From an uncultured bacterium (GTDB lineage Bacteria > Armatimonadota > HRBIN16), in contig CALJAP010000003.1 in NCBI GenBank assembly GCA_938027655.1, positions 1 through 53,214 on the forward strand: a DNA stretch of 53,214 bases. Direction: 5' to 3'. Within the stretch, counting starts at the first letter, position 1; every line of letters begins with the position of its first letter. Position numbers and translations under genes: made by a program. The notes below the pieces were generated by a model. The model was not told the origin of the DNA, ran no database searches, and saw nothing but the letters and a program-made list of their open reading frames with translations. Below are positions 1 to 53,214 of this stretch, piece after piece.

Positions 1-297
1 AGGGTACCTTCTCGCTTCCAGCCTGACATCGGTCTCGCTTCTTCGCACAGGGTATCCATCAGATTCTCGTTGCGGGGAGGTGATACCTGCTGGCGGACAG
101 GACCTGGTGGTGCGCAGGATTGCTGGGCAACGAAGGAACTCGAGAACCCTGTAGCCTGCGCGAAGGAGGCGCAACCTGAAGGTTGCGGCTACATTCTCTC
201 TGGTGCGTGCGAAGGAAAAAGAGCGGGAGGAAGTAGGAATCCGTGAGGGAACCGGCGAAAGCTCGTTACAAATATTTTCTTCATGGGAGGGGTTTCT
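1..297. other. Noncoding start of window
   Basis: I see no convincing gene in this stretch. It holds a degenerate copy of the palindromic repeat common elsewhere in the window (about 151-192) and, at its end, the GGGAGGGG ribosome binding site (284-291) of the small zinc-ribbon gene. The sequence does not look like the truncated end of a gene on either strand. Confidence 0.5.
151..192. repeat. Degenerate palindromic (REP-like) repeat
   Basis: The segment begins GTAGCCTGCGC and ends in the palindrome GCAACCTGAAGGTTGCGGCTAC. It is the same two-part element (a GCAGGCT/AGCCTGC core and a GCAACCT/AGGTTGC core, with GTAGCC ends) found at 31825-31951, 37745-37949 and 52735-53160. The first core is mostly lost in this copy. 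Confidence 0.6.
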
Positions 298-441
298 ATG
301 GAGGGCTATTGCGTCAAGTGCAAAGCGAAGAAGGAGATGAAGAATCCTACCGCTATCACGCTGAAAAACGGACGCCCTGCGACGGTTGGTACGTGTGTCA
401 CCTGCGGGACGAAGATTTACAAGATTGGTAGCAGCAAGTAG
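298..441 (+). CDS. Small zinc-ribbon protein (DUF5679-like)
   Basis: A 47-residue ORF starts MEGYCVKCKAKKEM and carries two CxxC pairs (CVKC near residue 5 and CVTC near residue 33), the layout of a one-domain zinc ribbon. The segment TLKNGRPATVGTC between the pairs matches what I remember of the DUF5679 family, whose members are small proteins of unknown function. The start is supported by GGGAGGGG six bases upstream. A different frame of the same DNA also stays open for 62 codons, but it has no such motif. The gene sits alone before the tRNA pair. The zinc-binding role is inferred from the cysteines, and no function is assigned. Confidence 0.75.
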   Translation: MEGYCVKCKAKKEMKNPTAITLKNGRPATVGTCVTCGTKIYKIGSSK

Positions 442-485
442 AGGGTGCGACCGTTTTGGCATGTGCTAAGCGCAACAAGCGCTTC

Positions 486-514
486 TTGCATCAGCGGCGA
501 AGATGTTGTATAAT
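486..514 (+). promoter_or_regulatory. Sigma-70-type promoter of the tRNA pair
   Basis: TTGCAT (486-491) and a perfect TATAAT (509-514) are 17 bases apart. The predicted start near 521 lies about 10 bases before tRNA-Ala, as expected for a tRNA operon promoter. Confidence 0.85.
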
Positions 515-530
515 GATGAGTGCGTTGGAT

Positions 531-606
531 GGGGCTGTAGCTCAGCTGGGAGAGCGCTTCAATGGCATTGAAGAGGCCAGGGGTTCGAATCCCCTCAGCT
601 CCACCA
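531..606 (+). tRNA. tRNA-Ala (anticodon GGC)
   Basis: The 76-nt sequence folds into a full cloverleaf with an encoded CCA end. The acceptor stem GGGGCTG/CAGCTCC contains the G3:U70 wobble pair that marks alanine tRNAs. The anticodon loop is ATGGCAT, giving anticodon GGC (codon GCC), and the T arm is AGGGG-TTCGAAT-CCCCT. A run of seven T follows at 610-616, but tRNA-Lys starts only 18 bases downstream and probably shares the promoter. Confidence 0.97.
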
Positions 607-624
607 GCATTTTTTTGAGCGGGT

Positions 625-700
<76 letters not shown>

Positions 701-722
701 TTGTGTTTGGGGATGCTCTGGT

Positions 723-1991
723 CTAACCAGTCCGCAGTTGCAAGTTGCCCCACATCTCCACAGCAGACCCCGCAGGCGCGAGATTCACGAGGGGACGTAC
801 CGCCCGAATGGTGTTGCCCGCCACCAGAGCCGACTGCACACCAGCCTCAATGCGTACACCTTCGTCTGTAGAATCGACATGACAGCCCGACAGCGTAGTA
901 TAGCCGCCTCGCAGGTGCACCGCAGGAACTCTAAACGACTCCATCGGGCGAACCAGACTGCATCCGTCTATCACTGCCTGCTCCGCACGATGAACTTCGA
1001 TACAAGGGGCACCGTTCGATTTTACTTCCGCTCCGGTCACCCGCACGCGCGCCTTCTCGCCGTCAATACGCACGCCGTAAAAATGGTTCCAGTAACTACC
1101 TCCGGTCACGCTAATCGTATGCTCTCCCTGCACGTCGATGCCGATACGGCAGAAGTCACTGGAACAACCTGTCAACGCCCCCCAGGTGCCTCCCCTGATG
1201 GTCGCGTCGGGTATCGTATCGCGGAGCAGATAGCCGGTTCCCATCGCAAACACAAAGCAATCGCTCAGGCGTATCAGGTCGTTCTTGCCGAGGTCAAACC
1301 CGATGCCTCTCTCCGCCGGACGCGGCACCGGGCCCAGATTCCACACCTCCACGTTGCGAATCGTGGGAGCATCCCATGTGCCCGTGACGCGCATCCCGAT
1401 ATTGCGGGGTGCCACAATAAAAACGTTTTCCACGTTCAGCCTGCCGATGTTGGAGACGCCATCTGCCATCACGCCGTCCCACGCGTACATGATTTTCACG
1501 TGAGAGATATAAGCCCCAATGCCAGCCACCGCGATCGCAGGCGGACCCGACTCGGGTTCACCCTTCCAGTCGTAACGGATAGCCAGAGCCTGTATGCCCC
1601 CACCCGCCTTGAGCACGAGACAGGGGGCGTCGCGGTGCTGCGGGACAAGAAGAGGCAGAACATCCGTGTCGGCACACCAGACGCCCGGCGTGGGACCTGT
1701 CAGGCTGATGTTTTCCACCGTGAGTGGACGTGTGATGAGGTAGGTCGCTCGGGGAATAAATACCGCCAAACCGGCTGCACGCGCTGCCTCGATAGCTCTC
1801 TCAAACGCCGGTGTATCATCTGCCCTGCCGTCACCACGCGCCCCAAAGTCGCGAACGTTGACCAAACCGGAGGAGCGCGGGCGGGGAGAAACCGTTTGCG
1901 TAGAACCGAAACCCAGCGAAGCAAGACCCGCTAGCGCCCCCAATCCCTTGAGCGTGCCGCGCCGGGACGGTGAAGGCACTTCTCTTTCCAT
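723..1991 (-). CDS. Tat-exported pectate-lyase-like beta-helix protein
   Basis: The 422-residue protein opens with a twin-arginine signal (SRRGTLKG at about 9-16, then a hydrophobic stretch to about 35). The mature part begins VNVRDFGARGDGRADDTPAF, the hallmark start of the Pectate_lyase_3 right-handed beta-helix fold. Glycine- and valine-rich repeats typical of beta-helix rungs continue to the C-terminus. Such proteins are usually secreted polysaccharide lyases or hydrolases or surface proteins; the substrate cannot be read from the sequence. The start is supported by a GGGGGTGG ribosome site and a strong promoter at 2024-2052. It is transcribed divergently from the wecG-like gene. An antisense ORF of 398 codons overlaps it but lacks any domain signal. 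Confidence 0.8.
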   Translation of the reverse strand: MEREVPSPSRRGTLKGLGALAGLASLGFGSTQTVSPRPRSSGLVNVRDFGARGDGRADDTPAFERAIEAARAAGLAVFIPRATYLITRPLTVENISLTGPTPGVWCADTDVLPLLVPQHRDAPCLVLKAGGGIQALAIRYDWKGEPESGPPAIAVAGIGAYISHVKIMYAWDGVMADGVSNIGRLNVENVFIVAPRNIGMRVTGTWDAPTIRNVEVWNLGPVPRPAERGIGFDLGKNDLIRLSDCFVFAMGTGYLLRDTIPDATIRGGTWGALTGCSSDFCRIGIDVQGEHTISVTGGSYWNHFYGVRIDGEKARVRVTGAEVKSNGAPCIEVHRAEQAVIDGCSLVRPMESFRVPAVHLRGGYTTLSGCHVDSTDEGVRIEAGVQSALVAGNTIRAVRPLVNLAPAGSAVEMWGNLQLRTG

Positions 1992-2023
1992 GCGTTTCCA
2001 CCCCCGAAGTGTATCTGCTGCAC

Positions 2024-2052
2024 ATCATAACCGTCCACCCCACTTCTGTCAA
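2024..2052 (-). promoter_or_regulatory. Promoter of the Tat-exported beta-helix gene
   Basis: On the minus strand, a consensus TTGACA (2047-2052) and TATGAT (2024-2029) are spaced by 17 bases. Transcription should begin near 2017, about 25 bases before the ATG at 1991. Confidence 0.8.
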
Positions 2053-2086
2053 GCGAAAAGGGCAGGAAAAAACCTGCGGTTTCGTG

Positions 2087-2092
2087 TATACT
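2087..2092 (+). promoter_or_regulatory. -10 box directly before the wecG-like gene
   Basis: TATACT ends only seven bases before the GTG at 2100, so a transcript from it would start at or next to the start codon. There is no Shine-Dalgarno sequence and no clear -35 box. This suggests a leaderless mRNA. Confidence 0.5.
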
Positions 2093-2099
2093 TATAGCC

Positions 2100-2888
2100 G
2101 TGAGCATGATGGAAGCGGCAACAGTGCCCGTGCAAGAGCACATATCGGCGGTTTCGCTGTTTGGGGTGCGCGTTCATGCGGTCAGCATGGACGAGGCGAT
2201 ACAGCACATCCTACGTTTTGTGCGCGAGAACAACCCGCGACAGGTGGTCACTGCCGACTCCAGCATGGTGGTCATGGCACAGCGAGATGACCACCTGCGT
2301 GACATTATCAATCGGGCAGACCTGGTGACGCCCGATAGCATCGGCATCTTGTGGGCGTGCCGCCGGCGCGGGTTTGTGATGCCCGAACGGGTGAGCGGTG
2401 TGGATATCGTGGTTCGTCTGGCACAGATTAGCGCGCAAACCGGTCTGCGGCTCTACTTCCTGGGGGCGCAACCGGGGGTTGCCGAGCAAGCAGCACAGCG
2501 TCTTCAGGCACGCTATCCGGGGGTGTGTATCGCAGGGTGTCAGCACGGATATTTCCCACCGGAGTCGGAGTCCGAAATCGTCCGGCGGATTTGTGAAGCC
2601 CAACCCGATGTGCTGTGTGTGGCGATGGGTATCCCCAAACAGGAGAAGTGGATTGACCGTTATCGCGACGTGCTACGGGTGCCAGTTAGTATAGGGGTGG
2701 GAGGGACGTTTGATGTTCTCTCCGGGCGGGTGCGGCGCGCGCCGTTATGGATGCAAAGAACAGGCATGGAATGGTTGTGGCGGGTAGGGCACAATCCGCG
2801 TAAAATCTCCAAAGTGATGTTGCTACCACGCTTTGTGTGGATGGTGCTGACCAATCAAAAGGCTATCGAGGTTGTTCGCAATGGGTGA
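2100..2888 (+). CDS. WecG/TagA/CpsF-family glycosyltransferase
   Basis: The 262-residue protein has the family's diagnostic series: TADSSMVVMA (about 50), VTPDSIGI (about 75), RVSGVDIV (about 98), YFLGAQPG (about 118), MGIPKQEKW (about 180) and the C-terminal GVGGTFDVLSGRVRRAP followed by GMEWLWR. Relatives (WecG, TagA) transfer a ManNAc-type sugar to a lipid-linked acceptor at the inner membrane for surface polysaccharide or teichoic acid. The exact donor is not known. The start is the GTG at 2100 or the ATG at 2106; a -10 box lies immediately upstream and no ribosome site is visible. It overlaps greA by 8 bases, and a UDP-glucose dehydrogenase gene downstream fits a surface-glycan role. Confidence 0.88.
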   Translation: MSMMEAATVPVQEHISAVSLFGVRVHAVSMDEAIQHILRFVRENNPRQVVTADSSMVVMAQRDDHLRDIINRADLVTPDSIGILWACRRRGFVMPERVSGVDIVVRLAQISAQTGLRLYFLGAQPGVAEQAAQRLQARYPGVCIAGCQHGYFPPESESEIVRRICEAQPDVLCVAMGIPKQEKWIDRYRDVLRVPVSIGVGGTFDVLSGRVRRAPLWMQRTGMEWLWRVGHNPRKISKVMLLPRFVWMVLTNQKAIEVVRNG

Positions 2889-3369
2889 TGAGATTATCCT
2901 CACGCGCGAGGGATATGAGAAACTCAAGCAGGAGCTGGAACACCTCAAAACTGCTGGGCGGGCGCACAGTGCCGAGCGCATCCGTCGCGCCCGTGCACAG
3001 GGTGACCTGAGCGAGAATTTCGAATACCACGAAGCCAAACGCGCTCAGGCGATGCTGGAAGGGCGTATCCGCGAGCTGCAACGCATTCTGGAAATCGCGC
3101 AGGTGGTAGAGCATTTGCCCGGCGAAGATGGGGTGGTCACTGTCGGCAGTGTGGTTACCGTGGAGGACCTCGAACACGGTGAAGAGTGGACGTTCCGCGT
3201 GGTGGACACCGCCTCCGCCGCGGTGTTCGGAGCCGACGAAGAGTACGAGCATGTCTCCGCCGCCTCGCCCATCGGGCAAGCCATCGTGGGCAGGAAAGTG
3301 GGCGACATCGTGCAGGTGGAGACGCCCGGAGGCACGGTGGACTACGAAATACTCTCCGTACACACCTGA
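2881..3369 (+). CDS. greA: Transcription elongation factor GreA
   Basis: The 162-residue protein has the full GreA architecture: an N-terminal antiparallel coiled coil (about 1-75) with the tip motif DLSENFEY, whose acidic residues enter the RNA polymerase secondary channel and help cleave backtracked RNA, and a C-terminal FKBP-like domain with PIGQAIVGRKVGD. I start at ATG 2881 because GAGG lies nine bases upstream and the usual MGDEIILTREG N-terminus begins there; an in-frame TTG at 2872 has no ribosome site. It overlaps the end of the upstream glycosyltransferase gene, so the two are probably translationally coupled. Confidence 0.95.
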   Translation: MGDEIILTREGYEKLKQELEHLKTAGRAHSAERIRRARAQGDLSENFEYHEAKRAQAMLEGRIRELQRILEIAQVVEHLPGEDGVVTVGSVVTVEDLEHGEEWTFRVVDTASAAVFGADEEYEHVSAASPIGQAIVGRKVGDIVQVETPGGTVDYEILSVHT

Positions 3370-3416
3370 ACGTACACCGCATAACTGGCATAATCCATAT
3401 TGAGACTGCACACGCC

Positions 3417-3436
3417 GCCCTGCCGACAGGCAGGGC
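3417..3436 (+). other. GC-rich hairpin between greA and ugd
   Basis: GCCCTGCC-GACA-GGCAGGGC forms a perfect 8-bp stem with a 4-base loop. It is followed by TTGG rather than a T run, so it may be a weak terminator for greA or a leader hairpin for the next gene. It lies 11 bases before that gene's ribosome site. Confidence 0.5.
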
Positions 3437-3463
3437 TTGGCATCATCGGGGAGGCAGCAAGAG

Positions 3464-4795
3464 ATGCAACTGAGCGTCATCGGTACGGGCTATGTAGGGC
3501 TTGTTACAGGTGCGGTATTCGCCGACCTAGGCAACGAGGTCATCTGTGTGGATAAAGACGAGGAGAAGATTACTGCTTTGCGCGCGGGCATTATGCCCAT
3601 CTACGAGCCGGGGCTGGAGGAGATGGTGCGTCACAACGCGGAGGAAGGGCGACTTTCCTTCACGACCGATACCGAAGAGGCAGTACGTCGCTCCGAAGTG
3701 GTCTTCATCGCGGTTGGTACCCCCAGTCTTCCCGATGGTCAACCCGACCTATCGCAGGTGGAGGATGCCTGTCGCCATATCGCTTGCGCGTTGAACGCTC
3801 CGAAGGTCATCGTGAATAAAAGCACCGTACCTGTTGGCACGGGTGATGTGGTGCGGCGGTGGATCGAGCAATACGCCCCTGCTGACCATCCTCCTTTTGA
3901 CGTGGTGTCCAACCCCGAGTTCCTGAGGGAAGGCTCCGCGATTTACGATACCCTGCATCCCGACCGCATCGTGATCGGCGCGGCGAACCAGAACGCAGCC
4001 ATGAAACTGATTGAGCTCTACGCCCCGCTGGAGCGACCGATGATTGTGACCGACGTGAACTCCGCCGAGCTCATCAAGTACGCTTCTAACTGCTTCCTAG
4101 CGATGAAGATTTCGTATATCAACGCCATTGCCCGCATCTGCGACCTGAGCGGGGCGGACGTAACCCTGGTGGCGAAGGGTATGGGCTACGATAAGCGCAT
4201 CGGGGACCAGTTTCTGCAAGCAGGATTGGGATGGGGCGGGAGCTGCTTCCCCAAGGACGTCAGCGCGATGATAGCTACCGCCGATGCGCTGGGCTATGAC
4301 TTCCAGCTGCTGAAGGCGGTGAAGCAGATTAACGAGGAGCAGCCGCTCTATTTCGTCGGCAAGATGCGTAACGCGCTGGGCGGGCTGGATGGCAAGCGAA
4401 TAGCCATTCTCGGACTTTCGTTCAAGCCCAATACCGACGACCTGCGCGAAGCGAAGTCGTTGCAGATTATCACCGCTTTGCTGGCGGAGGGGGCAGAGGT
4501 GCGGGCGTACGACCCCATCGCTATGCCCAAGGCGCGAGCCATCTTTCCGCAGATCACCTATTGCGAAAACGCCTATGACGCGGCTACCGGTTGTGATGCG
4601 GTGGCGGTGGTGACCGAGTGGAACGAATTTCGGCAGATTAATCTGGAGAAGTTGCGTCAGTCTATGCGTCGCCCGTTGTTGTTCGACGGGCGTAATATCT
4701 ACAACCCGCAGAAGGTAAAACAGGCCGGTCTGGAGTACTACGGCATCGGGCGGTCTGCCAATACCGCACCGTTTGCCCGAGCGGCGTCGCAATAA
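3464..4795 (+). CDS. ugd: UDP-glucose 6-dehydrogenase
   Basis: The 443-residue enzyme oxidises UDP-glucose to UDP-glucuronate using two NAD+, supplying uronic acid for exopolysaccharide. The N-terminus MQLSVIGTGYVGLVTG is the NAD-binding Rossmann turn. The catalytic cysteine is in GWGGSCFPKD (about residue 260), and the C-terminal nucleotide-binding part has SFKPNTDDLREAKS (about 325). I choose ATG 3464 since GGGGAGG lies nine bases upstream; an in-frame TTG 27 bases earlier has no such site. A UDP-ManNAc dehydrogenase is the main alternative but fits less well. Its position near a wecG-like transferase suggests joint work in surface-glycan synthesis. Confidence 0.92.
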   Translation: MQLSVIGTGYVGLVTGAVFADLGNEVICVDKDEEKITALRAGIMPIYEPGLEEMVRHNAEEGRLSFTTDTEEAVRRSEVVFIAVGTPSLPDGQPDLSQVEDACRHIACALNAPKVIVNKSTVPVGTGDVVRRWIEQYAPADHPPFDVVSNPEFLREGSAIYDTLHPDRIVIGAANQNAAMKLIELYAPLERPMIVTDVNSAELIKYASNCFLAMKISYINAIARICDLSGADVTLVAKGMGYDKRIGDQFLQAGLGWGGSCFPKDVSAMIATADALGYDFQLLKAVKQINEEQPLYFVGKMRNALGGLDGKRIAILGLSFKPNTDDLREAKSLQIITALLAEGAEVRAYDPIAMPKARAIFPQITYCENAYDAATGCDAVAVVTEWNEFRQINLEKLRQSMRRPLLFDGRNIYNPQKVKQAGLEYYGIGRSANTAPFARAASQ

Positions 4796-4817
4796 ACGCA
4801 GGGGGAGGAGTATCAGC

Positions 4818-5717
4818 ATGAGTTTCTTCAATCGCGAGTTGGTGCTGGGGCGTAATCCGCACTACGACAAAGGCGTGCGTTTGCTGGACCAGGGGCTGTA
4901 CCAGGAAGCCATCGCCGAGTTCGAGCAGGTCGGGCCCTCCGACCCGGCGGTGTATCGCCTGGCGCGGTTTCATCTGGGGCAGGCGTATGCCGAGCTAGGG
5001 CAGCGCTACTTACAAGGAGGACTGCTGGAGCGTGCCGAGGCGGCTCTGCGCCACGCCATCGAGATACACCCGCGCTTTGCCGACCTTCACTGCAGTCTGG
5101 GTATCGTATTCCAGCAGCAGAAGCGGTACCAGGAGGCAGAAGAGGCTCTGCTCAAAGCGCTGGAGATTAACCCGCGCTTTGCCTACGCTAAGCTGCGACT
5201 CGGTATCTGCTACTTGCAGCAGGGTCAAACCGAGAGAGGCTGGCAGACAGCACAGGAAGCGATTGCACTGGAACCTCGCCTGCATACATCCGTCTATCAG
5301 AAAGCACTGCAGTTGCGCGAGGATGGCGACTTGCAGGGTGCGCTGGCGGCATTAGAGCAGGTGCGCATCACCGAAGTAGAGGATATTCAGTTCCATACCC
5401 GTCTGGGCGATGACCTGTACCGGCGTGGCATGTATGCGAAAGCGGCGGAAGAGTATCAGAAGGCTCTGCACGTGAACGGCGCCTATCCCGACCTGTATAA
5501 CCGTTTGGGTGTTGCCCTGATGGCGCAGGGCGACTATCGGGGGGCGGAGGAGGCGTTCCGCCGTGCCCTGCAGATTAACCCACGCTACGCCGAGGCGCAG
5601 GCGAATCTGGTGCTTGCCCTGCGTGGTGCGGGCAGAGAGGCGGAGGCAGAGCAAGCACTCCAGCGTCTGGCGGAGATTGCTCCAGATAATCCCCTGCTGA
5701 AACCGCCTGCAGAATGA
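4818..5717 (+). CDS. TPR-repeat protein
   Basis: The 299-residue protein is built almost entirely of tetratricopeptide repeats. I can see at least six units with the A-x-x-x-L-G...Y...A...A-L-x-x-x-P pattern, for example from about 80, 115, 150, 215 and 250. TPRs form helical scaffolds for protein binding. No signal peptide or other domain is visible, so it is probably cytoplasmic. The start ATG is preceded by GGGGGAGGAG. It shares a 4-base ATGA overlap with tgt, so the two are translationally coupled. The binding partner is unknown. Confidence 0.85.
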   Translation: MSFFNRELVLGRNPHYDKGVRLLDQGLYQEAIAEFEQVGPSDPAVYRLARFHLGQAYAELGQRYLQGGLLERAEAALRHAIEIHPRFADLHCSLGIVFQQQKRYQEAEEALLKALEINPRFAYAKLRLGICYLQQGQTERGWQTAQEAIALEPRLHTSVYQKALQLREDGDLQGALAALEQVRITEVEDIQFHTRLGDDLYRRGMYAKAAEEYQKALHVNGAYPDLYNRLGVALMAQGDYRGAEEAFRRALQINPRYAEAQANLVLALRGAGREAEAEQALQRLAEIAPDNPLLKPPAE

Positions 5718-6859
5718 GACCGTCTCCCGCGTTACAGTTTGAGATAGTGGCGCGTGACCCGCGTTCGCTGGCGCGGTGTGGGATTCTGCGCCTGCCTCAT
5801 GGCGAGGTGGAGACGCCTGTCTTTATGCCTGTTGGCACGCAGGGCACGGTCAAAGCCATGACGCAGGAAGAACTGGAACGGCTCGATTTGCGTATTATTT
5901 TATGCAACACCTATCATCTGTACCTGCGTCCGGGGCATGAGCGCGTTGCCCGCGCGGGCGGATTACACCGCTTTATCGCGTGGAACCGCAATATCCTCAC
6001 CGATAGCGGTGGCTTCCAGGTGTTCAGTCTGCAGGGGCTCAGGCGAGTGTACGAGGACGGTGTGGAGTTTCAGTCGCATATCGACGGCTCCACCCATTAC
6101 TTCACACCCGAGCGGGCGGTGCAGATACAGCACGCGCTGGGTGCAGACATTATCATGGCGTTCGATGAGTGCCCGCCCAACCCGTGTACTTATGAGCAGG
6201 CGAAGGCGGCGATGGAGCGCACCCATCGCTGGGCGGTACGCTGTCTGGAAGCGCATCATACCGAACAGGCTCTGTTCGGTATTGTGCAGGGAAGCGTGTA
6301 CGAAGACCTGCGCGAGCGGAGCGCGCGCTTTATCAGCGAACTCGGTTTGCCGGGTATCGCCATCGGCGGAGTGGCGGTCGGCGAGGAGAAAGAGGCGATC
6401 CACCGCATCGTCGCGTTCACCACGCCCCTTCTACCGGACGAGAAGCCGCGCTACTTGATGGGTGTGGGTGAGCCGGATGACATCCTGCAGGCGGTCGCCA
6501 GCGGGGTAGATATGTTCGATTGTGTGCTGCCCACGCGCCTGGCACGCAACGCGGCGATGCTGACCCGGCGCGGGCGAGTGAACCTGCGCAACGCACACTT
6601 CGCCGACCACTTCGGTGCGGTAGACCCGGAGTGTGACTGTGCGGTGTGCCTGCGCTACCCGGCGGCATACATCCATCACCTGTTTAAGGCGAAGGAGATT
6701 CTGGCGGCGCGCCTGGCAACGTACCATAACCTGTACTTCTACCAGAGGCTGATGGAAGAGATTCGCCGGGCGATTCGCAAAGGGAATCTGGAACAATTTA
6801 CAAGGGAGTTCCTTCAGAAGTACATGCCGGAAGAGAGCCGGCTATCCAGAGAGGAGTGA
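5714..6859 (+). CDS. tgt: tRNA-guanine transglycosylase
   Basis: The 381-residue enzyme exchanges guanine-34 of GUN-anticodon tRNAs for preQ1 on the way to queuosine. Visible are TDSGGFQ (proton-acceptor Asp at 97), FDECPPN (about 150), GIVQGS (189-194), the nucleophile region FDCVLPTRLARNA with Asp269, and the zinc site CDCAVC with a following HH (307-322). Its length is normal for the bacterial family. It overlaps the TPR gene by 4 bases and the HD-domain gene begins at its stop codon. No queC/D/E or queA gene is in the window. Confidence 0.97.
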   Translation: MRPSPALQFEIVARDPRSLARCGILRLPHGEVETPVFMPVGTQGTVKAMTQEELERLDLRIILCNTYHLYLRPGHERVARAGGLHRFIAWNRNILTDSGGFQVFSLQGLRRVYEDGVEFQSHIDGSTHYFTPERAVQIQHALGADIIMAFDECPPNPCTYEQAKAAMERTHRWAVRCLEAHHTEQALFGIVQGSVYEDLRERSARFISELGLPGIAIGGVAVGEEKEAIHRIVAFTTPLLPDEKPRYLMGVGEPDDILQAVASGVDMFDCVLPTRLARNAAMLTRRGRVNLRNAHFADHFGAVDPECDCAVCLRYPAAYIHHLFKAKEILAARLATYHNLYFYQRLMEEIRRAIRKGNLEQFTREFLQKYMPEESRLSREE

Positions 6860-6867
6860 AACACAAA

Positions 6868-7542
6868 GTGATTACACTGCAGCAGGTCACCTTGAAGGAC
6901 GTGCGCAACTACCCGAAGGTGCGCATTTACATAGACGCTGCGAACCAGCAGATGGCGGCAATCGGGTATACCGAACACGGACACCGCCACGCGGGGGTGG
7001 TCTCTTCGGTGACGCGCACCATCTGCGAGTCACTAGGCTATACACCGCGCCAAACGGAGCTCGCCGCCATCGCCGCCTACCTGCATGACATCGGCAATAT
7101 GGTCAACCGCAACAACCATCCTGAGATCGGCGCGATTATCGCCATGAACATTCTGGACGAGATGGGCATGGACCCGCGCGAGATTGCGGTGGTGGTCGCC
7201 GCTATCGGCAACCACGAGGAAGGCGATGGCATCCCGATAGACTACGCCTCCGCCGCGGTGATTATCGCCGATAAATCGGACGTGCATTATAGCCGTGTGC
7301 AGAACCCGCGCCCGGAGACCTACGACATCCACGACAGGGTAAACCACGCGGTGCAGCGGTCTAACCTGTACGTAGAACCCGATAAGCGCATTATTCGACT
7401 GGACCTAGAGATCGACACCTCCTTCGCCAGCGTGATGGAGTATTTCGAGATATTCCTGTCGCGCATGGTCATGTGTCGTAAAGCAGCGGAACAGCTGGAG
7501 TGCCGATTCTGCTTGCGGGTGAACGGGGTGGACCTAGGGTAG
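6868..7542 (+). CDS. HD-domain phosphohydrolase
   Basis: The protein (224 residues from GTG 6868; a GTG at 6856 overlapping the tgt stop is the alternative) carries an HD-type metal-dependent hydrolase domain. HRHAGVV (about 40) gives the first histidine, YLHDIGN (about 75) the HD pair, and NHPE and NHEEGDG (about 87 and 116) further ligands. HD enzymes hydrolyse phosphates from nucleotides, cyclic dinucleotides or (p)ppGpp; the substrate here is not evident. I prefer GTG 6868 because GAGAGGAG lies 11 bases upstream, while the earlier GTG has no spacing. It sits between tgt and recF with short gaps. Confidence 0.82.
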   Translation: MITLQQVTLKDVRNYPKVRIYIDAANQQMAAIGYTEHGHRHAGVVSSVTRTICESLGYTPRQTELAAIAAYLHDIGNMVNRNNHPEIGAIIAMNILDEMGMDPREIAVVVAAIGNHEEGDGIPIDYASAAVIIADKSDVHYSRVQNPRPETYDIHDRVNHAVQRSNLYVEPDKRIIRLDLEIDTSFASVMEYFEIFLSRMVMCRKAAEQLECRFCLRVNGVDLG

Positions 7543-7549
7543 CGCTGTC

Positions 7550-8680
7550 ATGCGTCTACTGGAACTACGCCTCTGCAACTTCCGCAACTACGAGAGCCTG
7601 CATCTGGTACCCGATGCAGGCTTGAACCTCATCACAGGAGAAAACGCGCAGGGCAAGACCAATCTGCTGGAAGCCATCTATTTGCTAGCAACCGGCAGAG
7701 CGCTCCGCGCGGGCAAGGATGAGGAGCTCATTCGCTGGGGCGCAGAGGGTGCAACCGTGCACGCCCATATCCATCGGGAGCGGCAGATCGATGTGCATGT
7801 GGAGGTCAATCTCTCGCGTGGTCAACCCCGCGTGGTGAAGGTGGATGGGCAAACCTACCGCGCAGCGACCGCATTGGGGCAATTTAATGTGGTGCTCTTC
7901 AGCGCGATGGATCTGGAGGTGGTGCGCGGGCAACCGGCAGACAGACGCAGGTATCTGGATGTGGAAATCAGTATGCTCAGTCCGGCGTATGCGCGTGCGC
8001 TGGTGGGCTATCGCCGGGCATTGGAGCAGCGCAATCGCCTGCTGAAGAGCATTCGCGAAAGCGGCGGCGCGATAACCCCCTCTACCATAGAACTGCTGGA
8101 GGCATGGGACGAGCAGCTGGTGCGCTATGGCAGCAACGTGATAGTGGCGCGAGAACGGTTCATCTGCGCCCTGCACCCGCTGGCACGCACCGCCCATGCG
8201 GAACTCTCTGAAGGGCGCGAGGAGCTGGACATCCGTTATGCTCCCGCTGTTGAAGCGGGGCAGGGAGAGCGCGAGCAGATAGCGGAGCGTTTCCGACAAC
8301 AACTGCGGAAGACGCGCGAGGAGGAGCTACGTCGAGGTACAACCCTTGTCGGTCCTCAACGCGATGACTTACTGCTGTTTGTGGACGGGAAGGAGGCGCG
8401 TACCTACGCCTCGCAAGGTCAACAGAGAACCGTCATGTTGAGCCTGAAGAGAGCGGAGTTTGAGCTCACCTTGCTGGAACGACAGGAACCGCCCATCGTG
8501 TTGCTGGATGATGTGATGTCGGACCTGGACGAGATGCGGCGAGCGCAGCTGCTGCGTATGACCCTGCGCGGAGCGCAGGCGTTTATCACCGCCACCTCTG
8601 CCGAGAGCTTTCCGCAGGAAATCCTCTCCAGCGCCCGAATGTACCGGGTGGAGAACGGTCGCCTGGAGAGTGTGAGATAG
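7550..8680 (+). CDS. recF: DNA repair/replication protein RecF
   Basis: The 376-residue ATPase loads RecA at gaps with RecO and RecR. Walker A is GENAQGKT (30-37), the ABC-type signature is SQGQQRTVMLSLK (about 290), and Walker B with the D-loop is IVLLDDVMSDLD (about 315). The N-terminus MRLLELRLCNFRNY is typical. It is seven bases downstream of the HD gene, and a DUF721 gene starts one base after its stop. The recF-DUF721 pair is common in bacteria; dnaA, dnaN and gyrB, its usual other neighbours, are not here. Confidence 0.97.
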   Translation: MRLLELRLCNFRNYESLHLVPDAGLNLITGENAQGKTNLLEAIYLLATGRALRAGKDEELIRWGAEGATVHAHIHRERQIDVHVEVNLSRGQPRVVKVDGQTYRAATALGQFNVVLFSAMDLEVVRGQPADRRRYLDVEISMLSPAYARALVGYRRALEQRNRLLKSIRESGGAITPSTIELLEAWDEQLVRYGSNVIVARERFICALHPLARTAHAELSEGREELDIRYAPAVEAGQGEREQIAERFRQQLRKTREEELRRGTTLVGPQRDDLLLFVDGKEARTYASQGQQRTVMLSLKRAEFELTLLERQEPPIVLLDDVMSDLDEMRRAQLLRMTLRGAQAFITATSAESFPQEILSSARMYRVENGRLESVR

Positions 8681-8681
8681 C

Positions 8682-9245
8682 ATGTCACGCCCTGACCTGC
8701 TGCGCGATATTCTGGACGAAACGGTGGACGCGCTCGGTTTGCGTGAGCGGTTGAGGGCGTTTCGTGCCCTACTCAATTGGGAAGAGGTGGTAGGCAAAAC
8801 CGTTGCCGCCGCCGCACAGCCGGAAGCGCTGAAGGAGGGCAAAGTGTTTGTGGCGGTCAAGAGCAGTGCGTGGATACAGGAGCTGCGCTTCCAGCAGCAA
8901 ACCATCCTCCAGAAGCTCAACGAGTATGCGGGCGCGCCCATCTTCACCGAGCTGGTCTTTCGGGTAAAGCCACGCTCCCGCAAGCCGCCTGCTGATACCG
9001 CACAACCCGAGCGACATCCCGTACCGGAGCCGGAGCTGGATGCTGCCACCATCGCCCGTTTGCATACTCTGACCGAGCCTATCGCCGACGCGGAGATGCG
9101 CGCGAAGGTTACCGAGTATCTGGTTGCCTTCCACCGGTTGGCGATGATACGGAAGCAACAGGGGTGGCGAGAGTGTTCGCGATGTGGCTGTTTGCACCCG
9201 GGAGAAGGTTCAGAGTGTCCCTTCTGCCGGGGCGACCTGCTTTGA
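8682..9245 (+). CDS. DciA-like DUF721 protein with zinc ribbon
   Basis: Residues 1-100 match the DUF721/DciA fold: WEEVVGKTVAAAAQPEALKE and VAVKSSAWIQELRFQQ are the usual conserved blocks. DciA proteins load or operate the replicative helicase DnaB in bacteria without DnaC. A proline-rich linker (about 105-125) leads to a C-terminal zinc ribbon with CSRCGC and CPFC (about 167-183), an addition that most short DUF721 proteins lack. Its place directly after recF fits a DNA-replication role. The last 36 bases overlap the convergent lpxK gene. Function is by family; the zinc-ribbon role is unknown. Confidence 0.8.
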   Translation: MSRPDLLRDILDETVDALGLRERLRAFRALLNWEEVVGKTVAAAAQPEALKEGKVFVAVKSSAWIQELRFQQQTILQKLNEYAGAPIFTELVFRVKPRSRKPPADTAQPERHPVPEPELDAATIARLHTLTEPIADAEMRAKVTEYLVAFHRLAMIRKQQGWRECSRCGCLHPGEGSECPFCRGDLL

Positions 9246-10313
9246 TGTGGCGTGCTGGGCGGAGCGTACCCGCGCATCCAGCCACCGCCAGAACCCCTCC
9301 GTGAAACGCGCTTCGATGTCCACGACCCATATCGGCGGTTCCAGCGACAGGGCGGGCATCTCCTCTAGCTTCACCGCGTCCTTTTCGGTGACCAGTATTG
9401 CCTCGGCGTGGCACTCGCGGGCGCGCCGCTGCGCCTCCAGAATATCATCCGGGGTATAGCGGTGATGGTCGGGAAGGCTCCACGTGCCTGCTACCTGCGC
9501 ATCCAGCCGTGCCAGCATGCCGGTGAACGATTCGAAGCTGGCGATGGCAGCGAGCGCAAACACCCGTTTGCCGCGCAGTGTGTCCGCCGCGTAGCAGGTC
9601 TCTTTCCGATAGAGCTGTCGGATGCCTGCGGGAGATTTTTGCCAGATGAAACAGGGGATAAGGGGAAACCTCTGCGTCAGTTTTGAACAGGATGTGTGCT
9701 CGCCCTGCACCAGCAGGGCGTGGGCGCGTTGCAGGTGCTCCACAGGTTCGCGCAGGATGCCTGCGGGCAGTGTCCACCCGTTGCCAAACGGACACTCTCC
9801 GTCCAGCAGCACCAGGTCTACGTCGCGGTGCAGTTGCCAGTACTGGAAGCCGTCGTCCAGCACGAGCACGTCGCAGCCAAACTGCTCGACCGCTTTGCGA
9901 GCGGTTTTGCGTCGGTCCTTACCCACCAGTACCGCCACGCCGGGCAGTTTGCGGGCAATCAACAACGGCTCGTCGCCAGCCTGCGCAACGGTGGCGAATA
10001 TCTGCTCGCCGTCAGATACGATACCGCCAGCATGGCTCATGGTTCCGCCGTATCCCCTGCTCAGTACGGCTACCCGAAACCCTCTTTGCTGTAAGTGGCG
10101 GCATATTGCAATCACCGCTGGTGTTTTGCCGGTGCCGCCGAGCGACAGGTTGCCCACCGAAATCACCACAGCATTTGCCCGGAACTGTCTCGGCAGGCGC
10201 CACCAGAGGTAAGCCTTTAGCCCCGTGCCATACAGCAGTGAGAAGGGCACCAGCAGAGCCTGCCACCATCGGAGGTGGCTCCCGCTTGTAGTTGTTAGCT
10301 CCGCTTCTCTCAT
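9210..10313 (-). CDS. lpxK: Tetraacyldisaccharide 4'-kinase
   Basis: The 367-residue enzyme phosphorylates the 4' position of the lipid A precursor at the inner membrane, evidence that this organism makes an LPS-type outer membrane. The N-terminus has an amphipathic membrane-associating segment (about 14-40), then GNLSLGGTGKTP (54-65), a Walker A variant diagnostic of LpxK, RGYGG (about 85), DVLVLDDGFQ (about 150) and a TEKDAVK motif (about 310). The gene runs convergently into the DUF721 gene with a 36-base overlap. No other lpx gene is in the window. The start lacks a well-spaced ribosome site and is less certain than the identity. Confidence 0.93.
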   Translation of the reverse strand: MREAELTTTSGSHLRWWQALLVPFSLLYGTGLKAYLWWRLPRQFRANAVVISVGNLSLGGTGKTPAVIAICRHLQQRGFRVAVLSRGYGGTMSHAGGIVSDGEQIFATVAQAGDEPLLIARKLPGVAVLVGKDRRKTARKAVEQFGCDVLVLDDGFQYWQLHRDVDLVLLDGECPFGNGWTLPAGILREPVEHLQRAHALLVQGEHTSCSKLTQRFPLIPCFIWQKSPAGIRQLYRKETCYAADTLRGKRVFALAAIASFESFTGMLARLDAQVAGTWSLPDHHRYTPDDILEAQRRARECHAEAILVTEKDAVKLEEMPALSLEPPIWVVDIEARFTEGFWRWLDARVRSAQHATSKQVAPAEGTL

Positions 10314-10372
10314 TCTCCGTGTTTATCTGTGTGCTCTTTCCCGAGCCACTGGTTCAGTGCATCACTACGTGC

Positions 10373-10378
10373 TATACT
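10373..10378 (+). promoter_or_regulatory. -10 box of the HisKA-only gene
   Basis: TATACT lies 37 bases before the ATG at 10416, in the divergent gap after lpxK. No good -35 box is at the usual distance. Confidence 0.4.
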
Positions 10379-10415
10379 CTTATAAGAAGCCGAATCGACA
10401 AGGGAGGTTCCCGCT

Positions 10416-10676
10416 ATGCCAGACGACAGCCCGGAGACGCTTGCCCGCAAGCTCGCGCGCTGGCGCGAAGCGCGGAATGTTATTCTCTCGCGTTTCAACC
10501 ACGACGTGCGCGCCCCTCTGACCGCTATCGTCGGATTTGCCGAACTGCTAGGTGATGAGGAACTCACCCCGGAACAGCAGGTATACGTACAGCGCATCCT
10601 GGAAGCAACAGACAAAATAGTCGCCATTCTGGATGAGGTACAAAAGGTTCTCCATGCGGTCGAACAGGATACCTGA
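10416..10676 (+). CDS. Stand-alone HisKA (phosphoacceptor) domain protein
   Basis: The complete 86-residue ORF is little more than one histidine-kinase dimerisation/phosphoacceptor domain: the H-box RFNHDVRAPLTAIVGFAELL contains the phosphorylatable His29, followed by a second helix (about 55-82). There is no HATPase_c domain, sensor or receiver in this gene or next to it. AGGGAGG upstream and a -10 box support it as a real gene. Such a two-helix dimer could act as a phosphotransfer shuttle, as Spo0B does, or as a modulator of a kinase by heterodimerisation. It could also be a leftover of a longer kinase, but no remains of an ATPase domain follow. It ends 4 bases from the convergent SRPBCC gene. 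Confidence 0.75.
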   Translation: MPDDSPETLARKLARWREARNVILSRFNHDVRAPLTAIVGFAELLGDEELTPEQQVYVQRILEATDKIVAILDEVQKVLHAVEQDT

Positions 10677-10680
10677 GGGG

Positions 10681-11133
10681 CTAAGTTCCCTCTGCCCGCG
10701 CACGGATGCCCTGTAGAACCATTTGTACGTTCTCTTCGAGCTTCTTGTGTATCAGGTTCTTCACCAGGGAACCAAGCAGTGGCACATTATATTCATACTC
10801 CAGACGTGAGTGGAAGCGCGTGCCACCCTCCTCTGCCACAAACCGCCATTCACCTTCCATGCGCTGCAGGTCGCCCTTAATCAAACGAAAACGACAGGTG
10901 TGTGCGGTATCATCCCAGAGGTCTTCCTCTGTCCACTTCACGCGCATATTGTTGAACTCTCGCACCAATCCCGTCCACTCCGTAACCGTGCGCGAACCGT
11001 CTTCGCTTCGCTCCAACACCTTCACCGACTCCAGGTCGGGCATTACTTCCGGGAACCGTTCCACCTCTCTGGCAGCGGCGTAAACCTGCTCTACTGGTGC
11101 GTCGATCCAGATGCTGTGCTCGATAACAGGCAT
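10681..11133 (-). CDS. SRPBCC/START-fold protein
   Basis: From the ATG at 11133 the protein is 150 residues, starting MPVIEHSIWIDAPVEQVYAA, the typical first strand and helix of polyketide-cyclase/START-like domains. ERFPEVMPDLESV and the C-terminal helix (about 120-145) complete the fold. These small helix-grip proteins bind hydrophobic ligands (Coq10-like ubiquinone carriers, cyclases); the ligand is unknown. AAAGGAGG lies about 12 bases upstream; an in-frame extension to 11193 would start upstream of this site and is unlikely. Confidence 0.8.
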   Translation of the reverse strand: MPVIEHSIWIDAPVEQVYAAAREVERFPEVMPDLESVKVLERSEDGSRTVTEWTGLVREFNNMRVKWTEEDLWDDTAHTCRFRLIKGDLQRMEGEWRFVAEEGGTRFHSRLEYEYNVPLLGSLVKNLIHKKLEENVQMVLQGIRARAEGT

Positions 11134-11214
11134 AGCGACGAATAAACCTCCTTTACCGTATCCATTGTAACACGAGTAGGAGCGAGTGTGCAATCGGTGA
11201 AGGCAATCGGGCTA

Positions 11215-11243
11215 TTGACGAGAATGTACTGGCGTTTTATGAT
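11215..11243 (+). promoter_or_regulatory. Promoter of the MFS transporter gene
   Basis: TTGACG (11215-11220) and TATGAT (11238-11243) are 17 bases apart, leaving a leader of about 40 bases before the TTG start at 11293. Confidence 0.75.
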
Positions 11244-11292
11244 AATTCACAAGAACTATCCCAAAAACATTCCTGTGTAAGGAGGTAGGGAG

Positions 11293-12684
11293 TTGAACGC
11301 ACACGGTTCGTCCGGAACGTACCATCGCGAGAAGCTGTTTATCGCCAGCTGCATTGCGCTGGTGACCACCGCGATGGCTTTCTCCATCCGTGCGGACATC
11401 CTGAAGGAGCTGGGTGTTACCTTCAACATCAGTCACGAACAGCAGGGTTTCGTGAACCTGATGGGCATCTGGGGGTTTCCCATCGCCATCCTGATTGTGG
11501 GACCCCTGTGCAACATCATCGGCATGGGCAGGTTGCTTCGGCTTGCCTGCATTGGGCACATTCTGGGGATTATCTTCACCATCCTGTCCCCGCAATTTGG
11601 TTACCCCTTCCTGCTGGCATCCACCTTACTGGTGGGTCTGGCGAACGGTACGGTGGAGGGAGTGATTAACCCGCTTGCCGCCACCATGTATCCGGAGGAC
11701 AAAACGCACAAATTGAACGTGCTTCATGCATGGTGGCCCGGCGGGCTGGTTATCGGAGGCTTGCTCACCACAGCGCTGGCAGAGATATTCCACGCCAGCT
11801 GGCAGGTTCGGGTGGGCACCATTATCGTTCCCGCCATCATTTACGGGGCGATGATATGGACGGAGAAGTTCCCGCAAACCGAGCGTGCCGCTTCCGGCGT
11901 ATCTACCGCCGAGATGTTTGGGGAGATTCTGCGTCCGGGCGTGTTGTTGTTGATGCTGTGCATGTGTCTGACCGCCATCACCGAGCTGGGACCTGACCAG
12001 TGGGTTGGCTCGGTATTGACCGACACGGTGGGCATTCGCGGCATCCTGTTCCTGGTGTATACCGCGGGCTTGATGTTTGTGTTACGGCTGTTCGCCGGCC
12101 CGCTCGCCAGGCTCTTCACGCCGGTAGGGTTGCTGGCGATTTGTGCCGCGCTGGCGGCGGTTGGTTTGTACTGGCTAAGCCATGCCTTCGCTCCGGGGGT
12201 GGCGTTCGCCGCGGCGACCGTGTTCGGCATCGGCAAGACCTACTTCTGGCCCACTATGCTGGGGGTGACATCCGAGCGGTATCCGCGCGGTGGGGAGTTC
12301 CTGCTGGCGGTGATGGGCGCGACCGGCATGATCGCGGCAGGTGTTGCCGGTCCGGTGATGGGGCGCATCTACGACCACCATACCATCCAGCACCTGACTC
12401 CGGAAATTCGGCAGATGGTGGTGGTGGATAGCAAGTTCAGCCCGGAGAAGGCGAAGGAGGTAGAGGACAGGGCACAACAGGGTGACCCAACCGCCGCGGA
12501 GCAGACGAAGGTGATTAAGGAAGCCCTGCGTCAGGGCGCGGCGATGGCTATCCGCTACGTGGCGATCCTGCCTGTGATTCTGGTGGTGCTGTTCGGCTTG
12601 CAGTTTCTGTACTACAAGTCGAAAGGCGGTTACCACGCCGTCCGGCTGGAAGGTAGCGGAGAAGGCGGAGGCAGTAGCGGGTAG
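11293..12684 (+). CDS. Major facilitator superfamily transporter
   Basis: The 463-residue protein shows about 12 hydrophobic segments. The first helices contain IASCIALVTTAMAFSIRAD and a long NG-rich stretch (LVGLANGTVEGVINPLAA, about 115) seen in MFS sugar-type permeases. A hydrophilic extension of about 50 residues (375-425) precedes the last helix. The start is TTG 11293, with GGAGGTAGGGAG just upstream. The substrate cannot be told. It is a single gene with its own promoter, and a GC-rich hairpin follows its stop. Confidence 0.85.
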   Translation: MNAHGSSGTYHREKLFIASCIALVTTAMAFSIRADILKELGVTFNISHEQQGFVNLMGIWGFPIAILIVGPLCNIIGMGRLLRLACIGHILGIIFTILSPQFGYPFLLASTLLVGLANGTVEGVINPLAATMYPEDKTHKLNVLHAWWPGGLVIGGLLTTALAEIFHASWQVRVGTIIVPAIIYGAMIWTEKFPQTERAASGVSTAEMFGEILRPGVLLLMLCMCLTAITELGPDQWVGSVLTDTVGIRGILFLVYTAGLMFVLRLFAGPLARLFTPVGLLAICAALAAVGLYWLSHAFAPGVAFAAATVFGIGKTYFWPTMLGVTSERYPRGGEFLLAVMGATGMIAAGVAGPVMGRIYDHHTIQHLTPEIRQMVVVDSKFSPEKAKEVEDRAQQGDPTAAEQTKVIKEALRQGAAMAIRYVAILPVILVVLFGLQFLYYKSKGGYHAVRLEGSGEGGGSSG

Positions 12685-12701
12685 GAGGTCGTAACAATGC
12701 T

Positions 12702-12724
12702 GGGCGAGGCTGACCGCCTCGCCC
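12702..12724 (+). other. Hairpin after the MFS gene
   Basis: GGGCGAGGC-TGACC-GCCTCGCCC is a perfect 9-bp stem. No T run follows, so it is either a weak terminator or an mRNA 3' end stabiliser between the MFS gene and the next ORF. Confidence 0.55.
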
Positions 12725-12743
12725 CGAATAGAGGTTGATCACT

Positions 12744-14670
<1,927 letters not shown>

Positions 14671-14685
14671 TGAGCGTGTATCTGT

Positions 14686-15522
14686 ATGCACAATCTCTGG
14701 CGCGATAATCGGTTTCGAGTTATCGTCCTGCTCGCTGTGCTGGCTCTATTCGTGGGTGTACAGCATAACCGCGCGGTGCAGCGGGGGGCGGCGAACCCGT
14801 TTGCCGAGGCGGTGATGGCTCTCGTGGCTCCTGTGCAGTCCGCTCTACGCTCCACTGCGGATTTCCTCTCAGACTTCGGTTACGGGGTTGTGCATGGGCG
14901 GCGGTTGCGCGAGGAGAACGAACGTCTGCAGAGAGAGGTGGAAGCCTTGCGTGCCGCAGAGAGCGCACAGCAGGAGCTGAAGCAAGAGAACGAACGTCTG
15001 CGCCGCCTCCTGCAGTTCGCACAGACAAAGAAGATACGCCCAGTGGTGGCGCGCGTGCTGGCGATTCAGCCATCCGCCTATTTCCATACGCTGATTGTGG
15101 GTTGTGGGCAGGCGGAAGGGGTGCGTCCGCGCATGGTGGCGGTGACAGACAAGGGGCTGGTCGGGATAGTGTATATGGTCACGCGCCACACCGCTCACGT
15201 GCTGTTGATTACCGACCCCAACGCCAGTGTTGGCGCGCGGGTGCAGCGTGCCGAGTCGCGGGCGGTGGGTGTCTGCCGGGGGCGGGGAGAAGAGTATCTG
15301 GTGCTCACCTTTCTGTCTAAAGATGCCGACGTGCGCCCAGGCGACGTGGTGGTTACCTCCGGTCTGGGTGGGGTATATCCCGCAGGTATTCCCATCGGCA
15401 CTGTCGAACAGGTGATGGAGCAAAAGCAAGCGGGGATGCGCGAAGCACGGGTCAAGCCGTTTGTGGAGGTGACGCGGGTTGAAGAGGTGTTGCTCACCCG
15501 TGCGGAGGCAACGCTCCAATGA
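14686..15522 (+). CDS. mreC: Rod-shape-determining protein MreC
   Basis: The 278-residue protein has an N-terminal transmembrane helix (about 8-25), a periplasmic coiled coil (about 70-105, with repeated REENERLQREVEALR-type heptads) and the C-terminal beta-barrel pair with VVTSGLGGVYPAGIPIGTV (about 220), diagnostic of MreC. MreC links MreB and MreD to the elongasome transpeptidase. It lies 15 bases after mreB and overlaps mreD by 4 bases. Confidence 0.95.
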   Translation: MHNLWRDNRFRVIVLLAVLALFVGVQHNRAVQRGAANPFAEAVMALVAPVQSALRSTADFLSDFGYGVVHGRRLREENERLQREVEALRAAESAQQELKQENERLRRLLQFAQTKKIRPVVARVLAIQPSAYFHTLIVGCGQAEGVRPRMVAVTDKGLVGIVYMVTRHTAHVLLITDPNASVGARVQRAESRAVGVCRGRGEEYLVLTFLSKDADVRPGDVVVTSGLGGVYPAGIPIGTVEQVMEQKQAGMREARVKPFVEVTRVEEVLLTRAEATLQ

Positions 15523-16013
15523 GAGTACCTGCGTGGCTGAAGCTGGTGCTGATGATGGTGCTTGCTACCGCTGTACAGGCGGTGTTTGCACATCACCTGC
15601 GCTTTTACGGGGTGCAGCCCGATTTCAATAAAGTGGTGCTTATCTGTATTGCGGTGAATTCTTCGGTGCACGTTGCAACAGCGTACGGTTTTCTGTCTGG
15701 CTGGCTCATGGGTAGTGTGGTGGGGATGTCGGTGGGCAGCTATCTGATTAGCCGGATGATGCTGGGGGCGTTGCTGGGACTGTTGGAATTGCGCGTTTTT
15801 CGCCATAATCCTGTTGTGTTGATTTTCTCTGCGCTGACGGGCAGTATGCTGTGCGAGGCGGTGTTTTTCCTGTTCTCACCACAGCAGGACGCAGGGCGGT
15901 GGGTATCTCTATCGTTGGGTGAGAGCCTCTATAATCTGGTGTTTGTTGTGCCGGTTTATGCATGGGTCAGGCGCATCCTGCCGCCGAGCACAGGGCTGAG
16001 TTATACATCTTAA
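15519..16013 (+). CDS. mreD: Rod-shape-determining protein MreD
   Basis: This 164-residue protein is very hydrophobic, with about five membrane-spanning segments, as in MreD. Its sequence is poorly conserved like other MreD proteins, but its size, topology and ATGA overlap with mreC make the call firm. The usual next genes (PBP2, rodA) are absent; glutamate dehydrogenase follows after 28 bases. Confidence 0.85.
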   Translation: MRVPAWLKLVLMMVLATAVQAVFAHHLRFYGVQPDFNKVVLICIAVNSSVHVATAYGFLSGWLMGSVVGMSVGSYLISRMMLGALLGLLELRVFRHNPVVLIFSALTGSMLCEAVFFLFSPQQDAGRWVSLSLGESLYNLVFVVPVYAWVRRILPPSTGLSYTS

Positions 16014-16041
16014 ACACAATCCGAGTGATGGAGGAGACACA

Positions 16042-17316
16042 ATGTCCACAACGCGAAACAAGGGGCGCAACGAGGCGAACCCCTACAAGATGGCACTGCA
16101 GCAGTTGGCGATTGTGGCGGAACTGCTAGAACTGGACCCCAAAATACACGAATTCCTCAAGTACCCCGAGCGCGAGTTGACAGTGAATTTCCCCGTGCAG
16201 ATGGACGATGGCTCGGTGCGAATCTTCACGGGCTATCGCGTCCAGCACAATCGCGCGCGCGGTCCCTCCAAAGGAGGCATCCGCTATCATCCCCATGCTG
16301 ACCTGGACGAGGTGCGCGCTTTGGCGATGTGGATGACGTGGAAGTGCGCTGTGGTGAACATCCCGTTTGGTGGGGCAAAGGGCGGGGTGATGTGTGACCC
16401 GAAGAAGCTGTCTCTTAAGGAGCTGGAGCGCCTGACCCGCCGCTACACGACCGAAATCAGCGTCATCATCGGACCCGAAAGCGACATCCCCGCTCCCGAT
16501 GTGGGAACCGACCCGCAGGTGATGGCATGGATCATGGATACCTACAGTATGCACAAGGGGTATACTGTTCCTGCGGTGGTCACCGGCAAGCCAATAGCGG
16601 TGGGCGGTTCTGAAGGGCGGATTGAAGCCACCGGGCGTGGGCTGGTGATGGTGGCGAGCCGATGCTCGCAGATGCTGAATATTCCCTTGCAGGGCGCGCG
16701 TGTGGTGATACAGGGCTTCGGGAACGTGGGAAGTACCGCTGCAAAGTTCTTCCACGAGGCAGGCGCAAAGGTCATCGCGGTAAGCGATGCCCTGAATGCG
16801 GTGTATAATCCTAAGGGGCTGGACGTTCCTGTGCTGTTGAAGCATTGCGTTCGACGTGAAGGCACGTTGCCCCAGTACGCCGAGGGAGAGGTAATCACCA
16901 ACGCGGAAATGCTGGAGTTGCCCTGCGACTTCCTGATGCCTGCCGCGCTGGGCAATCAGATTACCGGTGAGAACGCAGAGCGTATCAAGGCTCGGGTAAT
17001 CATCGAGGGAGCGAACGGACCCACCACCCCCGAAGCCGACCGCATCCTGAACGAAGCGGGCGTGTTCCTTGTGCCCGACATTCTGGCGAATGCCGGTGGG
17101 GTGATTGTTTCGTACTTCGAGTGGGTGCAAGACCTGCAGAGCTTCTTCTGGAGCGAGGATGAGGTCAACCAGAAGCTGGAGCGGGTGCTTATCAGCGCGT
17201 TCGAGGAGGTGGTGCGTACAGCGAAGACGCGCAAGGTGGATATGCGCACCGCCGCTTACATTATCGGCGTGGGCAGGGTCGCCGACGCCATCATTACGCG
17301 GGGAATCTACCCGTAG
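16042..17316 (+). CDS. Glutamate dehydrogenase
   Basis: The 424-residue enzyme interconverts glutamate and 2-oxoglutarate plus ammonia. Substrate-site lysines are visible in [11 protein letters not shown] (Lys77), [17 protein letters not shown] (Lys101 and Lys113), the catalytic Asp in [14 protein letters not shown] (about 153), and the dinucleotide fold at [10 protein letters not shown] (about 225). Length and motifs are those of the hexameric Glu/Leu/Phe/Val family. Glutamate is the most likely substrate, but leucine or phenylalanine cannot be excluded by eye. GGAGGAG precedes the ATG. It lies just after mreD and may be read from the same transcript. Confidence 0.92.
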
Positions 17317-17351
17317 CGCTTGCGTATCTAATGAGGAAGGAGGTACGTTGT

Positions 17352-18284
17352 ATGGCATACAAACTGGTCATCATCGGTTCGGGACCGGCGGGCTACACCG
17401 CCGCCATCTACGCCGCGCGGGCGAACCTGCAACCTCTTCTATTTGAAGGCTTGCAGCCGGGCGGACAGCTCACCATTACCTCAGAAGTGGAGAACTACCC
17501 CGGCTTTCCAGAGGGTATTCAGGGACCGGAGCTGATGCAGCTATTCCGTCAGCAGGCGGAACGGTTCGGCACGCAGATAATTACCGATGTGGTGACGCGG
17601 GTAGACTTCTCCACGCGACCGTTCAAACTGTGGGATAGCGCAGAGAACCTGTACGAAGCGCACGCGGTCATCATCGCCACCGGAGCCAGCGCGAAATGGC
17701 TCGGTCTGGAGGCAGAGCAGAAGCTGCAGGGCAGGGGGGTATCTGCCTGCGCTACCTGCGACGGCTTCTTCTTCCGGGGTAAAGAGGTGGTTGTGGTTGG
17801 CGGTGGCGATACCGCGATGGAGGAAGCGCTGTTCCTCACCAAGTTCGCCACGAAAGTCTATGTGGTGCATCGGCGCGACCAGCTGCGCGCCAGCAAGATT
17901 ATGCAACAGCGAGCGTTCGACAACCCCAAGATCGAGTTCATCTGGAACACGGTGGTGGAAGACATTCATGATGTGAATGCAGGCAAGGTGACCGGTGTGC
18001 GCCTGCGCAATGTAAAGAGCGGCGAGGTGTGGGACAAGCCGATTGACGGGGTGTTTATGGCGATTGGGCACAAGCCGAATACCGACATCTTTGCCGGTCA
18101 GGTGGAGATGGACGAGCAGGGCTACATCCTCCTGCGGCAGGGCACTTACACCAGCGTGGAGGGTGTGTTTGCCGCTGGCGATGTGGCAGACCGTGTATAC
18201 CGCCAGGCGGTTACCGCTGCAGGCAGTGGTTGTATGGCGGCGATAGACGCCGAACGCTGGCTCGCCGCGCAAGGGATTGAGTAA
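17352..18284 (+). CDS. trxB: Thioredoxin reductase
   Basis: This 310-residue flavoprotein passes electrons from NADPH to thioredoxin. FAD-binding [17 protein letters not shown] starts at residue 7, the redox-active pair is CATC (Cys133, Cys136), the NADPH fold has [14 protein letters not shown] (about 152), and the C-terminal FAD motif is [20 protein letters not shown] (about 272). The ATG at 17352 follows AAGGAGGTA at a good distance; an upstream in-frame start at 17331 precedes that site. It follows glutamate dehydrogenase by 35 bases. Confidence 0.96.
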
Positions 18285-18291
18285 CGCCGGC

Positions 18292-18320
18292 TTGCATTGT
18301 CTGTGAAAATGAGATATAAT
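18292..18320 (+). promoter_or_regulatory. Strong promoter upstream of the IscA-type gene
   Basis: TTGCAT (18292-18297) and TATAAT (18315-18320) are 17 bases apart. Transcription would begin near 18327, over 200 bases before the next clear gene, so either the IscA-type gene has a long leader or a small RNA or peptide is made here. Confidence 0.7.
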
Positions 18321-18357
18321 TTACATGGCTAAATACTTGAGAGGATGTCGAGTTGTA

Positions 18358-18458
18358 CGGCTCAGACGGAGCCTCGCCCTCCACGCGCCTGTATGGGAGT
18401 GGCGCGCTCTGTCGTGACCAAAAACGGACGGCTCGGCGTGAGGCTCGCCCTCTGGTGG
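18358..18458. repeat. Direct repeat pair with GCTCGCCCTC core
   Basis: Two related segments, about 18358-18387 and 18428-18458, each begin ACGGCTC and contain GCCTCGCCCTCCA or GGCTCGCCCTCTG. They lie in the 254-base gap before the IscA-type gene. A 30-codon ORF from ATG 18325 runs through the first copy but has no ribosome site. Confidence 0.5.
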
Positions 18459-18492
18459 AGCGCACGGGATAGACGCCGGTTGGCAGAAGAGG

Positions 18493-18498
18493 TATACT
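18493..18498 (+). promoter_or_regulatory. -10 box close to the IscA-type gene
   Basis: TATACT lies 40 bases before the ATG at 18539, a second likely start point for this gene. No good -35 box is at the usual spacing. AGGGGTGG gives the ribosome site. Confidence 0.45.
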
Positions 18499-18538
18499 AT
18501 ACCAGTCCGACAATCAGACAAGGGGTGGAAACAACGCG

Positions 18539-18907
18539 ATGATTACGTTGACCGAACGGGCAGCAACCGAGATCCGCAACATCATGGAAGCGCAGGGTAA
18601 GGAAGACGCCATGCTCCGCGTGTTTGTAGCAGGTGGCGGTTGCTCCGGTTTGCAGTACGGCATGGCGATTGATGACATCGTGGATGAAGGCGACCAGATT
18701 TTCGATTCGTATGGCGTCAAGATTGTGATCGATCCGCTGAGCCTGGGCTATATGAGCGGTTCGGAAGTGGATTTCGTAGAAGATAGTCTGGGCGGCGGGT
18801 TCAAGATCGATAATCCGAACGCCATCCGCTCCTGCGGCTGCGGGCAGTCCTTCGCTACCGACGAGGGGCAAGAGGCTGGCGGCTGCAGCAGCTGTGGGTA
18901 TTACTGA
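18539..18907 (+). CDS. A-type iron-sulfur carrier (IscA/ErpA family)
   Basis: The 122-residue protein has the three invariant cysteines of A-type carriers: Cys35 in GGGCSG, and Cys99 and Cys101 in SCGCG. These bind an Fe-S cluster or iron for delivery to target enzymes. The core is of normal length. The last ten residues add another CxxC (Cys116, Cys119; CSSCGYY), which the standard family lacks. No isc or suf genes are nearby, so it stands alone with its own promoters and a terminator. Which member (IscA, ErpA, SufA) it corresponds to cannot be decided. Confidence 0.93.
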   Translation: MITLTERAATEIRNIMEAQGKEDAMLRVFVAGGGCSGLQYGMAIDDIVDEGDQIFDSYGVKIVIDPLSLGYMSGSEVDFVEDSLGGGFKIDNPNAIRSCGCGQSFATDEGQEAGGCSSCGYY

Positions 18908-18991
18908 TCGCTGCGGGATTGACTATTCGTGGACTATTCCCCGCCTGCTTATCGAATGGACACTGACTGATTTGCTAAGAGGAATAGTTAA

Positions 18992-19048
18992 GGCGCCGGC
19001 TTTTTCCCCTCTTGCCCGCGACGGCAAGGTTGATGCCGGTGCCTTTTT
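18992..19048 (+). terminator. Terminator after the IscA-type gene
   Basis: GGCGCCGGC (18992-19000) pairs with GCCGGTGCC (19035-19043), followed by TTTTTGTTT. The enclosed loop holds a second small hairpin, TTGCC-CGCGAC-GGCAA. Transcripts of the minus-strand LD-carboxypeptidase gene ending at 19061 would also meet this hairpin. Confidence 0.75.
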
Positions 19049-19060
19049 GTTTGGTTCGCC

Positions 19061-19996
19061 TCACGATACTGCGGGTTCGAGCAGAGTGAGCGTGCCTGCA
19101 GTGGCATCCAGCCGTGCCCTCACTCCCAGCGGTATTGTCAGCGGGTTGGTTACATGCCCGAAGGGAAAGCCGATAATGGCAGGTTTGCCCAGCGGCACGA
19201 TAATGTCCTGCCAGATTTGGTCGATGGTTAGCGTCTCCGAGCGGTCGCCTGTGTGTTGCTCCCAGTTGGTAATTTCGCCGATGACGAAACCTGCCGCCTC
19301 GTCCAGCACACCGCATCGTTTCAGCTGCGTCAGCATCCGGTCTACCGCATAAGGAGGTTCGTCCACATCTTCCAGAACCACGATTTTGCCTTTGGCGTCT
19401 ATCTGTTCCGGCGTGCCGCAGGTAGCGGTGACAAGACACAGACAGCCACCGGTCAGCTCGCCCTCTGCCACGCCGGGCACCAGGGTTTGAACCTCTCCCT
19501 CTCGGGTATCATATGTGCCCAGAGGCTGCGGCTTTTCCAGCAGTTCGAAGAGGTTGCTGATGCTCAGCTCGGAGACCTCGCGGGCGAGGGTGATAATCAT
19601 CGGCGCGTAGAAGACCACCATGTCGGTATGGCGCAGAAAAGCGAGGTGCAGGGTGGTGATGTCGCTGTAGCCGATGAGCGGTTTGGGGTTGGCGCGGATG
19701 GTGTCCCAATCCAGATAGTCCAGAATGCGCGAAGCCCCATAGCCTCCGCGCGTGCAGAGGACGGCTTTTACGTCCTCGCGGGCGAACATGGCGTTGAGGT
19801 CGGCGGCGCGGTCACGGTCTTCTCCCGCCAGATAGCCGCGGCGGTCGAAAGCGTGTTCTCCGAAAACCAGCCGGTAGCCGCGCCGCTGGATTTTCTCAAT
19901 GCCGGGCTGCAGGGCTTCTATTGACTTATAACTGCTGGGTGACACCACACCGATGGTGTCACCAGGACGCAGAGCGGATGGTTTCATGCGTGGCAT
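19061..19996 (-). CDS. LD-carboxypeptidase (peptidase family S66)
   Basis: The 311-residue enzyme cleaves the terminal D-alanine from tetrapeptide stems during murein recycling. The catalytic triad can be placed: Ser111 in LIGYSDITTLH, Glu209 in VVLEDVDEPPYAVDRML, His281 in GFPFGHVTNP. The N-terminus LRPGDTIGVVSPSS is also typical. No signal peptide is visible, so it is cytoplasmic like LdcA. Microcin-immunity MccF is a related alternative, but the context is neutral. GGAGGAGGG lies about 14 bases upstream, and the gene begins 9 bases after the M48-like gene, so they form an operon. Confidence 0.92.
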   Translation of the reverse strand: MPRMKPSALRPGDTIGVVSPSSYKSIEALQPGIEKIQRRGYRLVFGEHAFDRRGYLAGEDRDRAADLNAMFAREDVKAVLCTRGGYGASRILDYLDWDTIRANPKPLIGYSDITTLHLAFLRHTDMVVFYAPMIITLAREVSELSISNLFELLEKPQPLGTYDTREGEVQTLVPGVAEGELTGGCLCLVTATCGTPEQIDAKGKIVVLEDVDEPPYAVDRMLTQLKRCGVLDEAAGFVIGEITNWEQHTGDRSETLTIDQIWQDIIVPLGKPAIIGFPFGHVTNPLTIPLGVRARLDATAGTLTLLEPAVS

Positions 19997-20005
19997 ACAG
20001 ACTAT

Positions 20006-20731
20006 TTATCCCTCCTCCTGTGGAGCAGTGTTCACCGTCAGCACGTGTACTTCCTCTTGGCGGTGCATGGGTTCGCCTGCCTGCGCCTTGATTTGCTCCA
20101 GAGTAAGCGAAGGTTCGCCTGCCTGCGCTCGCATGCGGTTCAATCGCTCGAGCATTGATTGCAGTCGCTTGTCGGATTCACCGTTGCGATAGCTCTCTTC
20201 TACCGCTTTTTCCATCGCAAGAAGGACGGTCTCCGGCTCTCCAAGGCGTTGCAAGGTCTCCTCGTCTGCGTGGCGGCGAACATATTCACGCAACAGGGAA
20301 GGCAATTCGAGAAACAGCGGTATCACAAAGATATGGGTGAGATGCCACAGTATGTTCTTCCCGAAGAGCCTCTGCAGGGAGGAGGCGACAGTAAAGCTAA
20401 GGGCGAGCGCCATAACCCCCACCAGCAGGGAAAAAGGGATGCGCTTGCGCCAGATTTCCTGCTCCATATAGTTGCGCACCGCAAGGATGGCAAGCAGGCG
20501 GTGAGGTATCCGGTCGAGCAGGGAGCGTTCTACCCACAGGTTTTGTGCCTGCCAGCGAAGGTTGTCCTCCACTGATGCGGCTTCGTCGGCAGGGAAGGTA
20601 AAGACCTGCGGCTCCAAGCCGGTAATGTACGCCCAGAGCAGATAGGTGCGCAGCCACTGTGTGAAAGGGTGTGTGCTGTCTAGAGACCGATATTCGGGTT
20701 CACTCTCGTGCGTACTTTGGGGTTCCTCCAT
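20006..20731 (-). CDS. Membrane protein resembling an M48 peptidase without HExxH
   Basis: The 241-residue protein has an ordered layout like M48 metalloproteases: LLDRIPHRLLAILAVRNYMEQ where these have the HExxH helix, then a membrane segment (about 110-130), a second hydrophobic stretch (about 140-160), and REYVRRHADEETLQRLGEPE in the place of the family's E/AD zinc-ligand helix. The zinc-binding HExxH itself is missing. I infer a degenerate relative or pseudo-enzyme; by eye this is tentative. The C-terminus carries two near-copies of QAGEP. It begins 18 bases after the hppA terminator and runs into the LD-carboxypeptidase gene. Confidence 0.5.
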   Translation of the reverse strand: MEEPQSTHESEPEYRSLDSTHPFTQWLRTYLLWAYITGLEPQVFTFPADEAASVEDNLRWQAQNLWVERSLLDRIPHRLLAILAVRNYMEQEIWRKRIPFSLLVGVMALALSFTVASSLQRLFGKNILWHLTHIFVIPLFLELPSLLREYVRRHADEETLQRLGEPETVLLAMEKAVEESYRNGESDKRLQSMLERLNRMRAQAGEPSLTLEQIKAQAGEPMHRQEEVHVLTVNTAPQEEG

Positions 20732-20748
20732 TGATAGACCTGCCCATC

Positions 20749-20780
20749 AAAAAAGGGCGAGCAGCGGTGCCGCTCGCCCT
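20749..20780 (-). terminator. Rho-independent terminator of hppA
   Basis: On the minus strand the 9-bp stem AGGGCGAGC/GCTCGCCCT encloses a 9-base loop and is followed by a run of six T (20749-20754). It lies 15 bases after the hppA stop and 18 bases before the next start codon. Confidence 0.85.
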
Positions 20781-20794
20781 GTGTTATCGGGGTT

Positions 20795-23224
20795 TTAGCG
20801 GTCGTCTTTGCCAGCGGGTACCGGCTCGGCGGTAGCGGTTGCCAGCTCCACCTGGTCTACGATGGAGCCGCGCTTGCTCCAGTAGACCGCGAACGCCAGC
20901 GCTGCCAGGGCAACCAGCACGATGGCTGCGCGAGCTGCGGGGGCAATCGGCTGAATCACCACCGGCGCGATCAGGATGCCCACCAGGTTCATCACCTTAA
21001 TCAGCGGGTTCAGCGCAGGCCCGGCGGTGTCCTTGAACGGGTCCCCAACGGTATCGCAGATGACGCCCGCCTTGTGGTACTCGGTTCCCTTACCACCGAA
21101 CAGTCCGTCTTCGATCTTCTTCTTGGCGTTGTCCCACGCGCCGCCGGAGTTCGCCAGCATCACCGCCATCAGCTGCCCGGTGAGGATAGCTCCGGCGAGG
21201 TAACCGCCCAGAGCCTGTGCGCCCTTCACCGGATCGTTGAAGCCCATTCCGAATCCCACCAGCACCGGCAGAGCGATTGCCAGCACGCCCGGTCCCAGCA
21301 GCTCCTTCTGCGCGGCGGCGGTGACAATAGCCACGCTACGCCCGTAGTCAGGCTTCTCGGTGCCTGCCATGATGCCCGGTCGTTCACGGAACTGCCGGCG
21401 CACCTCTTCAATCAGCTGGAACGCCGCGCGTCCCACCGCCTTGATGGAGAAGGCGGAGAACAGGAACGGCGCTGCGCCGCCAATCAACAAGCCGATGAAG
21501 ATTTCCGGCAGGTCCAACGGCAACCCCTTGCCTACCAGCTGCGCGTCCTCCACAAAGGAGTGGAACAGCGCCGTTGCCGCCACGACCGCAGTGGCAATCG
21601 CGAAGCCCTTGGTCAGAGCCTTCGTGGTGTTGCCCACCGAGTCCAGACGGTGCACGATGCGGTCACCGCTCAGCTGCCCCTTGACCACCTTCTGCTCCTT
21701 CAGCGCACCGGACATCTCGAAGATGCCGTTGGCGTTATCCGAGATGGGACCAAAGGTGTCCATCGCTAGGATGAAACCGGTGGTTGCCAGCAATCCCAAG
21801 CCCGTCAGCGCAATGCCATAGAAGGAAAGGATGGCACCGCCGAACTGTTCGGGCGGGAAGATAAACAGAGGTGTCAGCAGAGCGATAACAATCGCGCCCA
21901 CTGCCCACACGCTACTTTCTAAGCCGGTAGCAAAGCCCTCGATAATCATCGTGGCGGGACCAGTTTTGGACGAGTAGGCGATTTCGGTGACCGGTTTCTT
22001 CTCGGTGGAGGTGAAGTACTCGGTGAGGCGTTCGATCAGCAACGCCATCACCAGACCGGCCGCGTTGGCGAGGAAGAACCGCCACCATTCGACCTGTTGT
22101 CCGCCCAGCTCTGGCTTCAGCGCGATGTCGTTCATCAGGAGGTAGCTGACGATGGCGAATCCCGCCAGCGCGACCCACCACGAGATGTTGAAACCGACGG
22201 TGATGGGGCGCATGGGGTCTAGGTCCTCGCGGTCGGCTCCACGCACGCCGAGCACGCCGATGATAGAGGCGATAACGCCCACCGCACGCACCAGCAAGGC
22301 GTACACGATGAGTTTCAGCACCGCGGCGCCGGTCAATACGCTGGCGGTGGCTGCACCCAGGATAATCGCCGCGACCAAGGTGACCTCGTAGGACTCGAAC
22401 ACGTCCGCTGCCATACCGGCACAGTCGCCCACGTTGTCGCCCACGTTGTCGGCGATGGTCGCGGGGTTACGCGGGTCATCCTCGGGGATACCAGCCTCTA
22501 CCTTACCGACCAGGTCTGCGCCCACGTCGGCGGCTTTAGTGTAGATCCCACCGCCCACACGCATGAACAGCGCAGCAAGGCTACCGCCGAATCCGAAGCC
22601 TACCAGCACCTTCATCGCATCTTCCTTAAACAACAGGAAGATGGTAATCGCGCCCAGCAGACCCAGTCCGACGGTTGCCATTCCCGACACCGCGCCTGCG
22701 CGGAAGGCGGTTTCTAGCGCGCCTTTGAACGTGGTCAAAGCTTGGTTGGCAGTACGCATGTTACCCTTGACCGCCATGTCCATGCCTACCACGCCGGCGA
22801 AATAGGATGCGGCGACGCCCATGAAGAACGCTATTGCCACGCCGACCGCAAGGATGGGTTTATCCGAGTAAACGGGGGTGTACAGCAACCACAGCCCCGC
22901 CGTGATCAGCAGCACGAACCAGATCATGGTCTTCGCCTGCCGCTTCAGATAGGCGTATGCACCGTCCTGAATGGCACGCCCGACCTCCTGCATCCTTTCG
23001 TTTCCGGGGCTTTGCTTCAGCGTCCACGCGCGCAGCCACAAGCCGAAACCCACCGCCAGTAACGCAAACAGCAGCACTACCCACAGCACCGTGCGTTCAG
23101 TAGGGCCGAATGGAGGAAGTTCGATGGCTTCGGCGGCGTGCGCTCGCGAGACGGCAAGCAACGCAAACAGCGTGGACGTCAGCAACATGCCCCTGCTGCG
23201 TCCCGCCTGTTTTATAAAATGCAT
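20795..23224 (-). CDS. hppA: Membrane H+-translocating pyrophosphatase (K+-independent type)
   Basis: The 809-residue integral membrane enzyme couples pyrophosphate hydrolysis to ion pumping. After an apparent signal-like N-terminus (about 12-30) come many membrane helices and the catalytic blocks DVGADLVGKVEAGIPEDDPR, NVGDNVGDCAGMAADVFESY, DNANGIFEMSG and GDPFKDTAGPALNPLIK. The subclass motif reads GNTTKALTKG: lysine in place of alanine and threonine at the later position mark the K+-independent, H+-pumping class by established family rules. Two AGGAGG sites precede the ATG. It has its own consensus promoter, 5' hairpin and terminator. It lies downstream of gap-pgk on the same strand. Confidence 0.96.
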   Translation of the reverse strand: MHFIKQAGRSRGMLLTSTLFALLAVSRAHAAEAIELPPFGPTERTVLWVVLLFALLAVGFGLWLRAWTLKQSPGNERMQEVGRAIQDGAYAYLKRQAKTMIWFVLLITAGLWLLYTPVYSDKPILAVGVAIAFFMGVAASYFAGVVGMDMAVKGNMRTANQALTTFKGALETAFRAGAVSGMATVGLGLLGAITIFLLFKEDAMKVLVGFGFGGSLAALFMRVGGGIYTKAADVGADLVGKVEAGIPEDDPRNPATIADNVGDNVGDCAGMAADVFESYEVTLVAAIILGAATASVLTGAAVLKLIVYALLVRAVGVIASIIGVLGVRGADREDLDPMRPITVGFNISWWVALAGFAIVSYLLMNDIALKPELGGQQVEWWRFFLANAAGLVMALLIERLTEYFTSTEKKPVTEIAYSSKTGPATMIIEGFATGLESSVWAVGAIVIALLTPLFIFPPEQFGGAILSFYGIALTGLGLLATTGFILAMDTFGPISDNANGIFEMSGALKEQKVVKGQLSGDRIVHRLDSVGNTTKALTKGFAIATAVVAATALFHSFVEDAQLVGKGLPLDLPEIFIGLLIGGAAPFLFSAFSIKAVGRAAFQLIEEVRRQFRERPGIMAGTEKPDYGRSVAIVTAAAQKELLGPGVLAIALPVLVGFGMGFNDPVKGAQALGGYLAGAILTGQLMAVMLANSGGAWDNAKKKIEDGLFGGKGTEYHKAGVICDTVGDPFKDTAGPALNPLIKVMNLVGILIAPVVIQPIAPAARAAIVLVALAALAFAVYWSKRGSIVDQVELATATAEPVPAGKDDR

Positions 23225-23276
23225 CGCTGCCTCCTGTCCTCCTGTGTTCTCAACGAAGTGAAACCGTGTTCAACAA

Positions 23277-23313
23277 GGTGAGTTTGCAGATGTGAGAGCA
23301 AAACAAACTCACC
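23277..23313 (-). promoter_or_regulatory. Perfect inverted repeat at the hppA transcription start
   Basis: GGTGAGTTTG (23277-23286) and CAAACTCACC (23304-23313) are exact reverse complements, 10 bp each, around a 17-base centre. On the minus strand the repeat begins five bases after the -10 box. It would be the first structure of the hppA mRNA, or a DNA operator covering about +1 to +37. Confidence 0.65.
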
Positions 23314-23318
23314 ATGTT

Positions 23319-23347
23319 ATTATATGCCCACTTTTGCCGGATGTCAA
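23319..23347 (-). promoter_or_regulatory. Perfect consensus promoter of hppA
   Basis: Minus-strand TTGACA (23342-23347) and TATAAT (23319-23324), both exact, are 17 bases apart. The expected start near 23311 gives a leader of about 88 bases. Confidence 0.9.
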
Positions 23348-23374
23348 GCACACGCAGCAGCGCGCATCCGGGCG

Positions 23375-24571
23375 TTACTTGTCCTGTAGCGCCGCGACGC
23401 CGGGCAACACCTTGCCTTCCAGGAACTCCAGCGATGCGCCGCCACCGGTAGAGATATGCGTCATTTTATCGGCGAAGCCAAGCTGCTCTACCGCCGCGGC
23501 GGAATCACCTCCGCCCACGATGGTCACCGCACCGGAATCCGCCAGTGCCTGTGCCATCGCACGGGTACCGACGGCGAACTTGTCGAACTCGAAGATGCCC
23601 ATCGGCCCGTTCCACACCACAGTTCCGGCGCCTTTCACCGCTTCAGCAAAGCGTTTCTGCGTTTCGGGACCGATATCCACACCTTGCCAATCGGCGGGAA
23701 TGGCGTCGACCGATACTACCCTGGTTTGCACCGCATCCGGTCCCTTCTCGAACGGATTGCCGTCGGCGACTACCACATCCACCGGCAAAAGGATTTTGTC
23801 GCCTGCCTTCGCCAGCATGTCGCGGCAGAAGTCCAGCGACTCGGCATCCAGCAGAGAGAGCCCAATCTCCTTGCCCTGAGCTTTCAGGAAAGTGTACGCC
23901 ATGCCGCCGCCGATGATAAGCCGGTCCACCTTGCCCATGAGGTTCTCAATGACGGGGATTTTATCTTTTACCTTCGCGCCGCCCAGCACCGCGATGAAGG
24001 GGCGTTTCGGGTTTGCCAGCGCGCCTCCCAGGTACTCAATCTCTTTCTGCATTAAATAACCGGCGACGCCGGGCAGGTATTTCGTAACGCCCTCGGTGGA
24101 TGCGTGGGCGCGGTGTGCTGTGCCAAAGGCGTCGTTCACGTACACCTCTGCCAGCGAGGCGAGCTGCCTGGCGAACTCGGCGTCGTTTTTCTCCTCCTCG
24201 GGATGGAAGCGCACGTTCTCCAGCAGCAAGACATCGCCATCTTGCAACGCCTGAACCATCTTCTCCACTTCCGGTCCCACGCAGTCCGGAGCCAGAGGCA
24301 CCGGCTTGCCCAGCAACTCGCTCAGTCGCTCGGCGACGGGTTTCAGCGTGAACTTCTCCCTGTCTTCCGGTTTGCCTTTCGGACGCCCAAGATGCGAGAC
24401 GAGAATGGTTCTCGCGCCCCGGTTCATCAGGTACTGGATGGTGGGCAGCGCAGCGCGGATGCGTCGGTCGTCGGTGATTTTGCCCGTTTCATCTTGCGGC
24501 ACGTTGAAGTCCACGCGCACCAGCACGCGCTTGCCTTTCACGTCGATATCTTCAATGGTCTTCTTGTTCAT
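23375..24571 (-). CDS. pgk: Phosphoglycerate kinase
   Basis: The 398-residue enzyme makes ATP from 1,3-bisphosphoglycerate in glycolysis. Visible are [12 protein letters not shown] (about 15), SHLGRPKG (about 60), [13 protein letters not shown] (about 110), the hinge-region [12 protein letters not shown] (about 175) and the nucleotide motif [14 protein letters not shown] (about 345). I prefer ATG 24571, seven bases after AGGAGG; the adjacent ATG at 24574 leaves only four. It follows gap by 64 bases, with a hairpin between the two genes. Confidence 0.97.
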
Positions 24572-24596
24572 CATGACACCTCCTGTGGCAGCAATC

Positions 24597-24625
24597 AACA
24601 AGGGCGGGGGTAGCCCGCCCTTGTT
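24597..24625 (-). other. Hairpin between gap and pgk
   Basis: AACAAGGGCGGG and CCCGCCCTTGTT form a perfect 12-bp stem with a 5-base loop. On the minus strand no T run follows, so it is more likely an intercistronic mRNA-processing or stability element, or a partial terminator that tunes the gap:pgk ratio. Confidence 0.65.
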
Positions 24626-24635
24626 ACCTGATAAC

Positions 24636-25724
<1,089 letters not shown>

Positions 25725-25728
25725 TTAG

Positions 25729-25757
25729 ATGGTACCAGAGAAATCTCTCTTCGTCAA
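25729..25757 (-). promoter_or_regulatory. Probable gap-pgk promoter with internal palindrome
   Basis: Minus-strand TTGACG (25752-25757) and TACCAT (25729-25734) are 17 bases apart. The spacer holds the palindrome AGAGA-AA-TCTCT (25737-25748), a possible operator. The divergent plus-strand promoter begins 9 bases away. Confidence 0.5.
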
Positions 25758-25765
25758 GATTTCCC

Positions 25766-25795
25766 TTGACAAGAACGCCGCCTTGTGGCTATAAT
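25766..25795 (+). promoter_or_regulatory. Strong promoter of the leader RNA / HNH gene
   Basis: Exact TTGACA (25766-25771) and exact TATAAT (25790-25795) with an 18-base spacer. Transcription should start near 25802, about 229 bases before the HNH gene. Confidence 0.85.
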
Positions 25796-25801
25796 ACAAT
25801 T

Positions 25802-26004
25802 GCTATACTCTTTTGAGGTGAAGTGTTGCAACTCAGGTTTCGGCAACATAGCGTGAGCGAACTGCGTCTCATCCGGCGGTGGCGTTGCTGGGGAATGCCT
25901 GCGCAACAGGACAGGCACTGGCGTCACCATCGGTTCGGACACGTGATGCGTACCCGATATAGCTAATCGGTCAAGCCCGCTGCCGTGTCCGCAGTGGGCT
26001 TTTT
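25802..26004 (+). ncRNA. Structured leader RNA or small RNA upstream of the HNH gene
   Basis: This 200-base noncoding transcript lies between a consensus promoter and an intrinsic terminator. Helices I can draw are TGTTGC/GCAACA (25824-25829 with 25843-25848), GGTGGCG/CGTCACC (25878-25884 with 25922-25928, one G-U) enclosing TGCCTG/CAGGCA (25896-25901 with 25912-25917), and competing CCGAT/ATCGG pairings at 25929-25970. CGGACACG (25936-25943) is an exact complement of CGTGTCCG (25984-25991), which forms the terminator loop plus one stem base. This is how an attenuator or riboswitch is built, though a free-standing RNA is also possible. It does not match the riboswitch consensus sequences I know (TPP, SAM, cobalamin, c-di-GMP, c-di-AMP, T-box). 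Confidence 0.6.
25973..26004 (+). terminator. Intrinsic terminator inside the HNH leader
   Basis: AAGCCCGCTGC pairs with GCAGTGGGCTT (11 bp, one G-U) around loop CGTGTCC and is followed by TTTC. It stands 27 bases before the HNH start codon, so HNH expression from the upstream promoter needs read-through. Confidence 0.8.
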
Positions 26005-26030
26005 CGTTACCTGTGAACAGGAAGGGATCG

Positions 26031-26573
26031 ATGTTGGAGACAGACAGACAGGTTCTGGTATTGAATAATGACTACGAGCCGTTGAACGTGTGCAACGTGC
26101 GGCGCGCGCTGGTGCTCGTGCTGCTGGGCAAGGCAGAAGTGCTGCATGCTGACGGCATCCGCCTGCGTACGGTGGACAGGGTGATTCAGGTTCCGTCGGT
26201 GGTGAAGCTGCGCTACCACGTCAAGCGTCCTTTGCCAGAGCTCAAGCTCACGCGGCGCACCATCTTCGCCCGCGACGACTATACCTGCCAGTACTGCGGC
26301 TACCGGGGTAAAGACCTGACGGTAGACCATGTGATACCGCGTCGTCTTGGCGGTAGCGACGATTGGGAGAACCTAGTGACCTGTTGCCGCAAGTGCAACC
26401 TGAAGAAGGGCGACAAACCGCTGCACCAGACGGGGATGACTCTGCTGAGGCAGCCGCGTCGACCGCGTTACGTGCCCTACATCAGCCTCAGCAAGTACAT
26501 CGAGGGCGCCAAGAATGAGGTGTGGCGCCATTACCTGCCGTTCTTCAGCGACGTTACCCCTTCCCAGGACTGA
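26031..26573 (+). CDS. HNH endonuclease
   Basis: The 180-residue protein has an N-terminal segment typical of a widespread HNH group (VLVLNNDYEPLNVCNVRRAL) and a treble-clef HNH nuclease domain: RDDYTCQYCG (Cys86, Cys89), the catalytic DHVIPR (His100), the N of WENLVTCC (Asn114) and CRKCN (Cys119, Cys122). It probably nicks or cuts DNA; whether its role is defence, repair or housekeeping is unknown. The ATG follows AGGAAGGG. It stands alone behind the structured leader described above. Confidence 0.9.
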   Translation: MLETDRQVLVLNNDYEPLNVCNVRRALVLVLLGKAEVLHADGIRLRTVDRVIQVPSVVKLRYHVKRPLPELKLTRRTIFARDDYTCQYCGYRGKDLTVDHVIPRRLGGSDDWENLVTCCRKCNLKKGDKPLHQTGMTLLRQPRRPRYVPYISLSKYIEGAKNEVWRHYLPFFSDVTPSQD

Positions 26574-26587
26574 CCTCCGCAAGGGGG

Positions 26588-26794
26588 TCAGTCCCCCAGT
26601 ACTTCTTCTGCTAAATCGTCCAGCCCCAGTACGCGAACGGCATCTCCTTGTTTCAACCGTGCATCGTTGGTGAGGAACGCATCGCACCGATGTGTCAGCA
26701 CGGTCGCTATTTGCAGGGCGTCAGGCGTACGCAACCCGCATCGGGCACGCAGCTCCGCAGCGCGGACGGCCATGGCTCGTCGATTATACCGCAT
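26588..26794 (-). pseudogene. Remnant of a PIN-domain (VapC-like) toxin
   Basis: The 68 residues contain the C-terminal half of a PIN ribonuclease: LRTPDALQIATVLTHRCDAFLTNDARL, with the family's third and fourth acidic positions, and VLGLDDL at the end. The N-terminal half with the first catalytic aspartate is missing; upstream DNA goes straight into the hisF promoter, and no antitoxin is seen. An AGGAGG site exists upstream but leads into another frame. I call it a truncated, inactive gene. Confidence 0.65.
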
Positions 26795-26800
26795 TTCCGC

Positions 26801-26829
26801 ATGACATCCTCCTCTAAAAGCGGTACAAT
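26801..26829 (+). promoter_or_regulatory. Promoter of hisF
   Basis: ATGACA (26801-26806, five of six consensus bases) and TACAAT (26824-26829) are 17 bases apart, giving a leader of about 23 bases. Confidence 0.65.
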
Positions 26830-26858
26830 AGAGGTGGTATCACCTTAAGGGGTCAACA

Positions 26859-27635
26859 ATGCTGGTCAAACGCATTATTCCCTGTCTGGACGTGAAAGAC
26901 GGCAGGGTGGTGAAAGGGGTCAACTTTGTGAACCTGCGCGACGCAGGCGACCCGGTGGAGCTGGGTGCGCTGTATGACGCACAGGGAGCAGACGAGCTGG
27001 TGTTTCTGGACATCACCGCCAGCCACGAGCAGCGTGACATCGTGGCAGAGATGGCGGCACGCGTGGCGGAGCAGGTGTTTATTCCCTTCACGGTAGGAGG
27101 GGGCATTCGCACCGTGGAAGATTTTCGGCGTATTCTGAAGGCAGGCGCGGACAAAATCAGCATCAATACCGCTGCGGTACAGAACCCCGACCTTATCCGT
27201 GAGGCATCGGAGCGGTTTGGCAGCCAGTGTGTGGTGGTGGCGATAGACCCGCGACGCGCGGGAACCAAACTGGATGGCACGCCGTACTGGGAAGTGTACA
27301 CACATGGTGGACGCAAGCCCACAGGGCTAGATGCTATCGAGTGGGCACAACGGGTAGAGCAACTGGGGGCGGGCGAAATCCTGCTGACCAGCATGGACCG
27401 TGACGGCACCCAAATCGGCTATGACATCGAGCTGACGCGGGCGGTGGCGCAATCGGTAAATATCCCCGTTATCGCCTCTGGGGGCGCAGGCAAGCCGGAA
27501 CACCTGTACGATGCCCTGACAGAAGGATTGGCGGACGCTGCGCTGGTTGCCAGCATCGTGCATGATGGACATTATACTATTGCGGAGCTGAAGCAGTACC
27601 TGCACGAACGCAGTGTGCCGGTGAGGTTGACGTAG
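26859..27635 (+). CDS. hisF: Imidazole glycerol phosphate synthase subunit HisF
   Basis: The 258-residue TIM barrel is the cyclase subunit of the HisF-HisH complex in histidine synthesis. The catalytic aspartates are Asp11 ([16 protein letters not shown]) and Asp130 (VVVAIDPRR). Phosphate-binding motifs TVGGGIRT (about 80) and [12 protein letters not shown] (about 210) are intact. No hisH or other his gene is adjacent, so the histidine pathway is dispersed. It is followed by the radical SAM gene after six bases. Confidence 0.96.
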
Positions 27636-27641
27636 TGCGCC

Positions 27642-28913
27642 ATGTCCACACAGGTTCTCTCGCCCAACCTGTTGCATCACGACGAGTATCCTGCCCCGCC
27701 TCTGGCAGAGCGCGTGTGGGTAGGGGTGAAGCGACACGCCATCTCACTGATGCTGGACGAGCGGGAGGTGTACACGTTCGACCCTGCAGGCAGGCTCTGG
27801 ATGGCGTACATCGATGGCGTCAACTATAAGCGAGGGCTGGACGGACGAATGGTCTGCAAGTGGGTAACGCCCGATGGCGCCAGACACTTGCGCCGTTTGA
27901 GCGAGGACGAGGCGGATAGCATCCTGCGGTGGGCGAACCAGGTGACGGTGCAGGCGCTGGACTTTTTTCCACAAGAAGGCGACCCCGCCTGCAAGCATGC
28001 GCTGGAGAAAGCATGTGACTGGGATGTGGAAGCTCACCATCGAGATGCCCAACGCTTCCTGCAGGTGTACAAGCCGGTGAGCATCCTTCCCCCTGACCAG
28101 TACCTTGCGCTGGTGCTGCAGGTTACCGAAGGGTGTCATTGGAACCGCTGTATGTTCTGCGACTTCTACCGTGACCGACGATTTGCCATCAAGACGCCTG
28201 ACCAGCTACGTGAACACATTGCCAGAGTGCAGGAATATTTCGGCGATACCCTGCGCCTGCGCAACCGCATCTTTTTAGCCGATGCGAACGCGCTGGTGGC
28301 ACCGCAGAAGATGCTAGTTCCCTTGCTGCAGGTGATACGCGAGACGTTTCCCATAGAACCCGACGACCTCTCCCCGGATAACCTGCAGCAGTGGCGAGAG
28401 GAGCATCCCGTGCGCTTTCAGGGAATGTACTCCTTCATCGACGCTTTCACGGGTTACCGCAAGAGCGTCAAGGAATTGCGCGAGCTGCAACAGTTGGGGG
28501 TGCGCCGGGTGTATATAGGAGTGGAAACCGGCTGTGAGGAACTGCTACGTTTCCTGCGCAAGCCGCAGACGAACGATGAGGTAGTGCAGCTGGTGAATGC
28601 GCTCAAAGAGTCAAGCATAGCAATGGGAATCATTATTTTGCTGGGGGCAGGGGGCGACCGCTATGCGCATCGGCACGTCGTGGAGACGACTTCCCTGTTG
28701 AACCGTCTGCCCTGGAGCGCAGGGGATATTCTGTACTTCTCGGAGCTGATAGAGCCGTTCGCGGGCGAATACACACGGATGACAAAGGAAGCAGGGATTC
28801 GTCCCCTGTCATCCGAACAGATGCGCGCACAGCGACGCGAGATAGAGGCGATGTTGCGCTTGCCACGCGGAGTGCAACGCGCAACATACGACATTCGGGA
28901 GTTCGTTTACTAA
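27642..28913 (+). CDS. Radical SAM protein with CX4CX2C cluster motif
   Basis: The 423-residue protein has an N-terminal part of about 150 residues without a recognised domain, then a radical SAM core starting VTEGCHWNRCMFCDFY. Its cysteines (165, 170, 173) are spaced CX4CX2C instead of the canonical CX3CX2C, a variant known in some radical SAM families. GVETGCEELLRFL (about 285) is the usual SAM-binding strand region. The reaction is unknown. It lies six bases after hisF and is probably co-transcribed, but no link to histidine synthesis is evident. Confidence 0.82.
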   Translation: MSTQVLSPNLLHHDEYPAPPLAERVWVGVKRHAISLMLDEREVYTFDPAGRLWMAYIDGVNYKRGLDGRMVCKWVTPDGARHLRRLSEDEADSILRWANQVTVQALDFFPQEGDPACKHALEKACDWDVEAHHRDAQRFLQVYKPVSILPPDQYLALVLQVTEGCHWNRCMFCDFYRDRRFAIKTPDQLREHIARVQEYFGDTLRLRNRIFLADANALVAPQKMLVPLLQVIRETFPIEPDDLSPDNLQQWREEHPVRFQGMYSFIDAFTGYRKSVKELRELQQLGVRRVYIGVETGCEELLRFLRKPQTNDEVVQLVNALKESSIAMGIIILLGAGGDRYAHRHVVETTSLLNRLPWSAGDILYFSELIEPFAGEYTRMTKEAGIRPLSSEQMRAQRREIEAMLRLPRGVQRATYDIREFVY

Positions 28914-28938
28914 ACACACGGGAAAGGAACCAGAAGGC

Positions 28939-29550
28939 ATGTTTCGTGCTTTACCATCGCTGCGCTTTGTGATACCGGTCGTCCTGCTGATTGCGCTGTG
29001 GTTCATCGGCAGCCACCTTTTCACCCGGTGGCAGCTTCAGCGCATTGAGGAACCTCCGCTGCAAAGGTCGCGCGTCATGTTTATCGCTCTGCCCGACGAT
29101 TTAACGGCGATAGTGGCGAATAAGACCGTGTATGTGTATCGCAAAGGGGATGTGCAGGCGAAGTCTTTCTCGGCGGGTGAGGAGCCGGCTATTCGCCCCG
29201 GCGCAAGGGCGATTATTGTGGAGCAACTGCTGGAGCGTGCGCCTATCGTGCTGACCGAAGCGCAGTTTGAACCCGATGCGGAGTTGCGCACCGCTCCCGC
29301 TCCACCCCCACTGACGGGTGAGTACGGCATTGTCAAGGTGCGCCTGACCGATGAAGGGCGACGCAGGCTGTGGAAGTTTTCCGCGAAGAACGTGGGGCGC
29401 ACACTGGTCATCGCCGTTGGAGACCGTTACGTGGCGCGGGTGGAGATAGAGACCCCGCTGAACATTACCGAGTTCGAAATCCAGCCCATCTGGCATGTGG
29501 AGAGCGCACGGATGTTGCAAGAGGCGTTGAACACATCGGGTGGACGATAG
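28939..29550 (+). CDS. Single-TM protein with SecD-P1-like domain
   Basis: The 203-residue protein has one N-terminal transmembrane helix (about 8-26) and an extracytoplasmic part. The segment from about 130, VKVRLTDEGRRRLWKFSAKN, then TLVIAVGDRYVARVEIETPL and the final SARMLQEAL, follows the pattern of the SecD/SecDF first periplasmic domain (lt-eG-f...n-g-lAIvvDg-v...A-la--L). I infer a lone SecD-P1-type fold without the translocon membrane domain. Function is unknown. GGAAAGGAA precedes the ATG. It lies 25 bases after the radical SAM gene. Confidence 0.6.
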   Translation: MFRALPSLRFVIPVVLLIALWFIGSHLFTRWQLQRIEEPPLQRSRVMFIALPDDLTAIVANKTVYVYRKGDVQAKSFSAGEEPAIRPGARAIIVEQLLERAPIVLTEAQFEPDAELRTAPAPPPLTGEYGIVKVRLTDEGRRRLWKFSAKNVGRTLVIAVGDRYVARVEIETPLNITEFEIQPIWHVESARMLQEALNTSGGR

Positions 29551-29569
29551 GAGAAGCCTTTGCTATAAT
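29541..29569 (+). promoter_or_regulatory. Promoter of the Uma2-family gene
   Basis: TGGACG (29541-29546) and a perfect TATAAT (29564-29569) are 17 bases apart; the -35 box overlaps the end of the upstream gene. The leader is about 26 bases. Confidence 0.7.
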
Positions 29570-29601
29570 GTGTGCAAGCACAACGGGAGGGGGTGGGTGA
29601 C

Positions 29602-30315
29602 ATGGCGATCTCCCCGACGGTCAAGCAGCGCGTTCACTATCCAGACTCGGATGGACAGCCAATGGCAGACAATACGGTTCAGTACGAATGCATGGTGACG
29701 TTGAAGGGAAACCTGGAACTGTTGTTTGCCGACAACCCGCAGGTGTTCGTTGCGGGCGACCTGCTGTGGTATCCTGTGGAAGGGAGACCGGATATTCGTC
29801 AAGCGCCCGATGCAATGGTGGTATTTGGAAGACCGAAAGGGCATCGCGGCTCCTACAAGCAGTGGGAGGAAGAGAACATCCCGCCGCAGGTGGTCTTCGA
29901 GATATGGTCGCCGGGCAACCGTTTCTCGCGGATGGAAGAGAAGATGCGCTTCTACGAACGGTATGGGGTAGAAGAGTACTATATTTACTATCCGGATGCC
30001 GGTGAGTGGGAAGGTTGGCGGCGCGAAGGGGAGCGTTTCGTTCCCATAGAGCAGATGGACGGCTGGGTGAGCCCTCGTCTTGGGGTTCGCTTCGGTAAGG
30101 GTCTGGAGACCGATCTAGGACTGCAGCTGCCAGATGGCAGGCGGATGCTGAGCTTTCTGGAAATAGCACAGATAGCGGAGCGTGCCCAGCATGAAGCGGA
30201 AGCCGAACGACAACGGGCGGAGCGTGCCCAGCGTGAAGCGGAAGCCGAACGACAACGGGCAGAGCGTCTGGCGGCGAAGCTGCGCGAACTGGGCATCGAC
30301 CCTGAGCAGGTGTAA
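29602..30315 (+). CDS. Uma2-family (DUF820) putative endonuclease
   Basis: From ATG 29602 (GGAGGGGG upstream) the protein has 237 residues. The restriction-endonuclease-like core shows the acidic pair Asp70 in RQAPDAMVV and Glu100 in PPQVVFEIWSP and a downstream lysine (about 114) in EEKMRFYERYGV, then YYIYYPD. The C-terminal 45 residues are a charged coiled coil of 14-residue repeats (AERAQREAEAERQR). Uma2 proteins are abundant in cyanobacteria and other multicellular or thermophilic lineages, but their biological role is not settled. It is a single gene with its own promoter and a hairpin after it. Confidence 0.87.
   Translation: MAISPTVKQRVHYPDSDGQPMADNTVQYECMVTLKGNLELLFADNPQVFVAGDLLWYPVEGRPDIRQAPDAMVVFGRPKGHRGSYKQWEEENIPPQVVFEIWSPGNRFSRMEEKMRFYERYGVEEYYIYYPDAGEWEGWRREGERFVPIEQMDGWVSPRLGVRFGKGLETDLGLQLPDGRRMLSFLEIAQIAERAQHEAEAERQRAERAQREAEAERQRAERLAAKLRELGIDPEQV
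30175..30258 (+). repeat. 42-base tandem repeat within the Uma2 gene
   Basis: Two adjacent 42-base units (30175-30216, 30217-30258) differ at one base (CAT versus CGT), and a third starts but breaks off after nine bases. Each unit encodes 14 residues, keeping the coiled-coil heptads in register. Confidence 0.9.
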
Positions 30316-30318
30316 CAA

Positions 30319-30344
30319 ACGGCGGAGGTGTGTACCTCCGCCGT
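30319..30344. terminator. Bidirectional hairpin between convergent genes
   Basis: ACGGCGGAGGT-GTGT-ACCTCCGCCGT is a perfect 11-bp stem in the 34-base gap between the converging Uma2 gene and the secreted protein gene. Neither strand has a clear T run. Confidence 0.6.
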
Positions 30345-30349
30345 CATAT

Positions 30350-31573
30350 CTACTTCGCCTGCGCCTCTGCCGCCCGGCGTTGTGCTTCGGCTAGCGCTTC
30401 GCTCATAGTGAAACCAAGTGGTCTGCCCTGTTCCACCTTCGCCTTCGCCGCTTTCAGCGCATCGGCGGCTCCCTCTGGAACGAAGCGGTGCCATGGTGCC
30501 CCCTCTTGACTGCCCCACCAGTCCATCCGTTCGCTGTAGCACCAGACGTATTCGTCGCTGGTCAGCAGGGCATAATAGGCGTTATGCTCCAACCATTTTG
30601 CCCTTTCTTCGGGCTTCAGGAAGTGACCGATTCGACCCCAGGCGTACTCAAACGGCACCAGACCAAAGTAAAGGTCGGGGTAGAGGGCGTTGCCTGCCTG
30701 AACTTGCAGAGTGTATTTGCGCCGATTTTCGGGGGCAATCAACGAGAGGGCGCTCTGTTTGATTATGTGGTACACCCTGAAATACGACTCCGATAGCTGG
30801 TAGTAGTAAGCGTTTTCGTTGCCATCAATAATCACCACCTGTTCGTTCGCTGCATCCAGCATCCCGTTGAGAAACGCCGGCAGCAAGCCGTAGTGGTGCT
30901 TTGACAAACGCTCCATCCGCTCTTTCGGGTCAGGGATGTCCACGATGTCGGTGAAAAGGCTACACCAGAAAAAGGTCAGGATGCGGATGTTCGGGAACTC
31001 CTTTTGTAGTGCTTTCATGAACTTAGCACCACACTCGCGCACCCTTGCCCAGTACTCGGTAAAGGACTTGTTGGACGCATTCGGCAGCTTGGGGTAGTGC
31101 CAGACGTTTTCACCGTAGGGTTCGGGGTCAAAACAGATGCCCACACAGCCTCCTGCTCTGGCTACCGCGGCGAGCTGGCGAGCGTTGTATTCGGCGCTAC
31201 GCCAGTCGCTATCGTTGAACCAGTCCCAGTCCTTTTCCCCCGTTGCCCACATCAGGATGAAGTTTTCGGTGAATCGGCGAAATTCGGTGGCTCGCAGGTT
31301 CTTGATGTCTTCCACGAACTCCTGACGGTCGAAGGGTGTCTTGCGGAAGACGTGAGCGGGATATGCTTTCCAGCCGCCCTCGGTCTTGATAACCAGCCCG
31401 TCGAAGAAGGGGCACTGGCTTTCCATCCTGGAAATGTTTGCCCGTACAAAGGTAGTCGTTGGCACTCCCCAGCCGTACTGGATGAGCTTCTTGCGGGGAC
31501 GCTCCCCTTGTGCGAAGGATGTCGTCGCCAGCAGAATCAGCACCATGCTTACCACGAACAGCTTTTGCTCCAT
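30350..31573 (-). CDS. Secreted protein, possible glycoside-hydrolase-like barrel
   Basis: From ATG 31573 (AGAGGTG upstream) the protein is 407 residues, with a cleavable signal peptide (about 1-22, ending TTSFAQ). The mature part has KKLIQYGWGVPTT at the start, GLVIKTEGG, WNDSDW-like (FNDSDWRSAEYNARQL), GGCVGICFDPEPYGE and many aromatic residues. The pattern of strands ending in acidic residues (FDPE, IDGNENAYYY) is what I would expect of a TIM-barrel glycoside hydrolase, but I cannot name a family. It ends in a Lys/Ala/Glu-rich helix. It has no operon partners. Confidence 0.6.
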   Translation of the reverse strand: MEQKLFVVSMVLILLATTSFAQGERPRKKLIQYGWGVPTTTFVRANISRMESQCPFFDGLVIKTEGGWKAYPAHVFRKTPFDRQEFVEDIKNLRATEFRRFTENFILMWATGEKDWDWFNDSDWRSAEYNARQLAAVARAGGCVGICFDPEPYGENVWHYPKLPNASNKSFTEYWARVRECGAKFMKALQKEFPNIRILTFFWCSLFTDIVDIPDPKERMERLSKHHYGLLPAFLNGMLDAANEQVVIIDGNENAYYYQLSESYFRVYHIIKQSALSLIAPENRRKYTLQVQAGNALYPDLYFGLVPFEYAWGRIGHFLKPEERAKWLEHNAYYALLTSDEYVWCYSERMDWWGSQEGAPWHRFVPEGAADALKAAKAKVEQGRPLGFTMSEALAEAQRRAAEAQAK

Positions 31574-31758
31574 AGTCAATCACCTCTGACATCCGAAGTC
31601 CCGTGGCACTATCGCCTTTTGACCCTGATATCATAACTCCCTCTCGGTACCATGTCAATTAGTGGATCCGTCCGATCTGACTATCTATATGTAGACGAAG
31701 TGTTTTCGCACCCCTGTCACGCTGAACAGGGTAAAGGGGGTCAGCTTGTCTTGAAAGC

Positions 31759-31786
31759 GAGATTCTTCGCTTCGCCCGGAATAACA
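31759..31786 (+). repeat. Interspersed GAGATTCTTCGC element
   Basis: GAGATTCTTCGCTTCGC plus CCGGAATAACA resembles, in inverted orientation, the last 27 bases of the window (53188-53214). Similar short elements are scattered in many thermophile genomes. Confidence 0.5.
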
Positions 31787-31824
31787 GATAAGGTGGAGTG
31801 TTTCTGCCAGTGTATATCCTCATT

Positions 31825-31951
31825 GTAGCCGCAGGCTTTAGCCTGCGCCAGAAAAACGCAACCTAAAGGTTGCGGCTACACAATGGCAGAAAAGGCGTAG
31901 CTTGCCCATGTAGCCGCAGGCTTTAGCCTGCGCAGGCTGAAGGCTGCGGTT
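31825..31951. repeat. Cluster of palindromic GTAGCCGC repeats
   Basis: Three clear units and one degenerate unit: GTAGCCGCAGGCTTTAGCCT with GCGCC (31825-31851), GCAACCTAAAGGTTGC with GGCTAC (31858-31879), a further GCAGGCTTTAGCCTGC unit (31910-31937) and a decayed GCAGGCTGAAGGCTGC (31932-31951). Two core types alternate in head-to-head orientation, sharing the GTAGCCGC end. Confidence 0.8.
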
Positions 31952-32037
31952 AATTCTGGCAGATGAAACAGGTTGCATCGAACATAGTTAAGCGGTTAAT
32001 ATATAGTGGATGGAGACGTTATTGTCCGCCATGCCGG

Positions 32038-32043
32038 TATAAT
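32038..32043 (+). promoter_or_regulatory. -10 box directly before the polynucleotide kinase gene
   Basis: A perfect TATAAT ends nine bases before ATG 32053 (12 before ATG 32056). The transcript would have almost no leader, suggesting leaderless translation. Confidence 0.5.
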
Positions 32044-32052
32044 AAGGGCGGA

Positions 32053-33132
32053 ATGATGAGCGAGCCGCAAAAGCAGAGTGCCGAATGGGAGCAAGCGTTG
32101 CAAACGCTGGCAGCACAGCGGGCACGGGTGATGGTATTAGGGGCGCGGGATGTAGGCAAGACCACTTTCACCGCGCTGCTGGCGAACCGCCAGCTCGCCC
32201 ACGGCATCCGCGTGGCTGTGGTGGACGCTGATGTGGGGCAGTCGGAGATTGGGCCGCCTACCACCATCGGCGTGGGGCTGGTGGAAGTGCCGGTGCCCAC
32301 TTTGCACGCGGTGGTGCCGCTGGCAATCTATTTCGTCGGTTCGAACACGCCGCGTGGCAGGATGCTGGAGACGGTAAACGGCGTGCGCGCGATGGTAGCG
32401 AAAGCTCAGGATGCGGGAGCGGAATCGGTCATTGTAGATACTACCGGCTTCGTCAGCGGTGCGGCGGCGCGTCGGCTGAAGTGTGCGAAGGTGGAAGCGG
32501 TGCGCCCGCAGTTTGTGGTCGCTATTCAGCGCAAGGACGAGCTGGAGCACCTTCTGCGTCCACTGGAGCGGCGCAAACTGCGTCTTATCCGTCTGCCCGT
32601 GCCGGAGACCGTCGTGCTGAAGTCGCCCGAAATGCGCCAGCAACGGCGGGTGATGCGCTTCTTTCGCTACTTTCAAGATGCTCGCCTGCACACGTTCGCG
32701 CTGCCTGATGTCGCCTGCGAGGGCACGTGGTTTAACACCGGCACACCGCTCGAGTGGAACGAAATCCACTTCCTGCAGGAGACCCTGCGTTCGCGCGTGT
32801 TCTGGGCGGAGCGCACCGCCGAGCATCTCTTTGTCATTACCGACAAGGTGGTAGACGAGCGCGCGCTGGTGATTGTGGAAGAAACTTTCCGCGTCGCGCA
32901 CGTGACGACGGCAGGGGTGCATCGTTTTGTCAAGCTGCTGCTGGGGCTGCTGAACGCAGAAGGTGAGTGTTTGGCGATAGGCATTCTGGAGCGTATCGAT
33001 TTTGTCAACCGCACCATCACCGTGCGCACCCCCTTGCGGGACGCCTCCGGTGTGGCTATCCTGCGCTTCGGCGGTTTGAACGTACGCCCTGATGGGAAGG
33101 AAATCGGCGTGGTGAAACCCGGTGAGATTTAG
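32053..33132 (+). CDS. Clp1/Grc3-type polynucleotide 5'-kinase
   Basis: The 359-residue protein has the Clp1_P P-loop domain: Walker A GARDVGKTTF (30-39), then VAVVDADVGQSEIGPPTTIG, the family's second signature, and VIVDTTGFVSG (about 135) as Walker B region. The C-terminal 120 residues form a separate domain ending in RFGGLNVRPDGKEIGVVKPG. Family members phosphorylate 5'-OH ends of RNA or DNA and act in tRNA and rRNA processing in eukaryotes and archaea; bacterial members are little studied. In-frame extension upstream of 32053 would run through the promoter, so I exclude it. A nucleotidyltransferase gene follows after 20 bases. Confidence 0.82.
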   Translation: MMSEPQKQSAEWEQALQTLAAQRARVMVLGARDVGKTTFTALLANRQLAHGIRVAVVDADVGQSEIGPPTTIGVGLVEVPVPTLHAVVPLAIYFVGSNTPRGRMLETVNGVRAMVAKAQDAGAESVIVDTTGFVSGAAARRLKCAKVEAVRPQFVVAIQRKDELEHLLRPLERRKLRLIRLPVPETVVLKSPEMRQQRRVMRFFRYFQDARLHTFALPDVACEGTWFNTGTPLEWNEIHFLQETLRSRVFWAERTAEHLFVITDKVVDERALVIVEETFRVAHVTTAGVHRFVKLLLGLLNAEGECLAIGILERIDFVNRTITVRTPLRDASGVAILRFGGLNVRPDGKEIGVVKPGEI

Positions 33133-33152
33133 AAGCACAAGGTGAAGAAGAC

Positions 33153-34208
33153 ATGTTCTCTGCAAGTCTTCATAGTGATGGCTGCACCCTGCTGCATCAG
33201 GCGATAGGTACATGGTGTCAGGGCAAAACTGTTCCCTGGCAGGCGATGGACAACACGCAGTGGGAAGTGCTCGTCGGGGAGGCTCGCCTGCACGGGGTAT
33301 CGGGATTACTGTATCCGCTTCTGCCAGACGACGTTCCTGTGGGGGTTCGGGATACCTTACGCTCTGACTACCAGAACCAGCTGGCAGCCAACATGCTGTA
33401 TATGCAGAAGCTGGCGCAAATCGTACCTGCGCTGAGGAGCGCGGGTGTGCGGTTCGCGGTAGTGAAGGGCGCCGCTCTACTGGCGACGGTTTACCCAGAC
33501 ATGGGCATGAGGGCGATGAAAGATATCGACCTGCTGGTACACCCCGAGGACGCGAACATCCTGAAGCCTGTGATGCAGCAACTGGGCTGGCAAGAGGAGG
33601 ACGAAGACATTGCCGGCAAGCAGTTTGGCGAGCGTTACCGCGCGGAAACTTCGTTTACTCGTCAGGAAGGCTCGTTGATGTTTCGGACAGAGGCACACTT
33701 GGACATACCGGGTTTTTACCCACACTCCCGGCAGGCAGTCTGGCAGAAAGTGGTCTCCGCCTGCGGAGCGGGGATAGACGAGATGCCGGTACTCAATACT
33801 TCGGCACACCTGAATTATCTGTGCACCCACTTTTACTATCATCACTGTGGACTGGGGCTCAAGTGGCTGGTAGATGTGGCGTTACTGGTGTCGCAAATAC
33901 ACTCATGGCACGATGTGGTCGTGGACGCCTATGAGTTCGGCACAACGCGCCCGGTGCATCTTGCCCTGCATGATGCGGCAAAGTACCTTCAGATACCGGT
34001 TCCGCAGCACATTGTGGAGACGCTGCGATTCCTGCCCATGCCACTCAGCCTGCGTCTGTTATTTGAGATGTGCAAGCGCCCCTATCTGCACTACCTGGGC
34101 ATCCGCCTGCTGGACCTTTACCGTGCGCCAAACTGGCACACCCGTTTGGGCTACATCTGGCGCAAGCTGATCGCCCCCCGCTGGCGACGCCTTCCCCGTT
34201 GCGAATAG
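33153..34208 (+). CDS. Nucleotidyltransferase-family protein (NTP_transf_5-like)
   Basis: The 351-residue protein contains the minimal-nucleotidyltransferase pattern RFAVVKGAALLATVYPD...GMRAMKDIDLLV (about 92-130), where the aspartate pair DxD of DIDLLV is the metal site. EAHLDIPG (about 180) supplies the third acidic residue. The rest is helical. Such proteins are often found with polysaccharide gene clusters, and their substrate is unknown. Only a weak ribosome site precedes the ATG. It probably shares a transcript with the Clp1-type kinase 20 bases upstream, which hints at a joint nucleic-acid end-processing role, but this is speculation. Confidence 0.75.
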   Translation: MFSASLHSDGCTLLHQAIGTWCQGKTVPWQAMDNTQWEVLVGEARLHGVSGLLYPLLPDDVPVGVRDTLRSDYQNQLAANMLYMQKLAQIVPALRSAGVRFAVVKGAALLATVYPDMGMRAMKDIDLLVHPEDANILKPVMQQLGWQEEDEDIAGKQFGERYRAETSFTRQEGSLMFRTEAHLDIPGFYPHSRQAVWQKVVSACGAGIDEMPVLNTSAHLNYLCTHFYYHHCGLGLKWLVDVALLVSQIHSWHDVVVDAYEFGTTRPVHLALHDAAKYLQIPVPQHIVETLRFLPMPLSLRLLFEMCKRPYLHYLGIRLLDLYRAPNWHTRLGYIWRKLIAPRWRRLPRCE

Positions 34209-34227
34209 TGGGGCGACGTGCTATACT
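34199..34227 (+). promoter_or_regulatory. Promoter of the 109-aa protein gene
   Basis: TTGCGA (34199-34204) and TATACT (34222-34227) are 17 bases apart, with the -35 box overlapping the end of the nucleotidyltransferase gene. Confidence 0.6.
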
Positions 34228-34265
34228 CTAATACACAGATAGCCTTTTGAAGGGGATTATGTGGC

Positions 34266-34595
34266 GTGGACCTGCAGACATTCAAGGAACTAGTATATCA
34301 GGAGTTCGGTGACCATCTGGAGCATGCAACCCCTGCTAACGTGCGCGAGTTTCTGGACAGACTGCAGATGCAGGAGATGACAAGCAGGCTACCGGGGGAG
34401 CGGTTCGAAATCCATGAAACCGGCACCACCTACGAGGAGATTATCAAGGATTTCTTTGCCCGCGTGCTGGAAATGCCTCGTGATGACGCCATTATCCTGC
34501 TGTGGACGCTGGCAATAGACCTCGCTTTTGCCGCTGTAGAGCATCAGTACGCAGAGTACTTCGCCTCCCTGTTCAAGGATTTGGACCAGTACTAA
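34266..34595 (+). CDS. Small acidic protein of unknown function
   Basis: A 109-residue, mostly helical, acidic protein starting at GTG 34266, ten bases after GAAGGGG. It has no signal peptide, cysteine or recognised motif. The C-terminal part (ILLWTLAIDLAFAAVEHQYAEYF) is a hydrophobic amphipathic helix rather than a clear membrane span. Its own promoter and ribosome site argue that it is real. I do not recognise the family. Confidence 0.65.
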   Translation: MDLQTFKELVYQEFGDHLEHATPANVREFLDRLQMQEMTSRLPGERFEIHETGTTYEEIIKDFFARVLEMPRDDAIILLWTLAIDLAFAAVEHQYAEYFASLFKDLDQY

Positions 34596-34881
34596 GCGGA
34601 CATGCACAAAAGGTTCAACATTCGTGGTTGCCCCTTCACGCAACGGCGCGACCTGTGCGCGGCTGAAGCCAGCCTGCGCTGGCTCAAGAACCCTGCGAAG
34701 GCAGGGTTTCGCTTGCAGGAGAACGGCTTTAGCCGTGAGAGAGTTGGTCGCATAGCTGCGCGTGTAACGAACAGAGCGAAACACGCCTCCTGCCCCCCTT
34801 GCACTGCGTGGATACCGCAGGGTACACTCTATGCGTGAAAAACATCAAGTGCGGTCAATTTAACTACTGGGGAGTTTTCGT
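34596..34881. other. Intergenic region with three tandem palindromes
   Basis: The gap contains AGCCAG-CCTGCG-CTGGCT (34667-34684), AACCCTGC-GAAG-GCAGGGTT (34689-34708) and ACGGCT-TT-AGCCGT (34723-34736) in a row, then the likely promoter of the LON-domain gene. An open frame of 78 codons runs across them but has no ribosome site and looks like translated repeat. Confidence 0.6.
34799..34828 (+). promoter_or_regulatory. Probable promoter of the LON-domain gene
   Basis: TTGCAC (34799-34804) and TACACT (34823-34828) with an 18-base spacer, 53 bases before the ATG. Confidence 0.45.
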
Positions 34882-35568
34882 ATGGAACCGCTGGTGACGT
34901 TGCCGCTGTTTCCGTTACATGCTGTCTTATTTCCGGGGATGCCATTGCCCCTGCATGTCTTTGAGGAACGCTATCGCCAGATGATGCGTATGGTGCTGGA
35001 ACAGGACAGGCAGTTTGGCGTGGTGCTTATTCGGGAAGGCAAGGAGGTGGGTGGACCGGCGGTACCCTATCAATGGGGCACGCTTGCCCGCATCACCGCC
35101 CTTCAAAACCTGCCCGACGGTAGCATGAACCTCTGGACGGTCGGCGAGCAACGTTTCCGCATCGTGGAAATAATTCAAAATGAGCCGTTTATGGTCGCGA
35201 AAGTGCTGCTTTTGCCCGACGTATACGATGGTTGTGAACAGCGCACCCTACCTGTGGTGCATCGCGCTACCGACCGGTTGGAGCAGTACGTACGCCTGCT
35301 ATTCAGCCCGGAGGGCGGTAAACATTTTGTGGTGGAACTCCCCCACAATCCCCGCATCCTAGCCAACACTATCGGCGCCATCCTCCAAGTTCCCCTAATA
35401 CAGAAGCAGAAGCTGCTGGAGATAGACGATGTGGTGCAACGTCTGGAGGCGGGGCTGATGTTGCTGGAAGAGGAGATAGATAGACTGCTTCTGAAAGCGG
35501 CGGAGAAATCGGTGGCGACGGCGGTTCACCCCTTCCGTCCCGAAGAGAAGGTGGTTTCGCGCAATTAG
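34882..35568 (+). CDS. LON substrate-binding-domain protein
   Basis: The 228-residue protein consists of the N-terminal domain of Lon proteases without AAA+ or protease parts: LPLFPLHAVLFPGMPLPLHVFEERYRQM is the diagnostic start, followed by FGVVLIREG, GTLARI, and a C-terminal helical part with KQKLLEIDDVVQRLEAGLMLLEEE. Such stand-alone proteins are common but without an assigned role; substrate or adaptor binding is the usual guess. GGGGAG precedes the ATG. The isocitrate dehydrogenase gene starts 17 bases after its stop. Confidence 0.9.
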   Translation: MEPLVTLPLFPLHAVLFPGMPLPLHVFEERYRQMMRMVLEQDRQFGVVLIREGKEVGGPAVPYQWGTLARITALQNLPDGSMNLWTVGEQRFRIVEIIQNEPFMVAKVLLLPDVYDGCEQRTLPVVHRATDRLEQYVRLLFSPEGGKHFVVELPHNPRILANTIGAILQVPLIQKQKLLEIDDVVQRLEAGLMLLEEEIDRLLLKAAEKSVATAVHPFRPEEKVVSRN

Positions 35569-35585
35569 AGCGGAGGTGCTCACTG

Positions 35586-36608
35586 ATGCTAACCGTGACG
35601 CTTATCCCCGGAGATGGCATAGGACCCGAGGTAGTGGAAGCGGCGGTACGCGTGGTGGAGGCGACAGGCGTGCCCGTGCAGTGGGAGCGTTTTGAAGCGG
35701 GCACCGAAGTGATGAACAAGTACGGTACACCTCTGCCCGATGAAGTGTTTAACTCCGTATTGAGAACCCGCGTTGCGCTCAAGGGACCCATTACCACCCC
35801 GATTGGCACAGGCTACAGCAGTCCGAATGTGATGCTCCGCAAGCGGTTGAACCTGTTCGCCAACGTGCGCCCTGCCAAGAATCTACCGGGTGTTCGCACG
35901 CGCTATGAGGATGTGGACCTGGTGGTCATCCGCGAAAACAGCGAGGACCTGTACTCCGGTCTGGAGCACATTGTGGTGCCGGGGGTGGTGGAAAGCCTGA
36001 AGGTTATCACCGAGCGTGCCAGCCTGCGAATCGCCCGGTTCGCCTTCGAGTACGCGGTGAAGCACGGGCGCAGGAAAGTGACGGCGGTTCACAAGGCGAA
36101 CATCATGAAGCTCAGCGACGGGCTGTTTCTCGAGTGTTGCCGGAGGGTGGCCCGAGACTATCCGCAGATTGAATACGAAGAGCTGATTGTGGATAACACC
36201 TGTATGCAACTGGTTACGCGCCCTGAACGGTTCGACGTGATGGTCATGGAGAACCTGTACGGCGATATTATTTCCGACCTGTGCGCCGGGCTGGTAGGAG
36301 GGTTAGGATTGACGCCCAGCGCAAACGTTGGGGAAGACGGCATCGTGGTGTACGAGGCGGTACACGGCTCCGCCCCCGACATCGCCGGGCGTAACCTCGC
36401 CAACCCGATAGCGCTTATCTTCTGCGCAGCGATGATGCTGGATGACCAGGGTCAGCAGGAGGCGGCGGAGCGGGTGCGCCGAGGCGTGTATCGCGTCTTG
36501 AGCGAGGGCAAAGTGCTGACCCGCGATCTGGGTGGCACTGCCACCACTACCGAAATCACCGATGCCATCATCGCCGCGATGGAGCAGCCATCCGCTTCGC
36601 CTGCTTGA
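35586..36608 (+). CDS. NAD-type isocitrate dehydrogenase
   Basis: The 340-residue beta-decarboxylating dehydrogenase has the phosphorylation-loop-like substrate motif SSPNVMLRK (78-86) with Ser79 and Asn81, as in isocitrate dehydrogenases; isopropylmalate dehydrogenases have a different loop. IRENSEDLYSGLEH (Arg116, Tyr123), Lys170 and Asn172, and HGSAPDIAGRNLANP near the C-terminus (NAD-type specificity loop) support an Idh3-like NAD enzyme. Homoisocitrate dehydrogenase is the main alternative. A GGAGG site precedes the ATG. No other TCA-cycle gene is nearby. It converges on the threonine dehydrogenase gene. Confidence 0.82.
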   Translation: MLTVTLIPGDGIGPEVVEAAVRVVEATGVPVQWERFEAGTEVMNKYGTPLPDEVFNSVLRTRVALKGPITTPIGTGYSSPNVMLRKRLNLFANVRPAKNLPGVRTRYEDVDLVVIRENSEDLYSGLEHIVVPGVVESLKVITERASLRIARFAFEYAVKHGRRKVTAVHKANIMKLSDGLFLECCRRVARDYPQIEYEELIVDNTCMQLVTRPERFDVMVMENLYGDIISDLCAGLVGGLGLTPSANVGEDGIVVYEAVHGSAPDIAGRNLANPIALIFCAAMMLDDQGQQEAAERVRRGVYRVLSEGKVLTRDLGGTATTTEITDAIIAAMEQPSASPA

Positions 36609-36619
36609 GCGTCCATTTG

Positions 36620-37654
36620 CTAATCAGGGCGAAGGATCACCTTCCCGCACTTGCCGGTATCGATCAGCTCCATCGCCTTGCCGATTTCCGAAAACCCCAT
36701 CGCGTGGGTAATCACCGGGCGCACGTCCAGCCTGCCCGAGGTAAGCAGTTCCTGCATCTGCTCCCACGTCTGGTATAGTCGCCGTCCAACGATGCCCTGC
36801 ACTTCCAGCCCTTTAAATATCACGTCCTCTGCGAAATCCACCGTAATTGGGTCGGCAGGAATGCCCATCAGGGTGACCCTACCACCGGGGCGGGCAATGC
36901 GAAATCCCACTTTTACCGCAGCAGCAGCGCCGGACATCTCCAGCACCACGTCGACGCCTTCACCGCTTGTGCGAGTCATCACCGCTTTTTCAACGTCCTC
37001 TTTAGCAGGGTCCAGCAACACATCTGCGCCCATCTGCTCTGCCAGCTGCAGGCGGTAAGGGTGTTTTTCCACGGCGAACACCGTGCTGGCATGGCAGGCT
37101 CTGGCGATGCCCACGCTAAACAGCCCAAGCGGTCCGCATCCGAGCACCGCCACCGTACGCCCTTCCAGCGGACCCGCCAGCGCAGCGTGTACCGCGTTGC
37201 CCAAAGGGTCTTGGATGGCAGCGACCTCTACTGGGATCTGGTGCGGGGTTGGGCGGGCGTTTGCTTCAGGAATAACCACCAGTTCCGCCCATACGCCGTC
37301 GGTGTCGATGCCAAGAATGCGCGTGTTACGGCAGACGTGCGCCTGCCCGTGCCGGCACTGATAGCAAGTTCCGCAGACGATGTGCGATTCGCTAGCAACG
37401 AAGTCGCCTACTCTGCGTTCCTTGACCCCCTCGCCGATGGCAATCACCTCACCGGCGAACTCATGTCCTAAGATGCGGGGAAGATGGATACGGTGCGCTG
37501 CCCAGTGGTCCCAGTGCCAGATGTGCACGTCGGTGCCGCAGATAGACCATGCTCGTGGTTGAACAAGCACATAACCCGGAGGTATTGTGGAGGGGTCGGG
37601 TATGTCTATTACCTCGCCGCCGGGTTCGGGGCGTTTTTTGACAATCGCACGCAT
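36620..37654 (-). CDS. tdh: L-threonine 3-dehydrogenase-like zinc alcohol dehydrogenase
   Basis: The 344-residue medium-chain dehydrogenase has catalytic-zinc ligands Cys39 (ICGTDVHI) and His64-Glu65 (LGHEFAGEV), four structural-zinc cysteines (94, 97, 100, 108), and the NAD fold at VLGCGPLGLFSVG (about 170). HIWHWDHWA and the overall alignment are typical of threonine dehydrogenase, which oxidises threonine to 2-amino-3-ketobutyrate. The partner kbl gene is absent here, so another polyol or alcohol substrate is possible. AAAAGGAG lies upstream, with a promoter at 37690-37718. Confidence 0.85.
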   Translation of the reverse strand: MRAIVKKRPEPGGEVIDIPDPSTIPPGYVLVQPRAWSICGTDVHIWHWDHWAAHRIHLPRILGHEFAGEVIAIGEGVKERRVGDFVASESHIVCGTCYQCRHGQAHVCRNTRILGIDTDGVWAELVVIPEANARPTPHQIPVEVAAIQDPLGNAVHAALAGPLEGRTVAVLGCGPLGLFSVGIARACHASTVFAVEKHPYRLQLAEQMGADVLLDPAKEDVEKAVMTRTSGEGVDVVLEMSGAAAAVKVGFRIARPGGRVTLMGIPADPITVDFAEDVIFKGLEVQGIVGRRLYQTWEQMQELLTSGRLDVRPVITHAMGFSEIGKAMELIDTGKCGKVILRPD

Positions 37655-37689
37655 ACGATGCTGCTCCTTTTCACAACGTTCACAGTTTC

Positions 37690-37718
37690 ATTATAAGCCT
37701 CATGGAGGAATACTGCAA
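37690..37718 (-). promoter_or_regulatory. Promoter of tdh
   Basis: Minus-strand TTGCAG (37713-37718) and a perfect TATAAT (37690-37695) are 17 bases apart, giving a leader of about 30 bases. Confidence 0.75.
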
Positions 37719-37744
37719 CCCGGTGGCGTTTCGGGCTCTTAAAT

Positions 37745-37949
37745 GTAGACGCAACCTTCAGGTCCTCTGGCGCAGGCTAAAGCCTGCGGCTACAAGCGGT
37801 GCGTTGCTCTCGCGCAGTTCTCTGTAGCCGCAACCTTTAGGTTGCGCTCCTCTAAAGCCTGCGGCTACAAGCGGTGTGTTGCTCTCACGCAGTTCTCTGG
37901 CGCAGGCTAAAGCCTGCGGCTACAAGCGGTGCGTTGCTCTCACGCAGAG
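37745..37949. repeat. Tandem array of palindromic GTAGCCGC repeats
   Basis: Three units (about 37769-37823, 37849-37898 and 37899-37949) share the core TAAAGCCTGCGGCTACAAGC plus a tail GGTGYGTTGCTCTCRCGCAG. Between units one and two lies the other core type, GTAGCCGCAACCTTTAGG (37824-37849), and a half copy starts the array. The array fills most of the 397-base gap between tdh and the phosphatase-family gene; no gene is seen there. Confidence 0.85.
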
Positions 37950-38051
37950 CGAAACCACAATCGTGGCGGATGTCACCATACGCCAGCGTGAACTCTTCAC
38001 CGTGCTCGGCGTCTGAAAAGAATAGAGACCTGCAAATGGGAGGTGTAAAAC

Positions 38052-39101
38052 ATGCACCGACCGATGTTCTGGATATCGGCTGTGCTTCCGGTGCTGGTCG
38101 CCCTGACGATGTTGGCGGGGCAAAGCCGACAAACCGCACCTCGTCCGAGGGTGCACAACGTCATCCTCATCGGTTGGGATGGGGCACAACGCGAGCATGT
38201 GCGCGAGTGTCTGAAACGTGGAGAACTGCCGAACCTCGCCAAACTGGCTTCTGAAGGCAGACTGGTGGCTATTGACATCCTGCGCACCACCGACACCAAA
38301 GCGGGCTGGACGCAGATACTCACCGGCTATGAGCCGGAAAAGACAGGCGTGTTCAGCAACGGGCGTTACCAGCCTATTCCGAAGGGATACACCCTCTTCG
38401 AGCGACTGGAGCAGCACTTCGGCGCGGATAACATTGCCACCGTAGCGGTTATCGGCAAGAAGGGAAATGTGGACGCCGATCCACCAGCGAAGGTGTTGGC
38501 GGCTCCTATCGAGCAACGGGCACGCGCAGGGCGTGCACAGGCTCAGCAGCGTCTGCGACAGGGGACGATTATCACCGAGAACGGCGTGCGCTACCTGGTG
38601 GAACCCGGCAAACCCTTCTACAATGCCCGGCAGGGCATGGACGTGTTCATCAACGGTTTGATACGCGACGACGCGGTGGGCACCAAGGCACTAGAGATGC
38701 TGGAGCGTTACAGGGATAAGCGGTTCTTCTTTTTCATCCACTTCGCCGAAGTAGACCACCAGGGGCATCAGTACGGCGAAAACTCGAAGGAGTACAACGA
38801 CGCGCTCATCTCCGGCGACAGGTGGTTGGGCAGAATCGTGCAGAAGCTGAAGGAGTTGGGACTATATGATAACACCTTGATTTACGTGACCGCCGACCAC
38901 GGTTTCGATGAGGGGATGAAAACCCATGCCGATGCGCCGTACGTCTTCCTTGCCACCAACGATAAAGGCATTGTGCGCCGGGGTACTCGTGCCGACATCG
39001 CGCCCACCATTTTGGAGAGGTTCGGAATAGACCTGAAGCGCATCCAGCCCCCGCTAGATGGGCATCCGCTGACAAAGCCCTATAACCCACCGATATGGTA
39101 G
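38052..39101 (+). CDS. Secreted alkaline-phosphatase-superfamily protein
   Basis: The 349-residue protein has an N-terminal signal or anchor (about 5-25) and the metalloenzyme core of phosphodiesterases and sulfatases: IGWDGAQREHV (first metal Asp), a Thr-rich nucleophile region RTTDTKAGWTQILTG (about 82), HFAEVDHQGHQYGE (about 232) with the Asp-His pair, and VTADHGFDEGMKTHADAPY (about 283) with the remaining ligands. It should hydrolyse a phosphate or sulfate ester outside the cytoplasm; the substrate is unknown. GGGAGGTG precedes the ATG. No partner genes are evident. Confidence 0.85.
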   Translation: MHRPMFWISAVLPVLVALTMLAGQSRQTAPRPRVHNVILIGWDGAQREHVRECLKRGELPNLAKLASEGRLVAIDILRTTDTKAGWTQILTGYEPEKTGVFSNGRYQPIPKGYTLFERLEQHFGADNIATVAVIGKKGNVDADPPAKVLAAPIEQRARAGRAQAQQRLRQGTIITENGVRYLVEPGKPFYNARQGMDVFINGLIRDDAVGTKALEMLERYRDKRFFFFIHFAEVDHQGHQYGENSKEYNDALISGDRWLGRIVQKLKELGLYDNTLIYVTADHGFDEGMKTHADAPYVFLATNDKGIVRRGTRADIAPTILERFGIDLKRIQPPLDGHPLTKPYNPPIW

Positions 39102-39182
39102 CACGCAGGAGCGGTCAGGATGGGGGCACTCACACCGCTCGGCGGGAGCCTTGACCTCTAAGGAACAGGATGTGACGTGCCA

Positions 39183-40166
39183 CTACAGCGACAGCATCCC
39201 GTGTCTGCGCAGGGTGAGATGCGCCAGCATATACGAGAGGATAGACTCCGCACCGCCGTTGAGGTTCAAGCCGTGTGGTGTCAGGGCGTCGTGGCAGAAA
39301 CCGGTTTCGGGCTCGTATACCTTTAACCCGTGGTCGTTTCTGCCCAGATACCACTCGTAGGCGATCACCGCCTTCTCGCGATAGAACGGCTCCTGTGAAA
39401 GCAGGTAAGCGGTGGTACAGGCTTCTACCATCGCGCCCGCATCCACCGGTTGCTGGTCCCAGCGGGCAGGCGTGCCTCCTTTCACCAGCCAGCCGTGGTT
39501 GCCGATGGGGCGGAAGTGTCCATCACTGAAGGTATGCCCGATGAGCCAGCGCAAGGTGGTGTGCGCAACCTCAATCCCTTCCGCATGATGCAGGCGATGT
39601 GCCGCCACGAATAGCGACTGTGGCAGCCTTGCGTTTTCGTAGGTCACTACCGGCTCGAACCAGTGCCATTCGCGGTCGCTGTAATGCCGGTATCCCGCCA
39701 GTAGTTTGCTCAATACATGGCGCATCAGGTCAACATTCTCGGTTTCCAGCGCCGCGAACGCCAGCGCACGAGGCGAGTGCACCTCCATCATCGCGCGCTC
39801 CATGCGCTGTATCATGTTGCGAGCAACGTGGTCCGACGGGTGGTGTTTTACCCAGATGTACAGCGCCCAGAGTGTGCGCCCCAGCGCGTCGTCACTGCCG
39901 ACAGATTCCAGCCACCTGCCTTGTGCGGAGCGGATGTTGCGTACCCTGCCGCCGGGCAGGAGTGCGCTGCGAAGATAACGCATGCAACGGTCACACAAAG
40001 CGGCGTGCAGAGCGGGGGGCATCTCTCCCTTCGCCAGCGTTGCTACGATGAGCGCACGCGCCTGGTCATCTATCGAATAACCGTGCTCGGGTGCGGGAGT
40101 GCGCAGATTCGCGTGCTGCCACACCCCCAGCGGACCGAGCATCGTGTGCAGATAGTCAAACCGCAT
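39183..40166 (-). CDS. Helical-barrel protein paired with a glycosyltransferase
   Basis: The 327-residue protein from ATG 40166 starts MRFDYLHTMLGPLGVWQHAN and contains GYSIDDQARALIV (about 30), a motif I associate with alpha/alpha-barrel proteins encoded next to GT4 glycosyltransferases. RWDQQPVDAGAMVEA and CHDALTPHGLNLNGGAES add conserved acidic and histidine residues in the style of glycoside hydrolases or phosphorylases. The start overlaps the transferase stop by 11 bases, so translation is coupled. A longer in-frame form to 40274 would overlap the transferase more and is unlikely. The substrate is unknown. Confidence 0.72.
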   Translation of the reverse strand: MRFDYLHTMLGPLGVWQHANLRTPAPEHGYSIDDQARALIVATLAKGEMPPALHAALCDRCMRYLRSALLPGGRVRNIRSAQGRWLESVGSDDALGRTLWALYIWVKHHPSDHVARNMIQRMERAMMEVHSPRALAFAALETENVDLMRHVLSKLLAGYRHYSDREWHWFEPVVTYENARLPQSLFVAAHRLHHAEGIEVAHTTLRWLIGHTFSDGHFRPIGNHGWLVKGGTPARWDQQPVDAGAMVEACTTAYLLSQEPFYREKAVIAYEWYLGRNDHGLKVYEPETGFCHDALTPHGLNLNGGAESILSYMLAHLTLRRHGMLSL

Positions 40167-41415
40167 CGGGCAACCGCTCCGGCGTGGTTGTGGATTGAGC
40201 GGTCTCACCACCCGGCGCGAACGCTGGCGACAGGTAGTGCCCTGCATAGTGCACGTCCGTTGCATGGTCGGCAAGCGCTGTTCGTAGAAGGCACTGGCTA
40301 AACTGCGCCCCCACTGCAGGCCACGTCATGTGCCGGCTGTAATGGTATGCCCGATAGCGCAATTGCTCGCGGTAACCATCGTCGCTGAGCAGCTTGTTCA
40401 GCGTGCTGGCGATAGATTGCGGGCTGCGGAACGGCACCAGCTCGCCCCTGCCATCCGCGAGCAGCTCCTGCGCGTACAGGTAGGGCGTAGATACCACCGC
40501 GCACCCGCACGCCAGCGCGTAGGTCAGCGTGCCGCTGGAAATCTGCCCCGGATTAGGGTAGGGTGTGATGTATATATCGGTGGCGGCGAGATAACGCAAC
40601 AGCGCCTCCTGCGTCAGATAGCTGTTGACAAAGCGCACGTTGTTTTGTAGTCCCAGCCGTTCCACCAGCGCGAGCAGTGACTCTCGGTAGCTCTCGCCTT
40701 CGTAAGCCCGTACATTGGGGTGAGTTTGACCAAGAACCAGATACAGCGCGTCCTGGTGTCGCGGCACCACCTCTTGCATGGCAACGATAACATCCTCGAT
40801 GCCCTTGCCCCGGCTAATCAACCCAAAGGTGGAAAGCACTTTCTTGCCCTGTAAACCCAGTTTGCTTTTGGCGATGTCGGTGCTGGTAAAGGGGACATCG
40901 GGTGCGCCATGGGGGATCATGTGCACGTGATGGGTGGGCACGTGATACACCTGTTTGAGCAACCGTATCGCCGTGTGCGACATCACCATCACGCCCTGTG
41001 CGTGGGTAACCAGCTCGCGCAGGATGCGCTTCATGATGTCGCGCGGTTGGGGGTCTACGGTGTGCAGCGTGACAAACAAGGGTACCCGCAGCGTGCGCAC
41101 AAAGCGCAACACCTCTTCACCCATCTCCCCCCCAAACAAGCCGTACTCATGCTGCAGGCTAACGGCAGCAGGCTGGAGTCTGTTCAGAAACTGCGCAGCT
41201 TGCTCATAGTCCTGCGCATGGTGCCTGCGAATTCGCCATATCACTCGCTGGTTGGCATAGTCTACCTCGCCCTTATCGATAGCGACAACCAGCGCTCTCC
41301 ACCCATAGAGTTCCGCTGCATTGGCTAAATCCTGGGTGAAGGTGGCAATCCCGCATTGCACAGGTGGATAGGTGCTCACGAACGCGACCGTACGTCCTTG
41401 CGTTAAACGGCTCAT
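40156..41415 (-). CDS. GT4-family glycosyltransferase
   Basis: The 419-residue protein has a GT-B fold: VAFVSTYPPVQCGIATFTQDLA at the N-terminus (acceptor domain), SLQHEYGLFGG (about 88), MIPHGAPDVPF (about 165), then STFGLISRGKGIEDVI (about 200), the donor-site ITPYPNPGQISSGTLTYALACG (about 290) and STPYLYAQELL. The sugar donor is probably a nucleotide hexose. The ATG at 41415 follows AAAGGAGGTG and lies inside an 8-bp hairpin. It forms a two-gene unit with the barrel protein, behind a promoter at 41528-41557. Confidence 0.88.
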   Translation of the reverse strand: MSRLTQGRTVAFVSTYPPVQCGIATFTQDLANAAELYGWRALVVAIDKGEVDYANQRVIWRIRRHHAQDYEQAAQFLNRLQPAAVSLQHEYGLFGGEMGEEVLRFVRTLRVPLFVTLHTVDPQPRDIMKRILRELVTHAQGVMVMSHTAIRLLKQVYHVPTHHVHMIPHGAPDVPFTSTDIAKSKLGLQGKKVLSTFGLISRGKGIEDVIVAMQEVVPRHQDALYLVLGQTHPNVRAYEGESYRESLLALVERLGLQNNVRFVNSYLTQEALLRYLAATDIYITPYPNPGQISSGTLTYALACGCAVVSTPYLYAQELLADGRGELVPFRSPQSIASTLNKLLSDDGYREQLRYRAYHYSRHMTWPAVGAQFSQCLLRTALADHATDVHYAGHYLSPAFAPGGETAQSTTTPERLPDAV

Positions 41416-41442
41416 TACCTCACCTCCTTTCAAAGTAATGAG
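41411..41442 (-). promoter_or_regulatory. Hairpin pairing the start codon of the GT4 gene
   Basis: In the minus-strand mRNA, CTCATTAC (41435-41442) pairs perfectly with GTAATGAG (41411-41418), which contains the ATG. The 16-base loop holds the ribosome site AAAGGAGGTG. This could act as a translational switch or thermosensor. Confidence 0.6.
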
Positions 41443-41527
41443 TCGCTCCCGCCGGAGCGTATGCGACGTCCGTGACGACCAAATGGCAACGAGAAGCGGA
41501 TATCACAGACGGGTAACAGCAGTTAGC

Positions 41528-41557
41528 ATTATACCAGAGGACATGCGGGTTTTGCAA
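41528..41557 (-). promoter_or_regulatory. Promoter of the GT4 gene pair
   Basis: Minus-strand TTGCAA (41552-41557) and perfect TATAAT (41528-41533), 18 bases apart. The leader of about 105 bases includes CGCTCC-CGCC-GGAGCG (41444-41459) before the start-codon hairpin. Confidence 0.65.
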
Positions 41558-41576
41558 GATTCTGCCAGAGCAGACA

Positions 41577-41608
41577 CGAAAAAAGCCCCTCTTCTCAAAG
41601 AGGGGCTT
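41577..41608 (-). terminator. Terminator of the GntR-type gene
   Basis: An 11-bp perfect stem AAGCCCCTCTT/AAGAGGGGCTT with a 4-base loop; on the minus strand it is followed by a T run (TTTTTT from the stem end). It starts 7 bases after the stop codon. Confidence 0.85.
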
Positions 41609-41614
41609 GGGAGG

Positions 41615-42094
41615 TTACCGTCCCGCGGAGGGAGCGGTTTGCACAGGACCGGAGACCACCCCTCCGGGCATTGGGCGTCCTTGCTGGCTGGGGGGTAAGG
41701 GGACTTCGATAATAGACAGGCTCACCGGCGCGTTGGCGATGGCACGTTGCATCCCCCGGAAGAGCGAGCCCAGATAGAAGTCTTCCAGCGCGCGCTCGGC
41801 GGGAATGTGTACCACCACCCCGATTTGCAGCAACTCGGGCGGGGGAGCACAGAAACCCTCTGGCACGAAAGTGCCCTTACCGTGTTCGCGATACAGCCAT
41901 CCTTCCTTCACCAGTTCCATCAGCGCTTTGTTCATCGTCATCTGGCTGATACGCAGCTCCGCCGCTAGGTCGCGCTCGCCGGGGATACGTTCGCCCGCAC
42001 GATACTTACCAGAGCGAATGCGCTGTTGGATAATCAGCTTCGCCTGAACGTAGCGCGGAAGCGGGTTGTTTTTGTCGACGACCTGAGTACTCAT
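41615..42094 (-). CDS. Short GntR-family transcription regulator
   Basis: From ATG 42094 the protein has 159 residues. Residues 10-78 are a GntR-type winged helix (PRYVQAKLIIQQRIRSGKY, GERIPGERDLAAELRISQMT, REHGKGTFV). After that, LLQIGVVVHIPAE...FYLGSLFRGMQRAI (90-120) looks like the first strand and helix of a LacI-type periplasmic-binding effector domain, but the protein then ends in a Pro/Gly-rich tail. The effector domain is thus cut to about 50 residues. It may be a shortened repressor that responds to no ligand. Palindromes over its promoter suggest autoregulation. Confidence 0.8.
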   Translation of the reverse strand: MSTQVVDKNNPLPRYVQAKLIIQQRIRSGKYRAGERIPGERDLAAELRISQMTMNKALMELVKEGWLYREHGKGTFVPEGFCAPPPELLQIGVVVHIPAERALEDFYLGSLFRGMQRAIANAPVSLSIIEVPLPPSQQGRPMPGGVVSGPVQTAPSAGR

Positions 42095-42104
42095 GCTTTG
42101 ATTA

Positions 42105-42139
42105 CCAGTGTTATAGTTTACTGTAACACCAGTATTATA
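42105..42139 (-). promoter_or_regulatory. Likely autoregulatory operator of the GntR-type gene
   Basis: GTGTTATA (42108-42115) and TGTAACAC (42122-42129) form an inverted repeat (seven of eight matches), and CCAGTGTTATA / CCAGTATTATA (42105-42115, 42129-42139) are direct repeats. Minus-strand -10-like boxes TATAAT (42134-42139) and TATAAC (42110-42115) lie within them. Confidence 0.6.
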
Positions 42140-42251
42140 TATCACCATGTCGTAGTCGTGCCCGATAATCACGCCGTTGGGCTTGACTTTGCGATACCAG
42201 ATCGGCGGGAGTGTACAGCATGTTGAGGTCTATACCGGTGTTGGCAGTCAT
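42135..42251 (-). CDS. 38-residue ORF upstream of the GntR-type gene
   Basis: A 38-codon ORF beginning MTANTGIDLNMLYTPADL has AGGAGGG seven bases before its ATG. It is basic toward the end and ends inside the operator region of the GntR-type gene, 40 bases before that gene's start. The strong ribosome site makes translation plausible, as a leader peptide or small protein; I recognise no family. Confidence 0.5.
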   Translation of the reverse strand: MTANTGIDLNMLYTPADLVSQSQAQRRDYRARLRHGDI

Positions 42252-42322
42252 ATGAGCCCTCCTGAGAATCTGGTACCATTATCGGTGAAGAGGGATAAAG
42301 TGCGAAGTGAGGGGAAGCAGCT

Positions 42323-44578
42323 TTGGCGTTAAGCAGCAGGCGTATCAGGCTAATCATTCGTGGGGCAGTGCAGGGTGTCGGCTTCCGACCGTTTGTCTAC
42401 CGCCTGGCGAGCGAGCTCGGCTTGACGGGCTGGGTGCTGAACTCCGCGCAGGGGGTGTTCATCGAAGTGGAGGGTGCAGCGGAAACCCTTCAGCAGTTCG
42501 TCCAGCGGGTCGAGACGGACAAACCGCCTCGCGCCTTCATCCAGAGTCTGGAACAGACCGTTTTAGACCCTGTGGGCTACACCGCCTTCGAAATCCGCCA
42601 CAGCGAGGAGAGCGGCGAGAAGAGCGTGCTCATCCTGCCCGACATCGCCACCTGCCCCGACTGCCTGCGCGAGGTGTTTGACCCCGCCGACCGCCGATAC
42701 CTCTACCCCTTCACCAACTGCACCAACTGCGGACCGCGCTACAGCATCATCGAGTCGCTGCCCTACGACCGCCCAAACACCACCATGAAGGCGTTTGCCA
42801 TGTGCCCGAAATGCCGCGAGGAGTACGAGAACCCGTTAGACCGCCGCTTCCACGCCCAGCCCAACGCCTGCCCCGAATGCGGACCGCATCTGGAGCTGTG
42901 GGATGGGGAAGGCGTCTGCCTGGCGAAGCACCACGACGCGCTATTTCGTGCAGCAGAGGCGATTCGCGAGGGGCATATCGTGGCGGTGAAGGGACTGGGC
43001 GGTTTCCATCTCGTGGTGGATGCCTGCCATGACGCCGCCGTCCGTCGTCTGCGCGAGCGCAAGCGGCGCGAGGAGAAGCCCTTCGCGCTGATGTACCCCT
43101 CGCTGCAGATGGTAAAAGCGCATTGTGTGGTGGATGAGGCGGAGGAGCGCGTGCTGCGCTCGCCCGAATCGCCCATTGTGCTGCTACGCAGGAAGGAGGC
43201 GGACTCGGTTGCCCCATCCGTCGCCCCAAATAACCCCTACCTGGGCGTGATGTTACCGTACACTCCCCTGCACCACCTGCTGCTGCGCGAGCTGGGCTTC
43301 CCTATCGTCGCCACGAGCGGCAACCTGTCGGATGAGCCCATCTGCACGGACGAACACGAAGCGCTGCATCGCCTTGCCGGCATCGCCGACCTGTTTCTGG
43401 TGCACAACCGCCCTATCGCGCGCCATGTGGACGATTCGGTGGTGCGAGTGCTGCTGGGGCGCGAGCTCGTGCTTCGGCGGGCGCGCGGTTACGCCCCCCT
43501 GCCCGTGCTGGTGAAAGAGCCTCTTCCGCCTCTGCTGGCAGTGGGAGCGCACCTGAAGAACACCATCGCCCTGAGCGTGGGCAGGCAGGTATTCCTCAGC
43601 CAGCATATCGGTGACCTGGAGACACCGCAAGCGTTGCAGGCGTTCCGTCACGTGATAGCGGACGTTAAGGAGCTGTGGGGTCATCAACCGCAGGCGGTGG
43701 CGTGCGACATGCATCCCGATTACCTCTCCACGCAAGCGGCGCACGGGATGGGCTTGCCGGTGCGCCCGGTGCAGCATCACGTAGCGCACATCCTGTCGTG
43801 CATGGCGGAGAACGAGGTGGAGCCTCCCCTGTTGGGCGTCTCGTGGGACGGCACGGGCTACGGCACAGACGGCACGATATGGGGTGGCGAGTTCCTCATC
43901 ATCCGCGAGCAGGGCTGGGAGCGGTTCGCCCACTTGCGTCCCTTCCGCCTGCCCGGGGGCGACCGTGCCATCAAGGAGCCGCGTCGTTGCGCGCTGGGCG
44001 TGCTGTACGAGATGCTCGGTGACGATGCCTTTGAGCTGCTAGAACAGGTGTTCACCGAGGGTGAGCGCCGCCTGCTGCGGCAATCGCTTCGGCAAGGGGT
44101 CAACGCGCCTATCACCACCAGCGCGGGCAGGCTTTTCGACGCGGTGGCTTCACTGACAGGTCTGCGACAGGTGGTGAACTTCGAGGGGCAGGCGGCGATG
44201 GAACTGGAGTTCCTCACGCACGATGTACATACCGACGAGACCTACCCTTTCTCCCTCTGTGAGGGGACACCACCCCATATGCTGGACTGGTCGCCAACCA
44301 TACAGGCGGTGCTACAAGACATACAGGAGGGAGTATCTCCCTCTCTCATTGCCGCGCGCTTTCACAACACGCTGGTGGAGATGATGGTGGTTGTGGCGCG
44401 GGCGGCGGGCATCGACCGGGTGGCTCTGAGCGGCGGCTGTTTCCAAAACGCCTACCTGACTGGGCGAGCGGTGCGTCGGCTGGGCGAAGAGGGTTTTCGC
44501 CCCTACTGGCATCAGCGCGTGCCCCCCAACGACGGTGGAATTGCGCTGGGGCAGATGGTGGGTGCGGCGAGAGGTTGA
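42323..44578 (+). CDS. hypF: Carbamoyltransferase HypF
   Basis: The 751-residue protein makes the cyanide ligand precursor (carbamoyl transfer to HypE) for the Fe(CN)2CO centre of [NiFe] hydrogenases. All domains are present: acylphosphatase (IIRGAVQGVGFRPFVYRLA, 10-90), two zinc fingers (CPDC...CTNC and CPKC...CPEC, about 110-190), the YrdC-like domain (about 205-380, KGLGGFHLVVDA), and the Kae1-like carbamoyltransferase domain (VQHHVAHILSCMAEN, about 480, and SGGCFQNAYLTGR near the end). The start is TTG 42323 with GAGGGG nine bases upstream. No other hyp or hydrogenase genes are in the window, so the system must be elsewhere if functional. Confidence 0.95.
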   Translation: MALSSRRIRLIIRGAVQGVGFRPFVYRLASELGLTGWVLNSAQGVFIEVEGAAETLQQFVQRVETDKPPRAFIQSLEQTVLDPVGYTAFEIRHSEESGEKSVLILPDIATCPDCLREVFDPADRRYLYPFTNCTNCGPRYSIIESLPYDRPNTTMKAFAMCPKCREEYENPLDRRFHAQPNACPECGPHLELWDGEGVCLAKHHDALFRAAEAIREGHIVAVKGLGGFHLVVDACHDAAVRRLRERKRREEKPFALMYPSLQMVKAHCVVDEAEERVLRSPESPIVLLRRKEADSVAPSVAPNNPYLGVMLPYTPLHHLLLRELGFPIVATSGNLSDEPICTDEHEALHRLAGIADLFLVHNRPIARHVDDSVVRVLLGRELVLRRARGYAPLPVLVKEPLPPLLAVGAHLKNTIALSVGRQVFLSQHIGDLETPQALQAFRHVIADVKELWGHQPQAVACDMHPDYLSTQAAHGMGLPVRPVQHHVAHILSCMAENEVEPPLLGVSWDGTGYGTDGTIWGGEFLIIREQGWERFAHLRPFRLPGGDRAIKEPRRCALGVLYEMLGDDAFELLEQVFTEGERRLLRQSLRQGVNAPITTSAGRLFDAVASLTGLRQVVNFEGQAAMELEFLTHDVHTDETYPFSLCEGTPPHMLDWSPTIQAVLQDIQEGVSPSLIAARFHNTLVEMMVVVARAAGIDRVALSGGCFQNAYLTGRAVRRLGEEGFRPYWHQRVPPNDGGIALGQMVGAARG

Positions 44579-44604
44579 CTCCCCGTCCCGAATCGTGGTA
44601 AAAT
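44575..44604 (+). promoter_or_regulatory. Promoter of the G5/3D-domain gene
   Basis: TTGACT (44575-44580, overlapping the hypF stop) and TAAAAT (44599-44604) with an 18-base spacer. The start near 44611 leaves a leader of about 104 bases. Confidence 0.65.
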
Positions 44605-44610
44605 GCACGA

Positions 44611-44714
44611 GCGTTACAACGCCCGCAAAAGGACGGGCGGTACATTGACAACCTGCGTCCCGACGGCACCGAAAAAGCCCCAACCCATTGGGGTGCCCGA
44701 AAGGAGGTACCGAC
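44611..44714 (+). promoter_or_regulatory. Structured leader of the G5/3D-domain gene
   Basis: Hairpins CGCCCG/CGGGCG (44620-44625 with 44634-44639) and CCCCAA/TTGGGG (44678-44683 with 44688-44693) are clear. GGCACC/GGTGCC (44665-44670 with 44692-44697) competes with the second, and CGGTAC (44638-44643) can pair with GTACCG (44707-44712), which touches the AAGGAGG ribosome site. Translational control is possible. Confidence 0.4.
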
Positions 44715-45527
44715 GTGCACTTGCGTCATGCGCACGGCAGAACGCTCCTCGCGTCTCTGCTGATAGCTGCAACCCTGTGTGCGTTCGTGACCGCAGACGC
44801 AGGGCGCCGATACACGGTGTCCTTGCGTGAAGGTGGCACGGTGCGTACATTGGACACACAAGCCGCAACCGTCGCAGAACTCTTGCGCGAAGCGGAGATA
44901 CGCCTGGAGAAGTTGGACCGCGTCCAACCGCCTCCGGCAACGCCTCTGAGCGACCACATGGAAGTGGTGGTCACCCGGGTGCGCCAGCAAGTGGTTACCG
45001 AAGAGCAGACGATTCCTGCACCCGTCAAGCGCTTCGCCGACCCCGACCTGCGGGCAGGGGTGAAGCGTGTGGTACAGGAAGGGCAGGACGGCAAAAAGCG
45101 CGTCCAGTGGCTCATCACTTCCGAGGACGGTCAAGAGGTGTCCCGAAAGGTGTTAGCGTCCACAGTAATCTCGCAACCCAGACCGCGCATCGAGCGGTAC
45201 GGGGCGGGCGGCTCGCTGCCCGCGCGAGGTTTCTTCAGCGGACGGCGTGTGCTTACCATGATCGCTACGGGCTACGCACCTTATGCCTGTGGCGGCAGCC
45301 GGACGGGACGCACCGCAACGGGGATTAAGGCGGGCTACGGAACCGTTGCCGTAGACCCTCGCTACATCCCGCTTGGCACGCGCCTGTATATCGAAGGATA
45401 TGGCTATGCGATTGCAGCCGATACCGGCAGAGCCATTCAAGGCAATCGCATCGACCTTGGGCACGACACGTATCACCAAGCGAAGCGAGTTGGCGTGCGC
45501 AAGGTCAAAGTGTATATACTGGACTAA
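44715..45527 (+). CDS. Exported G5/3D-domain cell-wall protein (YabE-like)
   Basis: From GTG 44715 (AAGGAGG seven bases upstream) the protein has 270 residues: a signal peptide (about 1-29), a DUF348-like domain (YTVSLREGGTVRTLDTQAAT, about 33-70), a G5 domain (about 90-160, VVTEEQTIPAPV and VVQEGQDGKKRV) and a C-terminal 3D domain (about 183-268) with its three aspartates Asp214 (VAVDPRYIPLG), Asp236 (AADTGRAI) and Asp247 (RIDLGH). 3D domains are lytic-transglycosylase-like folds in Rpf/YabE wall-remodelling proteins. ksgA follows as in Bacillus, where yabE-rnmV-ksgA is conserved; rnmV is missing here. Confidence 0.9.
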   Translation: MHLRHAHGRTLLASLLIAATLCAFVTADAGRRYTVSLREGGTVRTLDTQAATVAELLREAEIRLEKLDRVQPPPATPLSDHMEVVVTRVRQQVVTEEQTIPAPVKRFADPDLRAGVKRVVQEGQDGKKRVQWLITSEDGQEVSRKVLASTVISQPRPRIERYGAGGSLPARGFFSGRRVLTMIATGYAPYACGGSRTGRTATGIKAGYGTVAVDPRYIPLGTRLYIEGYGYAIAADTGRAIQGNRIDLGHDTYHQAKRVGVRKVKVYILD

Positions 45528-45539
45528 CACCTGAACGTG

Positions 45540-45565
45540 GGCGGAGCCGTTGTGCTCCGCCTTTT
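45540..45565 (+). terminator. Terminator between the 3D gene and ksgA
   Basis: GGCGGAGC-CGTTGT-GCTCCGCC followed by TTTT. It sits 13 bases after the stop and 28 bases before the ksgA start, so ksgA depends on read-through or an unseen promoter. Confidence 0.8.
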
Positions 45566-45593
45566 CCATTCCCCTACTCGTGGAGGGCGCCAC

Positions 45594-46463
45594 GTGAAGC
45601 TCACTTCGCCGTCGCAGATATGTTTGCTACTCCTGCGGTTCGGGCTGGTTCCCGACCGCAGCAAGGGACAACATTTTCTCGGTGACCACAACATTTTAGA
45701 AAAAATCCTGCAAGCTGCCGACCTCTCTCCCGACGAGGGCGCCATGGAAATCGGCAGCGGTATCGGCACGCTCACCCGCGCGCTGGCGGAACGCGCGAAG
45801 CAGGTGCTCACCTTCGAGGTGGACGCCAAACTGATTCCCGTTATCCAGCACAATCTGCAAGGTTTTCAGAACGTGCGCCTGATACACGGCGACTTCCTGC
45901 GCCAGAACCTGCCCGAGCTGATACGCGACACATTCGGCGACAGCCCCTTCAAGGTGGTGGCGAACATCCCCTACAGCATCACCAGCCCGATTCTGGACAG
46001 GCTCTTCGGTGCTGCCAGCGGCTGGACGAGAGCCGTGTTGATGATGCAACGCGAGGTCGCCGAACGCCTGATCGCCCAGCCGGGCACACCGGAATACAGC
46101 GCCATCAGCGTCTTCGCCCAGTATCATTCCAGAGTGGAAATCGTACAGAGGGTGTCACGCACCGTGTTCTACCCTCCGCCAGAGGTAGACAGCGCGATGG
46201 TGCGATTCACTCCCCTGCCCAAACCGCTTCTCCACGACGAGGAAAAAAAGCTCTTTCGCGTGGTGCGTGCCGCCTTCGGGCAGAGGCGCAAGACCCTTCT
46301 CAATGCCCTCAGTGGCGGACTGGGGTTGCCGCGTGAGCGGGTGGAGAGCGCATTGCGAGAAACGAACATAAACCCTCAGCGGCGCGGAGAGACGCTTTCA
46401 CTGGAAGAGTTCATTGCGCTGTCGGGAGCATTGCTGACTACCCCCACGACTACAGAAGGATAG
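45594..46463 (+). CDS. ksgA: 16S rRNA dimethyladenosine transferase
   Basis: The 289-residue methyltransferase dimethylates two adjacent adenines in helix 45 of 16S rRNA during 30S maturation. SAM-binding motifs are GQHFLGDHNILEKI (about 27), MEIGSGIGTLTRALAE (about 50) and FEVDAKLI (about 73); the catalytic motif is NIPYSITSPI (about 123, NIPY for the usual NLPY); the C-terminal helical domain has FGQRRKTLLNAL. I choose GTG 45594, six bases after GGAGGG; an extension to 45537 would run through the terminator hairpin. Confidence 0.95.
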   Translation: MKLTSPSQICLLLLRFGLVPDRSKGQHFLGDHNILEKILQAADLSPDEGAMEIGSGIGTLTRALAERAKQVLTFEVDAKLIPVIQHNLQGFQNVRLIHGDFLRQNLPELIRDTFGDSPFKVVANIPYSITSPILDRLFGAASGWTRAVLMMQREVAERLIAQPGTPEYSAISVFAQYHSRVEIVQRVSRTVFYPPPEVDSAMVRFTPLPKPLLHDEEKKLFRVVRAAFGQRRKTLLNALSGGLGLPRERVESALRETNINPQRRGETLSLEEFIALSGALLTTPTTTEG

Positions 46464-46528
46464 CCCATCTCCGGTAACGAACAAGATTCTGTGTGACATG
46501 CGACGATCTCTAACACGGAGGATTTGGG

Positions 46529-47584
46529 ATGAGCGATTTGCACCTGCTTAACCTCGGTCTGGGCAGCCTTCCATTGCTGTCCAGCGCCGAAACGCGCTCT
46601 ATCTCCGCTGAAAACCCAACGGGCGAGCGTGGGGGCGGCGCCAAAGCGGAACCTGACGAGCGCAACGCCGCCTCGATGCTGGGCAAAGGCTGGAAAGTGC
46701 GCCCCTGCATTACACTGGAACCCGGAACCACCACTACGCTGGCGGATATTCAGGGTGCGGGCATCATCCAGCACATCTGGATTACCGTCGACGTGAAAGC
46801 GTATCGCGACACGATACTGCGCATGTACTGGGATGACGAAAGCACGCCATCGGTGGAAGTGCCTTTGGGGGACTTCTTCTGCAACGGACACGGGTTGCGC
46901 TACAACGTGGTCTCTATCCCTGTTGCTGTCAACCCATCGGGCGGTTTCAACTGCTACCTGCCGATGCCCTTCCGCAAGCGGGCGAGAATCACTATCGAGA
47001 ACCAGCGGTGGGAGCCGATTCACGGCTTCTTTTACCAGATTACCTACGCGCTGACCGACATTCCGGACAACGCCGCCACCCTGCACGCGCAGTGGCGACG
47101 CTCCATGACCTCGCGCGAGTACCCCGAACACGTTATCCTGGACGGCGTGAAGGGGCAGGGACACTACGTTGGCACGTTTCTGGCGTGGACACAACTCTCC
47201 AATGGATGGTGGGGTGAAGGTGAAATCAAGTTCTACCTGGACGGCGATACCGAGTATCCCACCATCTGCGGAACCGGAACGGAAGATTACTTCTGTGGGG
47301 CATGGGGCTTCGGTGAAACCTTCAACGCGCCCTTCACCGGCTATCCCCTGTGGCGACAAGAGCCCGGCGAAGTGCCCCGACACGGCTTGTATCGGTGGCA
47401 TATCTACGACCCCATCCGCTTCAAGCAGAGCCTGAAGGTGACGATTCAGGCACTGGGCTGGTGGCCCAACGGCAAGTTCCAGCCGCTTACCGACGACATC
47501 GCCTCGGTGGCGTACTGGTATCAGGCGGAGCCACACGCGCCGTTCCCCGCAATGCCCCCGATTCATGAGCGGTGGTCGAGGTAG
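46529..47584 (+). CDS. DUF2961 (GH172-like) protein
   Basis: The 351-residue protein has the DUF2961 pattern: GAGIIQHIWITVD (about 76), ILRMYWDDESTPSVEVPLGDFF (about 95), the aromatic PMPFRKRARITIEN, and GTGTEDYFCGAWGFGE (about 250). Characterised relatives (GH172) are furanosidases acting on alpha-D-fructofuranose or D-arabinofuranose. There is no signal peptide, so it may act in the cytoplasm. GGAGG precedes the ATG. No sugar transporter or regulator is adjacent, so the substrate is open. Confidence 0.85.
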   Translation: MSDLHLLNLGLGSLPLLSSAETRSISAENPTGERGGGAKAEPDERNAASMLGKGWKVRPCITLEPGTTTTLADIQGAGIIQHIWITVDVKAYRDTILRMYWDDESTPSVEVPLGDFFCNGHGLRYNVVSIPVAVNPSGGFNCYLPMPFRKRARITIENQRWEPIHGFFYQITYALTDIPDNAATLHAQWRRSMTSREYPEHVILDGVKGQGHYVGTFLAWTQLSNGWWGEGEIKFYLDGDTEYPTICGTGTEDYFCGAWGFGETFNAPFTGYPLWRQEPGEVPRHGLYRWHIYDPIRFKQSLKVTIQALGWWPNGKFQPLTDDIASVAYWYQAEPHAPFPAMPPIHERWSR

Positions 47585-47902
47585 ACGGTTATCCCCTGCC
47601 CCCTTCTCCTTGCAGGAGAAGGGGGCGCAGCTGCTTTAATCAGTAAGGTTTACCATCTGCCTGCAATAATAGAGGGCACTGACTACACGGATACTCTGCA
47701 ACGCCTGCGACGCGCCACCGTCGTTGTCCCTGCAAAACCTTCATCCACCACTTTCCGCTAATAGTTCACCATACCTGATTATTCAGATGCAGACATGGCG
47801 GTTGTACGTTTCCACCATGCTGAACCCCACGCTTGAAATCAGGGGCTATGTCTATGCCATTGTAAGCGGGGATAAACCACCATTGCCCCCCTAATCTCCC
47901 TC
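47585..47902. other. Intergenic region with a 13-bp hairpin
   Basis: A perfect hairpin GCCCCCTTCTCCT-TGC-AGGAGAAGGGGGC (47598-47626) follows the DUF2961 gene and may terminate it, though no T run follows. Near 47769, TTCACCATACCTGATTATT resembles part of the tandem repeat unit at the end of the window (near 52976). The rest of the 318 bases shows no gene. Confidence 0.6.
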
Positions 47903-49036
47903 CTACCCATACAGTAAATACCGCGCCCTCCTCCTGCGGAACGCCGACGCCTGACGCTGCATCATCGCCCACACCTCATCTGGGTCGGCGCCCTGCACAA
48001 TCATCTCGTACGCTTTGCCGTCGGTCAGCAGCGTCATGAGCCTCTCATGCTCCCACTCGCGCGGGTGCAGCCGACGCAGGGCACAGGCTATCTCCACCCC
48101 CAAGCGCACAGGCTGGAACCGCTTGCGGTCTACCACTGTAAAGCGCAAGCCGTGACATACCTCACCGGCAAACTTGCTGGCGTTCGGTGTGAATTGCAAG
48201 GGCGTGCAGGCGAAGCCGGGCAGGTTGCGCTTCAACAGGTGCTGAGCCAGCGCATCGGCGTTTAGCCAGGGCGATCCGAACAGCTCAAAAGGCGCGTCGG
48301 TGCCCCTGCCCACCGAGACGTTGGTGAACTCCAGCATTCCCACACCCGGGTATAGCGTCGCTGCCGTGAGGCTCCGCATGTTGGGCGAGGGGTTCACCCA
48401 GCGCAAGCCCGTCTGGTCATACCACATCTCGCGCCTCCAGGCTGAACAGGGTATCACCTGCAGGTCGCATCGGGGGGCGCGTTCCGCCTGAAACAGCTTC
48501 GCCAGCTCCCCGACCGTCATGCCGTGACGCAGGGGGATGGAATGATACGCCACGAACGAACGCTTGTCGGGGTCGGTTAGGCTACCCTCTACCGCCACCC
48601 CGTTGATGGGGTTCACCCGGTCCAGCACCACCATCCGCACCCCATATTGCGCCGCCGCCTCCATTGCCAGCCCCATCGTGGAGATGTATGTGTAGAATCG
48701 GCAGCCGATGTCCTGAATATCGAACACTAGCGCGTCTACCCCACGCAACATGTCGGCAGTCGGCGCTTTATGCTCCCCGTACAGGCTGTAGACAGGCAGT
48801 CCCGTCTCGGGATGGCGGGTGTCTTTCACCGGCTCGTCCACGATGCCGGCGAACCCATGCTCAGGGCTGAACAGCGCAGCCACCTTAACGCCCGCATCCA
48901 GCAAAACACGCCAGGTGGGTTTGCCGTCGCGCGTCAAGCCGGTGTGGTTGGTAATCACCCCTGTTCGCAGCCCTCTCAGTGGCTGACACCCCTGTTGTAG
49001 CAAGACATCGATGCCGTTTTGAACCTGTGCAGACAT
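47903..49036 (-). CDS. DUF1343 protein (NamZ-like exo-N-acetylmuramidase)
   Basis: The 377-residue protein has the DUF1343 signatures VITNHTGLTRDG (about 27), LFSPEHGFAG (about 55), DALVFDIQDIGCRFYTYIST (about 100), VLDRVNPING (about 137) and NVSVGRGTDAPFELFGSPW (about 235). Characterised members (NamZ, family GH171) remove MurNAc from peptidoglycan fragments for wall recycling. NamZ is exported in known species, but no signal peptide is seen here, so it may be cytoplasmic. The LD-carboxypeptidase and 3D protein in this window act on the same polymer. Confidence 0.88.
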   Translation of the reverse strand: MSAQVQNGIDVLLQQGCQPLRGLRTGVITNHTGLTRDGKPTWRVLLDAGVKVAALFSPEHGFAGIVDEPVKDTRHPETGLPVYSLYGEHKAPTADMLRGVDALVFDIQDIGCRFYTYISTMGLAMEAAAQYGVRMVVLDRVNPINGVAVEGSLTDPDKRSFVAYHSIPLRHGMTVGELAKLFQAERAPRCDLQVIPCSAWRREMWYDQTGLRWVNPSPNMRSLTAATLYPGVGMLEFTNVSVGRGTDAPFELFGSPWLNADALAQHLLKRNLPGFACTPLQFTPNASKFAGEVCHGLRFTVVDRKRFQPVRLGVEIACALRRLHPREWEHERLMTLLTDGKAYEMIVQGADPDEVWAMMQRQASAFRRRRARYLLYG

Positions 49037-49480
49037 GAGATACCTCTCACAAAACGCTCAGTGAATGTGCGTCAAGATTTCAACGTAGCAGACACACCCA
49101 GCTCAAGCTGTTCCCCTGCAAACGAAAGTCTGGCTCCGCCAGATTACCAGCCAACGCAAGCTGGCTTCGTTTGAGAGGGGCGCGGATTCAGCCGCAGACA
49201 CAATGCACGATACGCAGCTTGCGCCAGATACATTTAGACACGCGCTACTAAACACACCGCACTTTTCTTCGCCTGAGACCTTGTAAACCCTTCTTGATAG
49301 CCATCTGACTGCTTATTCGGATTGCGCAACACCCCGAAGTCCAACCTTTTTTCGTGGGTATCCCCGCGCTGGTTAAGCCACGGATCTCCCTGTCCTGCAA
49401 CCCCTCGCTCTTCTGGCACATCACCCCAGAGGTATGCTATCATTGTTCTGGGTTCAACACCGAGCAGAAAGGAGCAAACG
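49037..49480. other. Intergenic region with a three-way-junction element
   Basis: No gene is visible in these 444 bases. At 49113-49180 an outer stem (CCCCT/AGGGG, then CAAACGAA/TTCGTTTG) encloses two hairpins, TCTGGC/GCCAGA and CCAGC/GCTGG. The rest carries only weak promoter-like sequence (TATCAT at 49438-49443) before the YjbQ gene. Confidence 0.6.
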
Positions 49481-49894
49481 ATGAAGTCCGCCACCAAATA
49501 CCTGTGGTTCAACACCGCCAAACGGCGCGAATACATCAACATCACCGACGAGGTGGAACAGTTTGTGCGCGAGAGCGGCATTCAGGAAGGCTTCGTGCTG
49601 GTGAGCGCGATGCACATTACCGCCGGGGTGTACGTCAACGACGCCGAGAGCGGGCTGATTGCCGACATCGATGAGTGGCTGGAGAAGCTCGCCCCCTTCC
49701 GTCCGGACTATCGCCACCATCGCACCGGCGAAGATAACGGCGACGCCCACCTCAAGAGCCTACTGGTGCACCATGAGGTCATCGTGCCCATTACCAACGG
49801 CAAACTAGACCTCGGTCCGTGGCAGCAGATATACTACGCCGAGTTTGACGGGCAGCGGCGAAAACGAGTAATATTAAAGGCGATAGGAGAATAA
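49481..49894 (+). CDS. YjbQ/UPF0047-family protein
   Basis: The 137-residue protein matches the YjbQ family (TIGR00149): [19 protein letters not shown] (about 20), the conserved [17 protein letters not shown] (about 43), [22 protein letters not shown] (about 80, with the histidines and glutamate of the putative metal site) and [18 protein letters not shown]. Some members have weak thiamin-phosphate synthase activity, but the true role is unsettled. AAAGGAG lies six bases before ATG 49481. Confidence 0.92.
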
Positions 49895-49897
49895 GAG

Positions 49898-49975
49898 CCA
49901 GGCTCTACCCTGGAGGGGCAGTCTGCCCCGCCGCAGGCAAGAGAGGCTTGCCTGTATCGGGTAGCCGAGGGGCTA
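49898..49975. repeat. Four consecutive hairpins before the acyl-CoA ligase gene
   Basis: CCAGG/CCTGG (49898-49913), GGGGCAG/CTGCCCC (49915-49929), CAGGCAAG/CTTGCCTG (49934-49954) and TAGCC/GGCTA (49962-49975) follow each other directly. The second stem has an unworkable one-base loop as RNA, which suggests a cruciform or mosaic repeat rather than a terminator. Confidence 0.5.
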
Positions 49976-50006
49976 TCAGCCAAACGATGGGGTGGGAGGG
50001 AAAAAG

Positions 50007-51791
50007 ATGCATCGCAACCTGTGCACCGTGTTCGCGGAACAGGCGGACAGACAACCGCAGCACGTCGCCCTCGTGCGCATCCTGAATGGCAAAACGGTTC
50101 CCCTGACATACGGCGAGTATCTGCAGCGTGTCATCCACTTGGGCGCAGGGCTGCAGGCAACGGGAGTCTCCTTTGGCGACCGCGTGCTGCTGCTCTCCGA
50201 GAACCGTCCCGAATGGGCAATCGCCGATTACGCCCTGCTCTCGCTGGGAGCGATTGTCGTGCCTGTCTATTCTTCACTGCCCGCCAACCAGATAGAGTAT
50301 CTGGCGCGAGATAGTGGCGCACGGGTGATACTGGTCTCCGATGAAAGGCAGTACCGCAAAGCGGTAGAGGTGAGCAAAGCGGTGCCCCAGCTGGAGACCA
50401 TTGTGGTCATGGACCCGCCCGCCGAACTCGCCGACAACGCGGTCAGCTTCGCCGACATCGAGCGACGTGGTGCAGAGGTTCCTGACGCTGAACGGCGATT
50501 CCGTGAGCGTATCACGCAGATACCACCCGACCACGTTGCCACCTTTATCTATACCAGCGGCACCACCGGCGAGCCGAAGGGCGCGATGCTCACCCACCAC
50601 AACCTGCTTTCCAATGTGGATGCCTGCCTGCAAATCATCGACGCCGGAGCGGACGACGTGTTCCTCTCTTTCCTACCCCTCAGCCATGTTTTCGAGCGGA
50701 TGGGAGGGCATTTCACCGCCGTCGCCTGCGGCGCGACCGTCTATTACTGCGAAACGCTGTTTACCATCGCCCGCGACATGCAAATCGCCCAACCAACGGT
50801 GATGCTGGCAGTGCCTCGCCTCTTCGACAGCATCCGCGACCGCATCATGGAGAACGTCACCAAACAGCCCCCGTTCCGCCGACGTATCTTCCACTGGGCG
50901 TTCCGAAACGCCTCCAAAGCGGCGCAGGCAGTGCGCGGCGAACGACGCTGGACACCCTGGCTGCGCCTCAAGTACCGCCTGGCAGACCACCTGGTGCTGC
51001 ACAGGGTGCGTGAGCTGACCGGCGGACGCCTGCGCTTCTTCATATCGGGCGGCGCGGCACTGGGCAAACACAACGCCGAGTTCTTCCACGCCTTCGGCAT
51101 CCTGATACTGGAAGGCTATGGGCTCACCGAAACTTCCCCAGTGGTCGCCGTAAACCGCCCCAACGACTACCGCTTCGGCACGGTGGGTAAACCCATCCCA
51201 GGCGTAGAGGTGCGCATCGCCGAAGACGGAGAGATACTGGTTCGCGGACCAAATATCATGCTGGGCTACTACAACAAACCTGCCGAGACCGCAGAAGCGA
51301 TTGACCCCGATGGCTGGTTTCACACCGGCGACCTAGGCTCGCTGGATGCCGAAGGCTTCCTGCGCATCACCGGACGCAAGAAGGACATCATTGTGCTTGC
51401 GAACGGCAAAAACGTTGCTCCTGTGCCTATCGAGGAACAACTGAAAACCAGCCCCTACATCTCCGAAGCGGTGCTGTTCGGCGACGAGCAGGATGTGATC
51501 ACCGCCCTTATCGTGCCCAACTTCGAGAGAACGCGCGAATGGGCGAAGATGCAGGGCTTGCTGGTGCAGGGTGACGCTGAGCTGGTGGCTCTGCCCGAAG
51601 TGAAGCAGCTCATTAAGCGAGAGATCGACCGCCTGACCTCCCACCTAGCCGAGTTCGAGAAGGTGCGTCGGTTCACCCTGCTCGACCATCCCTTCAGCAT
51701 CGAGACGGGCGAGCTCACCCCCACGCTGAAGGTGCGCCGACATTTCATCAAACAGCGCTACGCGAAGGAGCTGGAGGCGATGCGGCGATGA
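50007..51791 (+). CDS. Long-chain fatty-acid--CoA ligase
   Basis: The 594-residue adenylate-forming enzyme activates fatty acids to acyl-CoA. Motifs: FIYTSGTTGEPKGAMLTHHN (ATP/AMP binding, about 175), FLPLSHVFERMGG (about 215, typical of long-chain types), GYGLTETSPVVAVN (about 370), GWFHTGDLGSLDAEGFLRITGRKK (about 435) and the C-terminal catalytic-lysine region TPTLKVRR (about 575). GGGAGGG precedes ATG 50007; the in-frame start at 49992 lies before that site. The last 44 bases overlap the convergent lipid-kinase gene. Confidence 0.93.
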   Translation: MHRNLCTVFAEQADRQPQHVALVRILNGKTVPLTYGEYLQRVIHLGAGLQATGVSFGDRVLLLSENRPEWAIADYALLSLGAIVVPVYSSLPANQIEYLARDSGARVILVSDERQYRKAVEVSKAVPQLETIVVMDPPAELADNAVSFADIERRGAEVPDAERRFRERITQIPPDHVATFIYTSGTTGEPKGAMLTHHNLLSNVDACLQIIDAGADDVFLSFLPLSHVFERMGGHFTAVACGATVYYCETLFTIARDMQIAQPTVMLAVPRLFDSIRDRIMENVTKQPPFRRRIFHWAFRNASKAAQAVRGERRWTPWLRLKYRLADHLVLHRVRELTGGRLRFFISGGAALGKHNAEFFHAFGILILEGYGLTETSPVVAVNRPNDYRFGTVGKPIPGVEVRIAEDGEILVRGPNIMLGYYNKPAETAEAIDPDGWFHTGDLGSLDAEGFLRITGRKKDIIVLANGKNVAPVPIEEQLKTSPYISEAVLFGDEQDVITALIVPNFERTREWAKMQGLLVQGDAELVALPEVKQLIKREIDRLTSHLAEFEKVRRFTLLDHPFSIETGELTPTLKVRRHFIKQRYAKELEAMRR

Positions 51792-52692
51792 CCCGCAGGG
51801 CGCGTGGCAAAAGGTGAACGTCCATTGGCGTTTCGCCCACCAGCTCCCCATCGCACTGAACATACTGGGGCGAGAAGGCTTCCACGCGCACCGACCGGGC
51901 GCGAGCGAAGCGGAGATGGGGACAATCCCCAGCTCTGCCCCAAAGAACATCCCATAGCACGCGCCATATCTTCCTCTGCCAGCGTGTATCAGCGGGAAAC
52001 CACACGAGGTCTAGTTCGCCGTCGTCAGTGCGGGCAGAGGGGGCAATCACCGTAAACCATCCGTAGCGCGAGGTGTTGGACACCACCAGCAGCACCGCCT
52101 CTACCTCTCGCGTCTCCGCCCCAACGCTCACCCGGTAGCGAGTCGGTTGGTAACCCCTCAGTTCGCGCAAGCCTGTCCAGATGAAGGCAAACACACCCCA
52201 CCGCTTTTTTAGCCCCTCCGGAACACGAGGCAGCACATACGCATCGAAACCCGTGCTTGCCATCAGCGCGAAGGGACGGTCGTTGACTACGCCCACGTCC
52301 ATCTGCCGAACCTCTCCCGCCTGTAACGCCTGCAGGCATCCCCATAACGCCCTTCGTCCCAACGGGTAGCCCAGCTCCCGTGCCAACACATTGCTCGTGC
52401 CAAGGGGTAACAACGCCAGCGCGGTTGGGCTGTGTGCCAGTGCGGGCAGCACCGCGTGTACACTACCGTCTCCTCCAGCCACGACCAGCACTTCACCCCC
52501 GCTCAGGCAAAACTGTGTGGCGTGTAACAGGGCATCCTCGGCAGACGGAGCCATCACCACCCGACAGGGCACGCCAAGGGAAGCAACCACTTTCTGCCAG
52601 TCGATATGCGCTGCCCTTCCCCCACCCGCCTGCGGGTTGACGAGGAAGAGTATCTGTGGAGAGGTTATCCTTGGTACTCTGCCGCACGTCAT
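51748..52692 (-). CDS. Diacylglycerol-kinase-family lipid kinase
   Basis: The 314-residue protein has the DAGK catalytic domain: ILFLVNPQAGGGRA (14-27), VVAGGDGSVHAVLPAL (71-86, the GGDG ATP site), LLPLGTSNVLARELG (95-108) and a C-terminal beta domain with VIAPSARTDDGELDLVWF and VQCDGE. It phosphorylates a lipid such as diacylglycerol, in the manner of DgkB or YegS, at the membrane. No ribosome site precedes the ATG, but a TATGCT box ends six bases before it, suggesting a leaderless mRNA. It overlaps the acyl-CoA ligase gene by 44 bases. Confidence 0.9.
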   Translation of the reverse strand: MTCGRVPRITSPQILFLVNPQAGGGRAAHIDWQKVVASLGVPCRVVMAPSAEDALLHATQFCLSGGEVLVVAGGDGSVHAVLPALAHSPTALALLPLGTSNVLARELGYPLGRRALWGCLQALQAGEVRQMDVGVVNDRPFALMASTGFDAYVLPRVPEGLKKRWGVFAFIWTGLRELRGYQPTRYRVSVGAETREVEAVLLVVSNTSRYGWFTVIAPSARTDDGELDLVWFPADTRWQRKIWRVLWDVLWGRAGDCPHLRFARARSVRVEAFSPQYVQCDGELVGETPMDVHLLPRALRVIAASPPAPSRSAV

Positions 52693-52698
52693 TATTTG

Positions 52699-52704
52699 AG
52701 CATA
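52699..52704 (-). promoter_or_regulatory. -10 box directly before the lipid-kinase gene
   Basis: Minus-strand TATGCT ends six bases before the ATG at 52692; transcription would start at the start codon itself. No -35 consensus is seen. Confidence 0.45.
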
Positions 52705-52734
52705 AGCAAATTGTTTCCGATTGCCCGCTATTCT

Positions 52735-52790
52735 GCAGACGCAACCTCCCGGTTGCGCTGCCTTTGCGCAGGCTAAAGCTCGCAGCTACA
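52735..52790. repeat. Palindromic repeat pair
   Basis: GCAACCTCCCGGTTGC (52741-52756) and a decayed GCAGGCTAAAGCTCGC ending in AGCTAC (about 52768-52789) are one copy of each core type of the repeat family described at 31825 and 37745. Confidence 0.7.
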
Positions 52791-52890
52791 CGGTGATTGG
52801 ACAGTGTATCTTATATAGCACGCTTTACCGCATGCGTCAAGGCAGGAGACAAAGCCACCATCCAGCAAATCGTACTTACTCACAACATAA

Positions 52891-53160
52891 GAGCAGGTTG
52901 CGTGCCTTTGGCGCAGGCTAAAGCCTGCGGCTACAAGGATGATTCATAAGAGCAGGACGATGCGACTCGTACTTCACCACACCTGATTATTTGGATACCA
53001 GCGGAGCAGGTTGCGTGCCTTTGGCGCAGGCTACGGGGATGATTCATAAGAGCAGGCGACGATGCGACTCGTACTTCGCCACACGTGATTATTTGGATAC
53101 CAGCGGAGCAGGTTGCGTGCCTTTGGCGCAGGCTAAAGCCTGCGGCTACGGGGATGATTC
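52891..53160. repeat. Tandem repeat of about 110 bases
   Basis: Three copies begin GAGCAGGTTGCGTGCCTTTG at 52891, 53004 and 53106 (steps of 113 and 102 bases). Each contains GGCGCAGGCTA, a palindromic GCAGGCT-AA-AGCCTGC core, GATGATTCATA and, after it, GCGACTCGTACTTC and TGATTATTTGGATACC; the third copy breaks off after GATGATTCATA. Copy two lacks 13 bases of the palindrome between two GGCTA words, as expected from replication slippage. No gene is seen from 52705 to the window end. Confidence 0.85.
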
Positions 53161-53186
53161 ATATTGCCATGACGCTTCCGATGCCC

Positions 53187-53214
53187 TGTCATTCTGAGCG
53201 AGGCGAACAATCTC
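53187..53214 (-). repeat. Interspersed GAGATT...TTCGC element, end of window
   Basis: The reverse complement begins GAGATTGTTCGCCTCGC and ends AGAATGACA, close to the element at 31759-31786. It may continue past the window edge. Confidence 0.5.

Follow-up and report, generated by a model that had tools for sequence, protein, structure and literature searches.

The stretch of DNA analyzed here (the window, 53,214 nucleotides of contig CALJAP010000003.1 from an uncultured bacterium of the phylum Armatimonadota) carries a gene for an HNH endonuclease (Pfam HNH, E 1.4e-16). Of 101 related genomes, 93 had an orthologue of this protein, and the gene is a core gene of the Armatimonadota. A 68-aa open reading frame on the opposite strand (26588-26794, minus) is convergent with it; this frame matched only the C-terminal part of a PIN domain and is possibly a truncated PIN gene. 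The features found upstream of the HNH gene are presented in Table 1. An earlier, sequence-only reading of this DNA had reported a consensus promoter and an intrinsic terminator before the HNH start, and both were confirmed. The stem of the terminator was retained in all eight members of the genus which have the leader (the window's genome counted among them), with one change on both sides of the stem.

Table 1. Positions of the leader elements and the HNH gene in the window
Feature	Position	Strand	Remark
Sigma-70 promoter, TTGACA-18-TATAAT	25766..25795	+	12/12 consensus match; 11-12/12 in eight genus members
Shine-Dalgarno site GAGGTG of the leader ORF	25815..25820	+	AGGT invariant in eight genomes, directly 5' of the aligned start codon
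Leader ORF, GTG to TAA (stop codon 25964-25966), 47 aa, VLQLRFRQHSVSELRLIRRWRCWGMPAQQDRHWRHHRFGHVMRTRYS	25823..25966	+	
HRFGHVMR motif codons	25928..25951	+	Amino acids invariant in eight genomes; 21 nt from the end of the last Arg codon to the terminator
Candidate competing hairpin TCGG..CCGA	25935..25957	+	Consensus fold of eight leaders; would sequester the octamer
Octamer CGGACACG, complement of the terminator loop	25936..25943	+	Invariant in eight genomes
Small hairpin CCGAT..ATCGG around the leader stop codon	25954..25970	+	85% of cells paired
Intrinsic terminator: 11-bp stem, 7-nt loop CGTGTCC, T tract	25973..26004 (hairpin 25973-26001)	+	
HNH endonuclease gene, 180 aa, ATG at 26031	26031..26573	+	Regulated gene in the proposed model

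The segment between promoter and terminator had been described as noncoding, a description which fails because the segment is filled by a conserved coding ORF of 47 codons with its own Shine-Dalgarno site. This ORF was shorter than the length threshold of the initial ORF list. In all eight genus genomes the frame was open and 45-47 codons long, every indel was a multiple of three, the start lay at the aligned position after the conserved AGGT, and the stop (TAA, TAG or TGA) came 6-7 nt before the terminator hairpin. Synonymous changes were in excess, with 93 observed against 62 expected (p 2e-5; 8 independent pairs, 5 families). The frame and synonymous-change tests, both made on sequence only, indicated a translated leader between the promoter and the HNH gene, and an intrinsic terminator was present after or within the leader ORF and before the target gene. 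The N-terminal half of the peptide drifts and was poorly conserved even inside the one genus; the C-terminal stretch around QQDxHWRHHRFGHVMRxR was conserved in the genus. No accepted match was obtained for the leader peptides against Pfam and NCBIfam. His and Arg were about as frequent at the C-terminal ends of the leaders as in the other frames, and attenuation by His or Arg was discarded as there was no clear enrichment. Amino-acid attenuators of the his/trp type have a run of codons for the amino acid which their own operon makes; the target here being a nuclease, the leader did not belong with them.

The arrangement of promoter, short ORF and terminator upstream of the HNH gene was found in about 30 families of the Armatimonadota. 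Conservation upstream of HNH orthologues, which had been set beforehand as the test by which a regulatory leader could be refuted, was therefore present across the phylum. A terminator-like hairpin lay within 200 nt upstream in 78% of 105 HNH regions (a few genomes being represented twice) compared with 10% of 259 control genes drawn from the window and 20 stretches of 20 kb. When a promoter with at least 9/12 matches was also required, these values were 53% and 0.8%, respectively. The arrangement was missing from part of the phylum (families f14, f19, f21, f10 and others), and the HNH orthologues of Chloroflexota and Cyanobacteria appeared by eye to be promoter-proximal without such a leader. 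Leader peptides were strongly divergent between families, with a weak L-x-x-LEDGF-x-H-like pattern at the C-terminus in several of them, as judged by eye. Leader stops overlapped or abutted the terminators whereas control genes mostly stopped more than 15 nt before theirs. This comparison carries some bias, since a stop close to a terminator was itself used to select the leader ORFs, except in the genus and the Fimbriimonadaceae; outside the genus, leader starts were guessed from the first start codon. The neighbours of the HNH gene varied from family to family while the leader stayed with it. Conserved gene neighbourhood was accordingly dropped as a clue to function, and because the other neighbours differ, leader and HNH gene can be taken from these comparisons to behave as a unit. 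The Thermomicrobiales orthologues (L129-L133, L164) had a different conserved element, GGAACCTGGTGCGAAGGT..CCGCGGCAACCCTGA..GCAGGGTG, in the last 100 nt before the gene, and a search with five of these loci gave no Rfam match at gathering.

In the Fimbriimonadaceae the leader contained the motif W-x-D-T-(I/L/A)-I-R, and the ORF passed through the terminator and ended at the HNH start. A stop between -25 and +12 relative to the HNH start was seen for the motif frame in 16 of an initial 19 sequences, compared with 4 of 38 other frames. The same stop window and the motif pattern from these first sequences were used in a follow-up test on the upstream regions of 85 family genomes. The species are related, and the counts of motif, frame and codon are not independent events: the strict motif was found in 26 of 55 new leaders with terminators and was not found in the other 29; its frame stopped at the HNH start in 22 of the 26 compared with 8 of 52 other frames (p 3e-9); and its last Ile codon was AUA (ATA) in 30/30, whereas the family's control genes use ATA for 4.8% of Ile. 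Third positions did vary in the motif's codons for Asp, Thr and Arg. In the new leaders 19-28 nt separated motif and hairpin, with 22 of 26 falling within 19-23 nt, and the 21 nt between HVMR and terminator in the window's genus agrees with this Fimbriimonadaceae spacing. In families f15, f20, f26 and f3, too, F-x-I(ATA)-R(CGN) occurred in leader frames; the window's genus lacks AUA-CGN and has ATG-CGT in its place. The sequence comparisons establish the promoter, the coding leader and the terminator, that these are conserved and that their geometry is fixed.

Two further observations were made on these leaders. An inverted repeat (CCGCC..GGCGG or a variant) was seen by eye directly 5' of the GAC-ACN-ATA-ATA-CGN codons in leaders L070, L120, L122, L116, L077 and L074. 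A second type of Fimbriimonadales leader (L113, L114, L118, L121) had W-x-TGSWF-like codons in place of WxDTIIR, 30-45 nt from the terminator.

We consider it likely that the leader is a ribosome-controlled transcription attenuator of the HNH gene, which would probably be turned up or down according to how the ribosome reads the leader peptide. Transcription is predicted to start near 25802 and to give a short mRNA encoding the 47-aa peptide, and the intrinsic terminator, 6 nt past the leader stop codon, would halt much of this transcription ahead of the HNH gene. A ribosome close to the end of the leader, whether near the codons for HRFGHVMR (AUA-CGN in the Fimbriimonadaceae form) or on the stop codon, would stand at or just before the 5' arm of the terminator, and its position when the hairpin emerges would decide between termination and read-through. 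Going by usual ribosome footprints, once the stop codon of the window's leader occupies the A site the ribosome would cover the first few nucleotides of the 5' arm, and in the Fimbriimonadaceae a ribosome continuing onward would traverse the hairpin into the HNH start. We infer that transcripts end at the terminator, that translation of the leader alters read-through and that HNH output follows. We think it more likely that read-through would require a ribosome at the leader end, with termination where translation is absent or lagging, than the opposite sign. The switch between terminated and read-through forms which had been proposed for this segment survives in that attenuation of the HNH gene is supported by promoter, leader and terminator across the phylum; its riboswitch-like, noncoding form was not upheld, as the conserved element is a peptide and the loop complement is not general. 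More tentatively, and with a probability well below even, the nuclease may hinge on how the fixed, rare AUA-Arg dicodon is decoded at a measured distance from the terminator, or on an equivalent pause caused there by the nascent chain, with its level set by the supply of tRNA-Ile2 (lysidine) or by translation stress, the family of leader peptides being specific to the phylum.

The coding signal is real, and the short ORF might instead encode a small protein with a function of its own, such as one that partners or inhibits the nuclease. The terminator would then belong to this ORF, and read-through would simply give the HNH gene a lower level of expression; the weak C-terminal pattern common to several families also fits such a protein. 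We regard this small-protein reading as improbable, as the N-terminal halves are so poorly conserved, and neither the codon-level fixation of a rare AUA nor the constant spacing from motif to terminator where ORF ends differ would be needed for a protein acting in trans. The motif keeps its distance to the hairpin regardless of how far the ORF runs on, which therefore points to the position of the ribosome rather than to a trans-acting peptide.

That the leader acts as a riboswitch-like noncoding RNA, with antitermination brought about by pairing of the octamer to the terminator loop, is very improbable for a segment that is coding. The complement of the loop which had been noted earlier is present, CGGACACG being able to pair with CGTGTCCG (25984-25991) 40 nt away, but a match of this quality was reached by about 2-9% of shuffled leaders in the window's genus, which is chance level. 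Octamer and loop were both invariant in the eight genomes, and the three wobble positions of the octamer never varied, whereas most neighbouring codons for conserved residues did vary there, which hints at an RNA role in the window's genus. Across families loop-to-upstream complementarity showed no theme (Fisher p 0.85) and was rejected as a general mechanism. Full pairing of a 7-nt loop over an 11-bp stem would also be sterically unlikely. As had been stated from the sequence, no riboswitch consensus was matched: an Rfam search over the window gave no match at gathering and the segment only sub-threshold noise, relaxed thresholds included, so that no covariance-model match placed it in an Rfam riboswitch or leader family.

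The consensus fold did contain alternative hairpins, in keeping with an RNA switch. The TCGG/CCGA hairpin would compete both with the octamer/loop pairing and with the CCGAT/ATCGG hairpin. The latter was partly conserved, having two doubly changed pairs yet unpaired cells in some genomes; the alternative pairings that had been proposed for ATCGG and CCGAT segments were borne out to this extent, but the first ATCGG copy is private to the window's species, other genus members having ATCGC. The search for covariation gave a similarly divided result, with changes on both sides in the terminator stem (one) and in the CCGAT/ATCGG hairpin (two) but none among genus genomes in the octamer/loop helix. 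The fold of the segment was mildly better than that of shuffles (z -1.8) and its closing stem, GCTATA/TATAGC, was not retained in relatives. A search for antiterminators found these alternative hairpins in the window's genus and no general antiterminator pairing across families.

A guide RNA akin to the omega RNA upstream of IscB can be practically dismissed: the HNH domain did match the NCBIfam IscB model and solved IscB chains, but the IscB match was far below cut-off and limited to that domain, the 180-aa protein had only HNH families above cut-off where an OMEGA system has an IscB with RuvC together with HEARO RNA, no HEARO or omega RNA was matched in the window, and the segment is coding and has its own terminator.

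No prior description of the HNH leader was found in the literature (open-licence papers), and a phylum-wide leader-peptide attenuator before a widespread HNH nuclease is apparently undescribed. The fixed distance from motif to terminator and the frozen AUA codon offer a handle on the signal sensed by the ribosome, and hence on the role of the nuclease. Three known systems can be compared with the ribosome-controlled attenuator proposed here. In tnaC of Escherichia coli the ribosome acts at or near the leader stop codon, termination is Rho-dependent and tryptophan is sensed (PMC8429421); the HNH leader would share the leader peptide and the ribosome at or near the stop codon, but its terminator is intrinsic. 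The vmlR leader of Bacillus subtilis likewise has an upstream ORF and an intrinsic terminator, the outcome being decided by the ribosome, but uses a defined antiterminator and anti-antiterminator (PMC9226507), whereas no general antiterminator was found for the HNH leader. The closest worked-out design is, on our best reading, the bmrB leader of bmrCD in Bacillus subtilis, a 53-aa GTG-start ORF with an intrinsic terminator within the coding region and rare codons before the terminator. Efficient read-through there needs translation of the leader, and blocking translation lowers it; the target of bmrB is a drug transporter, and the response is to ribosome-targeting antibiotics (PMC4191407). A short GTG-start leader ORF, an intrinsic terminator and a rare codon before the terminator are common to both, but the HNH leader precedes a nuclease, belongs to another phylum and encodes different peptides; the likeness proposed is one of design.
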